Part shown: one piece after another, positions 1 through 64,000 of the stretch
How the letters are laid out: each line of letters starts with the position of its first letter
Position numbering within the stretch: the first letter of the stretch is position 1
Source of the DNA: an uncultured Sphingomonadaceae bacterium
GTDB lineage: Bacteria > Pseudomonadota > Alphaproteobacteria > Sphingomonadales > Sphingomonadaceae
DNA length: 64,000 nt
Reading direction: 5' to 3'
NCBI GenBank assembly: GCA_947493215.1
Contig: CANLQE010000002.1
Location: 62,001 to 126,000, forward strand
The notes under the pieces: model-generated
Seen by the model: the letters and a program-made list of their open reading frames with translations, nothing else
Databases searched by the model: none
Told to the model about the DNA's origin: nothing
Translations under genes and position numbers: made by a program

Positions 1-222
1 TTCACCGATCTCGGCAATGACACCAGATACTTCACCGCCGGGCGCAAATGGCCGGGGCGGTTTAAATTGATACATATCCTGAATGATCAGAACGTCGGGA
101 TAGTTGATGGAACACGCTTTGACATCAATGACCACCTGGCCCTTGCCAGCAGCCGGATTATCAACCTCAAGCATTTCAAGGCTATCTGGACCACCAACTT
201 TTGTGGACATTAATGCTTTCAT
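1..222 (-). CDS. NADPH:quinone oxidoreductase (zinc-type alcohol dehydrogenase family), 5' part only
   Basis: The first 74 codons of a medium-chain dehydrogenase/reductase. The N-terminus reads MKALMSTKVGGPDSLEM, followed by a SINYPDVLIIQDMYQ segment and a PGGEVSGVI segment, which is the usual GroES-like start of quinone oxidoreductases and crotonyl-CoA reductase-like enzymes. The family reduces quinones or enoyl thioesters with NADPH in the cytoplasm. The start ATG at 222-220 fits family N-termini. The rest lies off the left edge, so the cofactor domain cannot be judged. It reads in the same direction as leuD-leuC, with leuD ending 38 bases upstream of it, so co-transcription is possible. 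Confidence 0.85.
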   Translation of the reverse strand, partial: MKALMSTKVGGPDSLEMLEVDNPAAGKGQVVIDVKACSINYPDVLIIQDMYQFKPPRPFAPGGEVSGVIAEIGE

Positions 223-260
223 TATTTCTTCCTCTTTTCCTAACGAATCTTCAAATGCGC

Positions 261-854
261 TTAAGCAGCAATTGGCTTGTGCCAGCTTTGTGCAGAATCG
301 ACCCTGTTTTCATGCGCCTCTATGGCATCTGATTTTGCCATTGTCAGGTCTATTTCATCCAACCCATCCATCAAGCATTGTTGCCGAAAAGGATCCATCT
401 CAAATGTGAAGCGATCCTGAAACGGTGTCGTCACACTCATGCTTTCCATATCGATTGTAACGGGATCGGTTTTGGCGACTTCCATCAAACGGTCAATCGC
501 TTCCTGCGGCAAAGCAATGGCAAGCAGCCCGTTTTTAAACGCATTACTGGAGAAAATATCCGAAAAGCTCGGCGCAATAATCGCCTTTATACCCATGTCA
601 TCCAGCGCCCATGCTGCATGCTCGCGGCTAGACCCACAACCGAAATTGTCGCCAGCGATCAGGATGGAAGCTCCGGCATATTCGGGATCGTCGAAAACAT
701 TTCCTTCCTGTGCGCGGATCGATTCAAAGGCGCCTTTGCCCAGCCCGTCACGCGAGATTGTTTTAAGCCATTCCGCCGCAATGATGACATCAGTATCGAC
801 ATTTTTCTGACCAAAGGGAATGGCGCGCCCCTCGACCGAGCGAACTGGTTTCAT
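261..854 (-). CDS. leuD: 3-isopropylmalate dehydratase small subunit
   Basis: Small (swivel-domain) subunit of isopropylmalate isomerase, which converts 2-isopropylmalate to 3-isopropylmalate in leucine synthesis. At 197 residues it has the usual family length. The N-terminus has the [12 protein letters not shown] segment and the middle the [17 protein letters not shown] signature of the aconitase swivel domain. It works as a heterodimer with LeuC, encoded just upstream on the same strand at 1094-2524. Its ATG overlaps the stop of the intervening 77-residue ORF by four bases (ATGA), implying translational coupling in a leuC-ORF-leuD operon. Confidence 0.97.
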
Positions 855-1084
855 TCTTCACTCTCTTCATCGTCATCAACCGGTTCATTTTCGTAGCGTG
901 TACCGGGTTTCGGTTTGTCAGCGTTAAACTCGTCCAATTTACGCATCTTGTGGCGACCGGCATAGATCAACGCCGCAGCAACCGCCGCAGAGCCGACAGC
1001 GGCACCCACTTTGGCGCCGGTTGACCATTTGCCCTTCTTCTCTTCACTGCCATCATCTTCGGGCTTTTTCTTGTCTTCTGCCAT
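851..1084 (-). CDS. Small single-pass membrane protein between leuC and leuD
   Basis: A 77-residue protein with a highly charged N-terminus ([17 protein letters not shown]), one Ala/Gly-rich hydrophobic segment at about residues 24-43 ([20 protein letters not shown]), a basic stretch (RHKMRK) and an acidic C-terminal tail. This is the profile of a one-helix inner-membrane protein with charged ends. I recognise no family or function. Its start is 10 bases downstream of the leuC stop and its end overlaps the leuD start by four bases, so it appears to be translated as part of the leuCD operon. It may be a lineage-specific insertion without a role in leucine synthesis. Confidence 0.75.
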
Positions 1085-1093
1085 ATCTAAACC

Positions 1094-2524
1094 TTATCCT
1101 ATCAATTCACGAACATCAGTAAGCTTTCCCGTAACCGCCGCTGCTGCTGCCATGGCGGGAGACATAAGATGCGTTCTAGCACCTGGTCCCTGACGGCCAA
1201 CAAAATTGCGATTGGATGTAGAGGCACATCGTTCGCCTGGAGGTACTTTATCAGGGTTCATGCCCAGACAAGCTGAACAGCCGGGTTCGCGCCATTCAAA
1301 ACCGGAATCGGTGAATATCTTGTCGAGCCCCTCTGCTTCGGCCTGCGCTTTGACGAGACCAGAGCCGGGGACGACAATCGCCCATTTCACGCCGTCTGCC
1401 TTTTTACGTCCATCCAGAACTTGGGCAGCAGCGCGCAAATCTTCGATCCGGCTGTTGGTACAACTGCCGATAAAGATATTTTCCACCGGCACGTCGCCCA
1501 TGGCTTGGCCCGAGGTTAGCCCCATATAGTCCAAGGACTTGCGCGCGGCATCCCGCTTGGAAGCATCGGCAAAGCTCTCTGGAGCAGGAACATGGCCCGT
1601 CACGGGCACAACATCTTCAGGGCTGGTGCCCCAAGTCACCGTTGGCGCGACATCTGCAGCTTGGATCGTGACACTTTTGTCAAACCGCGCGTCATTGTCG
1701 GTGGGCAGGGTTTTCCAATAGGCCACCGCCGCATCCCAATCGGCCCCTTTGGGCGCCATGGGCCGGCCTTTCAGATAGGCAAAAGTCTTTTCATCCGGCG
1801 CAATTAAACCAGCGCGCGCGCCGCCTTCGATGGACATGTTGGACACGGTCAATCGGCCTTCAATCGACATTTGCTCAAACACTTCGCCGCGATATTCGAT
1901 AACATGACCGGTTCCGCCCGCGGTACCAATTACGCCGATGATATGCAGGATCAGATCCTTCGGACTGATGCCGGGGCCAAGCAATCCTTCGACCCGGATC
2001 TCCATAGATTTGGACCGAGATAGCTGCAATGTTTGCGTTGCAAGCACATGTTCAACTTCACTGGTACCGATGCCGAAGGCCAGAGCGCCCAATGCGCCAT
2101 GGGCTGCGGTATGGCTGTCTCCGCAAACCAAAGTAGTCCCAGGAAGGGTAAAAGCCTGCTCAGGCCCAATCACGTGAACGATGCCCTGCTCTTTATCACT
2201 GGCCCCGATGTATTTGATGCCAAAGGCTGGCGCATTGGCTTCCAAAGCCTCAAGCTGTGCCGCGCTTTGCGGGTCGGCTATCGGTATCTTGTTGCCATCG
2301 GCATCGATACGCGCCGTCGTTGGCAGATTATGATCGGGAACCGCCAGCGTCAAATCAGGGCGGCGAACCTTGCGCCCTGCTTTGCGCAATCCTTCGAAAG
2401 CCTGCGGGCTGGTCACTTCGTGCACAAGATGACGGTCGATATAGATTAATGCGGTGCCATCATCGCGTTGGTCTACGACATGGGCGTCCCAAATTTTTTC
2501 GTACAGGGTTTTTGCTTCGGTCAT
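1094..2524 (-). CDS. leuC: 3-isopropylmalate dehydratase large subunit
   Basis: Catalytic [4Fe-4S] subunit of isopropylmalate isomerase; with LeuD it interconverts 2- and 3-isopropylmalate in the cytoplasm. The 476 residues match the bacterial LeuC length. The three cluster cysteines are visible in [17 protein letters not shown] and in [13 protein letters not shown], and the N-terminus has the typical [12 protein letters not shown] and [19 protein letters not shown]. It is first in the leuC-ORF77-leuD unit and diverges from crtZ across about 110 bases (2525-2636) that must hold both promoters. I see no leucine leader peptide there. Confidence 0.98.
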
Positions 2525-2636
2525 TCGGGGTTATACCATCCTCTTATGCAATATGGTGTTTCGTTTACCCAGATCAATTGCCTGTGCAAGTGAGAAGTCA
2601 CTTCAAAAGCCCATCAAAAATGCCTATCTTCGATAG

Positions 2637-3158
2637 ATGAGCATTTTTGCAATCATAGTCACAATCCTTGCCTCTGTCATCGCGATGGAATTTGTCGCAT
2701 GGGGCGCGCATAAATATATCATGCATGGCTTCGGCTGGAACTGGCATCGCGATCATCATGAGCCGCATGACAACATGCTGGAGAAAAACGACCTTTACGG
2801 CATCGTCGGTGCGGTAATGAGTATTTCCATGTTCATCATCGGCAGCCCAATGATCATGGGCGCAAACTATTGGGAGCCCGGCACGTGGATGGGCGTGGGC
2901 ATAATGCTCTATGGGGTTATCTACACCCTGATCCACGATGGATTGGTGCATCAGCGCTATTTCAAATATGTTCCGAAACGCGGCTATGCCAAACGGCTGG
3001 TGCAGGCCCATAAGCTGCATCATGCAACCCTTGGCAAAGAAGGCGGCGTGAGTTTTGGTTTTGTATTTGCCCGTGATCCTGCAAAGCTGAAAGCGGAATT
3101 GAAAGTACAGCGCGAAACGGGAAAAGCGATCGTCAGGGATTCTCTCGGAGCGACTTAA
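2637..3158 (+). CDS. crtZ: Beta-carotene hydroxylase
   Basis: Membrane di-iron hydroxylase that adds 3- and 3'-hydroxyls to beta-ionone rings, making zeaxanthin or other xanthophylls. The 173-residue protein shows the histidine clusters of the fatty-acid-hydroxylase superfamily: H25 and H30 in AHKYIMHG, H37/H40/H41 in WHRDHHEPHD, then IHDGLVHQRY and AHKLHHA. Hydrophobic stretches are present at 3-22 and around 55-75. The ATG lies within a short stop/start context after 112 bases of intergenic DNA. The 3' end overlaps the convergent EamA gene by 26 bases. No other carotenoid gene is in the window, so crtZ sits apart from a crt cluster here. Confidence 0.95.
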   Translation: MSIFAIIVTILASVIAMEFVAWGAHKYIMHGFGWNWHRDHHEPHDNMLEKNDLYGIVGAVMSISMFIIGSPMIMGANYWEPGTWMGVGIMLYGVIYTLIHDGLVHQRYFKYVPKRGYAKRLVQAHKLHHATLGKEGGVSFGFVFARDPAKLKAELKVQRETGKAIVRDSLGAT

Positions 3159-4035
3159 ACCCGCCGAATTTAAACATCGTCAAAGCAATGCCGGCAAAGA
3201 TCATCGCGCTGCCGATAAAAAAACGCGTGGTCAGTGTTTCGCCAAGCAGCAAAACGCCACCTAGCGCAGCAATCGCTGGCACAGATAGTTGAGAGGCCGC
3301 AGCTGTGCTGACTGACAGTCGCGGCAGGACGGCATACCACGTAATATAGCCCAGCCCGGATGTGATGGTGCCAGAGATAATCGCCAGCGCAACACCAGTT
3401 GGTTGTGCCTGCTCACCGTTGCCGAGCAAAGGGATGATCAAAAGGCAGAGCACAGCCGCACCGACAAAATTTCGGGCGGTAGCGAGCGCTGGTCGGGCTG
3501 CCCCTTTTCCGGCCCAGCTGTAAAAACCCCAGGAAATACCGGCGAGCGCCATGATAAGCCCGCCAACAAGCGGCGGCGCTGTATCACCCGGCGCCAGAAA
3601 AACGGCTAGTCCGGCAATGGCCAGCAATAACCCAGCCCATTGGATGGGCGTCGGATAGATACCGCGAACCATACCAATAATCTGCAAACTCAGCTGCCCT
3701 GCCGGGAACAGGATGAGCGCCCCAACCGCTGCGTCAAGCGACACATAGGCAAAAGAAAAACTGATGGCATAAACAAACAACGCAATCGCGGGGACCATAG
3801 TATCGCCCCGTGGAAGCACGGCGCGCCCATGACGAAAACCTAATAACAGTGCCAACAGGATCGCCCCAGAAACCAGACGGATCACGGTGAAATTTGCCCA
3901 ATCTATCGTGTTTTCGGCCAAGGCCGCACGATTGAGCAAAGAGTTTCCAGCAAAGGCGCAAAGCGTCAATACTAGTAAAAGCGCCGTTAGCAGGCGCCCA
4001 CTAGTGCTATCGAGTGGCTGCTTAGCAGCGCCCAC
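3133..4035 (-). CDS. EamA-family (DMT superfamily) permease
   Basis: A 300-residue inner-membrane protein with about ten hydrophobic helices arranged as two EamA repeats, the family of small-molecule exporters such as RhaT/YdcZ relatives. Recognisable pieces are the SGAILLALLLGFRHGR and YVSLDAAVGALILF first-repeat segments and the LSVSTAAASQLSVPAIAALGG second-repeat segment. The substrate cannot be predicted. The start is GTG (4035-4033), whose first base is the last base of the upstream GST stop codon (TAGTG), so translation is probably coupled. The 3' end overlaps crtZ from the opposite strand. Confidence 0.88.
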   Translation of the reverse strand: MGAAKQPLDSTSGRLLTALLLVLTLCAFAGNSLLNRAALAENTIDWANFTVIRLVSGAILLALLLGFRHGRAVLPRGDTMVPAIALFVYAISFSFAYVSLDAAVGALILFPAGQLSLQIIGMVRGIYPTPIQWAGLLLAIAGLAVFLAPGDTAPPLVGGLIMALAGISWGFYSWAGKGAARPALATARNFVGAAVLCLLIIPLLGNGEQAQPTGVALAIISGTITSGLGYITWYAVLPRLSVSTAAASQLSVPAIAALGGVLLLGETLTTRFFIGSAMIFAGIALTMFKFGGFKSLRENP

Positions 4036-4667
4036 TAACCCGCCATTGTGGGCACAACCGGTCCGCCCAGTTCAATCGCTTTTTTGTAAGCGGCACGGGC
4101 CATCATGCGTTTGGCATAGTCCATTGAGGCCGGGCGATTGGCGAGCATGCCCGCCGCCATTGCCAGCTCAAGCACATACATGACGTTGATATCAGCGCCG
4201 GTAAAACCATCGCCGACAAGAAACTCGCGGTGGTCGATATGATGCTCGACATAATCGAGCAGCTTGACAACTTCACCTTCAACAAACGGGGCATAGCCTT
4301 CGCCCAGCCCGCCAAAGCGCGGGGCCAGCATCTGTACGATCACGGGGTTAGCCAGCGTGCCCTCGGCAAAATGGAGCCATTCAAGATAGTCCGCCCGATC
4401 TTTTGAACCCGGTGCGGGGGCGAGTTTACCTTCCCCATATTGCTCCAGTATATATTCAATAATCGCGCCGGACTCCATCATCAGATGACCGTCGATAATG
4501 GCGGTTGGTGCCTTCGCCAGAGGATGAATGGCTGCCAGATCAGCCTGAGCCCGCATTGTTTCAGGATGCCGCTGATGCCGCACCATTTCATATTCCACAC
4601 CCAATTCTTCGAGCAGCCAGATGATCCGGGTCGAACGGCTATATTCCAGATGGTGCAGTTTGATCAT
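4035..4667 (-). CDS. Glutathione S-transferase
   Basis: A 210-residue soluble GST. The thioredoxin-fold N-domain includes IKLHHLEYSRSTRIIWLLEE, where the catalytic Ser/Tyr region lies, then an H-P-L-A-K-A-P cis-proline segment and ESGAIIEYILEQYG, the glutathione gamma-Glu-binding Glu-Ser pair. The helical C-domain has FTGADINVMYVLELA, the N-capping box and hydrophobic staple. It likely conjugates or reduces hydrophobic electrophiles with glutathione. It is joined to the EamA permease gene by a one-base overlap, suggesting a paired conjugation/export function; that pairing is inference only. Confidence 0.92.
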   Translation of the reverse strand: MIKLHHLEYSRSTRIIWLLEELGVEYEMVRHQRHPETMRAQADLAAIHPLAKAPTAIIDGHLMMESGAIIEYILEQYGEGKLAPAPGSKDRADYLEWLHFAEGTLANPVIVQMLAPRFGGLGEGYAPFVEGEVVKLLDYVEHHIDHREFLVGDGFTGADINVMYVLELAMAAGMLANRPASMDYAKRMMARAAYKKAIELGGPVVPTMAG

Positions 4668-4746
4668 GGGTGGGACCTTTAAATAGAATTACGAATCAGG
4701 GTTTTATGCCGCGCCACTATATCTATTTATCGCTCCTGTGTGAGAA

Positions 4747-6234
4747 CTAATGCCCAACCACACCTAAACTCTCAAACGGCCGGTCATTATCGCTATATTT
4801 CTCGACCAATGTCGCGCTCGCTTCATTGAGACCGATCAACTCAACCGTCTTGCCTTCATTTTGCAGTCGTTCGACAATCTTGTCGAGCATGCCGGTGGCG
4901 GAAATATCCCAGAAATGCGCATCGTGAACGTCAATAATGACGGTATCGATACCTTCTTCGTTAAATTCCATCGCTTCATAAAGCATATCTACGGAGCCGA
5001 AGAATATCTGGCCACCAAAGACATAACGGTGGGTCATGACTTCGACAAAGTCCTGAATGGTGACAAGTTGACGCACTTTCCATGCGAAGAATATGCCGGA
5101 GAGCAAGACGCCGGTCAGAACACCAATCGACAAGTCATGGGTGGCCACAACCATAATGACCGTGGCGAGCATCACGAAATTGGATGGCCACGGGTGGTGG
5201 GTGATTTCGGTAAAGCTTTTCCAGCGGAAAGTACTGATGGATACAAAGATCATCACCGCGACCAGCGCAGGCATAGGGATTTGCGCGACAAGCGGCCCAA
5301 GACCGACAATCAGGACCAGCAACATAACGCCCGCGACAAAGGTCGAAAGACGCCGTGAACCGCCAGATTTGATATTGATCACCGACTGACCAATCATCGC
5401 GCAACCGCCCATGCCGCCAATCCAGCCGGTCACGAAATTGGCAATGCCTTGCCCATAGGTTTCGCGTTTCTTGTCGCTGCGCGTCTCGGTCATATCATCG
5501 ACAATAGATGCGGTAAGCAAAGATTCCAGCAGGCCTACAGCCGCCATTGCGAGCGAATAAGGCGCGATGATCCGCAATGTTTCCCAAGTGATCGGGATTT
5601 GCGGAATATGGAACCATGGCAAGCTATCGGGCAAGTCGCCCATATCGCCGACGGTCAATACATCCGCTTTGAAATAGATGCTCACACCAGCCAGTACGAT
5701 AATCGCCGCCAAGGGCGAGGGCACCCAGCTAGTCAGCTTGGGCAGGCCATAGATAATGGCCAGGCCAGCTGCGACCATCGCATAGGTCTGCCAGGTAAAA
5801 GATTCACCGGTAAGCTGCGGCAATTGCGCCATGAAAATCAGGATGGCGAGCGCGTTAACAAAACCGGTAATCACCGACCGCGAGACAAAGCGCATCAACA
5901 AGTCGAGCCGCAGCAAGGCTGCAATCGCTTGGAAAATGCCCATTAAAATGGTGGCAGCAAAAAGATATTCGACCCCATGATCGCGGACCAGTGGAACTAC
6001 CAGTACGGCCACCGCTGCGGTTGCGGCGCTAATCATGCCCGGTCGGCCACCAATCATCGAGATTATTACGGCGATTGAAAAACTGGCATAAAGACCCACG
6101 CGCGGATCCACGCCAGCGATAATTGCAAAACCAATAGCTTCGGGAATCAAAGCAAGGGCCACAACCAAACCGGCCAAAAATTCGGTTTTCGGATTGGATA
6201 GCCAGTCGCGTTTAAAATCGCTGTGTATTGCCAT
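4747..6234 (-). CDS. SulP/SLC26-family anion transporter with STAS domain
   Basis: An inner-membrane anion (sulfate or bicarbonate type) transporter of about 495 residues. Near the N-terminus are [20 protein letters not shown] and [11 protein letters not shown], the SulP signature, followed by roughly ten to twelve hydrophobic segments. The last 100 or so residues ([20 protein letters not shown]) form a cytosolic STAS domain. I prefer ATG at 6234, which has a GGTGGGGA ribosome-binding site; an in-frame GTG at 6249 would add five residues but lacks one. No sulfate-assimilation genes are adjacent, so substrate specificity is open. Confidence 0.92.
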
Positions 6235-6357
6235 GAGATCGGTCCCCACCGGATGGAATTTTGGATTGAATGTTGCATCGCAACATCACTGAGCGCGGCC
6301 ATGGCCTATTGGCTTCGCACCGTCAAGCAGAGCGCCATGGTTTACATCCGCTGTGGA

Positions 6358-7044
6358 TCAAACGGGAACCCGAAAATCATCCGTGACAATCGCCACATCT
6401 GCAATTTCTTCTTCATGACCAATCTCGCGATGAGTTTCGGTCAGCGCCTCTGCCTCCCAAGCCTCCATCGCCGGATGGGCGATCATATGATCCACCCATG
6501 CCCGGCCTTTCACGCCGATATCAAGATCAAAGGTCCGCACGCGATAGGCAACCGGAGCGTAAAAGGCATCAACCGCTGTAAAGCTATCTCCAGCGAGCCA
6601 AGGCCCACCAAAGCTATCCAGACCTTCGGCAAATAGCTCGCCAATCCGGTCCAGATTGCGTTGCAGCTGCCGATCGACCTGATGCAGCTGCGCCCGCACG
6701 CCAATATTCATGGGACAGATATTCCTCAGTGGCGCAAACCCGCCATGCATTTCCGCCGCCGCGCACCGCGCCCATGTTCGCGCTTTTTCGTCCACTGGCC
6801 AGACACCTTCATGCCGCTCCGCGAGATATTCCATAATCGCCAGCGAGTCCCAGATCGTGCGGTCGTCGTCTTTCAAACAGGGAACTTGCGCATTGGGGGC
6901 AAAGGCCCGAAACCGCTCGTAATTTTCTTCCTCGAAATAGATAATTTCATCGCCGAACGGAATCGCGAGCGCTTTCATCAGCATCCATGGACGCAGTGAC
7001 CAGCTGGAATAATTCCGATTGGCGGTGATCAGCGTGTAGGTCAT
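6358..7044 (-). CDS. Glutathione S-transferase
   Basis: A 228-residue GST distinct from the one at 4035-4667. The N-terminus TLITANRNYSSWSLRPWMLM resembles the YfcF/zeta-like group, with NAQVPCLKDDD (cis-Pro loop) and IWDSLAIMEYLAE (Asp-Ser glutathione contact). The C-domain has FTAVDAFYAPVAYRV. It is the third gene of an operon: its ATG overlaps the stop of the epimerase gene (ATGA at 7041-7044), which itself overlaps the acyl-CoA dehydrogenase. A role in detoxifying or isomerising an intermediate of that pathway is possible, but the sequence does not show it. Confidence 0.9.
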   Translation of the reverse strand: MTYTLITANRNYSSWSLRPWMLMKALAIPFGDEIIYFEEENYERFRAFAPNAQVPCLKDDDRTIWDSLAIMEYLAERHEGVWPVDEKARTWARCAAAEMHGGFAPLRNICPMNIGVRAQLHQVDRQLQRNLDRIGELFAEGLDSFGGPWLAGDSFTAVDAFYAPVAYRVRTFDLDIGVKGRAWVDHMIAHPAMEAWEAEALTETHREIGHEEEIADVAIVTDDFRVPV

Positions 7045-8003
7045 GGTACCTCCTTTGGGGGTATGTAGCTCGGGTCGTGATGAAAGGGCAGCGGGCGATC
7101 CTGCGTGAGCGCATCTAATATGCTCGCAAAGTCCGTCTTCGCGCGAAATCCCAAAAGCCGCTCGGCTTTCCCGGCATCATAAACACGGTCGATATGGTCC
7201 GGCAGCACCCAGCCTTTTTGTTCGTAAAGCGCTGCTGCTTGGGGAAAATAACGCGCGATGACAGACGGCGCATCCGTTATCAGTTGCGCGCAATCTTTCC
7301 GCACAAATGGCGTTGGCGCTGACAAGATGAAGGTTTCGAAACCCAAATCATCCATCCGATCCAGCGCGACAATATGAGCATCAGCAGCATCTTCGACAGT
7401 GAGCCGCCGGTTCAAAAATTCATTGGCTTTGAGATTGGGACCGCTTGGAATGGTTAGCGTGTCGTCGTCTTCCGGGAAAAACCGACCCGTTCGCAAAACC
7501 GCTACATTGATGCCATGCAGCTTATGATAGAGGCGGCACAAATGTTCAGCGGATATTTTGGTCACGCCATAGATATTGCGCGGCTTTAGCGGACCGAATT
7601 CCTCATCCAGCCAAAAGACCTTCTCTGCCCCACCGGCGCGTCCCGCCCGAACGGTCTCGGATATCATCAATGATGTCGTGGAGGTAAAAATAAATCGATC
7701 ATGACCAGCCTGCACAGCAGCTTCGAGAAGGTTTAGGGTCCCGGTAACATTAACGTCGACAAAGGCGCTATTGGGATAGCGAACAATGTCTGGTTTATGC
7801 AACGCACCAGCGTGGATTACCGCTTCGATACTATGATCGCCAAAAATCTGATCGATCAGCAGGCGGTCGGCCACCGAACCGATTACATTCGTGTGATCAC
7901 CGGCGGCGACATCTAGACCAACGACTTCGTGGCCGATGGCGCTCAGTTTAGGTGCAAGAAACCTGCCTAACCAACCCGATGAGCCGGTTAGCAGCAGCTT
8001 CAT
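7041..8003 (-). CDS. NAD-dependent epimerase/dehydratase (extended SDR)
   Basis: A 320-residue extended short-chain dehydrogenase. The N-terminal LLLTGSSGWLGRFLAPKL carries the TGxxGxxG NAD-binding motif, and the catalytic tyrosine/lysine lie in RNIYGVTKISAEHLCR (YxxxK). The TSTTS segment supplies the usual Ser/Thr. The substrate, a nucleotide sugar or another, cannot be read from the sequence. The preferred start is ATG at 8003, which shares a base with the acyl-CoA dehydrogenase stop (TGATG). Upstream and downstream overlaps place it in an acd-SDR-GST operon. Confidence 0.88.
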   Translation of the reverse strand: MKLLLTGSSGWLGRFLAPKLSAIGHEVVGLDVAAGDHTNVIGSVADRLLIDQIFGDHSIEAVIHAGALHKPDIVRYPNSAFVDVNVTGTLNLLEAAVQAGHDRFIFTSTTSLMISETVRAGRAGGAEKVFWLDEEFGPLKPRNIYGVTKISAEHLCRLYHKLHGINVAVLRTGRFFPEDDDTLTIPSGPNLKANEFLNRRLTVEDAADAHIVALDRMDDLGFETFILSAPTPFVRKDCAQLITDAPSVIARYFPQAAALYEQKGWVLPDHIDRVYDAGKAERLLGFRAKTDFASILDALTQDRPLPFHHDPSYIPPKEVP

Positions 8004-9166
8004 CAAGCGCCTCCGATTAATTCGCGTCCAATCAGCATCCGGCGAATTTCATTGGTCCCTGCCCCGATATCCAGCAATTTGGAATCGCGCCAATAACGCT
8101 CTACCGGCCAGTCGGTCGTGTAGCCTGCACCGCCCAAAGCCTGGATCGATTCCTCAGCCACGCGAACACTGCTTTCGGACGCATACATAACGGCGCCTGC
8201 CGCATCGAAGCGCGTCGTTTGACCAGCATCACAGGCTTTGTTGACCGCATAGACATAGGATCGTGCGCTGTTCAGGCGGACATACATGTCGGCAATCTTG
8301 CCCTGCATCAGCTGGAACGTCCCGATGGGTTTACCAAATTGCTTGCGCTCCCGAACATAAGGAATGACCGTATCGAGACAGGCCTGCATCAAACCGAGCG
8401 GGATCGCCGCCAATACCGCGCGCTCATAATCCAGACCGGACATCAGCACGCCAACACCGCCGTTAATCGGCCCCATGACATTTTCTTCCGGCACTTCGCA
8501 ATCGTCGAACACCAATTCTGCTGTTGGACTGCCTTTCATCCCGACCTTTTCGATTTTCTGGCCGATGGAAAACCCTTTCATGCCTTTCTCGATCAGGAAA
8601 GCCGTGATTCCGCCGGAACCCGCCTCAGGACGGGTCTTGCCATAAACTACCAACGTATCGGCATCGGTTGAATTGGTGATCCAGAATTTCGTGCCGTTGA
8701 GGACGTAACCGCCCTGCACCGCTTCTGCTTTGAGTTTCATCGAGACAACATCCGAGCCAGCACCCGCTTCTGACATGGCGAGCGATCCGACATGTTCGCC
8801 AGAAATCAGTTTCGGCAGATATTTCGCCTTTTGTTCGGGCGTGGCCCAGCGACGGATCTGATTGACGCACAGGTTGCTATGCGCGCCATAGCTAAGCCCC
8901 AGCGCTGCGCTGCCGCGACTAACTTCCTCTACCGCGATCGCATGTTCCAGATAGCCGAGGCCAAGACCGCCATCTTCTTCTTCGACCGTTACCCCGTGTA
9001 ACCCAAGATCACCCATCTGCTCCCATAGCTCCCGCGGGAACCAGTCTTCACGGTCCATTTTCTGGGCTAACGGGCTGATCTTCTCATCCGCAAAACGCCG
9101 CGTTGTATCCCGAATCTGGTCGGCCATTTCGCCAAGCTGGAAGTCAAATTGTGGGGTAGCAATCAT
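8003..9166 (-). CDS. ivd: Isovaleryl-CoA dehydrogenase-like acyl-CoA dehydrogenase
   Basis: FAD flavoprotein of 387 residues that oxidises isovaleryl-CoA to 3-methylcrotonyl-CoA in leucine breakdown. The order of motifs is complete: AMSEAGAGSDVVSMKLKA (FAD/substrate loop), KFWITNSTDADTLVVY, KMGSP-type loop, and IQALGGAGYTTDWPVERYWRD. The glutamate in LDYERAVLA (about residue 248) sits where human isovaleryl-CoA dehydrogenase has its catalytic base, which favours this over short-chain acyl-CoA dehydrogenases. It begins the acd-SDR-GST operon. The other leucine-degradation genes (methylcrotonyl-CoA carboxylase, HMG-CoA lyase) are not in the window. Confidence 0.9.
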   Translation of the reverse strand: MIATPQFDFQLGEMADQIRDTTRRFADEKISPLAQKMDREDWFPRELWEQMGDLGLHGVTVEEEDGGLGLGYLEHAIAVEEVSRGSAALGLSYGAHSNLCVNQIRRWATPEQKAKYLPKLISGEHVGSLAMSEAGAGSDVVSMKLKAEAVQGGYVLNGTKFWITNSTDADTLVVYGKTRPEAGSGGITAFLIEKGMKGFSIGQKIEKVGMKGSPTAELVFDDCEVPEENVMGPINGGVGVLMSGLDYERAVLAAIPLGLMQACLDTVIPYVRERKQFGKPIGTFQLMQGKIADMYVRLNSARSYVYAVNKACDAGQTTRFDAAGAVMYASESSVRVAEESIQALGGAGYTTDWPVERYWRDSKLLDIGAGTNEIRRMLIGRELIGGA

Positions 9167-9292
9167 TATTGATCCTTTGTGATTTATTGGCTGCTGTTTA
9201 GCAGATATTCTTCCGGTTTCTAGTCTTGTGCTCCGCTCCTGATGCAGAATGCGATATTGCGCAGTGCAGCACCCAATGCCATAGGCGCGGCC

Positions 9293-10336
9293 ATGCTATA
9301 TGATCTTGCCCGCCCTTTCATTTTCGCGCTCGAAGCCGAAAAAGCCCATGGTCTCACCATTGCCGGATTAAAAGCTCTGCCCTTGGGGCCAGCGCCCAAA
9401 TCCGATCCGGTACTAGCCACCAAAGTCGCCGGTCTCGATTTTACCAATCCCATTGGCATGGCGCCCGGTTTTGACAAAAATGGCGAAGTGCCAGATGCGT
9501 TGATCCGCATGGGCTTTGGCTATGCCGAGGTCGGGACGCTGACACCCCGTGCGCAGGCAGGTAATCCCAAACCGCGCATATTCCGGTTGCCGCAGGATAA
9601 AGCGGTGATCAATCGCCTGGGCTTTAACAACGAAGGTCAGGAAAAAGCTGCACCGCGTCTGAAACGGATGGGTGGCCGCATGGGTAAAGGCGTGCTGGGC
9701 ATCAACATTGGCGCCAACAAAGACAGTGATGACCGGATTGCCGATTATGTTATCGGCGTAAAAAATATGGCGCCTTTGGCGGACTATCTGACGGTCAATA
9801 TCTCGTCGCCCAACACACCGGGTTTGCGGGCACTGCAAGACAAGGGCGCATTGGAAGAGTTGCTGGCGGCGGTCATACAGGCAAGAGGTGATCATAAAAC
9901 ACCGGTATTCCTAAAAGTCGCGCCTGATCTGGAACCCGCTGATATTGAGGATATTGTTGATGTCACGATGAAACAGAAAATCGACGCGCTGATTATTTCT
10001 AACACCACCATCACACGGCCCGATTTAATATCGTCAAATCAAGCGGAAACCGGCGGGCTGTCCGGCGCACCACTGAAAGATTTGGCGTTGCAACGGCTGA
10101 AAGATTTTCGCACGGCGAGCGGCGGCAATATTCCGCTCATTGGCGTTGGCGGCATTGCCAATGCTGAAGATGCCTATCAGCGCATTCGCGCCGGGGCATC
10201 TCTGGTGCAGCTTTATACCGCAATGATTTATGAAGGCCCGACCATGGCCCGCGCCATGAGCTGCGGACTGGCAAAGCTTTTGAAACGCGATGGTTTTGCC
10301 TCCGTTACCGATGCCGTGGGCGCTGATGACAAATGA
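9293..10336 (+). CDS. pyrD: Dihydroorotate dehydrogenase, quinone-dependent (class 2)
   Basis: Membrane-associated FMN enzyme of about 347 residues that oxidises dihydroorotate to orotate in pyrimidine synthesis, passing electrons to ubiquinone. Class 2 features are the N-terminal helix pair (LYDLARPFIFALEAEKAH), the GMAPGFDKNGE and EVGTLTPRAQAGNPKPR signatures, NISSPNTPGLR containing the catalytic Ser, and the C-terminal IPLIGVGGIANAEDAYQRI FMN-phosphate site. I chose ATG at 9293 because it aligns with family N-termini; the in-frame ATG at 9242 would add 17 atypical residues. It diverges from the acyl-CoA dehydrogenase. Confidence 0.96.
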   Translation: MLYDLARPFIFALEAEKAHGLTIAGLKALPLGPAPKSDPVLATKVAGLDFTNPIGMAPGFDKNGEVPDALIRMGFGYAEVGTLTPRAQAGNPKPRIFRLPQDKAVINRLGFNNEGQEKAAPRLKRMGGRMGKGVLGINIGANKDSDDRIADYVIGVKNMAPLADYLTVNISSPNTPGLRALQDKGALEELLAAVIQARGDHKTPVFLKVAPDLEPADIEDIVDVTMKQKIDALIISNTTITRPDLISSNQAETGGLSGAPLKDLALQRLKDFRTASGGNIPLIGVGGIANAEDAYQRIRAGASLVQLYTAMIYEGPTMARAMSCGLAKLLKRDGFASVTDAVGADDK

Positions 10337-10374
10337 TTTGCCAAAATGACAAGCCATCCATAAAACTCGGTCCC

Positions 10375-12081
10375 ATGAAAAAACTCCTGACTTTATTCGC
10401 TTTTTCCCTGCTCACACCGATGGCGGCTCCAGCCATTGCGCAAAATGCTGGCACTGCGGCATCGGCCCATCCCGAAGCCACCAAAGCGGGCTTTGAGATG
10501 TTGCAAGCAGGTGGTTCCGCGACCGACGCAGCTATGGCGATGATGTTGGCGCTCACCGTTGTAGAACCGCAATCGAGCGGCATTGGCGGGGGCGGTTTTC
10601 TGCTCCACAATGATGGTAAAAGCGGTTGGATGGAAACCATTGATGGGCGCGAAATGGCTCCGGCTGCTGCGGCCGAAGACCGCTTTCTGGGCGAGGACGG
10701 AAAGCCATTGGGCTGGCGAGACGCAACACCGGGAGGCAAATCCGTTGGTGTTCCCGGAAATATGCGGTTGATGGAAATGGCGCATAAAAAATGGGGAAAG
10801 CTGCCTTGGGAGAAACTGTTCGAGCCTGCCATTAGATTAGCCGAACAAGGCTATGCTGTTAGCGCGCCGCAATATGACTGGATGAAACGGCTTGAAAAGC
10901 TCTGGGTAAAATTCCCGGATATGCAAAAGCTATATTGGCGCAATGGCGCCCCTGCACAGCGCGGCACGATCGTTAAAAACCCTGAACTGGCTTCATTGCT
11001 GCGCGATTTGCAAGCCGGCGGCGCGGATGCCTTTTATACCGGCAAAACAGCAGCGGCTATTTCAACAGCTGTTGCCAATGCTCCACAAAACAAGTCGGTA
11101 TTAACCGAGCAGGATTTTAGCAATTATAGTGCGATATTGCGGCAACCGGTTTGCTCCGCCTATCGCGAGTATCGCATTTGCGGCATGGGCCCGCCTTCTT
11201 CTGGTGCCACCACTGTTCTCCAGATTCTCGGCTCGATCGAGCGTTTTGACATGGATGAACTCTACAAGAAAGAACCGGCCCGTGCTTGGCATGTCATTGG
11301 TGAAGCGATGCGGCTGGCTTATGCGGACCGCGAAAAATATCTGGCGGATCAGGATTTTGTATCGGTTCCCGTCGCTGGCCTGATCGACAAAAACTATATC
11401 GCCAAGCGCTCCCAAATGATCGCTTTGCAACGGGCGCGGCCGCAACTTCCCGGTATCGAAACCTATCCTGCCGGCAGTCCTCCAGGCGCCACGCCCCGCA
11501 CCGCCGCGATTTCGTCCGAAGTGGCGGGAACGACCCATTTCACCGCCGTCGATGGCGAAGGCAATATTGCCAATATGACCTCCACTGTCGAAGGCCCGTT
11601 TGGCAGCCAATTGCTAGCGCGCGGTATGGTGCTCAACAACGAACTCACCGATTTCACATTTGCACCTGAAAAAGACGGCGCGCCGGTGGCCAATCGGGTA
11701 CAGGCGGGCAAACGCCCTCTCTCCTCCATGTCGCCGACCATCGTCTATAATGCCAAAGGAGAACCCATTCTCGCTCTCGGTTCTGCGGGCGGTAAACGGA
11801 TCATCATGCATGTCACCAAGACGCTGATCGGTGTGCTTGATTACGGATTGCCGCTGAAAGACGCGATGGCAATGCCTAATATCTATTTTGGCGGATCGGG
11901 ACTGCTGATTGAAAATGATAGCGACTTAATAGCGCTGCAAAATGATCTCGCCCGCCTCGGTCATACTGTGGTGACCAGTAATTTACCCTCGAAACTGGCT
12001 GGCGCGCAAAAAACCGATAAGGGCTGGGTCGGAGCAGTTGATCCGCGCAGCACCGGTGAAGCGGTTAGCGAGCTGCCCTAA
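10375..12081 (+). CDS. ggt: Gamma-glutamyltransferase (Ntn hydrolase)
   Basis: Periplasmic enzyme that cleaves the gamma-glutamyl bond of glutathione and transfers or hydrolyses it. It begins with a clear signal peptide (MKKLLTLFAFSLLTPMAAPAIAQ). The large subunit has the VVEPQSSGIGGGGF signature. Autoprocessing should occur before the Thr of TTHFTAVDGEGN, giving the N-terminal nucleophile, and the small subunit keeps PLSSMSPTIV and the GSAGG oxyanion region. Length (about 568 residues) is normal. The ATG at 10375 starts the signal peptide; an in-frame ATG at 10333 overlaps the pyrD stop (ATGA), so coupling with pyrD is possible but would give an odd 14-residue extension. Confidence 0.93.
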   Translation: MKKLLTLFAFSLLTPMAAPAIAQNAGTAASAHPEATKAGFEMLQAGGSATDAAMAMMLALTVVEPQSSGIGGGGFLLHNDGKSGWMETIDGREMAPAAAAEDRFLGEDGKPLGWRDATPGGKSVGVPGNMRLMEMAHKKWGKLPWEKLFEPAIRLAEQGYAVSAPQYDWMKRLEKLWVKFPDMQKLYWRNGAPAQRGTIVKNPELASLLRDLQAGGADAFYTGKTAAAISTAVANAPQNKSVLTEQDFSNYSAILRQPVCSAYREYRICGMGPPSSGATTVLQILGSIERFDMDELYKKEPARAWHVIGEAMRLAYADREKYLADQDFVSVPVAGLIDKNYIAKRSQMIALQRARPQLPGIETYPAGSPPGATPRTAAISSEVAGTTHFTAVDGEGNIANMTSTVEGPFGSQLLARGMVLNNELTDFTFAPEKDGAPVANRVQAGKRPLSSMSPTIVYNAKGEPILALGSAGGKRIIMHVTKTLIGVLDYGLPLKDAMAMPNIYFGGSGLLIENDSDLIALQNDLARLGHTVVTSNLPSKLAGAQKTDKGWVGAVDPRSTGEAVSELP

Positions 12082-12194
12082 ATCAGACATTTGCATTACA
12101 GTTACCGGAAATCATTGCCCACGACTTTTATACGCGCTAGCCTGTGATCATAACAGTGGTCTGGCTTTAATCGGCACAGCCACGCAAGAGGGTG

Positions 12195-14021
12195 ATGAGA
12201 GTGTCGGCAAAAAAAGTAACGAACCGCTATCTTGAATTTGACGGTTTTTCCAATCTGGTTTCGATGTTTTTTCAACGCGCGAGCGAAGGCGGCGACAATC
12301 CGTTTTTGAGCGCTAAAATAGACGGCGAATGGCGGGCCACCAGTTGGGCAGAGGCCGCTCGACAAGTGGCGGCGCTGGCCAAATCGTTTAAAAAACTGGG
12401 CTTGAAACCGGGCGACAGGGTCATGTTGGTCGCGGATAATTGCCCACAATGGTGCATTGCCGATCTGGCCATCATGGCCGCGAAATGCGTTACCGTCCCC
12501 ACTTATACGACCAATACGCCCAATGACCATCAGCATATCCTGGACAATAGCGGCGCCAAGGCTGTGATCGTTTCTGATCAGAAACTGGCCCAGAATTTAA
12601 TCCCATCGGTTATAAAATCATCAGATGCCGATATCGTCATCGGAATGTCAGATCTGCGTATCGGCCAGTCCGGCGATTTTGCTATTCATCAGTGGAATGG
12701 TCTTGTTCAAGGCACAGATGAAGATGTTGCCGAAGTCACTACGGAAGTGGCCGATATCAAGCGTGAAGACGTGGCTTGCATTATCTACACCAGCGGTACC
12801 GGCGGGAAACCACGGGGCGTTATGCAGCCGCATGGCGCTATCCTACACAATGTCAAAGGCCCGGCAGAGGTTATCGAGAATGATTTTGGTTGGGACGAGG
12901 AAGTTTTTCTCTCGTTCCTGCCGCTCAGCCATGCCTATGAACATAGCGCTGGCCAGTTTTTCCCGATCGGCCTCGGTGCTCAAATATATTACTCGGAAGG
13001 GCTCGAAAAGCTCGCCTCCAATATCGAAGATGTCCAGCCAACCATCATGGTCGTCGTGCCCCGACTGTTTGAAGTGCTGCGAGCGCGGCTCATCAAAACC
13101 GTCGAAAAGCAGGGCAAAATGCCCAATTATCTACTCGGCAAAGCGCTAGCCATCGGCGAACGCGAAGCGGATGGCAAAAAGCGCAAACGCGACAAGCTGA
13201 TGGATGTTTTCCTCAACAAGACCCTGCGCCCCAAAGTGCAGAAACGGTTTGGCGGACGGATCAAGGCTATGGTCTCCGGCGGCGCGCCTCTCAACCCCGA
13301 TATTGGTGTATTTTTCCAATCGCTCGGGCTCACGCTGCTTCAGGGCTATGGCCAAACGGAATCCGGCCCGATCATCGCCTGCAACCGGCCGAGTACCGGC
13401 CTGAAAATGGATACAGTCGGCCCGCCAATGATCGATACCGAAGTCAAGATTGCCGACGATGGCGAGATATTGGTGCGCGGCGAACTGGTCATGAAAGGCT
13501 ATTGGCGTAACCAGGCCGAAACGGACCGGGTCATTATAGACGGTTGGCTACATACCGGCGATATTGGCTTGATCGACGAAGCAGGCCGCGTCGCGATTAC
13601 CGACCGTAAAAAAGACCTGATCGTTAATGACAAGGGCGAGAATGTCGCACCGCAAAAGGTTGAAGGCATGCTGACCCTGCAACCTGAAATCCTGCAAGCG
13701 ATGATCGTGGGCGACAAACGCCCGTACATGTCTGGACTGGTTGTTCCTGATCCTGAATGGGCGTTAGAATGGTCTCGCAGCGAAGGCATGGCTTATGACT
13801 TCCTGAAATTACAGGCCAATCCGGCGTTCAAATCCGCCGTGAGCAAAGCTGTCGACCGTGTGAATAAAAACCTGTCGGTAACGGAAAAGGTTCGCCGGTT
13901 TGAATTTGCCGACGAACCTTTTGCAATTGAGAACGAAGAACTGACGCCGAGTATGAAGATTCGGCGTCATGTCATTCGTGAACGCTATCAGGAACGACTG
14001 AACGCGCTCTATAAAAAATAG
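12195..14021 (+). CDS. Long-chain acyl-CoA synthetase (AMP-binding family)
   Basis: ANL-superfamily ligase of about 608 residues that activates a fatty acid to acyl-AMP and then acyl-CoA. Key motifs are IIYTSGTGGKPRGV (A3 phosphate loop), LPLSHAYEHSAGQ, GYGQTESGP (A5), WLHTGDIGLID (A7) and RKKDLIVNDKGENV (A8 hinge). The overall form is that of FadD15/FAA1-like long-chain ligases. The start is uncertain among GTG 12192, ATG 12195 and GTG 12201, because the AAGAGG ribosome-binding site lies at 12185-12190; I use the ATG. The gene is convergent with the small secreted protein gene at 14044. Confidence 0.93.
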   Translation: MRVSAKKVTNRYLEFDGFSNLVSMFFQRASEGGDNPFLSAKIDGEWRATSWAEAARQVAALAKSFKKLGLKPGDRVMLVADNCPQWCIADLAIMAAKCVTVPTYTTNTPNDHQHILDNSGAKAVIVSDQKLAQNLIPSVIKSSDADIVIGMSDLRIGQSGDFAIHQWNGLVQGTDEDVAEVTTEVADIKREDVACIIYTSGTGGKPRGVMQPHGAILHNVKGPAEVIENDFGWDEEVFLSFLPLSHAYEHSAGQFFPIGLGAQIYYSEGLEKLASNIEDVQPTIMVVVPRLFEVLRARLIKTVEKQGKMPNYLLGKALAIGEREADGKKRKRDKLMDVFLNKTLRPKVQKRFGGRIKAMVSGGAPLNPDIGVFFQSLGLTLLQGYGQTESGPIIACNRPSTGLKMDTVGPPMIDTEVKIADDGEILVRGELVMKGYWRNQAETDRVIIDGWLHTGDIGLIDEAGRVAITDRKKDLIVNDKGENVAPQKVEGMLTLQPEILQAMIVGDKRPYMSGLVVPDPEWALEWSRSEGMAYDFLKLQANPAFKSAVSKAVDRVNKNLSVTEKVRRFEFADEPFAIENEELTPSMKIRRHVIRERYQERLNALYKK

Positions 14022-14043
14022 ACGCGTCCACTGTTCGGGGAGA

Positions 14044-14460
14044 TCACCCTTCGATTTTGGTATAAGGCACGAACGAGCCAAAGGAACAGCTGTCAACAAA
14101 AGTGCCGGTGGGCAGATCCTTCACTTGCGCAATTTCACCACGGCAAAGCTGCGAAGATGATCTGCGCGTAACCAGCGCGTTGCGATCAACATCCCGGCAT
14201 CCGCCATAGGGTTCGTTGACATAAATTGTTTTGGGATTGCTGCTGCGACTATAAATCAGATATTTGTCACCAACGGCGGTCAAATTCTTCTGATCCGTCC
14301 GGTTAATACAGCTGATCGGCTTGCCGGGCTCACGGCCAGCAATTTTCTTGTCGAACTTGGCTTGTTCTTTCTCACTAAGCTTGACCTCAGCTGTACCACT
14401 ATTCGCAGCTGGTGCAGCGAGCATCAATGCCAGCGGTATTGCGAAAATAATCTTACGCAC
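14044..14460 (-). CDS. Small secreted protein of unknown function
   Basis: A 138-residue protein starting with a signal peptide (KIIFAIPLALMLAAPAANS). I chose the GTG at 14460-14458 because AAGGAG lies seven bases before it; an open frame continues 15 codons further but without a site. The mature part has a KIAGREPGKPISCINR segment, YVNEPYGGCRDVDRNALV and SSSQLCRGEIAQVKDL. Its four mature cysteines suggest periplasmic disulfides. This pattern is seen in many sphingomonad envelope proteins, but I cannot give it a function. It converges with the acyl-CoA synthetase gene. Confidence 0.75.
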   Translation of the reverse strand: MRKIIFAIPLALMLAAPAANSGTAEVKLSEKEQAKFDKKIAGREPGKPISCINRTDQKNLTAVGDKYLIYSRSSNPKTIYVNEPYGGCRDVDRNALVTRRSSSQLCRGEIAQVKDLPTGTFVDSCSFGSFVPYTKIEG

Positions 14461-14532
14461 GACGATTCTCCTTCGATGTCCCCCATCGAAGTTACAATAT
14501 AACATAAAATGTGGAAAACCGGAAATCAGTCT

Positions 14533-15255
14533 TTAGAAATTATCTTTGGCCATTCGCCGCTCTGCCAATTGCTCGGCGGACACCGCGCGCATGAACGGGT
14601 TTGTGGCCGCTTCCAAAGCGATGGTGGTGGGCACGGTTGCTTCGCCTTTAGCACGCGCCGCTAACACCGCGTCCATACGATCTTTCAACGCCTGATTATC
14701 CGGCTCTGCTACCAGGGCGTATTCTCCATTGGCCTGCGTATATTCATGGGCGCAATAGACATCGGTCTCGCCCGGCAATTTCGAAAGTTTCTGCATGTTA
14801 TCGAACATTTGCGCCGCAGTGCCTTCGAACAGACGGCCACAACCCATGGCAAACAAGGTATCACCGACGAAAACGGTGTTCTCGTCCGCAATATGAAAAG
14901 CAATATGACCGGCAGTATGGGCTGGCACGTCGATCACGTCGGCGACAACATCGCCCAGACGAACGGTGTCGCCCTCTTTGACCAGCCTATCCAGTGTTGG
15001 AATACGGGCCTGTTCTGCTTCAGGGCCAGTAATGTGACAACCGGTCGCTTCTTTTATCGCCGCATTGCCGCCGGTATGATCCGGGTGCCAGTGGGTGTTC
15101 CAAATCTGGGTAATTTTCCAGCCGCGTTTATCGGCTTCCGCTAGCACGGGTTCGGCCACTGCAGGGTCAACGACCATCGTCTCTTTGGAGTGGGGTTCAT
15201 GGACCAGCCAGACATAATTATCGGACAAAACGGGGATACGGATGATTTCAAGCAT
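14533..15255 (-). CDS. gloB: Hydroxyacylglutathione hydrolase (glyoxalase II)
   Basis: Metallo-beta-lactamase-fold enzyme of 240 residues that hydrolyses S-D-lactoylglutathione to D-lactate and glutathione, the second step of methylglyoxal detoxification. The THWHPDHTGGN motif gives the HxHxDH metal ligands, followed by AHTAGHIAFHI, VFVGDTLFAMGCGRLFEG (bridging Asp) and YCAHEYTQANGEYAL (His ligand). The C-terminal TNPFMRA substrate segment is present. Start ATG 15255 matches family N-termini (MLEIIRIPVLSDNY). A glyoxalase I-fold protein lies 1.9 kb away at 17115-17555. Confidence 0.96.
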   Translation of the reverse strand: MLEIIRIPVLSDNYVWLVHEPHSKETMVVDPAVAEPVLAEADKRGWKITQIWNTHWHPDHTGGNAAIKEATGCHITGPEAEQARIPTLDRLVKEGDTVRLGDVVADVIDVPAHTAGHIAFHIADENTVFVGDTLFAMGCGRLFEGTAAQMFDNMQKLSKLPGETDVYCAHEYTQANGEYALVAEPDNQALKDRMDAVLAARAKGEATVPTTIALEAATNPFMRAVSAEQLAERRMAKDNF

Positions 15256-15376
15256 GGATGGCAATTTACCTATCATTCCCAATCTTGTCGATGGTTAACC
15301 GCATTATAAGGCTTTTACATTAGGGCACATGGTTTGCGGCACGCCAATATCAGGCCAATATCGGGAGGGGAAAAAG

Positions 15377-17101
15377 TTGCGGATTTTAATCGCATTTCTT
15401 GCGTTTTTTTGCTTCTGCGCGCCTGCGGCTGCAAATGTTTCTCTTGCCGACGAGCTCTGTACCTACGGCACTGCCCTTGATGGTCAGATATCCGACGTTG
15501 TGGCAGTGCGCGATAAATTTAACTGCTCGGAGAATAAATATGATTTCTCCGGATCAAAACTGTGGATCAAAATCCCCTTCAAAGCAGATGAAATTGCGCC
15601 GGGCGCAGTGGAAGTTCAAGGGGATAACAACGGCCTGACATCCATGACCGTCCATTCTCTGTTGACCGATGGCACATTGAAATCCAGCCATTTTTCATCC
15701 CAGGACGTAATCGACAGTTGGCGACCCAAAGGCCATTATGGCCTCCCGATTCCAGGATCTGAAGATCCTACCATCCGCGCCCAGATACAAACCGTTTTTA
15801 TTTCGCTGGATAATCCGCGCGTCGCCAGTTCGATCACCTTGGTGCAACTGGCATCGAAAAAAAGATGGGATGATCTAAAACTACCACTTTCGGCCATGTT
15901 CGCGTTGCTATGCGGCATGGCGATCATGCCCTTTATCTACAACGCCTTTTTCTATGGCGCCCTGCGTTACAGTTTCATGTTGTGGCACAGCGCCATGATC
16001 GTCGGAACAGTGGTCTATACGTTTAGTTCCTCCGGTTTGATCTTTCTGGTTTTTCCCGAAACAGAGCTCATGACCAAATTTCTGCTAAATTACTGGACAC
16101 TGGCTCTTTCAATCGCAGCCAGCGGGTTTTTCCTCGATCGATTTGTCGAGCCCGGGAAAATTGCAAATTGGCTGCGTCCGATATTATTGGCGTCCGCGGT
16201 TCTACCGGTCTTTGTCACCGCTTATATTTTTCAGACTATCGACGGCTATGACACCAATATCCGCAATTATTATCATGTTTCCTTTGTCCCCTATTTGTTC
16301 GTTGTCCTTTATACGATGGGCCATGCTTTGCGGCGCGGCAGCACCGCAATCTGGTTCCAGATTGCTGCCTGGACACCGATTATTGCCTTTAGCTTCGACC
16401 GGATCGCCCGGGGCATGGATCTCTATATCGGGATTCACGAACTGGATTATGGTCTCTATTTTGCTCTGGTCCTGGAAACGATCATTCTGGCTTTTGGTGT
16501 CGCCAACCGGATCATGAAAATGCGGATCAAGCATGAAGATACAATGCGGGAACGAGTGGAATTGAAATTGCTCGCGGAAACCGACGGTCTGACAGCGATC
16601 AGTAATCGCCGCGCTTTTGAAAAAGCATATAAAGTCAATTTGATCGAACGAAAATATAGTCACTTGGCAATTTTGGACATCGACTTTTTCAAGCAGGTCA
16701 ATGACTTGTACGGGCACGAAATTGGTGACGAAGTGCTCCGCATTGTCGGAAGAGAGCTTGGTGCCACCCATCATTTCTGTGCCAGAATTGGTGGCGAAGA
16801 ATTTGCGCTGCTGTTGAAACCAGATGAGCGCGGTAGCAAAAAAAGCAACCCGGCAACGGAAATGACCAAAATCTGTGAGACGCTTATTCGATCGGTTCAT
16901 GCCAATGTGCCGGAAATCAAGCGAGCGGTTACCTTCTCGGTCGGCGTCGCCGAAATCACCAAACGGACCTCGCTAAAGTCAATAATGGCTGTGGCAGACA
17001 AGCGTCTCTACAATGCCAAGAATAACGGCCGCAACCAGGTTATCAGTTTTGACCTGTCTGATCGTAACTCCAAGCCAGGGTCAAATGTGGCGCGCGCTTA
17101 A
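15377..17101 (+). CDS. Membrane diguanylate cyclase with 7TM (7TMR-DISM) sensor
   Basis: A 574-residue receptor likely making cyclic di-GMP. A signal peptide (LIAFLAFFCFCAPAAAN) is followed by an extracytoplasmic beta-rich 7TMR-DISM extracellular domain (to about residue 170), seven membrane helices, a short linker helix and a GGDEF domain with GGEEF at its active site, so catalysis is plausible. The I-site RxxD five residues before it is absent, so product inhibition by that route is not expected. The best start is TTG at 15377, seven bases after GGGAGGGG; an upstream ATG (15329) would bury the signal peptide. Confidence 0.9.
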   Translation: MRILIAFLAFFCFCAPAAANVSLADELCTYGTALDGQISDVVAVRDKFNCSENKYDFSGSKLWIKIPFKADEIAPGAVEVQGDNNGLTSMTVHSLLTDGTLKSSHFSSQDVIDSWRPKGHYGLPIPGSEDPTIRAQIQTVFISLDNPRVASSITLVQLASKKRWDDLKLPLSAMFALLCGMAIMPFIYNAFFYGALRYSFMLWHSAMIVGTVVYTFSSSGLIFLVFPETELMTKFLLNYWTLALSIAASGFFLDRFVEPGKIANWLRPILLASAVLPVFVTAYIFQTIDGYDTNIRNYYHVSFVPYLFVVLYTMGHALRRGSTAIWFQIAAWTPIIAFSFDRIARGMDLYIGIHELDYGLYFALVLETIILAFGVANRIMKMRIKHEDTMRERVELKLLAETDGLTAISNRRAFEKAYKVNLIERKYSHLAILDIDFFKQVNDLYGHEIGDEVLRIVGRELGATHHFCARIGGEEFALLLKPDERGSKKSNPATEMTKICETLIRSVHANVPEIKRAVTFSVGVAEITKRTSLKSIMAVADKRLYNAKNNGRNQVISFDLSDRNSKPGSNVARA

Positions 17102-17114
17102 CCAGCCCAAAATT

Positions 17115-17555
17115 CTACCACTCGCCGATATTTTCCATACTCGCCCAAGGCTCTTGCACCGGCAGATTTTCGCCTGCCTGCAATAGCTCAACCGAGATAT
17201 TATCCGGCGTCCGCACGAATGCCATATGCCCGTCCCGTGGCGGACGGTTTATCGTCACTCCCGCATCCATCAACGTCTGGCAAAGCGCGTAAATATCATC
17301 GACGCGGTACGCGAGATGACCAAAATTCCGACCGCCATCATAGTCTTCGCCGCTACCGTCTTCAGCTGGCCAATTATGGGTCAGCTCAACCTCCGCAACG
17401 TCTTTTTGCCCCGGCGCAGCGAGGAAGATGAGCGAGAAGCGACCTTGTTCGCTATCATAGCGACGGACTTCTTCGAGACCGAGGAGATTGAAAAATTTCA
17501 CAGTCGCATCCGGATCAGTGACCCGCAGCATCGTGTGTAGATATTGAATTGGCAT
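17115..17555 (-). CDS. gloA: Glyoxalase I-fold protein (lactoylglutathione lyase-like)
   Basis: A 146-residue vicinal-oxygen-chelate protein. It has the duplicated beta-alpha-beta fold with putative metal ligands in YLHTMLRVTD (His), VAEVELTHNW (Glu), NFGHLAYRVDD (His) and ISVELLQAGE (Glu), the order found in proteobacterial GloA, which isomerises the hemithioacetal of methylglyoxal and glutathione. It is close to, but not in an operon with, gloB. The ATG at 17555 has GGAG ten bases upstream and is preferred to the ATG at 17570. Convergent with the diguanylate cyclase. Confidence 0.88.
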   Translation of the reverse strand: MPIQYLHTMLRVTDPDATVKFFNLLGLEEVRRYDSEQGRFSLIFLAAPGQKDVAEVELTHNWPAEDGSGEDYDGGRNFGHLAYRVDDIYALCQTLMDAGVTINRPPRDGHMAFVRTPDNISVELLQAGENLPVQEPWASMENIGEW

Positions 17556-17666
17556 TGAGAGAAACTCCATTCATCGCTATTCAGAAACGGTTCATCGCTG
17601 GTATCGCAAAGCCAAACCGGGTCAATGGAAGCAGTTTAGAATGCTTGGAACGAGAGGGAAAGAGCA

Positions 17667-18401
17667 ATGACAGATAATGTTGAAGGTAGTAAATTTCTGG
17701 AAAAGAAAAACAACGTATTGTTAGTCAGCGCAGGTTTGTTGACCATCGGTCTGATCGCTGGCGGCTATTTGCTGGGCGACGGCTTACTCCGTTCCAAAAT
17801 GGCGGATCGTAGCGTGACTGTGCGCGGATTGGCCGAACGCGAAGTCACCGCTGATCTTGCGACTTGGACCATTGCTTATAGCGCGCAAAGCACCAATCTG
17901 GCTGAGGCCCAAGCTGACATGGACCGTGACACGGCAGCCATTGGTAAATTTTTCACCGAACTGGGCTTTAAGGGCGATGCGCTCAAACCGACTGGTGCCA
18001 ATGTGAACCAATATTCCAGCAACGGCATTCCCCGCTACACCATCCGTCAGCGGTTATCGCTGCGGACCGATGATATTGAAAAAGCCCAAGCGGCCGTCGC
18101 GCGACAATTTGATCTCGTGCGCCGAGGCGTTGTGCTCGAAGACGGTTCGGGCATGAGCTATACATTCACCAAGCTTGACGAAATCAAACCGGAAATGGTG
18201 GCAGAAGCGACCAAGGACGCCCGAAAATCAGCGCAGCAATTTGCCGAGGATAGCGGCACTGATGTTGGGGGAATCAAATCCGCGACACAGGGTTATTTCT
18301 CCATCAACTCTCGCGATGGCGATGGCGGCGGCTATGGTGTAACGGACACGCCGTATAAAAAGGTCCGTGTTGTGACGACGGTGAATTTTTATCTCGATTG
18401 A
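17667..18401 (+). CDS. SIMPL-domain (DUF541) periplasmic protein
   Basis: A 244-residue protein with an N-terminal hydrophobic anchor (VLLVSAGLLTIGLIAGGYLL) and a SIMPL/DUF541 domain, seen in VRGLAEREVTADLATW, the LKPTGANVNQYSS strand and the VAEATKDARKSAQQFAEDSG helix. Proteins of this family (YggE, BP26) are periplasmic or membrane-anchored and form channel-like oligomers; YggE is linked to oxidative stress tolerance. The C-terminus KKVRVVTTVNFYLD is typical. The gene stands alone, with a weak GAGGGAAAGAG site before ATG 17667. Confidence 0.9.
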   Translation: MTDNVEGSKFLEKKNNVLLVSAGLLTIGLIAGGYLLGDGLLRSKMADRSVTVRGLAEREVTADLATWTIAYSAQSTNLAEAQADMDRDTAAIGKFFTELGFKGDALKPTGANVNQYSSNGIPRYTIRQRLSLRTDDIEKAQAAVARQFDLVRRGVVLEDGSGMSYTFTKLDEIKPEMVAEATKDARKSAQQFAEDSGTDVGGIKSATQGYFSINSRDGDGGGYGVTDTPYKKVRVVTTVNFYLD

Positions 18402-18425
18402 CCCCGGGACAGCTGTTTCAGGCGT

Positions 18426-19307
18426 TTAGGCTGAACCTTGTCGCCCCTCAATCAAATCCCGATTCTCCAGAAGCGCCGCTGCCAGAAAGCGCATTAGCAA
18501 TTTTATGCGCGGCGTGTTCTTGAGATCGGGATGGGTAAGCACCCAAAAATCGGCAACCGGAAATGGCGGTGGCGCGTTTGGCACACGCATGAGATCGGGT
18601 TCCGAATCCCCCATGTAGCAAGCACCCCGGGTCATACCATGTCCATTCATCACCGCCTTGTGGCGCAGCGTGATATCATCGCTCAACATCCCTATTGGTG
18701 TGTCGGGAAACGGGCTGTCCGCGATCCAGCGCGGTAGTCCTGATGGTGGCGGAGCCGCAATCCAACGCCGGTCTGCTGGCGCCGTTTTCTCCAGATAATC
18801 TCGGCGACAATAATAGCTGAGCGCATAAGGAAAAAGTCGACGACCGACCAGATGATCTGGCGGTTTTGCAACGCCTCTGATCACGACATCAGCCTCTGAC
18901 CGGTCGAGATCTGCAAAGCGATAGGTGCTTTGCATGGACAATTTTATACCCGGATATTGTCGGCAAAAATCGGCGAGATAATCCAATAATAGATATTGCC
19001 CCAGCACGTCCGGAATGGACAATGTTATCGGTCCGGTCAGTTCTGTTTCATCCGCCTTGCGACGGCGATCGGCGGAAAAACTAATCCCCTCCATTTGCTG
19101 TGCCGCCTCGACCAGCTGCCCCCCCAGTTCGGTCTTCCGATATCCCCCCGCCGCGCGTTCAAACACCAGCTTGCCATAACGCTCATTGATAACCGCCAGC
19201 CGCCGCGAGACGGTGCTATGCGTTACCCCTAAAAGGGACGCGGCCGACCGAACCGTTCCGGATCGATCAAGCGCCAATATGAATCGATAATCATCCCAAT
19301 TTTCCAT
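18426..19307 (-). CDS. LysR-family transcriptional regulator
   Basis: A 293-residue LysR-type regulator. The winged helix-turn-helix fills residues 1-60 (ALDRSGTVRSAASLLGVTHSTVSRRL), followed by a linker helix and a periplasmic-binding-protein-like effector domain (about 90-280). The pattern resembles the single-target, AphB/DsdC-like group that uses D-Y-R-F in the first helix. It diverges from the secreted protein gene at 19440, and the roughly 130 bases between them (19308-19439) are the likely place for its operator. The effector is unknown. Confidence 0.93.
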   Translation of the reverse strand: MENWDDYRFILALDRSGTVRSAASLLGVTHSTVSRRLAVINERYGKLVFERAAGGYRKTELGGQLVEAAQQMEGISFSADRRRKADETELTGPITLSIPDVLGQYLLLDYLADFCRQYPGIKLSMQSTYRFADLDRSEADVVIRGVAKPPDHLVGRRLFPYALSYYCRRDYLEKTAPADRRWIAAPPPSGLPRWIADSPFPDTPIGMLSDDITLRHKAVMNGHGMTRGACYMGDSEPDLMRVPNAPPPFPVADFWVLTHPDLKNTPRIKLLMRFLAAALLENRDLIEGRQGSA

Positions 19308-19439
19308 TGGTGCATTATTGCACCATCATGAGCAGAAATACATCCACTATTTCGGTACCGATGGTTCTATTGAGGTGCAATATCGCAACAAGACATGGCT
19401 CAATGCCGTTTCAACAATCGACAAAAAGGCATCTTACTC

Positions 19440-20228
19440 ATGAAGATCAATCGTACTTCGATGACGCTGGTTTCCGCATTCGCTTTAGCGCTTACCATGC
19501 CAGCTTGCAGCACCATGGCGCAGCAATCAAAATCAACGACACCTTCAGCACCGATAGAAAATACGCGATTGACCGTCGCCAAAGGCCAGTATCTTTCGAT
19601 CATCATGCCCGACCCAAAATCGGACGCGGATGCAAATACGATACGCCAATCCTATTACCAGCAGGCTCTGCCGCTCGGCGCAAAATTCGGTCTGAAGCGC
19701 GAAGTCCAGATAAAAGTCGATAATGCCGTGATCAGCGACTACAAACCATCCGGACTGATATTTTTTTCCTATCCGGACCAAGCATCCGAAAAACAATTGA
19801 CCGTTCAGCCCGAATGGCCTGCGATCAAAGCGCTACGGCCACAGGTTTGGAATGAGCTGAGAATCTATAGTGCAGCGGTGGAGAATGATCTTGATCTGAA
19901 TTTCGATCCTGCAAAATATTATACCCTGGTCGTCGCATGGACTAATCCGGAAAACCCGGATGACTATCAACGCTATCTGACAGGAATCGAAAATGAAGTC
20001 CGCAACGCTGGCGGGCGCTTCATATACAAAATGAACAATCCGAAAATGGAAGCGCATGCGACCGATCTAAAGGCACCAGGCCAATTGACCTTCGTCGAGT
20101 GGGATGCCCCGGGTGGCTTTGCGAAAGTACAGGCAACGGCAGACTATAAAGCCAGCGTACCCTATTTTCAGTCTGGCATCACCAAGATCGAATTTTACGA
20201 GATGTCGGTAAACGGCAAAGCGCAATAG
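19440..20228 (+). CDS. Secreted lipoprotein-like protein with DUF1330-like repeats
   Basis: A 262-residue protein. The N-terminus is a signal sequence ending in LTMPACSTMAQ, where the cysteine could be a lipidation site (the -3 position is a methionine, so the lipobox is not ideal). The rest seems to contain two alpha-beta ferredoxin-like halves: LTVAKGQYLSIIMPDP...LPLGAKFGLKREVQIKV and YYTLVVAWTNPENPDDYQRY...ATDLKAPGQLTFVEWD. These resemble the DUF1330/EthD type of dimeric barrel. No catalytic residues are recognisable. It is divergent from the LysR regulator, which may control it. The ATG at 19440 starts the signal peptide. Confidence 0.7.
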   Translation: MKINRTSMTLVSAFALALTMPACSTMAQQSKSTTPSAPIENTRLTVAKGQYLSIIMPDPKSDADANTIRQSYYQQALPLGAKFGLKREVQIKVDNAVISDYKPSGLIFFSYPDQASEKQLTVQPEWPAIKALRPQVWNELRIYSAAVENDLDLNFDPAKYYTLVVAWTNPENPDDYQRYLTGIENEVRNAGGRFIYKMNNPKMEAHATDLKAPGQLTFVEWDAPGGFAKVQATADYKASVPYFQSGITKIEFYEMSVNGKAQ

Positions 20229-20271
20229 CGAAGCGTTGATATCTTCAGCTTTTGCGGCAATATAAGATGGA

Positions 20272-20700
20272 ATGCCGGATCATATTGAACAGCCGCAGCA
20301 AAAGGCGGGAAAAGCCATTGTGGTCTTTGACGCGGAATGCATATTATGTTCGGCCAACGCCCAGTTTATATTGAAGCATGATCATCAGCGGCAGTTTCTG
20401 CTCACACCGATGCAAGGCGACTATGGCAGTGCGCTCTACCGGAAATATGATATTGATCCGGCCAATCCCGAAACCCTGATTGTTGTTCAGGATGACACAC
20501 TGCTCCGCAACAGCGATGCTGTGCTCGCCATTTATGCGGGGCTAGGCTGGCCTTGGAAAATAGCCGCGATCGCGAGGCTACTTCCCAAATTTCTGCGGGA
20601 TCCAATCTATCTGTTAATCGCACGCAACCGCTATCGCATATTCGGGAAACGCGAAACATGCTGGCTGCCGCAGCCGGAATTTCAAGACCGGATATTGTGA
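20272..20700 (+). CDS. DCC-family (DUF393) thiol-disulfide oxidoreductase-like protein
   Basis: A 142-residue DUF393 protein. The N-terminal FDAECILCSANAQFIL matches the DxxCxxC motif for which the DCC family is named, giving a thioredoxin-like CxxC (Cys-Ile-Leu-Cys). The middle has the VQDDTLLRNSDAVLAIYAGLG segment common in the family. Substrates are unknown; family members often sit with oxidoreductases or membrane proteins. Its stop overlaps the GTG of the next gene (GTGA at 20697-20700), so the two products are probably made together. Confidence 0.88.
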   Translation: MPDHIEQPQQKAGKAIVVFDAECILCSANAQFILKHDHQRQFLLTPMQGDYGSALYRKYDIDPANPETLIVVQDDTLLRNSDAVLAIYAGLGWPWKIAAIARLLPKFLRDPIYLLIARNRYRIFGKRETCWLPQPEFQDRIL

Positions 20701-22337
20701 AGACAATATTGATCTTGGGTGGTTATGGCGGCTTTGGCGGACGTTTGTCGCATATTCTTATCGCGCGGGGCCATCATGTTCTGGTCGCTGGACGGCGCTT
20801 TCAAAGGGCGGCGCGTTTTTGTCAGACTGTTAAAAATACCGCGCCGGTGCAAGCGGACCGCAATGGTGATATCGCGAATGTCCTAGCGCAGCATCAACCG
20901 GACCTAGTTATTGATGCTGCAGGACCGTTTCAGGGTAGCAGCTATGCGCTCATTGAACAGTGCATAGCCGCTGCGGTTCCCTATCTTGATCTGGCCGATA
21001 GCCGCGACTTTGTCTGTGGTATTGGAAGCCTTGACGAAGCGGCAACGACCGCCGGTATCGCCATCATTTCAGGAGCATCGAGCGTCCCTGCCCTATCTGG
21101 CGCCGCTATCCGGAATTTGATTTCAGATGGCTTCAGGGTAGAAGCCGTTGAAATGGCGATCAGCGCCTCGAACAAGGCCACCGCCGGACCATCGGTTAGC
21201 AAAGCGATCCTCAGCTATGTCGGCAAAGCCATTAGAATAAGACGCGGTGGACAATGGCAGACCGGTTACGGTTGGCAAGACTTGCGCGATGTTCGCTTCA
21301 CCATCGCCGATGGGTCGGGCACCGGAAAACGCTTGGCCGGATTGGCGGACGTCCCTGATCTTGATCTGGTCCCTCGTCAATTTGACACGGATCCTGCTGT
21401 CAGTTTTCACGCGGGAACAGAGCTTGCCTTCCAGAATCGGGCGCTTTGGCTCGCAAGCTGGGCCGTGCGTTGGGGTTGGATAAGATCGCTGGAACCGATG
21501 GCGAAAGTTCTGCTTTCGCTCCAGAATATCACCCGTTCACTGGGTTCTGATGTCTCGGCCATGAAGGTGGAGCTATTCGGCTATGCGAATGATCGGCCTT
21601 GCCGAAAAAGCTGGACGCTGATCGCGCGGCAAGGGGATGGGCCACAAATTCCAACTTTTGCGGCCGTGCTATTGGCCGAAAAAATAGTGCAAGGACAAGC
21701 GAAGGTCGGGGCATATGATGCCAGCGGGCTGCTTCAACTATCTGAGTTTCAGCCGCTATTCGATGGCTACGCAATTGCCCACGAAACCCAGACGGCAGCG
21801 CCGGTGAGCTCGCTATATGAAAAAGTCATGGGGCCGAAATTCCAGAAACTGCCCACCAGCATTCAGAAATTGCACAGCGTTATTCGCGATGCCGGCTTTC
21901 ATGGCGAGGCAAGGGTTACGGGCGGCAAAAATCCTCTAGCTAAGCTTGCGGCGAAGATATTCGGATTTCCTTCCGCGGGCCAGCATGATCTGCATGTCCA
22001 TATCGCAGCGGACGAAAAGGGCGAAACGTGGGCGCGCAGTTTTTCAGGAAAGAAATTTTCCAGCCGGCTCGAGAAATCGGGCCGCCATCTGACCGAAAGG
22101 TTTGGCCCGTTTCAGTTTCGCTTTGACTTACCGGCGACAGACAATGGCCTCCGTATGGAGATGTCCGGTTGGAAATTCTGGTTTGTGTCACTGCCGCTTT
22201 TTCTTGCCCCGAAATCACCGGCAAGCGAATGGGATCAAGATGGCCGTTTCCATTTCGATGTTCCCATTGCTTTGCCAATTATCGGGCTGATGGTACATTA
22301 TAGGGGCTGGTTAGAACCCAGCAGAAATGAGGCTTAG
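20697..22337 (+). CDS. Saccharopine dehydrogenase-like NAD(P)-binding protein with C-terminal DUF4166
   Basis: A protein of 546 residues. The N-terminus is a Rossmann domain (ILILGGYGGFGGRLSHILIARG, dinucleotide-binding glycines) followed by a saccharopine-dehydrogenase-type fold with VIDAAGPFQGSSYALIEQCI and DLADSRDFV. The last 170 residues (from about FQKLPTSIQKLHS) match the DUF4166 pattern, including ARSFSGKKFSSRL and a hydrophobic LPLFLAPKSPASEW. The reaction is unknown. The start GTG at 20697 overlaps the DCC stop. An open frame extends 48 codons upstream inside the DCC gene and is rejected as a start. Confidence 0.85.
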   Translation: MKTILILGGYGGFGGRLSHILIARGHHVLVAGRRFQRAARFCQTVKNTAPVQADRNGDIANVLAQHQPDLVIDAAGPFQGSSYALIEQCIAAAVPYLDLADSRDFVCGIGSLDEAATTAGIAIISGASSVPALSGAAIRNLISDGFRVEAVEMAISASNKATAGPSVSKAILSYVGKAIRIRRGGQWQTGYGWQDLRDVRFTIADGSGTGKRLAGLADVPDLDLVPRQFDTDPAVSFHAGTELAFQNRALWLASWAVRWGWIRSLEPMAKVLLSLQNITRSLGSDVSAMKVELFGYANDRPCRKSWTLIARQGDGPQIPTFAAVLLAEKIVQGQAKVGAYDASGLLQLSEFQPLFDGYAIAHETQTAAPVSSLYEKVMGPKFQKLPTSIQKLHSVIRDAGFHGEARVTGGKNPLAKLAAKIFGFPSAGQHDLHVHIAADEKGETWARSFSGKKFSSRLEKSGRHLTERFGPFQFRFDLPATDNGLRMEMSGWKFWFVSLPLFLAPKSPASEWDQDGRFHFDVPIALPIIGLMVHYRGWLEPSRNEA

Positions 22338-22840
22338 CCCGGGCAATCGCCCTGTCGCTGCGCGCCGATATTCATTGCCAGTTTGGCGGTTTCACCGCTG
22401 TCCGGGTCTTTAATGTCAAATGCCATGCTGCTGTCATAGCCCTGCGTGTTGGCCTGCCCGGTCATTTTGATTTTCACGTCGCCTTTGGCTGTACCCTTGC
22501 AAGTCATTTCCAGATCAATAGTTGTCGCGGACCCTTCGTTTTTGGCGGTTTCGCATTGACCGCCCAAAGCGCCAGACATTTGCTGCGCGGCTTCTTTCCA
22601 CTGCGCGCCATTGTCATTGCCCTGCATACAGAAAAGGCCGCCCGTGGCGCCGCCAACGACCTGCTCCATCTGAACGATGGTCTGTTTTTTTACTTCTTCG
22701 GTCATCCCTGGAAAGTCGAGTTCGGTGATCTTGACCGTCTGCTTATACTGGCCGGCCTCCGGGCTGCCGTCGCCGCTATCGCTGCATGCGGCAATCATCA
22801 GAGGAAGGGACAGCAGCGGCAATATGAATTTCTTGGTCAT
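22334..22840 (-). CDS. DUF3617-family lipoprotein
   Basis: A 168-residue protein with a lipoprotein signal peptide: LLSLPLMIAAC is a good lipobox with the acylated Cys at residue 19. The mature part has GQYKQTVKITELDFPGM, a cysteine pair (LFCMQG and GGQCETAK, plus MTCKG and GDCPG) and the MTGQANTQGYDSSMAF strand typical of DUF3617 periplasmic lipoproteins. The function is not known. The gene converges with the DUF4166 gene (overlap of four bases) and is followed upstream by the TPR gene on the same strand. Confidence 0.85.
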   Translation of the reverse strand: MTKKFILPLLSLPLMIAACSDSGDGSPEAGQYKQTVKITELDFPGMTEEVKKQTIVQMEQVVGGATGGLFCMQGNDNGAQWKEAAQQMSGALGGQCETAKNEGSATTIDLEMTCKGTAKGDVKIKMTGQANTQGYDSSMAFDIKDPDSGETAKLAMNIGAQRQGDCPG

Positions 22841-22919
22841 GGGGAACAGGCTTTCTATTGTAATGTGGCGAGACTTCTATCGGCCACTCACAGGATTGAA
22901 AAGCCCCGTCGTGTAAATC

Positions 22920-23708
22920 CTATTCGGATACGCTCGCGACTAACTGCGCGAGATAATTCTCAGCCACTTTGGCCGAACGACTTTCGGCGTCCATCTCAAC
23001 AGATTTTTCCCAATTGGCTTTGGCTTGCTCTGCATCGCCGCCTGCATAAGCGATATTACCAGCCTCCAGTGCAACTGCCGAATCGCGAGCAGCCAGTTTT
23101 GCGGCAACCGCTATATCTGCCTTGGCAAGCGGCAAATTGCCCATCCGCCGCGCCAATGTCGCAGATAGCAACCAGCCAAGCGGGTCCTGCGGGGCCAGCT
23201 TGTGCACCATCTCAAATTCTTTCTTCGCCTTTTCATAGTCGTCGAGGGCGACATGCGCCCGGGCTCGATCGAGATGGACCTCACCCTTTTCCAGTCCGAC
23301 CAATGTACCTTGGACCAAGGCGGCATTAAGATATTCGAGCGCTTTGACGGGATCGTTTCCCGCCAGCGCAGCATTGCCCGCTTGCGCCCAGAAATTGGCT
23401 ACGCGAGGATATTTTGCCACTTCGGCTTCTTTTGCCGCCTCGACAAAGGCGCTGGTTGCCGCCGGCCAGTTAAACTGCTCGGCATAAGCAAAGCCCAGAC
23501 AATGGCGCGCAAGAAAACGGCCGCCTTCAATCCGCCACTTATTGGCCTCAACAACCCCGCTGATCGGATCGTCAACCGCCAGGTCCACACATTCGTTAAA
23601 GCGAACTTCTGACATAGTCATAGGGGCAGACGGATTAATCGTCTGTGGAACGGGCGAACCGAAAGGGGTCGCTGATTGTGCGAGGACGAAAAAAAGAGGG
23701 GTCAGCAT
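22920..23708 (-). CDS. Secreted tetratricopeptide repeat protein
   Basis: A 262-residue protein with a short signal peptide (MLTPLFFVLAQSATP) and a superhelical TPR array. Repeats can be seen at roughly residues 80-113 (FAYAEQFNWPAATSAFVEAA), 120-150 (PVKALEYLNAALVQG), 155-185 (DYEKAKKEFEMVHKLAP) and 225-255 (GDAEQAKANWEKSVEMDA). It is likely a periplasmic scaffold, but no partner is evident. The alpha/beta hydrolase gene begins upstream on the same strand and ends 13 bases before this start, so the two are probably co-transcribed. Confidence 0.85.
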   Translation of the reverse strand: MLTPLFFVLAQSATPFGSPVPQTINPSAPMTMSEVRFNECVDLAVDDPISGVVEANKWRIEGGRFLARHCLGFAYAEQFNWPAATSAFVEAAKEAEVAKYPRVANFWAQAGNAALAGNDPVKALEYLNAALVQGTLVGLEKGEVHLDRARAHVALDDYEKAKKEFEMVHKLAPQDPLGWLLSATLARRMGNLPLAKADIAVAAKLAARDSAVALEAGNIAYAGGDAEQAKANWEKSVEMDAESRSAKVAENYLAQLVASVSE

Positions 23709-23721
23709 GCGTAAAATTCCA

Positions 23722-24468
23722 TCAATTCAGCCGCGCAACCACATCAATCAAAAGTGCAATATCTTGATCGCGAGACAAGCGGTGATCACCGTCCTTTACC
23801 AAATGCACCTGCACATCGGCTGAACGCATTTTCTTGGCGATCTCGAGCGCATAAGCCCACGGCACATCGTCATCGCCCTGCCCGTGAAGCAGCCGCACTG
23901 CGCCATCAAAGGCAATATCCTTGTGCAGCAAGCGATTGGATTCGCCCGACTGCCAAAACACATTGGTCGTGACATAGGGCTCTTCACTATACTCGCTATG
24001 CTCCTCCAACTTACCATCGCGCAGGATCGTCATTTTCTGTTCTTGAGAAAAACCCCAATCGGTGAAATCAGGCGCGGCGGCTATACCGACCATCGCCTTG
24101 ACGCGCATCGGCCGCGCTAGCGCAACGAGCAGCATCAACCAACCACCCATGGAAGATCCCACCAGTGTGATCGACCCGGAGGTCAGTTTCTCAATCAAAA
24201 ATAGCACATCATCGCGCCAGTCGATCAGACTCTGTTCTTCAAACTCTCCGCCACTGGCGCCGCATCCGGCATAGTCGAGCCGCAGCATCGCACGGCCTTG
24301 ATCCTTGGCCCATGCGTCAAGCGCCAGCGCCTTGCCGCCCTCCATATCCGACATATAGCCGGGCAGGAAAACCAGCGTACTGCCTTTGACGCCTGCCTTG
24401 GCTGCGCGATAACAATAGGCGAGATTGGCACCGCCGGGGCGCTGCATATAGAGGATATCGTCTTCCAT
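23722..24468 (-). CDS. Alpha/beta hydrolase (palmitoyl-thioesterase/ABHD-like)
   Basis: A 248-residue cytoplasmic serine hydrolase. The nucleophile elbow is LVGSSMGGWLMLLVAL (GxSxG), the oxyanion part is LVFLPGYMSDMEG, and the catalytic Asp and His lie in LLHGQGDDDVPWAYA and LVKDGDHRLSRDQDI. The arrangement resembles ABHD10-type and small carboxylesterases. Substrate unknown. It is upstream of and close to the TPR gene. Confidence 0.9.
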   Translation of the reverse strand: MEDDILYMQRPGGANLAYCYRAAKAGVKGSTLVFLPGYMSDMEGGKALALDAWAKDQGRAMLRLDYAGCGASGGEFEEQSLIDWRDDVLFLIEKLTSGSITLVGSSMGGWLMLLVALARPMRVKAMVGIAAAPDFTDWGFSQEQKMTILRDGKLEEHSEYSEEPYVTTNVFWQSGESNRLLHKDIAFDGAVRLLHGQGDDDVPWAYALEIAKKMRSADVQVHLVKDGDHRLSRDQDIALLIDVVARLN

Positions 24469-24522
24469 TTGTGTCTTCCGTTGATCGTTTATGGCTCTGA
24501 CTACGCAGAGGCGTCAAACCAA

Positions 24523-24882
24523 TCAAACCCAAATATGGGGAGAACCGAAATAAACAATTCCGAGGCACAGAAATGCGATGAGCAACATCCCGACGCCGCT
24601 CAGCACCGGTTTCTTCATTTTGGGCAATATTGTCTTCAATTCCACTGGTGGTTCACCGGTAAAACCCAGTTCCCAATGGGGACGGGCTTTGATCCCGTCA
24701 TCCAAACCGAAAACATGGGAACCGCCAGTCAAACCACGATATACCAGATCGCCAAAATAATAGGCTTCACTGCGCCACTCATTTTCGAAAAACAGGAATG
24801 TCTTGCCAATAGTCTCAATCCGCACGCTGCGTTTGCGCGCGCCCTTGCTATCACGATGCCAGACAGATGAATTATTACTCAT
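24523..24882 (-). CDS. Conserved hypothetical membrane protein
   Basis: A 119-residue protein. Residues 1-85 are soluble and basic, with IGKTFLFFENEWRSEAYYFGDLVYRGLTGG and a HWELGFTGEPP segment. One hydrophobic helix near the C-terminus (VGMLLIAFLCLGIVYFG) probably anchors it in the inner membrane with the N-domain inside. I recognise no family with certainty. It reads in the same direction as its neighbours with a 28-base gap from the larger alpha/beta hydrolase gene. Confidence 0.7.
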   Translation of the reverse strand: MSNNSSVWHRDSKGARKRSVRIETIGKTFLFFENEWRSEAYYFGDLVYRGLTGGSHVFGLDDGIKARPHWELGFTGEPPVELKTILPKMKKPVLSGVGMLLIAFLCLGIVYFGSPHIWV

Positions 24883-24910
24883 AGCCAGAAAGGCTTTAGC
24901 GGATTACGAT

Positions 24911-25948
24911 TTACATATCGTTACCGTCTTCGGATTTCAGGAATTTTTCGACAGCTGCGGCGAAAACATCGGGTTGATCGAGCATGATAAAGTGGCGACT
25001 GCCTTCGATTTTTTCGAACGTCATTGTTTTGGCGCCCGCATAGACGGCTTTATAATCCTCCGCATGATCATTAGTGATTTTCTGCTCGGATATGATGACT
25101 TCCTGAATCGGATAGAGCATCGTCATAGGTATGGTAATTTCCGGCAACAGGGGCCGCATATCGATTGTCATCAGGTCATATAGAAAGGCCGCCGCGACTT
25201 TGGGATCGGACATAGCAGCCCAAGCCTCGACCTGCTTTCGGCCGGATTGCGTCGCTGACATGCCCTCCATAATCCAAGGCACACTCGTCATACGGCTTTG
25301 CGCGGCCAGCGCATCGCGCATCTGTTCCGCTTGCGGCTTGAACGCATCAACCGTCGCTTCCAGATCGAAAATAAGCGCGCCAAAGGGCAAGCTGTCGACC
25401 AGCATCACTTTATCAACCACTTGCGGCGCACGAACGGCCAAGGTCATCGCGGTTAATCCGCCGAGGGAATGACCGATAATGGCCGGCTTGCTGCCCTTCA
25501 TCTCGCCCATCACATAATCGTCAATATAATCCGCTACTTCGTGGATATAGTCGTCAAAATGGATTTTGCCTTCTGGCAAGGGATTGTCGACCGGTGCAAG
25601 ATCACCAAAGCCGCGTATCTGAATAATATGGACCCGATAACGGTCTTTCAGCAGGGCAGCGGTTTTGTTCCACACATCGCCGGGCGTCGCCAGACCAGGG
25701 ATGAGGACCACATCCGGGCCATTTTTGTCCGCGCCTTCGATCCGCACCGTGAAATAATCCGCACCCACCAATTGCGTGCCATCAGGCAGTTTCTGTATCT
25801 CACCTTCCGTCAGTTGGTTGGTGATCGAAGCTTTGACGGCGGCTAAGGGCTCATAGGCTTCGGGCGCAGATGGCGCTGCCGATACCGACTGTACCGAAAA
25901 TAGCGCGAGCGACAGGAAAAGCGGCAGAGTTGATAGTGCGAATTTCAT
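24911..25948 (-). CDS. Secreted alpha/beta hydrolase
   Basis: A 345-residue exported hydrolase. The ATG at 25948 starts a signal peptide (KFALSTLPLFLSLALFSVQSVSA); the open frame runs 61 codons further upstream, but those residues are atypical. Motifs: VVLIPGLATPGDVW (oxyanion), AIIGHSLGGLTAMTLA (GxSxG nucleophile), and a C-terminal KIEGSRHFIMLDQPDVF containing the catalytic His. The active-site Asp is less clear. The residues between suggest a cap domain, as in non-haem haloperoxidase or epoxide-hydrolase-like enzymes. The substrate is unknown. Confidence 0.88.
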   Translation of the reverse strand: MKFALSTLPLFLSLALFSVQSVSAAPSAPEAYEPLAAVKASITNQLTEGEIQKLPDGTQLVGADYFTVRIEGADKNGPDVVLIPGLATPGDVWNKTAALLKDRYRVHIIQIRGFGDLAPVDNPLPEGKIHFDDYIHEVADYIDDYVMGEMKGSKPAIIGHSLGGLTAMTLAVRAPQVVDKVMLVDSLPFGALIFDLEATVDAFKPQAEQMRDALAAQSRMTSVPWIMEGMSATQSGRKQVEAWAAMSDPKVAAAFLYDLMTIDMRPLLPEITIPMTMLYPIQEVIISEQKITNDHAEDYKAVYAGAKTMTFEKIEGSRHFIMLDQPDVFAAAVEKFLKSEDGNDM

Positions 25949-26202
25949 ATTAGATTCCTGCAATGCCTGAATGGAACGCGGCGGCTTAGCTCTGGCGCCT
26001 GATAAATATCCGCAATAGCTATAGCAACTATGCGCAGGGCGATGACTATAGGCCTTTCCTACACATGACCATCCCGCTATGCTGGTGGCAGTTGACTTGG
26101 CGGGATGATGGACTAAGGCATCAAAACCCAAGAATCCCTGTTTTTCAAGGTTCCTTGGTGTGAAGTTAGTGAAGTTAGCGCAGTGAAGAGATTGAAAACC
26201 CG

Positions 26203-28203
26203 ATGACCAAGATGATCAAAATCACCCTTCCCGATGGCAGCGTACGTGAAGTGGAAACGGGTACCACAGCGGCACAGATAGCGGCCGATATCGGCCCCGG
26301 CCTCGCTAAGGCTGCTTTGGCTGTGCGCATTGATGGAGAGGTTCGCGATATCATGCGGCCGCTGGACGTGGATACGGAACTGGCCCTGATCACGTCGCGG
26401 GACGAAGAAGAAGCGCTGGAACTGGCCCGCCATGATTTTGCCCATGTCCTCGCAGAAGCGGTACAAAAACTGCACCCCGGCACGCAAATCACCTTTGGCC
26501 CGTCAACGGACGATGGCTTCTATTATGACTTTGCGCCTGCGGGCGACCCGTTTACCGATGATGACCTACCTAAAATCGAAGAAGAAATGCGGCGGATCAT
26601 CAAAGCGGACAAGCCGCTGCGCCGTGAAGTGTGGGAACGCAATGACCTGATCGCTTTGTGGGAAAAAGACGGCGAAAAGTTTAAGGCCGAATGGGCTGCA
26701 GAGCTTCCCGAAGGGGACGAGATCAGCGTCTATTGGTCCGGTGACGACTGGATGGACATGTGCCGCGGCCCACATCTCCCCTCCACCGGAAAACTCGACC
26801 CGCAAGCCTTCCAACTGACGCGCGTGTCCGGTGCTTACTGGCGCGGCGATCAACGTAATCCGCAATTGTCGCGTATTTACGGCACCGGCTGGCTCAACAA
26901 GAAACAGCTCAAGGCGCATCTGGTGCGGCTCGAAGAAGCGGCCAAGCGCGATCACCGAAAATTGGGCCAGGAAATGGACTTGTTTCACTTCCAACCCGAA
27001 GCCCAAGGGTCTGTCTTCTGGCACAGCCAAGGCTATATCATGTGGCGCGAGCTCGAAGCTTACATGCGGCGCAAGCTGGATGGCGCGGACTATAAGGAAG
27101 TCAAAACGCCGCAGATCATGGATGCCCGCCAATGGGAAGCATCCGGTCACTGGGGCAAATATCGCGAGAATATGTTCGTCGTTCCCGATGAAGTGCCGAG
27201 CGTTGATGATGACGCTCCGGTTATCTCCGCCGACGCCGACATGATGGCGCTGAAGCCGATGAACTGTCCGGCTCACGTTCTGATTTTCCGTCAAGGGATT
27301 AAGAGCTATCGCGATCTACCGATGCGCATGGCCGAATTTGGATGCTGCCACCGCAACGAGCCCCATGGCGCATTGCACGGCCTGCTGCGCGTGCGTCAGT
27401 TTACGCAGGATGACGCGCATATATTCTGCCGCGAGGACCAGATTGTCGACGAGGTCCGCCATTTCTGTGATCTGCTCGACCGGGTTTACAAGGATCTTGG
27501 CTTTGAAAGCTATGCGATCAAGCTCGCCCTTCGCCCGGAACAGCGCTTTGGCACGGACGAAATGTGGGACAAAGCGGAGCAGAATTTACGCGATGCTGTT
27601 CATGAAGCTGGCCGCGCCGGCGAAGAATATCAGTGGGAAGAACTGTCAGGCGAAGGCGCATTTTATTCTCCTAAACTCGAATTCCATCTGACCGACGCCA
27701 TTGGGCGGACTTGGCAATGCGGCACGATCCAGCTGGACTATGTCCTGCCCGAGCGCCTTGATGCCAGCTATATCGGCGAAGATGGCGCTCGCCATCGTCC
27801 CGTCATGCTGCACCGCGCGATATTGGGAACGTTTGAGCGATTCCTTGGCATCATGATCGAACATCATGCCGGACGCATGCCGACTTGGCTTGCGCCCACG
27901 CAGGCGGTTGTCGCAACGATTGTGACGGATGCCAATGAATATGCCGAAAAGGTAACAGAACAATTGAAAGCCGCCGGTATCCGTGTGGAAGCCGACCTGC
28001 GCAACGAGAAGATCAACTACAAGGTTCGTGAACATTCGCTTGCGAAAGTACCGAATATTTTGGTTGTTGGCATGCGCGAAGCGGAAGAGGGCAAGGTGGC
28101 GTTGCGCAAGCTGGGACAGAAAGAACAACTTTTCCTGACTGTCGACGAGGCCGTAACGATGCTGAAAGGCGAAGCGCTGGCGCCAGATTTGAAGGAAGCT
28201 TGA
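26203..28203 (+). CDS. thrS: Threonyl-tRNA synthetase
   Basis: Class II synthetase of 666 residues that charges tRNA-Thr and edits Ser-tRNA. In order: TGS domain (about 1-62), editing domain with [11 protein letters not shown] (HxxxH) and [11 protein letters not shown] (Cys and His), catalytic core with [13 protein letters not shown] (zinc Cys), the motif 2 region [31 protein letters not shown], motif 3 ([13 protein letters not shown]) and an anticodon-binding domain ending at residue 660. Upstream lies a 9-base direct repeat (TGAAGTTAG twice) but no recognisable T-box or operator. The stop is followed after one base by the DUF305 gene. Confidence 0.98.
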
Positions 28204-28204
28204 T

Positions 28205-28627
28205 ATGAAAACCATGGCAACGACAGTTTTGATTTCTAGCCTGTTGTTGGCTGGATGCAGCGCTGAAAACACTGCGAACGAGCCAGATATGGAAATTGTG
28301 CGCGGTGATATTGCAGACAAAAGCCCTGCAGAAATCGCTTATGAAGAAGCCAATGCAAAAATGCACAAGGGCATGGGTGTTATTGATCCGGATCCCGATA
28401 TTGCCTTCATGCAGGGTATGATCCCGCATCATCAAGGCGCTGTGGATATGGCCGAGATCGTCTTGAAATATGGCAAAGACGCCGAAACCCGTGAACTGGC
28501 GCAGCAGATTATCACCAGTCAGAACAAGGAAATTGCGCAGATGCGCGAATGGCTTGAAAAAAATGATGTCGTGCCGGTCGATAAACCGGCGACAAGTGCA
28601 GATTCACAGGATCATTCGGGCCATTGA
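28205..28627 (+). CDS. DUF305-family secreted lipoprotein
   Basis: A 140-residue protein with a lipoprotein signal (LISSLLLAGC, Cys18). The mature part has the ferritin-like DUF305 motif MQGMIPHHQGAVDMAEIVLKYG, with two His residues and a Glu, and IITSQNKEIAQMREWL. DUF305 proteins are often encoded with copper or other metal resistance genes, and their His/Met-rich helices may bind metal; no such genes are nearby. It starts one base after the thrS stop, so it depends on thrS transcription and perhaps translation. Confidence 0.92.
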   Translation: MKTMATTVLISSLLLAGCSAENTANEPDMEIVRGDIADKSPAEIAYEEANAKMHKGMGVIDPDPDIAFMQGMIPHHQGAVDMAEIVLKYGKDAETRELAQQIITSQNKEIAQMREWLEKNDVVPVDKPATSADSQDHSGH

Positions 28628-28724
28628 TCCCGCAGCTGCGAGACACTAAGTATATATACAATTTGCGACCCCAGCGATTTCCCGCTATTGGCCGCTATCA
28701 CTAGAACCATTAGGAGTATTTAAC

Positions 28725-29264
28725 ATAGCTGCACCACCACGCCGTCCCACGCCGCCCGTCAAAGGCGGTCCGCGTTTCAACAATCTGATCATTTCCGACA
28801 CTGTGCGGGTCATTGACGACAAGGGTGAAAATCTCGGCGTCATGAATACCAGCGAAGCGATAGAACAGGCCAAGGAAGTTGGCCTTGACCTCGTAGAGGT
28901 TTCTCCGAACGCCGCGCCACCGGTCGCGAAGTTTCTGGATGTCGGCAAATTCAAGTATGAGGCCCAGAAAAAGGCCAATGCGGCACGCAAAACGCAAAAG
29001 GTGCAGGACGTTAAAGAAATCAAGATGCGGCCTAATATCGACATTCATGATTATCAGGTGAAAATGCGTAACGTCACCAAATTTATTGATAATGGCGACA
29101 AGGTAAAGGTTACATTGCGCTTCCGCGGCCGTGAAATGTCACACCAACAACTTGGTATGCAATTGTTACAGCGGGTCCAGGAAGACATGAAGGAAACGGC
29201 CAAGGTCGAATCCTATCCAAAACTGGAAGGCCGTCAAATGCTAATGGTGCTGTGCCCTAAATAA
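28725..29264 (+). CDS. infC: Translation initiation factor IF-3, with apparent AUA start codon
   Basis: IF-3 binds the 30S subunit, blocks 50S joining and checks the start codon. About 179 residues: the N-domain includes [18 protein letters not shown] and [25 protein letters not shown], then the basic linker [15 protein letters not shown] and the C-domain [19 protein letters not shown] and [13 protein letters not shown]. The conserved region starts well before the first GTG at 28803. In frame upstream there is no ATG, GTG or TTG with a good site, but ATA at 28725 lies eight bases after AGGAG. A rare start codon is the known basis of IF-3 autoregulation in E. coli (AUU), so AUA is credible. 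Confidence 0.92.
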
Positions 29265-29278
29265 TCTGGTGATGGCGA

Positions 29279-29371
29279 TTAACTGGGATGTTTATGTGCA
29301 ATCCAGATAAACGCCACACCGACAATTATGGACGCCAGTGCGATAGCAAATTCAAAATTTTGCGATACCAT
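29279..29371 (-). CDS. Possible 30-residue membrane peptide
   Basis: A short frame reading MVSQNFEFAIALASIIVGVA and ending WIAHKHPS. It is one hydrophobic helix followed by a basic tail, the form of small bacterial membrane peptides. It lies in the 210-base gap between infC and msrA, on the msrA strand. The ribosome-binding site is weak (ACGGACA). It could be chance, since helix-like peptides arise easily; conservation in related genomes would decide. Confidence 0.35.
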   Translation of the reverse strand: MVSQNFEFAIALASIIVGVAFIWIAHKHPS

Positions 29372-29474
29372 GGGCTTGTCCGTTCTATCGTGCGCTTCTT
29401 ATGATGAATAGCACGGCAAAACTAACGGCGAGTTAAATCGGCACAACTTTTTGCGCGACTTTCAAAGACGATTA

Positions 29475-30212
29475 CTAGCTCACTGGTTTCGTTCGATATT
29501 GTTTGGGAAAGTGCCGCTTGAGATTCGCAACCTTGGGCTTGTCCCAGCGTACGATGTAGCCCTGACGCGGATTTTTCTGCATGAAATCCTGATGGTAGGT
29601 TTCGGCTGGATAGAAGGCTTTATAGGGTTCAATCTTGGTCACGATGGGCCGTTTCCAATATTTGCCTTTGTCGAGCTGCGCTAGATAGGCACGCGCTGCC
29701 TTGGCCTGCACATTGTTCGTTGGAATAAGGGCGCTGCGATAATGTTTGCCGCGATCCGGGCCTTGCGCGTTCAGCATCGTTGGATCGGCAACCACCGAAA
29801 AGAAGACCCGCATCAACTGGCCATAGCTGACCACGCTGGGGTCATAGACCACACGCACGACTTCTGCATGATTGGTCAAGCCGGCACTGACCAGCTTGTA
29901 GGATGCGGTACGCTTGCTGCCGCCATGATAGCCGGAAACCGCACTAATCACACCTTTGGTATGTTCAAACACGCCTTCCACACCCCAGAAACAGCCGCCG
30001 GCAAATATCGCCACGGCACGCTTGCCTTTTTCCGCCGAATTGACGCGCGGTGCTGCGATGATCGTCGCTTTTTCAGCCGCATGCGCTTGGCTGGTAAATA
30101 GGCTAGGAGTGTTGTGGTCCGATGAAGAGGATGCATTAATGCCGCCCCAAACTAATCCGAAAGTCGCAAGGCTGGCGCCAGCAATGGCCAGTTTAGGAAA
30201 TAGTGCACTCAT
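29475..30212 (-). CDS. msrA: Peptide-methionine (S)-S-oxide reductase, exported
   Basis: MsrA reduces methionine-S-sulfoxide in proteins. The 245-residue protein has an N-terminal hydrophobic segment (KLAIAGASLATFGLVWGGINA), so it is probably periplasmic or anchored rather than cytosolic. The catalytic core is clear: AIFAGGCFWGVEGVFEHTKG with the nucleophilic Cys, SGYHGGSKRTASYKLVSAG, HAEVVRVVYDP, and RSALIPTNN. The C-terminal part (IVRWDKPKVANLKRHFP) lacks an obvious resolving cysteine pair, so regeneration may need a separate thiol partner. Confidence 0.94.
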   Translation of the reverse strand: MSALFPKLAIAGASLATFGLVWGGINASSSSDHNTPSLFTSQAHAAEKATIIAAPRVNSAEKGKRAVAIFAGGCFWGVEGVFEHTKGVISAVSGYHGGSKRTASYKLVSAGLTNHAEVVRVVYDPSVVSYGQLMRVFFSVVADPTMLNAQGPDRGKHYRSALIPTNNVQAKAARAYLAQLDKGKYWKRPIVTKIEPYKAFYPAETYHQDFMQKNPRQGYIVRWDKPKVANLKRHFPKQYRTKPVS

Positions 30213-30237
30213 ATAATCGCCCTGTTCTTTGTTGGGT

Positions 30238-30396
30238 TTAACTCACCACCTGAACAGCAGCACTTACCGTCGACGACAGTTTCTGACTCAGATCCTGCTG
30301 GTCTTCATTGGGTTGCATGACAAATAGCATCATTGCGCCCAGAACAAAGCCACCGGTTAAACTATATGTCAGATCTGATTTCAAAAAATTCGGCAT
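30238..30396 (-). CDS. Small 52-residue membrane protein
   Basis: Reads MPNFLKSDLTYSLTGGFVLG, then a hydrophobic AMMLFVMQP end of the helix, an acidic/Gln segment (NEDQQDLSQKL) and a Ser/Val tail. One membrane helix at about residues 11-28 with the C-terminus soluble. An AGGA site sits nine bases before the ATG. It lies 25 bases upstream of msrA on the same strand and may be co-transcribed with it. Too short for automatic detection with usual cut-offs. Function unknown. Confidence 0.6.
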   Translation of the reverse strand: MPNFLKSDLTYSLTGGFVLGAMMLFVMQPNEDQQDLSQKLSSTVSAAVQVVS

Positions 30397-30552
30397 GGTA
30401 TTTTCCTGCTGTGGTTACCCTGTGTTCGGAGCGACCCCTGAATTGGTTACAGTAATAATATAAGTTGTATTTCGCCGCTGTGAACGGGGTCACAGGGCGA
30501 TATTCAGTTTCAGCGGGTGAAGGAAAACTTTGTTTAACCGCGCTTTTATTAA

Positions 30553-30754
30553 ACCTCAGGCGCCGGACGGGCACATCCGTGCCCTTGGCTACGCGCCATA
30601 AGGCGCGGCGGCCGGTCGGCCTTGCCTCGCTGCGCTCGGACGATGCTCTGAATGTCACACCAAACCGACGCGAAGCGGAGGCAAGCGCGACCGTGCGACC
30701 GAGCTTATGCGAGGAAAGCCAAGCGGGCGGATGCCCGCGCCCGGCGCTTGAGGT
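30553..30754. repeat. Large imperfect inverted repeat, REP-like intergenic palindrome
   Basis: Two arms of about 90 bases face each other. The left (30553-30642) and the reverse complement of the right (about 30665-30754) align without gaps for the first 38 bases: both begin ACCTCA, share GCGCCGG, ATCCG, CTTGGCT, and later CATAA, GGTCG and CTTGCCTC. Each arm also holds its own hairpin around an ATCC loop: GGGCAC/GTGCCC on the left and GCGGGC/GCCCGC on the right. The stems differ in sequence but both pair. It lies just beyond the stop of the aspartate aminotransferase gene and may end its transcript. No transposase is present. Confidence 0.8.
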
Positions 30755-30756
30755 AA

Positions 30757-31980
<1,224 letters not shown>

Positions 31981-32168
31981 TTAAAGACAGCGCATAATCC
32001 GGTCTGTGCTGCGGTGCAATAGGGTCATGGCAAGCGGGAGCGATTTTTTTGTTTCTCCGCCCACCGGATGGGATTGATGAATGTAGATGTTGCTGCCCTA
32101 AAAATGCTCATTGCCTCTGTCCACGCCTTTCATAATCCTTTAATAGGCGTTTCATGGTCCGTTAAAGG

Positions 32169-32471
32169 TCAGCTCCGCTTTTTCACAAATTCTGCACGCA
32201 GCACGAGCCCTTTAATCCCTTCATGCTTACAATTAATTTCCTGTGCGTCGCCGGTGAGCCGGATCGATTTAATCAATGTACCACGTTTCAGCGTCTGGCC
32301 TGCGCCCTTCACCTTCAGGTCCTTAACTAACGTTACCGCATCGCCATCGGTCAGGTGATTACCAACCGCATCGAGGACTTCAGGCCCTTTGACTGTTTCC
32401 GCCGCAGCTTCTGGGCTCAGCCACTCGCCACTTTCTTCATCAAAAACATAGTCGCCATCACCATCCGCCAC
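32169..32471 (-). CDS. PhnA/YjdM-family protein
   Basis: A 100-residue protein of the family once called alkylphosphonate uptake protein PhnA (zinc ribbon-PhnA; E. coli YjdM). The C-terminal domain is evident: GNHLTDGDAVTLVKDLKVKG, LKRGTLIKSIRLTG and a final LRAEFVKKRS. The N-terminal zinc-ribbon cysteines of longer homologues are missing; the first 30 residues are acidic instead. The molecular function is unclear. The GTG start shares one base with the metY stop (TAGTG at 32469-32473), so it is translated after metY. Confidence 0.88.
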   Translation of the reverse strand: MADGDGDYVFDEESGEWLSPEAAAETVKGPEVLDAVGNHLTDGDAVTLVKDLKVKGAGQTLKRGTLIKSIRLTGDAQEINCKHEGIKGLVLRAEFVKKRS

Positions 32472-33745
32472 TACAAGGATTCCAAAGCCTGGCTCATGTC
32501 GGCGATGATATCATCAATATGCTCGATACCAACGGAGACGCGAACGACATCCGGACCAGCACCGGCGGCCACAAGCTCATCGCCCGACAATTGGCTATGC
32601 GTTGTGGAAGCAGGATGAATGATCAGCGAGCGGGTATCCCCGATATTGGCAAGATGGCTGAACATATTCACCGCAGACACCAATTTGGTGCCGGCATCAT
32701 ACCCACCCTTCAATCCAAAGGTGAAGACCGCGCCACCTTTACCGCCGAGATATTTTTGGGCGAGTGCGTGATAGTCGCTATCAGGCAGGCCAGCATAGGA
32801 AACCCAGCTGATCTCGTCACGGCCCTGCAGCCATTTCGCCAAGGCCAGCGCATTGTTGCAATGCCGCTCCATCCGCAGCGTGAGTGTTTCCATTCCCGTC
32901 AGGATTTGAAACGCGTTAAACGGCGCCAATGCTGGCCCCAAATCGCGCAGGGACAAGGCCCTTGCCGCCAATATGAAAGCAACCGGACCAAAGGCCTCGG
33001 TAAAGATTTTGCCATGATAGGAAGGATTGGGCTGATTCAAGAATGCGAATTTCTCGCTTTTGGACCAATCAAACTTACCGCTGTCGACGATCAGGCCCGC
33101 AATGCTGTTGCCATGACCGCCCAGAAATTTGGTACCGCTTTCGACAACAATATCCGCGCCATGCTCTATCGGACGGCAAAGCGCTGGTGACGCCATAGTG
33201 TTGTCGACGATCAGCGGAATGCCTGCCGCGTGAGCGATATCGGCAATGCCCGCAATATCTTGAACCACACCGCCAGGATTGGCGAGGCTTTCAATGAAGA
33301 CGCAGCGCGTATCATCGGTAATCGCGCCTTTGACCTCATCGAGAATGTCAGCATCTACAAAAGTGACGTTCCAGCCGAATTTCTTGAAACTATGCGCCAG
33401 TTGATTGAGCGAACCACCATAGAGCTTCTTCGCCGCGACAATATGCGCGCCGGGGTCCATGAGAACGTGAAAAATCAGCAATTGCGCCGCATGGCCGGAA
33501 GCCACGGCCAGCGCCGCTGCGCCGCCTTCCATGGCAGCAATCTTTCCTTCGAGCGCCCCATTAGTCGGGTTCATGATGCGGGTATAGATATTACCCACCG
33601 CATCGAGATTGAAAAGGTCAGCGGCATGATCGACATCGTCAAACACATAAGACGCGGTCTGATAGATCGGCGTAATCCGCGCATTGGTGGTTGGGTCAGG
33701 CTCCGTGCCCGCATGCACAGCCATGGTTTCCAGATGATCGGTCAT
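32471..33745 (-). CDS. metY: O-acetylhomoserine sulfhydrylase (aminocarboxypropyltransferase)
   Basis: PLP enzyme of 424 residues, gamma-family of Cys/Met metabolism, that makes homocysteine from O-acetylhomoserine and sulfide. Motifs: ITPIYQTASYVFDD, YTRIMNPTNGALEGKIAAMEGG, the PLP lysine in VVESGTKFLGGHGNS, and the RSLIIHPASTTHSQL region typical of MetY rather than cystathionine synthases. The ATG at 33745 has GGAG upstream. Only 34 bases separate it from the pabB-pabC stop, so both are probably in one transcript. I see no SAM riboswitch in that space. Confidence 0.95.
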   Translation of the reverse strand: MTDHLETMAVHAGTEPDPTTNARITPIYQTASYVFDDVDHAADLFNLDAVGNIYTRIMNPTNGALEGKIAAMEGGAAALAVASGHAAQLLIFHVLMDPGAHIVAAKKLYGGSLNQLAHSFKKFGWNVTFVDADILDEVKGAITDDTRCVFIESLANPGGVVQDIAGIADIAHAAGIPLIVDNTMASPALCRPIEHGADIVVESGTKFLGGHGNSIAGLIVDSGKFDWSKSEKFAFLNQPNPSYHGKIFTEAFGPVAFILAARALSLRDLGPALAPFNAFQILTGMETLTLRMERHCNNALALAKWLQGRDEISWVSYAGLPDSDYHALAQKYLGGKGGAVFTFGLKGGYDAGTKLVSAVNMFSHLANIGDTRSLIIHPASTTHSQLSGDELVAAGAGPDVVRVSVGIEHIDDIIADMSQALESL

Positions 33746-33779
33746 GAGAATCTCCATTAAAAAGCAATATATGTATTGT

Positions 33780-35558
33780 TTAGCTAAGCTCGGCTTTCAT
33801 CAAACCTCTTAGGCTATTTCCCAGATAGAATCCGCTGTCTAAATCTCCAGCCTGCAAATCAGCTTCAACAGCCTTGCCGCTTTCCAATAGCTCGCGGCGC
33901 AATATTCCGGGCAGAACGCCTCGTGAAAGCGGCGGCGTTAAAAGCTTTCCATCGCGTTCAACAAATATGTTCCAGATCGCGCCTTCGGTCAGATAGCCTT
34001 GCGCATCATGAAATATCGGATGCGCTTCACCATTTAAACCCGGCACAGCATAAACGCTGCGGTCGCTTGTTTTGTGATGAAGGCGGTAGTCCTGCGGATC
34101 GGCGACCATGGGAACCAGCTTGACCTTTACCGGCTCGATTAGCGGTTCCGGCATGGACTGCAGTTCAATCGCAATCGCACCGGATTTGGAGAGCATCAGG
34201 CGGACTTTGGCAGGCTTTTCTTGATGAAAGGTAATCGCCTGTATCGTGTTGCGCGCGGCGTGCCGGTCAAATTCAAATTCCAACGCCGCGGCGCTCGCTT
34301 TCATCCGTTCCAAATGCGCCTCAAGACGAATGATCCCCTGCTCAGGTTCAAAAGCCATCGTCTCGATCAAATCCACTGCAATCGTGTCGTCTAAGCCTTC
34401 GCTCACTGCCGCAAATCTCCCCTTGGCGAGGCATTCCCGCCATTCGTCGCTCCCCACAGAGTCTGCTACTATGCCAGAGCCAAGACCGATGGAAAGTGTT
34501 TCTTGATCGGCGCCCAAAAAGAATGTGCGAATGGCGACATTAAAGGCTGCATCGCCGCTGGCATCGATCCGGCCGATCGAGCCACAATAGATGCCGCGCT
34601 GATCAGTTTCCAATTCATCGATAATCTCCATAGCGCGGATTTTGGGTGCGCCTGTGATGGAACCGCAGGGGTAAATCTGGCGTAGCAGATCGACAGCACC
34701 GTGCCCCTCGTCCAGCTTGGCTGTCACTGTCGATGTCATCTGGTGGATGGTTGGATAGCTTTCAATATGGAAAAGCTCGGGCACTGCAACGCTCCCCGGC
34801 ACTGCGACCCTCGATAAATCGTTGCGCAGCAAATCAACAATCATCAGGTTTTCGGCGCGCTGTTTTGGATCGCTCTGCAGGTCTGCCTGAACCGCAGCAT
34901 CCGATTCTTCGTCCTGAACCCGCGCTGCCGTGCCTTTCATTGGCTTGGCCGTGATCCGGCCCTCTTTCAGCGCAAAAAATAGTTCGGGAGAAAAGGATAG
35001 CATCCAGTTCTTCCCATCAAACACGACGCCGCCATAGCCCGCCTTTGCCCGATCACGGATCGCTGCGTAAAGTGCGAGCGGATGCCCGGCATGAGCTGCC
35101 TGGGCCCGAAAGGTCAGATTGGCCTGATAAATATCGCCAGAAAGAATATAGTCCTGCACCTTAGCAAAAGCGTGATCATAATCCTGTCGCGTCACACCAG
35201 GTTGCAATTGCCCCAACCAAGCTCCGCTGGGATCGGGAAGTTGTTGCGCCACTGCTTCCGGTTCCAACAAGCTATAATCTTTAAACAGCCCAAACCATGC
35301 CAAAGGACACGACCGATGATCGGGTAGATGTCCAGCCAGGCGCTCTTCCAGCGCAAGGCCGGCCTCATAAGACATATATCCCGCGACATGCAGCCCGCGT
35401 TGCTGTGCTTTAACAATTTGGTCCAAAGCCGCGTACAATTCAGCCGGTTCATTCGCTTCAATGGTCTCGACTGGATCACGGTAGAGCCGAGCATGAGCTG
35501 CGCTCCCCGCATCCCGGGCATCGTCGAGCAATATGAAAGGACTGTTGTTAGATAGCAT
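33780..35558 (-). CDS. pabB: Fused aminodeoxychorismate synthase component I / 4-amino-4-deoxychorismate lyase
   Basis: A 592-residue fusion for 4-aminobenzoate (folate) synthesis. Residues 1-370 are a chorismate-binding PabB domain: DIYQANLTFRAQ, PKQRAENLMIVDLLRNDL, KPMKGTAARVQDE with the catalytic Lys, and PCGSITGAPKIRAMEIIDELE. Residues 385-592 are a class IV aminotransferase-fold lyase (PabC-like): EGLDDTIAVDLIETMAFEP, and LTEGAIWNIFVERDGKLLTPPLSRGVLPGILR. The amidotransferase PabA is not in the window. The fused form is common in alphaproteobacteria. Confidence 0.94.
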   Translation of the reverse strand: MLSNNSPFILLDDARDAGSAAHARLYRDPVETIEANEPAELYAALDQIVKAQQRGLHVAGYMSYEAGLALEERLAGHLPDHRSCPLAWFGLFKDYSLLEPEAVAQQLPDPSGAWLGQLQPGVTRQDYDHAFAKVQDYILSGDIYQANLTFRAQAAHAGHPLALYAAIRDRAKAGYGGVVFDGKNWMLSFSPELFFALKEGRITAKPMKGTAARVQDEESDAAVQADLQSDPKQRAENLMIVDLLRNDLSRVAVPGSVAVPELFHIESYPTIHQMTSTVTAKLDEGHGAVDLLRQIYPCGSITGAPKIRAMEIIDELETDQRGIYCGSIGRIDASGDAAFNVAIRTFFLGADQETLSIGLGSGIVADSVGSDEWRECLAKGRFAAVSEGLDDTIAVDLIETMAFEPEQGIIRLEAHLERMKASAAALEFEFDRHAARNTIQAITFHQEKPAKVRLMLSKSGAIAIELQSMPEPLIEPVKVKLVPMVADPQDYRLHHKTSDRSVYAVPGLNGEAHPIFHDAQGYLTEGAIWNIFVERDGKLLTPPLSRGVLPGILRRELLESGKAVEADLQAGDLDSGFYLGNSLRGLMKAELS

Positions 35559-35630
35559 AAACCTCCCCTAATTGCTTTTCATGCGGTTCGTCCATAAGCA
35601 TGAGCAAAACTAAACAGGGAAAGGCGCCTT

Positions 35631-37583
35631 ATGCGCATCAAATATGTCGGCATTCTGATTGCTGCTTGGTTGCAATGCTTAGCTCCAACAGTATTTGCCG
35701 CAAGCGATACTGCGAAGGCCGTCGCGCCTAAACCTCCGGCGTTAGTCGCTGACCAAATCCCCGACATACCGACCTCGATTGTCCAGAAGACCCAACCCTA
35801 TATGGAATTCCGGACTGCCGCATTTGTTGATTGGGATCCCAAAACGAAAGCAATGCTGATCCGGACTCGCTTTGCCGATACCAGCCAGTTACACCGGATT
35901 GCCAGGCCGCGCAGTGAGCGCGAACAACTCACTTTTGGCAATGAACCGGCGCGCGCCGCTAGCTATGCGCCTGATGGTTCAACCTTGCTGTTCCAGAAAG
36001 ACATTGGCGGCAATGAAGTGAATCAGATTTTCGCGCTGAAAGACGGCGTGCCCAAAATGCTCACGGACGGCAAAAGCCGCCATAGATTGGGCCCGTGGTC
36101 CAGCAAAGGCAATTTACTGGCCTTTGGATCTAACAAGCGAACCGGCCTTTACAATGATATCTACCTTATGAATCCTGCCAATCCCGATGGTGCGACCATG
36201 CTGGTTGCCTCCTCCGGTGGCGGTTGGTTTCCGATCGACTTTTCGCCGGATGACAAATATTTGCTGGTGTTTAACTATGTGTCGATCACTGACAATCAGC
36301 TCTATCTGATCAACATTGCCAATGGCACATCGCGAAAGCTAACCAATAGCAGTAATCCGGTGGCCTATAACGGCCTGCAATTTGCACCAGATGGACGACT
36401 CTGGGCGGCCTCAGATGACGGTAGCGATGTTCAGCGGCTTGGCACAGTCAATCTGGAAACAGCTACTTTCGAGCCAATGATTGACGAGAAAAACTGGGAT
36501 ATATCCAACTTTGACATCAGCAAGGATGGCCACTGGATCGCCTATGAGGTTAATCAAGCCGGCAGTTCCGTGCTGAAAATTTACGATACAAAAAGCGGTG
36601 ACATACGAACGGTATCTGATCTCGGTCCCGGCGTGATCAGCGGTATCAAATTTGCGCCATGGGGAGAATTAGGCTTCACCTTCAACACCAACCAAGGGGG
36701 TAGTGACAGTTATAGCATGTCCCCCGAAACACTCTCAATCACCCGTTGGACCAAGAGCGAAACGGGTGGCCTCAATGCGGCTAATAATGTCGCCCCGGAA
36801 CTGGTCGAAATAACCAGCTTTGACGGCGAAAAAATGTCTGGTTTTCTGTACCGCCCCGACCCCAAAAGGCATAAGGGAAAACGGCCCCTGATCATTAACA
36901 TTCACGGTGGACCAGAGGGCCAAGCCAAGCCGCGCTTTCTGGGTCGCAACAACTACCTCATCAACGAATTGGGCGTTGCGATTTTCTATCCGAACGTGCG
37001 TGGCTCTACCGGATTCGGCAAACGGTTTGTGGCCCTCGACAACGGTCCGTTCCGGCGAGAAGATAGCGTTCTGGATATCGGCGCTTTCCTATCACATCTG
37101 CGCAAAGACAAGCGCATCAACAAGCGTCGTATTGCGATCACCGGTGGTAGCTATGGTGGCTATATGACGCTCGCATCAATGCTGCGCTATGGCAATCAGC
37201 TCAAGGCCGGGCTCGAAGTGGTCGGCATATCCAATTTCGTGACTTTTCTCGAAAACACCCAGTCCTATCGCCGTGATTTACGGAGGGTCGAATATGGCGA
37301 CGAGCGCATACCCGAGCATCGCGCCAAATTAGAAGAAATCAGCCCGTTACGGCGTGCCAGTGAAATTGATATCCCTTTGATGGTAGTGACCGGCGCCAAT
37401 GATCCGCGCGTTCCGGCTAGCGAAGCGGATCAGATCATCGCCGCAGTCCGCGCGAATGACCGGCCCGCTTGGCATCTGCTCGCCAAAAATGAAGGCCATG
37501 GTTTCCGCAAGAAGACTAATGCGGACTATCAGTTTTGGGCATCGCTGCTATTCTGGCAAAAATATCTGCTAAACGGGGATTGA
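35631..37583 (+). CDS. S9-family prolyl oligopeptidase/dipeptidyl aminopeptidase
   Basis: A 650-residue exported serine peptidase. After a signal peptide (VGILIAAWLQCLAPTVFAAS) comes a beta-propeller of WD/PD40-like blades (about 60-400: SYAPDGSTLLFQKDIGGNE, DFSPDDKYLLVFNY) and a C-terminal alpha/beta hydrolase domain. The catalytic triad can be placed: Ser507 in TGGSYGGYMTLA, Asp591 in GANDPRVPASEAD and His623 in NEGHGFRKK. It probably digests short peptides in the periplasm. The DUF2339 gene starts five bases after its stop. Confidence 0.94.
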   Translation: MRIKYVGILIAAWLQCLAPTVFAASDTAKAVAPKPPALVADQIPDIPTSIVQKTQPYMEFRTAAFVDWDPKTKAMLIRTRFADTSQLHRIARPRSEREQLTFGNEPARAASYAPDGSTLLFQKDIGGNEVNQIFALKDGVPKMLTDGKSRHRLGPWSSKGNLLAFGSNKRTGLYNDIYLMNPANPDGATMLVASSGGGWFPIDFSPDDKYLLVFNYVSITDNQLYLINIANGTSRKLTNSSNPVAYNGLQFAPDGRLWAASDDGSDVQRLGTVNLETATFEPMIDEKNWDISNFDISKDGHWIAYEVNQAGSSVLKIYDTKSGDIRTVSDLGPGVISGIKFAPWGELGFTFNTNQGGSDSYSMSPETLSITRWTKSETGGLNAANNVAPELVEITSFDGEKMSGFLYRPDPKRHKGKRPLIINIHGGPEGQAKPRFLGRNNYLINELGVAIFYPNVRGSTGFGKRFVALDNGPFRREDSVLDIGAFLSHLRKDKRINKRRIAITGGSYGGYMTLASMLRYGNQLKAGLEVVGISNFVTFLENTQSYRRDLRRVEYGDERIPEHRAKLEEISPLRRASEIDIPLMVVTGANDPRVPASEADQIIAAVRANDRPAWHLLAKNEGHGFRKKTNADYQFWASLLFWQKYLLNGD

Positions 37584-37587
37584 GTGC

Positions 37588-40245
37588 ATGGAAATATTGG
37601 TCTTCGTAGGGATCATCATCCTGATGGTGCTAGTATTTGATTCCCGCAGCACCATCGCGTCGCTGCGCAATCGCATTGCGCTATTGGAAGACCGAGAATT
37701 TCACACCGCAGACCAAACCGCGGAGACGGCTGCCTCAGAAACCTTAAAGGAGCGCACGCCGAGGTCAGAGCCGGTCGAGCCCGTTAAACGCGCGGCCAAA
37801 ATTGCTACAAAACCGGAACGTGTAGCAGAGCCAGAACCACAGCAACCATCGCGGCGCGTATATAAACCGACATCAACCACTGCCCCGCCACCTCCGCCGA
37901 TCAGCACAGAACCACCGCCCCAACGCCCCAGCGCCGCCAAACGGTTTGAAGACCTGATCGGCGGCAAACTGCCGATCTGGATTGGTGGCATTGCGTTGAT
38001 TTTTGCCGGCTTCTTCCTTGTCCGCTTTTCCATCGAAGCTGGTTTTTTTGGGCCAGCCGCGCGCTGTATTACCGCTGCTCTATTCGGCTCATTACTCATC
38101 GGCCTAAGCGAATTTGGCTATAAGATTCCCAAAGTCGGCAAGATATTTACCGATGACGTCCGCATTGGCCACAGCATAGCAGGCGCCGGCATTGCTGTGC
38201 TCTACGCGACACTTTACATGGCCAGCGAACTCTATCAGCTGCTGGGCCTTTACAGCGCCTTGGGCGGTGTGATCGCAGTTACCATATTGGCATTTGTGCT
38301 ATCGCAGCGCCATGGTCCACCAACCGCAATCATGGGCTTACTCGGTGGCTTTGCAGCGCCTTATGTTGCCGGACTGGGACCGGAGTCAGTCGCGCCGCTG
38401 TTGATTTATCTGGGCGTTTTCACTGCTGGCCTATTCGGTCTCGCAATCCATCGCGGATGGGCTTGGCTAGCGCTGCTCGCAACCGGGGGCAGTGTCATCT
38501 GGACAACCGCTCTGTTATTCATGGACCTGAGCGGCGATGTGCCGTTTATCGGCGCGTTTATCGTGTTGCTGGCCATTGGCGGCATACTAACCATTTCTCG
38601 CACAGGAACCAGCTTCGGCATTCCCAAAGCTGTCATGCAAGCGATACCGCTGGCTGTCGGTCTGTTGCAGCTCATGTTGCTAGCCCCGTTGATCGAGTTC
38701 TCGCTTGTCAGCTGGCTATTTTTTGGCATCCTCGCGATATTCGCTATCGCTTTGGCTTGGCGCGACGAAGCTATGACGCCGGCTGTTGCAGGGGCGCTTG
38801 GTCTCTCGATGGCAATGGTCGCGACGGCCTTTTCCAATCTCTATAGCGAGCAAATAACGCTTTTTGCCGCAATTAGCTTAGCGGTTCTGTTCGGCGTTGC
38901 GGGGCATGTTTTTGCCTTGCGTGAGAAGAGTGGTTGGATGTGGGCGTTGATTGGATTGGTTGCACCCACGGCCATGCTGCTGATCACGGCAGCGCTTGGC
39001 GACTATGATTGGAGCGACAATATCTGGGCTGGCATCTGTGTAGCCACGGCGCTTACAACTGGCTTCTTGGCCTGGCGCACGCGGGCAATCAGCGGACCTT
39101 TGGTGCAACCAGCGGCCAGTGCCTTTACTGCTATTTTGATCGCTATCGCCTTGTGGATATGGATGCCAGACAGCCTTGCTGCGCTGGTCGCCATCATCGT
39201 AGCGGGCGGCCTTGCTGGCTGGGCTGGATTTACTGCGCGCAAGTCGATTATCGTACAGTCCGCTCTGGCAATTGCCCTTGGGGGTTTGATCATGTTGGTC
39301 AAAGCTGCCGGTTTGCTTGAGGCGCTGTTCGGTTCGATTAGCGGTGAAACTGATCTCTACAGCTATCTGCCGACAGTCGGCCCAATGACCATCGAACTAT
39401 TCGTCCCGGCCACAGCAATTGTTGGCATAGGTTATTTCTTTCGCGACAATTTCGGCAAAGCCCTTTCTAAAATCATTGCTGGTATCGGTCTGATTGCGAC
39501 AGGCAGCTTTGTCTATCTATTGCTCAAACAACCGCTCGCCATCGGCCCGATTGAAGACTTCGTCGCCTATGGCTTTGCAGAGCGCGCAGTGTTTAACCAT
39601 TTACTGGCACTAGCGGGATGGTTGTTGCTAAGACAGACATGGGGCGAGAAGCTTTCCACACCGCTCAATTCACTGGGTTTTGCGTTGGCCGGATTGGCCA
39701 TGCTCCGCTTCGTCTATTTCGATATTTTGTTGCTGAGCCCAACCAGCGTCGAGCAGGCTATGGGGCCGGCACCAATTGCCAATTTGGGAACGCTGCACTT
39801 TACCGCCGCGATGCTTTGGCTGTGGCTCTATGCGCGGACAGAAATGATAGCGACGGCCTTGCCCCGGTTGGTCCGGCCTCTGGAAATTGCCAGTCTGCTG
39901 GCAGCGATAGCCGCGGTGATGGTCACTGTCCGCCAAGCCGTCCATGGCACCGACATAGCCACCCCGCCTTTCACCTCGACCGAGACCTATCTCTATAGTG
40001 CCGGATTGCTGGCTCTGGCTATTGCGTGGCTTGCCAGAGGCATTCAAACCAGCAATGCCTTGTTGCGGATCGCTGGTCTACTCTTGCTCACTCTCGTCAC
40101 GTTCAAGGTATTCCTGATCGACGCCGCCCAGCTCGAAGGTATATTGCGGATATTGTCGTTCTTGGGTCTTGGTATCGCCCTAATCGGTATCGGCTGGATT
40201 TACGGCAAGGTTATGCGCGCAGACGAATCAAACGCTGCTAGCTAG
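37588..40245 (+). CDS. DUF2339-family polytopic membrane protein
   Basis: An 885-residue inner-membrane protein. It has an N-terminal membrane anchor (EILVFVGIIILMVLVFDS), a coiled coil and a Pro-rich linker up to residue 110, then the conserved FEDLIGGKLPIWIGGIALIFAGFF start of DUF2339 and more than twenty hydrophobic helices to the C-terminus. Family members are of unknown function. It shares a transcript with the S9 peptidase (four-base gap), which offers a weak hint of a link to envelope peptide or cell-wall turnover. Confidence 0.92.
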   Translation: MEILVFVGIIILMVLVFDSRSTIASLRNRIALLEDREFHTADQTAETAASETLKERTPRSEPVEPVKRAAKIATKPERVAEPEPQQPSRRVYKPTSTTAPPPPPISTEPPPQRPSAAKRFEDLIGGKLPIWIGGIALIFAGFFLVRFSIEAGFFGPAARCITAALFGSLLIGLSEFGYKIPKVGKIFTDDVRIGHSIAGAGIAVLYATLYMASELYQLLGLYSALGGVIAVTILAFVLSQRHGPPTAIMGLLGGFAAPYVAGLGPESVAPLLIYLGVFTAGLFGLAIHRGWAWLALLATGGSVIWTTALLFMDLSGDVPFIGAFIVLLAIGGILTISRTGTSFGIPKAVMQAIPLAVGLLQLMLLAPLIEFSLVSWLFFGILAIFAIALAWRDEAMTPAVAGALGLSMAMVATAFSNLYSEQITLFAAISLAVLFGVAGHVFALREKSGWMWALIGLVAPTAMLLITAALGDYDWSDNIWAGICVATALTTGFLAWRTRAISGPLVQPAASAFTAILIAIALWIWMPDSLAALVAIIVAGGLAGWAGFTARKSIIVQSALAIALGGLIMLVKAAGLLEALFGSISGETDLYSYLPTVGPMTIELFVPATAIVGIGYFFRDNFGKALSKIIAGIGLIATGSFVYLLLKQPLAIGPIEDFVAYGFAERAVFNHLLALAGWLLLRQTWGEKLSTPLNSLGFALAGLAMLRFVYFDILLLSPTSVEQAMGPAPIANLGTLHFTAAMLWLWLYARTEMIATALPRLVRPLEIASLLAAIAAVMVTVRQAVHGTDIATPPFTSTETYLYSAGLLALAIAWLARGIQTSNALLRIAGLLLLTLVTFKVFLIDAAQLEGILRILSFLGLGIALIGIGWIYGKVMRADESNAAS

Positions 40246-40282
40246 CTGAGACCGGCAATCTACCAATGCGTCGCGTTAGCTC

Positions 40283-42361
<2,079 letters not shown>

Positions 42362-42503
42362 TCAATCCCTTTATGCCGATACCGTTCATCAGACGTATGT
42401 TCCTCCAACTGTCTGTCACCCCCTTATATCGGCTGATATCTCGCAATGGCATGACCACAAGAATCCAGTCGCCAAACCTTCGCCAGTCAGCAATAGAGGT
42501 GCG

Positions 42504-43265
42504 ATGTGTATCGTCGCTTTTGCTTGGCAAGCCCATCCGCGCTGGAAACTTCTGGCTATTGGCAATCGTGATGAAATGCATGCCCGGCCGGCCGAACAAT
42601 TGGCGCGGTGGCGCAATCCAGACCATCTATTGGCCGGCCGGGACGCAACAGCAGGCGGCACTTGGCTTGGCGTTTCCGAACAAGGCCGCTTGGCGGTGGT
42701 CACCAACCTCAGCGGACATGGCGCACCTGACGCCCGGCGCGCCTCACGCGGTGACCTTCTCAAAGACTTTTTGTCCGGTGAAGGTCGCTATTCGCAACTC
42801 GCTGAGATCGGTTTTTCAGATTTCAATCCGTTTAATTTGATCACTGTTGATCGAGATGAAGCGATTGTGCATTCTAACCGGCCTAATTCTATAAGCGCGC
42901 CTCTTCCGCCCGGAATTCATGGACTTTCCAACGGGCCGCTGGACAGGCCATGGCGAAAGTCTGGATATCTCAACGCAGCATTAGGGCAATGGATAGAAAG
43001 CGGCTCGGATGATCCAACTGTTTTGCTGGAAGACCTGACCGACCAGACGACATTCCCGCCGGCAAAGCAAAATGATGTAGACTCTGTATCTGCATTAGAA
43101 CCCGAGCATTCCGCCGTTTTCATCCGCAATCCTGTCTATGGGACCCGCTGCAGCACCGTCGTCGCTGTTGATGACAGTGGCAAAGGAATGATCGTCGAAC
43201 GGCGCTATGCCCCCTCCGGCCAATCGACAGGGGAAACCAGTCTTTCTTTTTCCTGGCCTGTTTAG
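42504..43265 (+). CDS. NRDE-family protein (TANGO2-like)
   Basis: A 253-residue protein whose N-terminus MCIVAFAWQAHPRWKLLAIG runs into the naming NRDE motif (NRDEMHARPAEQL). Further NRDE/TANGO2 features are LLAGRDATAGGTWLGVSEQG, VVTNLSG, and LSNGPLDRPWRKS. Cys2 after the initiator Met is in the position expected for an Ntn-hydrolase nucleophile. Bacterial and human TANGO2 proteins have been tied to haem handling. The 3' end overlaps the convergent dioxygenase gene, itself a haem enzyme; the pairing may be coincidence. Confidence 0.92.
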   Translation: MCIVAFAWQAHPRWKLLAIGNRDEMHARPAEQLARWRNPDHLLAGRDATAGGTWLGVSEQGRLAVVTNLSGHGAPDARRASRGDLLKDFLSGEGRYSQLAEIGFSDFNPFNLITVDRDEAIVHSNRPNSISAPLPPGIHGLSNGPLDRPWRKSGYLNAALGQWIESGSDDPTVLLEDLTDQTTFPPAKQNDVDSVSALEPEHSAVFIRNPVYGTRCSTVVAVDDSGKGMIVERRYAPSGQSTGETSLSFSWPV

Positions 43266-44431
43266 ACCATATGGGCCGCGGCCTCATCCCGATGTTTCTT
43301 CAAATATTTCATAAACGGCGTACCGCCCGTGCCGACATCTGATGTATTGCCCGCACCGCCTTTGGATTGTTTGTTGATATAGCTAGCTGCATATTCCAGA
43401 TGCCGTGTCCGGAAACGGGTCAGGTTCTGCACGCAGTCATTATATAACGCGTTCAATACCGGACTGCCTGCGGCTTGAATGAATGGCCGCAACACGCTGT
43501 TCGCACGGATATCGTCGATAAATTGACGATGCTCTGGCGGCCGATAAATATGAAGTTGATCAAGATAAGCCCGCAGCGGATCACCCGCATGATCAATGCC
43601 CAGAAACGCATCCATAGACGGGACAATGGAGGACTGCGATCCGGTTTGCCCTCGAAACGCTTGCGGCTCTCCCGCGGTTTCTTCAACTCCTTCATAAATC
43701 ATTCCACCATCCAACGCTGGATTGTCTTTCCAGCCATGAATCCAAGGCCGCACGCGGTGGAAATAAACATAAGGATCGCAGCGCTCCGGCATCCGGCCGA
43801 AAATATCATTCATATCATCCCACACAGCCGACATGGCCGACAGGCCAGCCTCCAACGTAGCGGTATCATCGTTTCGGCACGCCTCAACCAGCGCCGGAAT
43901 AGATGCCAGCATCTCACCAGCCCTCGCTTCAATCGCAACGTGGATCAGCACAAACCACGCTTCATCCTGCCCGCCGAGAAATGGTTGGATCATATAGGTG
44001 TTCGCAAGATCAATCGGCCCCGCTTCATCTATTCGCCCCCAATTATCGAGCACATAGCTGGAATAAGTGAGCAGCGGCGGTTGCCCGATGGAAGCGCCCA
44101 ATTGCCAAATCGGTACGGCGAGACATTTGGGCAGGCTTTTGGGTGGTTCTGGTTCACCCCAGACATAGGATTGGACGAGGAACGAATAATGCACCATCGC
44201 CACCCGGCGTTCGGCCCGACTAGCAGTGGCACAAAAGTCGGCGAGATCAACCAGCGGCAAAGATTCTATATGTTTGCGTGGCTGTCCTGAGACCAGCGTG
44301 CGCGGCAATGCCATCGCTGCATCGCGAAACGGTTGAAGGATTGATGGCAGCTCGGTCTTGCTCGGATCGAAAGAAGAGAGAAAACCGCGCTCCTCAGAAA
44401 TATCATAGTCGATAAGATTAAAGGCGGCCAT
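43262..44431 (-). CDS. Indoleamine 2,3-dioxygenase-family haem enzyme
   Basis: A 389-residue IDO-type dioxygenase that opens the indole ring of tryptophan to N-formylkynurenine. Signs: FLILQ-like N-domain with LVDLADFCATASRAERRVAMVHYSF, FRGQTGSQSSIVPSMDAFLGIDH near the active site, YRPPEHRQFIDDI in which His301 matches the proximal haem ligand, and RTRHLEYAASYI at the C-terminus. Most bacteria use the tryptophan 2,3-dioxygenase family instead. The preferred start is ATG 44431 (MAAFNLIDYD). It diverges from an Lrp-type gene across 100 bases. Confidence 0.9.
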   Translation of the reverse strand: MAAFNLIDYDISEERGFLSSFDPSKTELPSILQPFRDAAMALPRTLVSGQPRKHIESLPLVDLADFCATASRAERRVAMVHYSFLVQSYVWGEPEPPKSLPKCLAVPIWQLGASIGQPPLLTYSSYVLDNWGRIDEAGPIDLANTYMIQPFLGGQDEAWFVLIHVAIEARAGEMLASIPALVEACRNDDTATLEAGLSAMSAVWDDMNDIFGRMPERCDPYVYFHRVRPWIHGWKDNPALDGGMIYEGVEETAGEPQAFRGQTGSQSSIVPSMDAFLGIDHAGDPLRAYLDQLHIYRPPEHRQFIDDIRANSVLRPFIQAAGSPVLNALYNDCVQNLTRFRTRHLEYAASYINKQSKGGAGNTSDVGTGGTPFMKYLKKHRDEAAAHMV

Positions 44432-44458
44432 TCTATGCTCCATGTAATGATGATCAGT

Positions 44459-44488
44459 GACGCAATATTATCTGAAAATCGTCGCAAT
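44459..44488. promoter_or_regulatory. Possible Lrp-type operator between dioxygenase and regulator genes
   Basis: Within the 100-base divergent region two near-identical octamers occur, GACGCAAT at 44459-44466 and GTCGCAAT at 44481-44488, 22 bases apart (about two helical turns). Lrp/AsnC proteins bind phased sites in such spacers. The octamers are short and not a known consensus, so this is a candidate only. Confidence 0.3.
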
Positions 44489-44530
44489 GTGCTTGCCTTA
44501 TGTTCGCCATACCATCATCCTATGCAACAT

Positions 44531-44983
44531 ATGACGGATTTAGACACCATTAGCCGCAATATATTGCATCAACTGGAACACGACGGGCGAATCAGCAACA
44601 CGGACCTTGCTCGCAAAGTCGGACTATCCGCCTCTGCCTGTTTACGGCGCGTACAAGACTTGGAACGCAATGGCCTGATACAGGGCTATCGCGCAGTTAT
44701 TGATCCGGCTGTTCGTGGCGCCGCCATAACGATTTTCGTGATGGTCGGCTTGTCAGAGCATTTGAAAAAAGACGCGCAGGCCTTTGAACAAGCGGTCGCC
44801 AACGCTCCGGAGGTGCGCGAGTGCCACAATATTACGGGATCGGTGGAATATCTGCTGCGCGTCGAGGTGGCGGACCTTGCGGCCTATAAAGCCTTTCACG
44901 CAGACATACTCGGAACGCTGTCACAGGTCGGCAGTATTACCTCCCATATTTGCTTGGGTTCGCCGACCGACAAACGCGCTTAA
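44531..44983 (+). CDS. Lrp/AsnC-family regulator, possibly of tryptophan catabolism
   Basis: A 150-residue feast/famine regulator. Winged helix-turn-helix at 1-60 (ISRNILHQLEHDGRISNTDLARKVGLSASACLRRV) and a RAM ligand-binding domain at 65-150 (AAITIFVMVGLSEH, VRECHNITGSVEYLLRVEVADLAAY). The start is ATG 44531 or 44522; upstream ATGs would fall in poorly conserved residues. It is transcribed away from the indoleamine dioxygenase gene, as the Lrp-type KynR is from kynurenine genes in Pseudomonas, so kynurenine or tryptophan is a reasonable effector guess. Confidence 0.9.
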   Translation: MTDLDTISRNILHQLEHDGRISNTDLARKVGLSASACLRRVQDLERNGLIQGYRAVIDPAVRGAAITIFVMVGLSEHLKKDAQAFEQAVANAPEVRECHNITGSVEYLLRVEVADLAAYKAFHADILGTLSQVGSITSHICLGSPTDKRA

Positions 44984-44985
44984 GT

Positions 44986-46170
44986 CTAAGCGCGTAACAG
45001 CTTATAGGTAGCATCAACTAGGCTTTGACCGCGATCGTTGAGTAGCAAGCCCATGCCCATTTGGTTCATCGTATAGCTGAAGGCCAGACCATATTCGGGG
45101 TCCGCAAAGCCGATGGATCCGCCTGCGCCAACATGACCAAAGGCCGCATCGCCGATCACAGCAGACATCTGATCACCGCCCGGATAGGCTCGGTTATCCA
45201 TCGATTTCATGAAACCCGATGCAAATCGGGTCGGAGCAAGCAATGTCGCATCCACCTGTGTTGCCGTGGATACTTGCGCCATATGAGCAAGCCGCTCGGG
45301 CGATACCAAAGTGACTCCCTTATGCGATCCACCGAGAGCTAAAGGCTCATACATCGCCACCTGACCGCGCGCATTTGACAGGCCGCCTGCCCCACCAATC
45401 TCAGCTTTGTGCGCCTCTGGATCATTTTGGTTCCAGCCACCATTATTGAGAAAAGACAGCGCCTGAATCGAACTTGGCTCAGTGAATAGCTTTTTAGTAA
45501 AAGGACTGAGCATTGCCGTAGCATCAGGCGTGGCGGGGGTAATCGGTGCAATCGGATTGGTCACATCCTCAGGCAGTCCGATCCAGAAATCAGCGCCCAA
45601 CGGCCCTGCAACCTCATCCTGAAAAAACTGGCCCAGTGATTTACCGGATACCCGGCGAACAAGCTCGCCGACCGTCCAGCCGAAATTGACCATATGATAG
45701 CCATTGCGGGTGCCCGGTTCCCAAAAGGCTTCCTCATCCTCCAGCCGCTTGATCATATAGTCCCAATCGAGAAAGCCGCCCGGTCTGATCGGTTCACGAA
45801 AGGCTGGCACGGCACTTTCATGATTGAGCATCATCTGAACCGTTGTCGTCTCTTTACCGTTTTTGGCAAATTCCGGCCAATAATCTGATACTGGCGCGTG
45901 CAGTTTGAGCAGACCGCGATCGACCAATATATGAGCGCATAAAGCGGTAGCCGCTTTGGTGCAGGAAAAGACAATAGAAATAGTATCACGTTCCCAGGGC
46001 GTATTGGTGGCTGGATCAGCCACGCCACCCCAAAGATCGACGACCGTTTCACCATTAACGCTGACGCAGACCGACGCACCAACTTCCCCACGCTCGACAA
46101 AATTGCGGGCAAATTCATCCTTGATGCTCTCAAATTTTGCTGATGTAGTACCGTCGATATTTGCTGTCAT
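44986..46170 (-). CDS. Serine hydrolase of the beta-lactamase/EstB family
   Basis: A 394-residue class C beta-lactamase-fold esterase. The nucleophile motif SxxK appears as VFSCTKAATAL, the Tyr motif as NGYHMVNFGW, and FGHVGAGGSIGFADPEYGLAF is the HxG-like third motif. No signal peptide is visible, so it is probably cytoplasmic and an esterase rather than a resistance enzyme. ATG 46170 has AGGAG upstream. It lies 30 bases downstream of lacZ on the same strand, suggesting a shared transcript, and converges with the Lrp gene. Confidence 0.9.
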   Translation of the reverse strand: MTANIDGTTSAKFESIKDEFARNFVERGEVGASVCVSVNGETVVDLWGGVADPATNTPWERDTISIVFSCTKAATALCAHILVDRGLLKLHAPVSDYWPEFAKNGKETTTVQMMLNHESAVPAFREPIRPGGFLDWDYMIKRLEDEEAFWEPGTRNGYHMVNFGWTVGELVRRVSGKSLGQFFQDEVAGPLGADFWIGLPEDVTNPIAPITPATPDATAMLSPFTKKLFTEPSSIQALSFLNNGGWNQNDPEAHKAEIGGAGGLSNARGQVAMYEPLALGGSHKGVTLVSPERLAHMAQVSTATQVDATLLAPTRFASGFMKSMDNRAYPGGDQMSAVIGDAAFGHVGAGGSIGFADPEYGLAFSYTMNQMGMGLLLNDRGQSLVDATYKLLRA

Positions 46171-46200
46171 TTGGAAAAAACTCCTGAAATTCAATGTCTT

Positions 46201-49416
<3,216 letters not shown>

Positions 49417-49446
49417 TCAGCTGCCGACTATATTCGTGATACTGTC

Positions 49447-49743
49447 TCAATCATCAAATTCAGCGATGCCCATCTGTGGAAAAGCACTGGAGGGCGGAGC
49501 CTCCTGGGGCGGCATATTGACTTCCAGCAACCCTTCCATGACCGCGCAAGCAACCATGTGTGTCCGGTTCCTCGCACGTAGTTTCAGACGAACATTTTCG
49601 ACATGGCGGTCCACCGTCCGCGGCGCTATATCGATATGTTGCGCAACTTCCTTGGTCGATAGGCCTTGAGCGATAAACTCCAATATCTCATGCTCCCTCA
49701 GCGTGAGCACTGGACCATTGGTCAAACTCTTTTGCTGTAACAT
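49447..49743 (-). CDS. LuxR/NarL-type helix-turn-helix protein, single domain
   Basis: A 98-residue protein that is little more than a GerE/LuxR DNA-binding domain: LTLREHEILEFIAQGLSTKEVAQHIDIAPRTVDRHVENVRLKL. It has no receiver or autoinducer domain. The ATG at 49743 shares bases with the stop of a 37-codon frame upstream (TGATG); a GTG at 49746 is also possible. An in-frame TTG at 49806 would add 21 residues but lacks a ribosome-binding site. It lies 100 bases upstream of lacZ in the same direction and could control it. Confidence 0.82.
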   Translation of the reverse strand: MLQQKSLTNGPVLTLREHEILEFIAQGLSTKEVAQHIDIAPRTVDRHVENVRLKLRARNRTHMVACAVMEGLLEVNMPPQEAPPSSAFPQMGIAEFDD

Positions 49744-49856
49744 CACGAGAATACCTTCAATAGTACGGACAAGCGGTGACGCTCGCCGATCGATAAATGC
49801 CCCCAATTTGTTTCGGCCGCACGGTCACAGGCGGCAAAATCGCTGTACGTCAGCAT
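49743..49856 (-). CDS. Possible 37-residue leader ORF coupled to the LuxR-type gene
   Basis: Reads MLTYSDFAACDRAAETNWGH and ends LLKVFS, stopping at TGA that overlaps the ATG of the LuxR-type gene (TGATG). The position suggests translational coupling; the ribosome-binding site is weak. The sequence matches nothing I know and may be chance. Confidence 0.3.
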   Translation of the reverse strand: MLTYSDFAACDRAAETNWGHLSIGERHRLSVLLKVFS

Positions 49857-50275
49857 TGCTCACAACATAGTTCGGCCAGATAGACCGACTAATTTTATTG
49901 CTGGTGGTTCCCTCCCCAACAAATCGTCGCAAAATTGGCATCGCTGGAACATAGCGTCCTGCGATGGTTAATCTTTTACTCCTATAGCACAGAATTCGGA
50001 TAGGACAAAAACGTCCATGCCAAGCACTTGAATTTACAGTAATTTACAAAATTCCAGAGCGCCATGGGTAAAAATACCTAGTAGAAACCAGCAGGTAAAA
50101 TCGCTTGGGATTCAAAACAAGCGAATCGCTGGATAGACGATTTCCTTAGTTCTCCCCTACATAATCACCATAAAACAACAAAAGGTCGCATCTGAGGCCC
50201 CACTGATATTCTGGGAATATTGGCGGGGAATGAACGAAAAAGGGTCGTGCTGAAGTCTTAGAGGAGACAGCACGG
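49857..50275. promoter_or_regulatory. Non-coding region before the Crp/Fnr gene, with repeated sites
   Basis: No credible gene in 420 bases between divergent genes. Visible structure: AATTTACA twice, at 50031-50038 and 50041-50048 (exactly one helical turn apart); GGTA-AAAA-TACC at 50067-50078; and ATATTC-TGG-GAATAT at 50206-50220, 55 bases before the ATG. An AGAGGAG ribosome-binding site precedes the Crp/Fnr start. No FNR-type TTGAT-N4-ATCAA box was found. The repeats could be operators. Confidence 0.4.
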
Positions 50276-50992
50276 ATGCAATCGCTAATCACCGCACCTG
50301 CCATGATGCAGGAGCTTCATTCAAACTTGCGCTCGACCACTTTGCGGTTTCGTGCAGGGCAACTGATATTTGACGAAGGTCAGAAAGCCACGCGCTGGTA
50401 CGAAGTGATTCAGGGTACGGTTCGCACGTGCCGCTTCCATATGGATGGCCACCGGCATTTGACCGGCTTTTTCTTCAGCGGCGATGTTTTCGGCGCTGAC
50501 TATGGCAACTATGGAACGGCAGCAGAGGCCGTAACCGATGTGATCGTGCGCTGTTACCGGGTCGGCGATATTACGGACGACTCCACGCCAAAGCCGCAAC
50601 TGGACGAAGCGGTATCGATATTGTTTCGCGCGATGTCGACGGCTCAGCGCTATCTGTTCATCATGGGGCACCGGACCGCGTCGGAAAGACTGGCCGCTTT
50701 TCTGCTGTGCCTGAAACAGCAAGCCAATGATGATCCCAATATTTTTGTGCCGATGTCGCGCAGTGACATAGCCGATTTCCTCGGCCTTACGGTGCACACG
50801 GTCAGTAGGACCTTTACCGATCTGGCGCGCCGCGGCCTGATCGAGATTAATGGCCGGAACTCCGTTATCATCACCGACAATGCCGGACTGTGCCGCCTCG
50901 CGGGCGAATATCAGGACAGCATGACGCCTGATGTCGACACCGACATTCACCTCGCAACAGATTTATGCCTCGGCGAGCTATCCGCCGCTTGA
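50276..50992 (+). CDS. Crp/Fnr-family regulator (FixK-like, no Fe-S cysteines)
   Basis: A 238-residue regulator with a cyclic-nucleotide-binding-like beta-roll (about 20-140: LIFDEGQKATRWYEVIQGTVRT, GFFFSGDVFGADYG), a dimerisation helix and a winged helix-turn-helix (MSRSDIADFLGLTVHTVSRTFTDLARRG). The N-terminal cysteines of Fnr are absent, so it is FixK-type. In the recognition helix HTVSR replaces the usual ETVSR, so its DNA site may differ from the FNR box. It is 33 bases upstream of the FapF-like gene and likely controls it or is co-transcribed with it. Confidence 0.92.
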   Translation: MQSLITAPAMMQELHSNLRSTTLRFRAGQLIFDEGQKATRWYEVIQGTVRTCRFHMDGHRHLTGFFFSGDVFGADYGNYGTAAEAVTDVIVRCYRVGDITDDSTPKPQLDEAVSILFRAMSTAQRYLFIMGHRTASERLAAFLLCLKQQANDDPNIFVPMSRSDIADFLGLTVHTVSRTFTDLARRGLIEINGRNSVIITDNAGLCRLAGEYQDSMTPDVDTDIHLATDLCLGELSAA

Positions 50993-51025
50993 AGTTCACA
51001 TGCCTAGCATGTCCGGAGAAAACCC

Positions 51026-52642
51026 ATGACCACCCATCGCTTTAGACCGTTAGCCGCCTTTATTGCCCTGCCCGTCGCTACCTTTTACGGCGGATCAGCT
51101 TCGGCGGCCACAGACGACGAAACAGCAACGGACCAGGTCCGTCCCGCTCCCCCATTAACCGCTGCCGAAGCCGAAGCAGAGTCTGCCCGGATCCTCGCCC
51201 GACTGAAGGCGGTACAGTCGCCCGTCGTTAAGCGAGCGGCGAAAGCTGAAAAAACACCAGTCACGCTGGTCGTTGCGCCCATCGAACAGCCTTCGGTCAA
51301 TCCGCGTCTTGCCATCGAAGCGCCAGCCGAAATCGCGCGGGCCAAAAATCCGCCAGTAAAACAGCCACCGGCAATGCAGGTATCAGCCAAAAAACCCGCG
51401 GCAAAAGTCACGGCTCAAGAAACGACCAATATCACCGCCGCTTTGCAGGCGATTCAATCCGAACTGTCGGAACAGAAACAGCTGATCGCCAGCCAAAATG
51501 CGCTGATCCAGTCGCAAAATGACAAGATCAAGCAGTTGGAATTGCACAATCAACTGGTGCGCGCCGCTGCGCCGGTTGAAACCCCTTTTGCCTTGTCGCA
51601 AATGCGCGCCGCCGGCATTCAGCCCAGTCAGGTCGAAACCGCCTCGGTGCAAATCGGTACAACACCGGATGACGAGCTGACCATGCCGGAAGGCCCGGTC
51701 GGTGAAGCTCCGCCAGCGGCCAATAACATCGAACAAAAGGTCGAGGCCGTGCCCGAGGGGCAAGGCGTGCTTACCCCCCGCGGACAGTTCGTGCTCGATC
51801 CATCGATCGAATATACAAGATCGTCGACAAACAGGTTGGTCTTTCGCGGAATTGAGCTGATTCCCGGCATCCAAATTGGCGCAATTGAAGCCAGTGACGC
51901 GGATCGCGATACCATTATCGGCACATTTGCGATGCGCTATGGCCTGACCAACCGCCTCGAGATTGAAGGCCGCGTTCCTCTACTTTATCGCAAAGACCGG
52001 ATTCAGGTCGTCCAGCAACGCGAAGAACAGATTACCCGAGAAGTCGGGCTGGAAGAAACCGACATAGGCGATGCTGAAATTTCTCTACGCTATCAGCTCA
52101 ATCGGCCTAAGCCGCAGAGCCCGATCTGGGTTGCTGGCCTGCGCGTCAAAACCGATACCGGCAGCAGTCCCTTTGAAATTCCGTTCGACGAATTTGGTGT
52201 TGCAACCGGCCTTGCCACAGGTTCCGGCTTTTGGGGCATTCAGCCTAGCATCAGTTTTCTGCTGCCCTCTGATCCTGTTGTAATCTATGGCGGGACTGGA
52301 TATCTGTGGAATATCGAACGCAATATCGACAGAGTCGTCGGCGATGTCCCCGTCGGCAAAGTCGATCCCGGCGATGCGATTAACGCCAGTGTCGGTTTTG
52401 GCTTTGCTCTCAACCCGCGCTTTTCTTTTTCGCTGGGCTATCGCCACAATTACATATTCTCTACAAAGACCGAGCTGGGCGACACGGTTCAGGAAAGCAA
52501 TGACATTCAAGTCGGATCGCTGAACTTTGGCATGTCCTATCGGTTGAGCGAGAGACAATCGCTGAACCTCGGTTTCCAATTTGGCGTGACCGAAGATGCC
52601 CCCGATGTCAGCATCGTTGCGCGGATTCCGTTCCGGTTCTAG
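51026..52642 (+). CDS. Outer-membrane beta-barrel protein with coiled coil, FapF-like
   Basis: A 538-residue protein. Signal peptide (residues 1-27), a long Ala/Lys/Pro-rich segment, a coiled coil at about 140-175 (LSEQKQLIASQNALIQSQND), a linker, and a C-terminal beta-barrel from about 245 ending in Phe (IVARIPFRF), as outer-membrane proteins do. The barrel begins with GVLTPRGQFVLDPSIEYTRS and includes MRYGLTNRLEIEGRVPLLYR. From memory this matches Pseudomonas FapF, the trimeric exporter of functional amyloid, in domain order and in these signatures. A related transporter of the same barrel family remains possible. Confidence 0.75.
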   Translation: MTTHRFRPLAAFIALPVATFYGGSASAATDDETATDQVRPAPPLTAAEAEAESARILARLKAVQSPVVKRAAKAEKTPVTLVVAPIEQPSVNPRLAIEAPAEIARAKNPPVKQPPAMQVSAKKPAAKVTAQETTNITAALQAIQSELSEQKQLIASQNALIQSQNDKIKQLELHNQLVRAAAPVETPFALSQMRAAGIQPSQVETASVQIGTTPDDELTMPEGPVGEAPPAANNIEQKVEAVPEGQGVLTPRGQFVLDPSIEYTRSSTNRLVFRGIELIPGIQIGAIEASDADRDTIIGTFAMRYGLTNRLEIEGRVPLLYRKDRIQVVQQREEQITREVGLEETDIGDAEISLRYQLNRPKPQSPIWVAGLRVKTDTGSSPFEIPFDEFGVATGLATGSGFWGIQPSISFLLPSDPVVIYGGTGYLWNIERNIDRVVGDVPVGKVDPGDAINASVGFGFALNPRFSFSLGYRHNYIFSTKTELGDTVQESNDIQVGSLNFGMSYRLSERQSLNLGFQFGVTEDAPDVSIVARIPFRF

Positions 52643-52866
52643 ATTGCCATAGATCAGATCGCTGCGAAGTTTACAAAGCGTACAAGACCCTTTTGGGTGT
52701 TTTCGGACCAGAGTTTTTTGTTTCAAAGCTCACGGATATCACGCCCATGTGTGCGGCGAACTATACGCGCATGATAGCCCTGTCCAAAGTTCATAAAGGA
52801 CCAGATGTAGGAAAATATTTTTGGAAAGTGGCGCAATCCAGATAATCCCCAAGCGACGTAAGCGCC
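52643..52866. other. Intergenic DNA after the FapF-like gene
   Basis: The first half of the 466-base gap before the HAD gene. The only structure noticed is a weak hairpin ACCC-TTTT-GGGT at 52687-52698 followed by GTTTT, a possible poor intrinsic terminator. No gene is evident. Confidence 0.35.
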
Positions 52867-52901
52867 GGCAAGTTTTTTCCGGTCGGTGGCAAGTTTTTGC
52901 C
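52867..52901 (+). promoter_or_regulatory. Twin upstream activator-type palindromes
   Basis: Two copies of GGCAAGTTTTTxCC, at 52867-52880 and 52888-52901. The second is a perfect inverted repeat (GGCAA-GTTT-TTGCC), the first imperfect. They are 21 bases apart, two helical turns, and lie about 110-150 bases before the start site predicted from the sigma-54 promoter. This spacing is that of enhancer sites for sigma-54 activators. The activator is not in the window. Confidence 0.6.
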
Positions 52902-52986
52902 GATACCTTAATTCCGCAAACAATTTCTGTTCAAGCGGAGGCCGCAAAAGCACCTGAATTTGGAACTATGTGGCCCTGTGACCAAA

Positions 52987-53003
52987 TTGGCACGCGCTTT
53001 GCT
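52987..53003 (+). promoter_or_regulatory. Sigma-54 (-24/-12) promoter
   Basis: TTGGCACGCGCTTTGCT agrees with the TGGCAC-N5-TTGC consensus, with the GG (52989-52990) and GC (53001-53002) exactly ten bases apart. Transcription would start near 53014, giving a leader of about 95 bases before the HAD gene at 53109. Twin palindromes upstream support it. Confidence 0.8.
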
Positions 53004-53108
53004 CCTTCTTGTTTGAGATAGCCAAATATAGCGTCTGCCTCGTGGTCCAAAAGCCACAAGGCCGGTCCGCTACTATTCGGCTACATCTGCAAAAGAGGAC
53101 CGAAAAAC

Positions 53109-55514
53109 ATGAAAACATCCGTTGCTGCCTGGGAAATTGATACGCTGCTTGACCATATCGATGAAGATATCGAAATATTGTCGCTGGACTGTTTCGACAC
53201 GCTGATCTGGCGCAATGTCAATATGCCAGTCGATGTTTTCCATGACCTGGACATACCCCATTGCAGCATGGAGTTGCGCGTTCTGGCGGAAAAACGGGCG
53301 CGCAAAGCGTTGATCCTCGACACAGAAAAGGATGATGTCACGATTGATGGGATTTATGGCAAGATGTTTCGTCAGGCTGACGAAGCTCGTGTTGCCGCAT
53401 GCGTCGAGCAAGAGCTTGTGGCCGAAGCCCGCCACTGCTTTGCCTTTCAGCCCGTTGTTAACTTGATTGAACGGGCCAAAGACAAGGGGCTGCAAGTTAT
53501 CATCGTGTCCGATACCTATCTATCCGAGCCATTGCTGCGCCGATTGATATCTGATGCGGCCGGCGCTGATGTGGCCGAAAAAATCGATCAGATTTTTTGT
53601 TCCTGCGAATATGGTAGGGGCAAAGCAGCCGGACTGTTTACGCCTGTCCTCGCCAATCTTGGTGTTTCGCCGAGCAAAATTCTCCATCTCGGCGATAATC
53701 GGCAAGCCGATTTCATCGCGCCGCAAAAGCTCGGGATAAACGGGGTGCATTTCGAGCAATTTGACGAAGAAGCCGAGGAACGTTTGCGACTGGAAGCGGT
53801 GGCTGCGACGATCGTGGATAGGGATGTACGCAAGAAAACACCATGCTTGCAGCCCCATCGCGCGCAAATTTCACTGCGTAAGGATGAGGACGCGACGTTC
53901 CAATTGGGCCATGATGTTCTCGGGCCAATATTTCAGGGCTTTTCAAAGTGGATAGCCGAAGAATCCGATGCGATCGAAGCGAGCACGGGCAAGAAACCGA
54001 AACTGCTTTTCCTGCTGCGTGATGGCTATTTGCCAGCCAAGGCGTTCGAGATAGCCTATCCGGCATATCGCGATCAGGTTCGGATGGTGGAACTGAGCCG
54101 GTTCACTTCCAATGCGGCCAGCCTGACAGACAAGGATGCCATCCAGTCCTTTTTAACAGCGGAAGCGACGGCCAACAAAAAAGATGCTTATTCAAGCCAG
54201 CGCCAAGCGGCCTATTGCCGCCAACTGCTGTTCCTGAAAGATGAAATACCCAAACTTGCTGGAATCAAGAGTCCAGAAGCCTTTGTCCGTGAAATTTTAA
54301 AACCGAAAAACGTCAAGAAAATCATCGAACGGTCGAAAAAGTGTAGAGTCGGAATGATAGCGCATCTGCGCGCTAATGATGTTGCAGATGGTGAGTCCGT
54401 GGTCTTTGTTGATCTGGGTTACAATGGTTCTGTTCAAAATCTGATCGAACCGGTGCTCAATGCAGAAATGGGTCTGAAAATATCCGGGCGCTATCTGCTG
54501 CTTCGCGAGATCATGATCACCGATCTCGACAAAAAAGGCCTCCTTGATAAGCGCCATTATGACAATAGCGCGCTCAATGCTTTGTGCGAATCCATCGCAG
54601 TGATGGAGCAGCTATCGACCCAATCCAATGGTTCTGTGCTGGGCTATGACAAAACCGGGCAGCCAATACGCGATACCGCGGATATCAAAGGTAAGCAAAG
54701 CGAAGAGCGGGACCATGCCCAAGCGGCCTGCCTGACATATATGACGGAGCTGGGGTCTGGCTGGCTAACCGCGCCGCGTTCTTTGGACAGTGATTGTACC
54801 CGCGAAATGGTCATCGCCGTACTTTCCCGTCTGCTATTCCTGCCGGTTGATCGGGAAGTCGAGATTTTCGAAAATTTCCATCATGACGTAAATCTTGGTA
54901 CGAAAGACATGCTCAAATTTGTTGATACCGAGACGGCCGAGCGCGGTATCCGGCGTCGTGGGCTATTTTATATCAAGAATATTACCCGCATCTATTTGCC
55001 GGGAGAATTGAAACAGCGCGGAATGGAAGCGCTGTTGCCGTTATTTGCCGGCAATCGCTTTGCGCTCGATCTGCGTCAAAAGGACTTCCAGAGCGGTGGC
55101 ATAACAATCCCTGTCATGCTCGCTGATGATAAGGAAAATGTGCAGATCGACATTCAAGCCTACCCAACGAGCGATGGCTATTATCAAGCCTTGATCCCGG
55201 CCGGCACCGGGCAGTTTAACATCGCCATCATGCTAGGCCAGATTTGTGATTGGCTGCAAGTGGAAGAGGTCAATTTTCTGGAGGTTGAAAATTCCATGAA
55301 AAAGAAAATCGATAATGATGCGATTGATGCGCAACCGATTTTTGAAGCTATGACCGAAAATACGCCGGGCCTTTATCGCTGTGCGCGAGAAGACGCCTTC
55401 ATGTTCATTCCGCCGCCTGCCATTGCAACCAGCGAAACGCTGATGCTGAACTTTGTCTTTCGTCCAACGGTGCTTAGCAAGTCTGCTCAAGCTAATATTA
55501 AAAAGGTTGCCTAG
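53109..55514 (+). CDS. HAD-superfamily predicted hydrolase (COG5610-like), multidomain
   Basis: An 801-residue cytoplasmic protein. The N-terminal HAD domain (20-230) has motif I LSLDCFDTLIWR, motif II QVIIVSDTYLSE and motif IV ILHLGDNRQADFIA; the +2 position after the nucleophile Asp is Phe, not Asp, so ordinary phosphatase chemistry is doubtful. A second part (about 255-560: LLFLLRDGYLPAKAFE, ESVVFVDLGYNGSVQN, AALNALCESIAVMEQL-like) recurs in COG5610 proteins. The last 200 residues are unassigned. Such proteins occur in polysaccharide clusters. Expressed from the sigma-54 promoter with the next gene (two-base gap). Confidence 0.82.
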   Translation: MKTSVAAWEIDTLLDHIDEDIEILSLDCFDTLIWRNVNMPVDVFHDLDIPHCSMELRVLAEKRARKALILDTEKDDVTIDGIYGKMFRQADEARVAACVEQELVAEARHCFAFQPVVNLIERAKDKGLQVIIVSDTYLSEPLLRRLISDAAGADVAEKIDQIFCSCEYGRGKAAGLFTPVLANLGVSPSKILHLGDNRQADFIAPQKLGINGVHFEQFDEEAEERLRLEAVAATIVDRDVRKKTPCLQPHRAQISLRKDEDATFQLGHDVLGPIFQGFSKWIAEESDAIEASTGKKPKLLFLLRDGYLPAKAFEIAYPAYRDQVRMVELSRFTSNAASLTDKDAIQSFLTAEATANKKDAYSSQRQAAYCRQLLFLKDEIPKLAGIKSPEAFVREILKPKNVKKIIERSKKCRVGMIAHLRANDVADGESVVFVDLGYNGSVQNLIEPVLNAEMGLKISGRYLLLREIMITDLDKKGLLDKRHYDNSALNALCESIAVMEQLSTQSNGSVLGYDKTGQPIRDTADIKGKQSEERDHAQAACLTYMTELGSGWLTAPRSLDSDCTREMVIAVLSRLLFLPVDREVEIFENFHHDVNLGTKDMLKFVDTETAERGIRRRGLFYIKNITRIYLPGELKQRGMEALLPLFAGNRFALDLRQKDFQSGGITIPVMLADDKENVQIDIQAYPTSDGYYQALIPAGTGQFNIAIMLGQICDWLQVEEVNFLEVENSMKKKIDNDAIDAQPIFEAMTENTPGLYRCAREDAFMFIPPPAIATSETLMLNFVFRPTVLSKSAQANIKKVA

Positions 55515-55516
55515 AC

Positions 55517-56329
55517 ATGACTTTACTTATTCATTCCATGTCCGAGTTTTCCGACATCATCATTAGTGCGATGAGCCTTGCCAATGTTTCGCAAATCGCT
55601 GAAATTGGCGCGGAATATGGCGGTATGACGAGCATCCTTGCCGATCATGCAGAGAGCAATGATGGTCATCTATTCAGCATCGACCCTGGTCCCAAGCCTG
55701 AATTTCTTGATTGGGTGGTTGCCCATAAAAGCGTCACGCATATCGCAAAGCCAAGCCTAGGCGCATTTTCACAACTTAAGAATATTGACCTCTGGATGGT
55801 CGACGGCGACCATAATTGGTTTACAGTTTATCACGAGCTAAAGGCCATTGAGGCTGCGTGCAAGCGCGACAAAAAGCCGCTATTTGCTATTTTGCATGAT
55901 GTTTGCTGGCCCGCAGGGCAGCGTGATATGTACTATGCACCCGATGCCATCCCGAAAGAATATCGCCACGAATATTGCATGGATAGCGGAGCGAAACCGG
56001 GACAGTCTGGGCTGCTGCGGCAACAGGGTATGCGCGGTATGGGGCATTTTGGCTGGGCCTTACATGAGGGCGGCGAACGCAATGGCGTAAAATGCGCCGT
56101 TGTCGACTTTATCAACGAAGCAGAAGCGACCGGACATCAGCTGGCTTATGCAGAAATTCCGGCTGTTTTTGGGCTCGGCATCCTATTTGATGCGACAGCA
56201 CCCTGGGCTGGCGCGCTTGGCGATCTGCTGATCCCATTTCACGATAACCCTCTTATAGCGAAACTGGAGCAAAACCGGCTTGCCAATTACCTGACAGTTC
56301 TGGATTGGCAGGATGGCGTCCTGGGTTAA
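55517..56329 (+). CDS. Class I SAM-dependent methyltransferase-like protein
   Basis: A 270-residue protein with the Rossmann-type start IAEIGAEYGGMTSILADHA (motif I), the acidic end of strand 2 (LFSIDPGPKPEF), LWMVDGDHNWFTVYHELKAIE, and FAILHDVCWPAGQRDMYYAP. This is the pattern of methyltransferases related to cephalosporin hydroxylase/rhamnosyl O-methyltransferase. Target unknown; sugars are likely given relatives. It is the second gene of the sigma-54 unit, starting two bases after the HAD gene stop, and is followed by a 12-base inverted repeat. Confidence 0.85.
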   Translation: MTLLIHSMSEFSDIIISAMSLANVSQIAEIGAEYGGMTSILADHAESNDGHLFSIDPGPKPEFLDWVVAHKSVTHIAKPSLGAFSQLKNIDLWMVDGDHNWFTVYHELKAIEAACKRDKKPLFAILHDVCWPAGQRDMYYAPDAIPKEYRHEYCMDSGAKPGQSGLLRQQGMRGMGHFGWALHEGGERNGVKCAVVDFINEAEATGHQLAYAEIPAVFGLGILFDATAPWAGALGDLLIPFHDNPLIAKLEQNRLANYLTVLDWQDGVLG

Positions 56330-56360
56330 AGGCTGGGATCAGACGTCGACTGCCTTCATG

Positions 56361-56395
56361 CAATTTGTCACGTGGTCTCGGGGCGTGACAAATTG
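56361..56395. promoter_or_regulatory. Perfect 12-base inverted repeat
   Basis: CAATTTGTCACG at 56361-56372 and CGTGACAAATTG at 56384-56395, separated by 11 bases. It lies 31 bases after the methyltransferase stop and 63 before the winged-helix gene. There is no T-run, so it is not a standard terminator; an operator for the following MarR-like regulator or an mRNA-stabilising hairpin both fit. Confidence 0.65.
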
Positions 56396-56457
56396 GCTTG
56401 TTGCGGCCAAGCTCCTCGCGTTAATCAAATGATCAAAACATCTTGGGGGAGAACGTA

Positions 56458-56862
56458 TTGAACATTGGAAGAGAACTAGAAGATCGCTCCGACGAAGTAG
56501 ACTCAAGCCATTCCGATGGTGTGCATTTAAACTTTGCGATGCATATCGCTGATCAGAACAGATTACGGTCTGAATATTTCAAAGATTTGGTTTTTGGCGA
56601 CCCCGTTTGGGACATATTGCTCGACATTTATGTATCAGAAGAAATGGATCGACCAACGACAGTTAAAGCCATTTCAAACCGCCAGGACAAATCGCGTTCT
56701 TTGTGTCTCAGATGTATAGATTATCTTCTGGAGCGAGAAGCCATTTTTGAAAACCGCAATCAATATACGATGCACAAATTCAGTTTTCTTGCCAGCGATA
56801 AGACAAAGCAACAAATTGCAGCCTGGCTGAATAACTGTCTAACCAAGGCGCCGCAAATCTAA
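56458..56862 (+). CDS. MarR-like winged-helix protein
   Basis: A 134-residue protein. The C-terminal two thirds form a winged helix: DPVWDILLDIYVSEEMDRPTTVKAISNRQDKSRSLCLRCIDYLLEREAIFENRN, close to sphingomonad MarR-type regulators. The N-terminal 30 residues are polar. I chose TTG 56458 because GGGGGAG lies seven bases before it; TTG 56443 is further and overlaps that site. The perfect inverted repeat upstream could be its own operator. Targets unknown. Confidence 0.82.
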   Translation: MNIGRELEDRSDEVDSSHSDGVHLNFAMHIADQNRLRSEYFKDLVFGDPVWDILLDIYVSEEMDRPTTVKAISNRQDKSRSLCLRCIDYLLEREAIFENRNQYTMHKFSFLASDKTKQQIAAWLNNCLTKAPQI

Positions 56863-56913
56863 TCTTTGAGACCGACGCGTCATAGGGTCGCCCGTCTTTA
56901 TGCGAGACCCACT

Positions 56914-57666
56914 CTACGTCCGGACCAGATCCATACTGATGGCTTTCACAGATGCCGATGTCCGGTCATGGGCATCCAACTTTGCAAATGCTCTGCGCAT
57001 ATAACTGTCTATCGAGCTTTCGGATAAACTCAGAATAGTGCCAATTTCAGAGTTTGACTTTCCTTTGGCCGCCCATCCGATAATCTGCATTTCCCGTCTG
57101 GAGAGAGACTTGTCTATCCCATATAAATCAGGGGTGAGTTGGCAAAGGCGCAGATGTGACATTTGCGCGAAAACCCGAAATTGCGCTCCCGTTTTTTCAT
57201 CCATTAGCTCTTGATGTTTGGGCCCACCATAAGAAGCCAAACCATTGCGAGACTGAGGGCCGAAAAGCGGGAAAATCCAGCCTTCGTCAATTTCCACGCT
57301 ATTGGCATCCTGTTTCAAATCTTCAAATGATTGGGAACGGTTGGTCAAATTGGCGATATCGGTCCATCGAAATGCACCCACTTTTTGAAGGCTGTTCTTG
57401 GTGGTAATGTGACCTTGCTTCATCAGTCCTTCCATGACGAATTTCTGAAAGTCGGTATCTGAAATTCCAGCATATCTGATGATTGTATCTGGATGTGTCG
57501 GTTTTTTATGCGGCGGGGGACACGCATAAATGGTTGATCGAAAGCCATATTTTCGAGCAATTCGCAAAACATATTTCCAGAGCGCGGCTGGACTATCACA
57601 TTGATTTAGGCCGGTTATTTCATCTAAAGTCAATGTCAGTAACTCGCTGTAAATATTATCCAACAT
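56914..57666 (-). CDS. LuxR-family regulator with degenerate autoinducer-binding domain (LuxR solo)
   Basis: A 250-residue regulator. Residues 15-165 look like an autoinducer-binding domain (SPAALWKYVLRIARKYGFRSTIYACPPP, VGAFRWTDIANLTNRSQSFEDLK, IDEGWIFPLFGPQSRNGLASYGG), and residues 185-250 are a GerE helix-turn-helix (LSRREMQIIGWAAKGKSNSEIGTILSLSESSIDSYMRRAFAKL). The W-x3-Y and D-P residues that hold the homoserine lactone in TraR/LuxR are not evident. No LuxI synthase is in the window, so it is a solo. Confidence 0.88.
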   Translation of the reverse strand: MLDNIYSELLTLTLDEITGLNQCDSPAALWKYVLRIARKYGFRSTIYACPPPHKKPTHPDTIIRYAGISDTDFQKFVMEGLMKQGHITTKNSLQKVGAFRWTDIANLTNRSQSFEDLKQDANSVEIDEGWIFPLFGPQSRNGLASYGGPKHQELMDEKTGAQFRVFAQMSHLRLCQLTPDLYGIDKSLSRREMQIIGWAAKGKSNSEIGTILSLSESSIDSYMRRAFAKLDAHDRTSASVKAISMDLVRT

Positions 57667-57799
57667 ATCTGTGGAAGTCCTGCTGGTCTGCCACGTGATC
57701 GCGTTGCTTCGGCCGTTTTATTGACTCGGTGCAAATTTCCTCAACCTGAGCCATCAGCGCGAATAAAACGCTTCATATCATTACCTTACCGAGGTTTGC

Positions 57800-57827
57800 T
57801 TGACTGCATATTATAAAGCCTAGTCAA
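57800..57827. promoter_or_regulatory. Inverted repeat upstream of the LuxR-type gene
   Basis: TTGACT at 57800-57805 and AGTCAA at 57822-57827 with 16 bases between, in the gap between the 54-residue ORF and the LuxR-type gene, about 135 bases before the latter. It may be a binding site; weak on its own. Confidence 0.3.
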
Positions 57828-57838
57828 CTCCAAATTTA

Positions 57839-58003
57839 CTAAGCTAGCTCCTTGACCGAATAAACCCGGTGTAGGGTCTTTGGATTATAGCTTTCAATCG
57901 CATTCCATCGATAATGGGCTTCTGGTGACACATCCGTGATATGGCCCGGTCCATAGCGATTGAAAGACTTACCAGCCAGCCCAAATAACCAGTTTTTTCT
58001 CAT
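57839..58003 (-). CDS. Small 54-residue protein coupled to the DUF2235 gene
   Basis: Reads MRKNWLFGLAGKSFNRYGPG, continues through HITDVSPEAHYRWNAIESYN and ends LHRVYSVKELA. Basic and aromatic-rich, with no membrane helix. Its ATG is only two bases after the DUF2235 stop (TAACCATG), which points to coupled translation. Not a match to anything I know. It could be a partner or regulator of the hydrolase. Confidence 0.55.
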   Translation of the reverse strand: MRKNWLFGLAGKSFNRYGPGHITDVSPEAHYRWNAIESYNPKTLHRVYSVKELA

Positions 58004-58005
58004 GG

Positions 58006-58875
58006 TTAATCAGCCAGCGGATCGCTGTCGGTATATTGACTAATCGCGCCGTCATCGAACGACAGACCAACATGCATTGCTTCGTCGATCATCCACAATA
58101 GCGGTCCGTCCGAGAATTTCCGCAATTCGCGCACGCCGCCACCAATCGCCCCATGATTGCCGGCAAACCAACGCTCTTGCAGGACGTCTTGATCGGAGGG
58201 ATTATCAGGCTGCTGCATCAACGTCACATCAAAAACCTCGCGATTTTCATCAATCGCTATGGCATGACGGGCGTGCTTGATGTGCGAACCGATCTGCGTG
58301 TCATGAAATTCATATTTGCGGTCAAACCAGTTGTCTACTGGAATGACAGGGATGGTATCAGGAATGCCCAATGCGCCGACCGTGTCCCAAGAGCCCATGA
58401 AGTGAATGTGCGGTGGATCGTAATCCTCCAAAATAGAGTTGGTATTGCGGAAGGTAACGCATTCATCATGGTCTGGCATGATATCGCGATCACGATATAG
58501 GGCCATGGCGCGCGGTATGGCCCGCAGTTTATGGCGCTTCACGATGCCGCAACAACGAATAAGTCCAGCCGGACTTCGGATCGAATAAGCGCCGCGGCTG
58601 AAACCGAACAGATAGATTTCGTCGCCTTCTTCAAAGTTCAAACTCAAGAAACTATAGGCTTCCTCAATCTGTAGATTGAGACCATGCCCAAAGGCACCAC
58701 CTGCGATCCTATCGACTGGGTTTTTCATACCGATGCCGGGGTCGTAATATAACGTCTGGGTGATATTTTGTTTGTCCGAAGGCAAAAGGAATTGAGCGAT
58801 TCTTTGGACATTGGTGGGCCAATCGTTATCCAAGCTTTCCCAAGGACCATCGCAACATATTATCAGTCTTTTCAT
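58006..58875 (-). CDS. DUF2235 alpha/beta hydrolase (T6SS Tle1-like fold)
   Basis: A 289-residue protein. The start RLIICCDGPWESLDND is the DUF2235 hallmark, followed by YYDPGIGMKN, GGAFGHGLNLQIEEAYSFL and the nucleophile elbow YLFGFSRGAYSIR (GxSxG). The Asp is probably in FMGSWDTVGALG, and a His in the C-terminal WFAGNHGAIGGG. Family members include Tle1 phospholipase effectors, but there is no VgrG/Hcp context, no secretion signal and no immunity gene that I recognise, so a housekeeping lipase or phosphodiesterase role is as likely. ATG 58875 has GGAG upstream. Confidence 0.88.
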   Translation of the reverse strand: MKRLIICCDGPWESLDNDWPTNVQRIAQFLLPSDKQNITQTLYYDPGIGMKNPVDRIAGGAFGHGLNLQIEEAYSFLSLNFEEGDEIYLFGFSRGAYSIRSPAGLIRCCGIVKRHKLRAIPRAMALYRDRDIMPDHDECVTFRNTNSILEDYDPPHIHFMGSWDTVGALGIPDTIPVIPVDNWFDRKYEFHDTQIGSHIKHARHAIAIDENREVFDVTLMQQPDNPSDQDVLQERWFAGNHGAIGGGVRELRKFSDGPLLWMIDEAMHVGLSFDDGAISQYTDSDPLAD

Positions 58876-59061
58876 GTGGCAATTCTCCACGCAAAACTGT
58901 GGTCAAACGAATCGGGTTTTAAGAGAATCGCCTTAAACACCGGTACCGCTGGGGATGATGCATATTTTGGAACGATCAAAAGAAAGCACCACAAACCCCC
59001 TCTCTGGCCCGTGATGCTTTCAGTTTCAGACCGGCCGGATTGGCAACCAGTCCGTTCTCCC

Positions 59062-59655
59062 TCAGTTTCCGAGGGCGCCAATACCGGCTTGACCAACGAC
59101 ATCACCAAGCGCGCTGTTGATCCGGTCCATCATCAAATCGCTATTGAAACTTTCATAGCCGGATAGATTGAGCGTCGCGTCGACCTCCTGAACCGCTTCA
59201 AAGCCGTTTGCTGTGTTAAGCAACATGTTCTGAACGCCGTTGGCAGTTTCATGGACAATCGCGGTCTGACCGTCATTGAGCAAATAAACCGGTGTATCAC
59301 CAACCCTCATACGGATGTTACCGTTCGACAGCACCCCGTTCTCAAGGGTCGAGACATCAACCGGGCTTAATCCCGCAGCCGCCGTTTGCATGGTTTCCGC
59401 GCCATCCGCGCTCCAGTTGAGCACCGTTTGCAGCATCAGTTCGCCATTCACATAGGTGCGGATATCGGCGCCAAAATTGACACCCAAACCGTTGACCACA
59501 AACCCGCCGCGCATCTTGTCCAGATCTTCGTCCGGAACAAGAGCGGGCAGACCAACCGCCGCCACGGGGTCAGCTTTGGCGGTTTGGGGTATAAGCAACG
59601 CGCCAGAAAACGCGATGCATGCGACCGTAGCGAAAATATTTTGTCTGTAGTTCAT
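59062..59655 (-). CDS. Secreted protein with double-glycine propeptide (C39 substrate candidate)
   Basis: A 197-residue protein. A Sec signal (FATVACIAFSGALLIPQTAKA, cut after residue 28) is followed by a short propeptide ending in DEDLDKMRGG (Gly50-Gly51), which fits the double-glycine leader consensus (acidic-Leu-x-x-hydrophobic-x-Gly-Gly). The remaining 146 residues start FVVNGLGVNFGADIRTYVNG and are Asn/Gly/Val-rich with beta character. ATG 59655 is the clear start. It lies 10 bases after the C39 peptidase gene, which probably matures it after export. Confidence 0.8.
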   Translation of the reverse strand: MNYRQNIFATVACIAFSGALLIPQTAKADPVAAVGLPALVPDEDLDKMRGGFVVNGLGVNFGADIRTYVNGELMLQTVLNWSADGAETMQTAAAGLSPVDVSTLENGVLSNGNIRMRVGDTPVYLLNDGQTAIVHETANGVQNMLLNTANGFEAVQEVDATLNLSGYESFNSDLMMDRINSALGDVVGQAGIGALGN

Positions 59656-59665
59656 GACTTGTCTC

Positions 59666-60472
59666 TCATCTGACGGTACCAACCCGCACGTCGATCAGTA
59701 ATTCGGGCGAGATTTGATACAGGGGGGGGAGGTGGTTCGTTAAGTTGCCAATAGTCGCGGTTGCGGACACTTGATCAGTGGGCGCGGTGGACCAGCGGTT
59801 CCAGTCGCCGGCGAGATTATAGCCTGGCAGCTTTTTAACTGGTCCACCGACAATCGCCAGAGCGACGCCGTTCCAATATTTCGCGAAATCCTCGGTGGAA
59901 TATTTGTTGATGCCGAGCACCGAATCGCCGACTAGCACCTGGTCTTTCGTCTGACCCTTGACCACGACAAAATGCTTAAAGCCATCGAGGTCGAGCAGCA
60001 CGATTACTGGTCGTTTCACTTGGGAAAGCTGATCCGGCGTCAATTTAAAACCTTCGGCGCGATAGCCAACGGATGTCAAATAATTGCGCATATCGAGCAT
60101 CGAAAATCCGACTTTCTTGATCGCTTCTTTGTCACCCAGATCCCACATCGCCTTGAAAGGCGTCCGTTCGCTGGTGGGCCGGTCATAATGATAGGTGAGC
60201 AAGGTCGCGACGGCTGCGGAACCGCAGCTAAAATCGTAGCGCTGGCGAATGACGGAGCGGAAAGGGATATCCCACCAAGTCATCACGCCGACATAATAGT
60301 CTCCGCCGGCCGATTCCCGTGCCAAACGGACTTCCGCTTGCGCTACGGAACTGCAAAACAGGCTGGCACCGGTCAGGGCCAGCAGTCCGCCCTTCAAGAG
60401 TGCTTTCACGCTCATCTTGAAGGGCGGAAAGGCTGGGAATAGGCCACACGGGATGGGGGGAGTGGGGTTCAT
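59666..60472 (-). CDS. Periplasmic C39 cysteine peptidase without ABC transporter (FapD-like)
   Basis: A 268-residue protein consisting of a signal region (KALLKGGLLALTGASLFCSSVAQA) and a single C39 domain. The triad is placed: Gln77 (oxyanion) and Cys83 in RQRYDFSCGSAAVATLL, His167 in GFKHFVVVKG and Asp183 in LVGDSVLG. Classical C39 domains sit on bacteriocin ABC exporters; this one is free and exported, as FapD of the Pseudomonas amyloid system. Its neighbours on both sides carry GG propeptides. ATG 60472 has AAGG upstream; ATG 60415 would start directly at the signal peptide. Confidence 0.9.
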   Translation of the reverse strand: MNPTPPIPCGLFPAFPPFKMSVKALLKGGLLALTGASLFCSSVAQAEVRLARESAGGDYYVGVMTWWDIPFRSVIRQRYDFSCGSAAVATLLTYHYDRPTSERTPFKAMWDLGDKEAIKKVGFSMLDMRNYLTSVGYRAEGFKLTPDQLSQVKRPVIVLLDLDGFKHFVVVKGQTKDQVLVGDSVLGINKYSTEDFAKYWNGVALAIVGGPVKKLPGYNLAGDWNRWSTAPTDQVSATATIGNLTNHLPPLYQISPELLIDVRVGTVR

Positions 60473-60486
60473 GGCCTATACCTTAC

Positions 60487-60858
60487 CTAATCAGTAATAT
60501 TGATCGTTACGGCCATGCCCGCCTGAAGCGAGGCCTGTGCGCCGGTGTTCATCACAATATTACCAAGACCGTTAAAACTGGACAGGGAATTGTCCGACAG
60601 GTTGATATCACCAGCGATCACATCGCCGCCGATTGTGTTACCGGTATTTTCCGAAGAAAAGGTCTGTTCGTTAATTGCAATCTGAGTGCCACCGCGCATC
60701 TCACCGAGTTCGTCCATCGACATGAGCGGGGATGCAGATTGCTGCGGAATAGTCGCGGGTGCCGGGGTCGCAGCACCCTGATCTGCCACCTGAGCGCTCG
60801 CATGGGATGCGGCCATTGCAAAGGGGGCTGTAATAAGAAGCCAATAATGCTTTTTCAT
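60487..60858 (-). CDS. Small secreted protein with double-glycine propeptide
   Basis: A 123-residue protein. Signal peptide to residue 22 (YWLLITAPFAMAASHASA), then a Pro/Ala/Gln-rich propeptide ending MDELGEMRGG (Gly56-Gly57), the same pattern as in the protein at 59062-59655. The mature 66 residues (TQIAINEQTFSSENTGN, GLGNIVMNTGAQASLQAGMA, TINITD) have the Asn/Gln/Thr beta-strand character of amyloid or pilin-like subunits. ATG 60858 has GGGAG upstream. It stands immediately before the C39 gene (14-base gap). Confidence 0.82.
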   Translation of the reverse strand: MKKHYWLLITAPFAMAASHASAQVADQGAATPAPATIPQQSASPLMSMDELGEMRGGTQIAINEQTFSSENTGNTIGGDVIAGDINLSDNSLSSFNGLGNIVMNTGAQASLQAGMAVTINITD

Positions 60859-60955
60859 CGTTCTTACTCCCGGTTGGGGGTGCGGGGCTGGGGATGGGGG
60901 GGCCGGTTCCATCGGCTGAAACCGGCCCGCCCTTCATCAAGTCAGCAAGTGACGA

Positions 60956-61465
60956 TTAATCGCCGCCGCCAGCGCCGCCGTCAGCTGCTGCTGCAGCGCC
61001 ATCACCAAAGTTGATGGTGCCTTGTGCTGCAATATTCGTTGCAGACTGAGCGTTGGAGTACACTCCAGTATTCCATGACTGGTTAGCGATACCAGCGAAG
61101 GCTGAAAATGCGTTACCGCGATTATAGTTGTTACCGCTGTTAAAGCCGACGCCCGTTGGGGTATCGTCTTCACCGTCCAGATCGACCATTTCGTCAAAAT
61201 CATAGGCAGTGTTGGTTGCGGTCAGCGTTTGCACAGCAATAACAAGATCGTTGTTGTTGTTGTTGTTGCTGTTGATGTCATCAGCCGTAAACGTGTTCGT
61301 TGTGCTGGCGTCTTGTGCCAGATACACGTCGAGCAGGTCGTTCACGACAATCGAGTCAGAGTTGTCATAAACGTCATTGCTCTGGTTTTGCTGAGCCATG
61401 GCAGGTGCGCCAACGGCCAAAGCAGCTACAGCAGCTGATGCCGCCATTAGTTTCATCGTTTTCAT
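60956..61465 (-). CDS. Asn-rich secreted protein, possible fibre subunit
   Basis: A 169-residue protein with a signal peptide (LMAASAAVAALAVGAPAMA, cut before QQNQ) and a low-complexity mature part: DINSNNNNNNDLVIAVQ, an acidic middle, then FAGIANQSWNTGVYSNAQSA and ATNIAAQGTINFGDG, ending in an Ala/Gly run with an acidic tail. This recalls amyloid repeat units of Fap subunits, but there is only one such unit. It lacks the MRGG motif. AAGGAG lies seven bases before the ATG, within a hairpin. First gene of the minus-strand C39 operon. Confidence 0.8.
   Translation of the reverse strand: MKTMKLMAASAAVAALAVGAPAMAQQNQSNDVYDNSDSIVVNDLLDVYLAQDASTTNTFTADDINSNNNNNNDLVIAVQTLTATNTAYDFDEMVDLDGEDDTPTGVGFNSGNNYNRGNAFSAFAGIANQSWNTGVYSNAQSATNIAAQGTINFGDGAAAAADGGAGGGD
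61251..61274 (-). repeat. In-frame AAC trinucleotide repeat
   Basis: Six uninterrupted TTG triplets on the + strand (61251-61268), then CTG and TTG, coding for an Asn run on the minus strand in the Asn-rich secreted protein. Slippage would change length without shifting frame. Confidence 0.7.
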
Positions 61466-61474
61466 CGGTATTCT

Positions 61475-61489
61475 CCTTAGGGTCTAAGG
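61475..61489 (-). promoter_or_regulatory. Hairpin covering the ribosome-binding site of the Asn-rich protein gene
   Basis: CCTTAG and CTAAGG with a three-base loop. On the transcribed (minus) strand the 3' arm includes the first bases of AAGGAG, the ribosome-binding site of the gene starting at 61465. Pairing would partly hide it. Confidence 0.4.
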
Positions 61490-61751
61490 CATCTTCTCTT
61501 TCCCTGCATAAACAAGGAAGGGGGTTAAGAGGCCCTGTTATGTGCCGCTTCATGCGACATCCCTTTGTTAGGCCGATTCGCTTTTTCGCTTGTTGCGATT
61601 TGGCAATTGTCCGAATAATTTTCGAATTTTGTTCAAAATCAGACCATTTTGTTACCGGCTAACAGCAGCATCGACGCCGTCCCTGTAACCGGTTATGCCT
61701 TCCCTACGAACTATAGAAAATTGTTCCGTTCAAAGGTTAGGGAAGACCCGT
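61490..61751. other. Divergent intergenic region
   Basis: About 260 bases between the C39 operon and the TVP38-reductase gene. It must hold promoters for both. I see no sigma-54 site, palindrome of note, or small gene; the TTCAAAATCAGACC area is AT-rich. Confidence 0.4.
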
Positions 61752-63905
61752 ATGTCGAAGAAGTTATTGTTGCTGGCTGTCATTTTGGCGGCGATATTCG
61801 CGTTTTTTCATTATGATCTAGGCTCCCAGCTGACGCTTGAGAACCTAAAAGCGCAACAAGACGCGATTGACGCCCAATATCGCGCTAATCCTGTCATCAT
61901 CATCGGCATATTCTTTTTAGTCTATGTAGGGATCACTGCCCTTTCCATTCCCGGTGCTGCAGTGATGACCCTCGCGGCCGGTGCATTATTCGGCGTTTTG
62001 GTTGGTACCATTGTTGTTTCCTTTGCCTCGACCATCGGTGCGACAATTGCGTTTCTCACGTCTCGCTATTTGCTCGGCGACTGGGTCGAGAGCAAATTTG
62101 GTCAGCGGCTGAAAAACATCAATGAAGGCATCAAGCGCGACGGCATATTCTACCTGATTTCCATAAGACTTGTTCCAGCCTTCCCGTTTTTCGTGGTGAA
62201 CTTGCTCATGGGCCTTACCAAAATGCGTGTCTGGAAATATTTCCTCGCCAGCCAGATTGGTATGCTCGCCGGTACGATTGTTTTCGTGAATGCCGGTACA
62301 CAGCTATCGCAAGTCAACTCGGTGGGTGAGGTCTTTTCGCTCCCCGTCATCGGTTCCTTCGTCTTGCTCGCCATATTCCCATGGATTGCCAAGGGGGTTA
62401 TCGGCTTTTTCAAGAACCGGAAAATCTACAAGAGCTGGACCAAGCCCAAGAAATTTGACCGCAACCTTATCGTTATCGGCGCGGGTTCCGGTGGCTTGGT
62501 ATCCTCGCTCATCGCTGCCACTATTAATGCAAAGGTCACTTTGATTGAATCCGGCAAGATGGGCGGTGACTGCCTGAACTATGGTTGTATCCCCTCCAAG
62601 GCCCTGATCAAAAGCGCCAAGGTTGCCGAACAGATGCAACATGCGGATCGCTATGGCCTGACCGCTAGCACGCCTAGCTTTGACTTTAAGAATGTGATGG
62701 CACGAATTGAAGATGTCATCAAAACCATCGAACCCCACGACAGCGTCGAACGGTTTGAAGGCCTCGGCGTCGATGTGGTGCAGGGCTATGCCAAGCTTAC
62801 CGATCCATGGACGGTGGAAATTGCACGCAATGATGGCGGCACCCAAACGCTAACCGGGAAGGCGATTGTCTTGGCCACCGGCGCGCGCCCGTTTGTCCCG
62901 CCGCTGCCCGGCCTCGAAGATACCGGCTATCTCACCAGCGATACGCTGTGGGAAGAAATGGCGAAACGCGATGCGGTGCCAGAAAAAATGATCGTCCTGG
63001 GCGGCGGTCCTATTGGCTGCGAATTGTCGCAATCCTTTGCGCGGCTTGGCAGCCATGTCACCCTCATTGAAATGGCCGACCGGGTCATGGGTATTGAGGA
63101 CGAGGATGTGTCCGAAATCGCGGCCAAAGCCCTTGGGGATTCCGGCGTCACCCTGCTCTGCGGCCATAAAGCGCTGCGCACCGAGATGAACGGGGCGCAG
63201 AGAATGATCATCGTCGAGAATGAAAGCGGCGAGCAATCCCTGCCCTTTGACGATTTGCTGATCGCCGTTGGCCGCGCGGCCCGGCTGGATGGTTTTGGCC
63301 TCGACAAACTGGGCGTGGAAACCGAGCGGACTTTGGTGACCAACGAGCATCTGCAAACCACTTTCCCGCATATCTATGCCGCTGGCGATGTGGCCGGTCC
63401 CTATCAGCTTACCCATAATGCCTCGCATCAAGCGTGGTTCGCGACGGTCAATGCGTTGTTCGGCCGGTTTAAGAAATTCAAGCCAAGTTATGAGTTTTTG
63501 CCATGGACGACATTTTTGGACCCCGAAATTGCTCATGTCGGCCTCAACGAACAGGATGCGAAAAAAGAGGGGATCGAATATGAGGTCACTAAATATGGCC
63601 TTGATGATCTCGACCGCGCCATTGCTGAAAGCGCGACCGAGGGCTTTGTTAAAGTGCTGACCCCTCCCGGCAAGGACCGGATTTTAGGCGTTACCATTGT
63701 CGGTCAAAATGCGGGCGAACTGCTCACTGAATATGTGCTGGCGATGAAACATGGCCTGGGTCTGGGCAAGATATTGGGGACCATTCACACCTATCCGACC
63801 ATGGCCGAAGCCAATAAATTTGCCGCTGGTGAATGGCGCAAAAAGCATAAGCCGGAATGGGCGCTGAAATGGCTGGAGCGCTATTTCAATTGGGCGCGAA
63901 GTTAA
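61752..63905 (+). CDS. TVP38/TMEM64 membrane domain fused to pyridine-nucleotide-disulfide oxidoreductase
   Basis: A 717-residue fusion. The N-terminal 235 residues are a VTT/TVP38 membrane domain (ILAAIFAFFHYDLGSQLTLENL, GAAVMTLAAGALFGVLVGTI, RLVPAFPFFVVNLLMGLT). From about 250 a mercuric-reductase-like flavoprotein follows: NLIVIGAGSGGLVSSLIAA (FAD), redox pair in GGDCLNYGCIPSKALIKSAK, MIVLGGGPIGCELSQSFARLG (NADPH) and a C-terminal dimer domain with GILTHTYPTMAEA-like IHTYPTMAEAN containing the catalytic His. ATG 61752 has AGGGAAG upstream. The electron acceptor is unknown; a membrane partner is implied. Confidence 0.93.
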   Translation: MSKKLLLLAVILAAIFAFFHYDLGSQLTLENLKAQQDAIDAQYRANPVIIIGIFFLVYVGITALSIPGAAVMTLAAGALFGVLVGTIVVSFASTIGATIAFLTSRYLLGDWVESKFGQRLKNINEGIKRDGIFYLISIRLVPAFPFFVVNLLMGLTKMRVWKYFLASQIGMLAGTIVFVNAGTQLSQVNSVGEVFSLPVIGSFVLLAIFPWIAKGVIGFFKNRKIYKSWTKPKKFDRNLIVIGAGSGGLVSSLIAATINAKVTLIESGKMGGDCLNYGCIPSKALIKSAKVAEQMQHADRYGLTASTPSFDFKNVMARIEDVIKTIEPHDSVERFEGLGVDVVQGYAKLTDPWTVEIARNDGGTQTLTGKAIVLATGARPFVPPLPGLEDTGYLTSDTLWEEMAKRDAVPEKMIVLGGGPIGCELSQSFARLGSHVTLIEMADRVMGIEDEDVSEIAAKALGDSGVTLLCGHKALRTEMNGAQRMIIVENESGEQSLPFDDLLIAVGRAARLDGFGLDKLGVETERTLVTNEHLQTTFPHIYAAGDVAGPYQLTHNASHQAWFATVNALFGRFKKFKPSYEFLPWTTFLDPEIAHVGLNEQDAKKEGIEYEVTKYGLDDLDRAIAESATEGFVKVLTPPGKDRILGVTIVGQNAGELLTEYVLAMKHGLGLGKILGTIHTYPTMAEANKFAAGEWRKKHKPEWALKWLERYFNWARS

Positions 63906-64000
63906 GCAGTCGCTTTCTTATAGGAAAGTTGATTACGACGCGGTGCAAAGTCAGTTTCGAAAAGACTGCCATGCCAGCACTGTCCGCTGCAAAACGGTCA
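63902..64000 (-). CDS. Possible 3' end of a convergent gene
   Basis: The minus strand is open from the window edge to a TAA at 63904-63902: the last residues read CWHGSLFETDFAPRRNQLSY and end KKATA. It would overlap the preceding gene's stop by four bases, a pattern seen at several other convergent pairs here. Too short to identify; a chance frame is possible. Confidence 0.3.

Follow-up and report, generated by a model that had tools for sequence, protein, structure and literature searches.

A C39 peptidase that is encoded without an ABC transporter part, and that appears to be exported, raises the question of what it cuts and in which compartment, i.e. the substrate question for exported C39 proteases of the Fap type. 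We addressed it for a locus within a stretch of 64,000 nucleotides from an uncultured Sphingomonadaceae bacterium (hereafter the window). The original prediction was of four minus-strand genes, among them an exported peptidase and two Sec-exported proteins with double-glycine (GG) motifs. ORF reading places an operon of four genes, for P1, P2, the C39 peptidase and P4, at 59062-61465 on the minus strand, in agreement with that description, and the peptidase, P2 and P4 all look exported, signal peptides being called by sequence reading and a home-made hydropathy rule. The starts of P2 and P4 are most likely later than those of the longest ORFs, at 60858 (MKKHYWLL...) and 59655 (MNYRQN...), respectively; from there each protein opens with a hydrophobic, signal-peptide-like stretch. 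The earlier description did not include a FapF-family barrel gene and a Crp-type regulator gene, both of which are listed here; a Tle1-like lipase gene comes after the operon. The features are as follows.

50276..50992, plus strand: Crp/FNR-type regulator beside the barrel gene (PF13545, 3.1e-18)
51026..52642, plus strand: FapF-family outer-membrane barrel (FapF structure 5o67; NF058560)
59062..59655, minus strand: P4, predicted exported FapE-family protein with GG leader, 197 aa (iterated HMM, hhalign)
59503..59532, minus strand: P4 leader motif DEDLDKMRGG, residues 42-51 (V-12, D-8, L-7, M-4, R-3, G-2, G-1)
59666..60472, minus strand: FapD-like, predicted exported C39 cysteine peptidase (Q77, C83, H167, D183; PF03412; NF058616)
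60487..60858, minus strand: P2, predicted exported, 123 aa, with signal peptide, variable linker, GG leader and short conserved C-terminal domain
60688..60717, minus strand: P2 leader motif MDELGEMRGG, residues 48-57 (M-12, E-8, L-7, M-4, G-2, G-1)
60900..60928, minus strand: stem-loop in the P1-P2 gap, arms GGGCCGGTT/AACCGGCCC
60956..61465, minus strand: P1, predicted exported Asn-rich protein, 169 aa, without GG motif (composition)

The enzyme matches the C39 family over residues 74-207 (PF03412, 2.7e-20), and the intact Gln/Cys/His/Asp set that had been claimed for it is present as Gln77, Cys83, His167 and Asp183; none of the four varies in an alignment of 36 of the 93 exported homologues found. 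The suggested likeness to FapD is also upheld, in that the FapD model NF058616 is matched with E=2.5e-47; the score of 161 bits is below the curated cut-off of 330 bits, and we regard the enzyme as a relative of FapD, not as an equivalog. Searches with an AF2 model (pLDDT 80.5) returned PCAT1 and ComA as the best PDB folds, with LahT at rank 12. The C39 tree has no outgroup of cytoplasmic ABC C39 rows and is therefore only midpoint-rooted, on the very long branch of one locus (L145); with this root, the Fap-type rows are paraphyletic, the window-type enzymes lie on a branch apart from Fap, and three Fil-type rows form a long branch of their own.

By sequence criteria we assign P4 to the FapE family. 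In 81 of 91 loci an iterated P4 HMM converges on the gene directly 3' of the C39 gene, some of the proteins reached being named FapE by NF058559 (NCBIfam), and hhalign relates P4 to the FapE family with 92.5% probability (E=5e-7); the curated model NF058559 itself (cut-off 250 bits) gave no direct match at E up to 0.1, and a fold search found no PDB relative of P4 (best E 0.03). Arg49 and Gly50 are the sole invariant columns in an alignment of 40 P4-family sequences, and the P4 model has, at low confidence, a short helix (residues 42-48) followed by RGG, as in the LahT leader complex. In P2 the RGG is kept in 29 of 30 window-clade proteins, the exception being that of Parasphingorhabdus marina, in which the motif is broken (EELNRMSSGN); because the linker between signal peptide and motif varies in both length and sequence, this retention indicates that the GG motifs are beyond chance. 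The C-terminal domain of P2 is likewise conserved among 62 aligned P2-like sequences.

The P4 profile recruits 84 proteins, 83 of which are encoded directly 3' of a C39 gene. All 84 have Leu or Met at -7 (78 and 6, respectively), Arg or His at -3 (82 and 2) and Gly at -2, and 82 have Val, Leu, Ile or Met at -12, whereas -8 is Glu in 41, Asp in 13 and non-acidic in 30, and -4 is not strictly hydrophobic (by weight 14% Gln and 8% Tyr). The residue at -1 is Gly in 60/60 non-Fap loci and Arg or Lys in 23/23 Fap loci, a switch which may be a single event on the tree, in which case it is not independent evidence. As to a binding pocket that might account for the switch, many C39 positions are clade-specific (including 173, 180, 188, 106, 95 and 79) when 24 Fap-type are compared with 38 other sequences, with no obvious acidic residue among them to hold Arg or Lys at -1. 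In C39 leaders -1 is usually Gly, Ala or Ser, and the window P2 and P4 fit the double-glycine rule fully (hydrophobic -12, -7 and -4, Gly at -2, Gly/Ala/Ser at -1), with variation at -4 and -1 in the wider family. The ComA leader consensus is Leu-12..Glu-8-Leu-7, and the LahT groove holds residues -4, -7 and -12 (PMC6363468). We thus read the motif as the classical C39 leader rule, shifted behind a Sec signal.

Linkage to exported C39 genes was found with the pattern [LM]xxx[RH]G[GKR], which occurs in 46 of 108 signal-bearing ORFs near such genes versus 3 of 444 far from them (1000 shuffles: mean 0.53, maximum 4), and in 36 of 43 representative loci (7 fail); the pattern was picked after the sequences had been seen, and its p-value is to be taken accordingly. 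A strict motif with a hydrophobic -4, also set after the motif was known, is present in only 18 of the 43 loci; as the remaining 25 have Gln, Tyr, Lys or Ser at -4, the pattern above was adopted. With a loose pattern, near and far sets were poorly separated (32/115 against 26/180; near-set shuffles, mean 18.9, maximum 29). In looser form, the predicted [DE]-L-x-x-M-R-G-G motif is conserved and accompanies genes for exported C39 enzymes in many families. At the genome level, 33 of 398 genomes searched have a FapE-like gene, and by hand count 32 of these also belong to the 39 that encode an exported FapD-like C39.

The barrel matches the FapF crystal structure 5o67 (6.2e-31, residues 250-538) and the FapF model NF058560 (2.1e-41; 142 bits versus a cut-off of 700), and it is probably the export pore; a homologue is present in 86 of 91 C39 loci. 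A homologue of the regulator adjoins the barrel gene in 26 of 30 window-clade loci, and in the four without it (L002, L003, L005 and L010) the barrel is likewise absent from the fetched stretch. With P4 a FapE-family protein and a barrel gene of the FapF family at a distance of 7 kb, the notion of a stand-alone new system gives way to a divergent alphaproteobacterial Fap-like system, to which we assign the locus.

P1 is a candidate for the main matrix or fibre subunit. Its mature part has 16% Asn, 60% N/S/D/T/Q/G, one Lys/Arg and zero Cys, and its Asn content is at the 99.6th percentile of 2881 ORFs. A P1-position ORF occurs in 24 of 29 non-Fap representative loci, the most polar one exceeding 55% N/S/D/T/Q/G in 20 of the 24, with window P1 (53% over the whole ORF) outside those 20. 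In 26 of 30 loci the 143 bases after the stop codon of P1 contain a perfect hairpin of at least 7 bp (missing in L009, L017, L021 and L029; with different, weaker arms in L002 and L014), possibly an mRNA-stabilising or attenuating element.

How far the likeness to Fap extends bears on the other readings of the locus. That it is a canonical Fap amyloid operon, with P1 a FapC and P2 a FapB that have diverged extremely, and with P2 nucleating a cross-beta fibre, would account for the FapD, FapE and FapF family genes and for the Asn-rich P1, and iterated search did join P2 with FapB and P1 with FapC, arriving from P2 at genes in the FapB/FapC position, albeit with possible drift. However, direct profile comparison by hhalign gave no support, P2-FapC and P1-FapB being not significant and the P1-FapC match (86.8%) confined to the signal peptide region, and we therefore reject the claim of these homologies, retaining a weak resemblance of the P2 C-terminal domain to FapB repeats (hhalign probability 48%). 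With P2 having one repeat-like unit at most, the C39 enzyme on its separate branch, and P1, P2 and P4 without NCBIfam or Pfam matches at E up to 1, we consider the canonical reading not very likely. The last result includes FilA/DUF6160 and, together with the better scores of the FapD and FapF models and the separate Fil branch, makes a non-amyloid, Fil-like pilus or adhesin quite improbable, despite matches of the enzyme to FilB (3.3e-29) and of the barrel to FilC (7e-17). GG leaders beside a C39 enzyme, the small size of P2 and the neighbouring lipase gene could suggest that small GG peptides serve in a bacteriocin-like or contact-killing role, but the sole C39 match in the genome is the free enzyme itself, so no C39 exporter was found, the partners are of FapE and FapF families, and no Tle1-like gene was seen by eye beside the operon in three other loci (L011, L016 and L018); this reading is highly improbable.

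We instead favor, as the probable reading, a divergent Fap-like system in which Sec export is followed by periplasmic C39 cutting of the P2 and P4 leaders and by export via the FapF-like pore. P1, P2, the C39 enzyme, P4 and the barrel would all use Sec to traverse the inner membrane; the first cut, by signal peptidase, would leave on P2 and P4 a propeptide with a classical C39 leader at its end, which the enzyme would bind in a LahT-like groove and cut after GG. Once trimmed, P4 and P2 may be able to cooperate with the pore or go through it, and P1 would reach the surface by export, with a presumed fibre or matrix role; the order of steps and the pore function are what we infer. In Pseudomonas, FapE is reported as the protein with N-terminal peptides missing, and the C38A variant of FapD blocks FapC secretion, such that exported FapD requires its active-site Cys (PMC5557850). 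The peptide-free stretch of UK4 FapE is ~70 residues (PMC5557850), longer than the leader motif predicts, which counts against cutting there, as does the Arg or Lys at -1 in Fap proper. Further points against the favored reading are the broken motif of P. marina P2, the departures at -4 and -8 and the seven representative loci that fail the motif pattern. The Arg or Lys at -1 would fit docking without cutting, in which the motif is a targeting signal to which the C39 or FapF-like protein binds, the peptidase having another target such as the FapF linker; type 1 secretion includes C39-like domains that lack proteolytic activity and serve substrate recruitment only (PMC6363468), and FapD processing of FapF has also been proposed (PMC5557850). 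Given the invariant catalytic residues, the catalytic Cys requirement in Pseudomonas and the complete cleavable consensus of the GG-type clade, docking alone is unlikely.

In the original prediction, the GG-propeptide partners were not known to have been described. Trimming of FapE by FapD was already suspected in print, a 2025 review stating that FapD is 'thought to' process FapE (N-terminus) and FapF (PMC12822426); the searchable literature yielded neither the leader signature nor a report of cleavage at it. This signature, which is nearly invariant at the N-terminus of FapE and takes the canonical GG form in the window clade, pinpoints a testable bond and gives a testable answer to the substrate question; it would also show that a C39 leader rule has shifted to the periplasm from ABC export in the cytoplasm. 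More tentatively, and at somewhat less than even probability, the exported C39 enzymes of Fap, Fil and the window class may share a substrate code, a Sec-displaced C39 leader on FapE-family and P2-type proteins, with periplasmic cutting licensing FapF-family pore export and with -1 switched (Gly, Arg/Lys or Gln) with enzyme clade. If so, the near-invariant L-x-x-x-R-G of FapE would be the long-sought FapD site.

The window enzyme shares the C39 fold and catalytic residues with the AMS/PCAT ABC exporters (LahT, PCAT1, ComA), and its putative substrates share their -12/-8/-7/-4/-2/-1 leader rule; in contrast to these exporters, it is free, exported and without an ABC transporter part, and the leader lies behind a Sec signal, such that cutting would be periplasmic. 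The putative Fil pilus of Acinetobacter (FilA, FilB and FilC NCBIfam models) also pairs an exported C39 with a FapF/FilC-family barrel, and the Fil-type loci (L141-L143) encode an upstream exported protein with LxxVTGQ behind its signal, but Fil has a different subunit, G-Q in place of G-G, and a C39 on a long separate branch. Closest in layout is Pseudomonas Fap (FapABCDEF), with its exported C39 (FapD), a FapE-family gene immediately 3' of the C39 gene, a FapF-family barrel and polar subunits encoded upstream. The window locus differs in being without demonstrable FapA, FapB or FapC (inspection of the operon by eye revealed no FapA-like gene; fapA is the commonest gene loss among Fap systems (PMC3792158)), in an additional GG-leader protein, P2, ahead of the C39 gene, in Gly rather than Arg/Lys at -1, and in having its barrel and regulator 7 kb off on the opposite strand. 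Its host also differs, being an alphaproteobacterium; the three classes named in the 2013 Fap survey do not include Alphaproteobacteria (PMC3792158), to which the range of Fap-like systems would now be widened.

The original prediction described four minus-strand genes, encoding an Asn-rich exported protein (P1), two signal-bearing proteins with a Gly-Gly motif (P2 and P4) and, between the latter, a C39 peptidase, and all were found as described, the Sec signals being judged from visual inspection and a hydropathy rule alone. The motif and C39 genes, together with a barrel gene, are as follows.

Features in window coordinates
51026-52642: FapF-family barrel (6.2e-31 to FapF 5o67; NF058560 2.1e-41, below cut-off)
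59062-59655, minus strand: P4, with a hydrophobic signal-like stretch, linker, then DEDLDKMRGG
59666-60472, minus strand: C39 protein, whose n-region is long and whose hydrophobic stretch has VAQA at its end
60487-60858, minus strand: P2, with a hydrophobic signal-like stretch, linker, then MDELGEMRGG

The C39 protein more likely starts at the first ATG than at Met20, because the upstream extension, but not Met20, is retained in close orthologues (loci L002 and L003 among them). A simple lipobox-like pattern picked out 21 of the 93 C39 genes, several of which looked spurious on inspection; in some relatives a lipobox may replace the signal, which also points to export. The enzyme matches PF03412, and when 36 of the 93 exported C39 proteins were aligned, Q77, C83, H167 and D183 showed no variation. 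Its proposed likeness to FapD is borne out, FapD being the best NCBIfam model (2.5e-47, 161 bits), though below the cut-off of 330, with FilB second. An AlphaFold model (pLDDT 80.5) has PCAT1 and ComA as best structural matches and LahT at rank 12; LahT, a C39 structure solved together with bound leader peptide, is the PDB entry that the sequence profile matches best (8e-15).

By sequence comparison, P4 is a member of the FapE family. An iterated HMM search of 6796 ORFs from 91 loci, seeded with P4 alone, converged on 84 ORFs, 83 of which (spread over 81 loci) are the gene immediately downstream of C39, the other being a P2-type gene (E=9.6e-4). P4 itself has no match to the NCBIfam FapE model; the recruited set contains proteins of L112 and L115 that are FapE above the NCBIfam cut-off. 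Profile comparison of the 30 window-clade P4 proteins with 16 Fap-locus proteins, drawn from the same iterated set, gave 92.5% probability (E=5e-7) and places PDEDLDKMRGGF opposite SDAELGQLRGRF. A 40-sequence profile, with at most seven candidates scored per genome, detected FapE-like genes in 33 genomes out of 398 from the phylum. By hand count, 32 of the 33 also belong to the set of 39 in which an exported FapD-like C39 was found (E < 1e-18, open frame < 500 aa; a genome draw of the same size with matching labels), the exception being G268 (E=2e-4). Seven C39 genomes (G461, G396, G402, G209, G333, G151 and G518) have no profile match, of which G396 nonetheless has a FapE-like gene by iterated search (L130). 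P4 has 57 database relatives; the eight with a name shown are hypothetical or uncharacterised.

In a search seeded with the window barrel, a homologue was present in 86 of 91 C39 loci, mostly ≤1.6 kb downstream; the barrels of the other five (L002, L003, L005, L010 and L103) may lie outside the fetched stretch. The barrel and a Crp-type regulator adjoin P4 directly, on the opposite strand, in Parasphingorhabdus marina (L011), and lie 7 to 9 kb from P4 in the window.

The Gly-Gly motif of P4 is kept in homologues in a looser form than predicted. None of the 84 recruited proteins is gapped at the motif columns. Counting back from the putative cut site, they have Leu (78) or Met (6) at -7, Arg (82) or His (2) at -3 and Gly throughout at -2; recruitment is partly circular, as the profile includes the motif, but genomic position beside C39 is not. 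Position -12 is V/L/I/M in 82, -8 is Glu in 41 and Asp in 13, -1 is Gly in 61, Arg in 13 and Lys in 10, and -4, by sequence weight, is Met (41%), Leu (26%), Gln (14%) or Tyr (8%). Among 134 core columns, G-2, R-3 and L-7 carry the most information, with a Gly 13 columns past -1 next, and R49 and G50 are the sole invariant residues in the 40-sequence alignment. The published leader rule is Leu-12, Glu-8, Leu-7, then Gly-Gly/Ala/Ser; residues -4, -7 and -12 are described as sitting in a groove, with -4 to -11 helical, and LahT as tolerating change of Glu-8 without loss (PMC6363468). In the P4 model, a helix spanning 42-48 precedes RGG, within a block of low pLDDT (63).

Residue -1 divides the loci: where a FapE-like neighbour is present, it is Gly for 60/60 non-Fap C39 genes and Arg (13) or Lys (10) for 23/23 Fap-type ones. 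No neighbour was recruited for ten C39 genes (L101, L103, L124, L138 and L140-L145), although in L101 ELSTKRGGY adjoins C39. Since non-Fap and three Fil-type rows form a supported clade (99/95) in the C39 tree, with Fap-type rows paraphyletic, the switch between Gly and Arg/Lys may have been a single event.

The predicted conservation of the P2 motif was likewise observed, RGG being retained in 29/30 window-clade P2 proteins (the exception is P. marina) despite a varying signal-to-motif linker (33 to 56 residues under the rule applied, leaving out an artefact in L014). The 62 P2-like sequences compared share a conserved C-terminal domain, and -1, by eye, varies among them (G, K, M, Q, R). Taking the most polar ORF, the P1-position ORF exceeds 55% N/S/D/T/Q/G in 20 of the 24 loci having one; no P1-position gene was found in 5/29 loci. 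A GGCCGG-rich stem-loop lies between P1 and P2 (60900-60928), with a perfect hairpin of at least 7 bp there in 26/30 loci; it might raise P1 expression over P2.

Among the neighbouring genes are a Tle1-like T6SS phospholipase catalytic domain downstream of P4 (58006-58890, minus; PF09994, 1.1e-75), not seen next to the operon when three related loci were inspected by eye, a LuxR-type regulator with an autoinducer-binding domain (56914-57666, minus; PF03472, PF00196) and, divergent from the operon, a VTT membrane domain fused to an FAD-dependent pyridine nucleotide-disulphide oxidoreductase (61695-63905, plus).

The proposed linkage of the motif to exported C39 genes held for a looser pattern, [LM]xxx[RH]G[GKR], fixed after the sequences had been inspected and required to follow a hydrophobic stretch by no more than 80 residues. 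When the 93 C39 genes were reduced at 70% identity to 43 representatives, and raw frames, shadow frames among them, were counted as ORFs, it occurs in 46/108 same-strand ORFs beside C39 versus 3/444 ORFs > 3 kb away (Fisher 2.7e-33; shuffled near set, mean 0.53 and maximum 4 in 1000 runs). An earlier, stricter pattern, also set once the motif was known, gave 22/115 versus 3/180 (shuffles mean 2.0, maximum 8). At least one match was present in 36/43 representatives, but not in L103, L123, L124, L140, L141, L144 or L145. By eye, L123 carries ELGQQRGRY, uncounted probably owing to the signal rule, L124 VLATQTGKY, L103 VLKAVAGRE, L141 LSSVTGQ and L144 LEQATGQ; L140 and L145 have no motif-like stretch by eye. 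In Fil-type L141-L144, exported proteins beside the exported C39 show LxxVTGQ or LxxATGQ after the signal, that of L143 matching DUF6160 and FilA.

Of 32 genomes of the genus, 17 carry the exported C39. Identity is at least 77% in 16 of these, the window's genome among them, and 40% in the remaining one; a further match, in G557, comes from an ABC-type frame. Fap-type and GG-type loci coexist in a genome of the window's family, G121 (L091, L108), and also in G233 (L117, L136), with three exported C39 genes at two places, and G178 (L119, L135). L090-L096, from the window's family, have FapE-like [RH]GK motifs, and their upstream genes look FapB/FapC-like both by eye and in the iterated search; Fap proper seems to occur in Alphaproteobacteria. 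FapA-position proteins of Fap loci also carry leader-like DLASIRGRF, DLERVVGRY and NLQKVTGR after the signal (L117 7502-7945 and 11770-12204; L118), a candidate further FapD site.

The literature describes FapD as exported, with a C38A mutant stopping FapC secretion (PMC5557850), and a 2025 review describes it as presumed to process FapE and FapF (PMC12822426). A 2013 survey reported Fap from Beta-, Gamma- and Deltaproteobacteria only (PMC3792158), a 2018 paper noted fapD-fapF pairs in five more phyla (PMC6173800), and a GTDB survey of 2025 made FapBC repeats a requirement (PMC12392863), so that loci like the window's would be passed over. Among the literature matches listed, from a search with most subscription journals outside it, no description of a FapE leader signature was found. 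The signature is the valuable part of these results because it reduces the FapD question to one mass-spectrometry experiment. Of the new maturation system originally proposed, the leader feature stands; the system itself, with its FapE-family P4 and FapF-family barrel, is a Fap-like one with a displaced C39 leader that is real and conserved.
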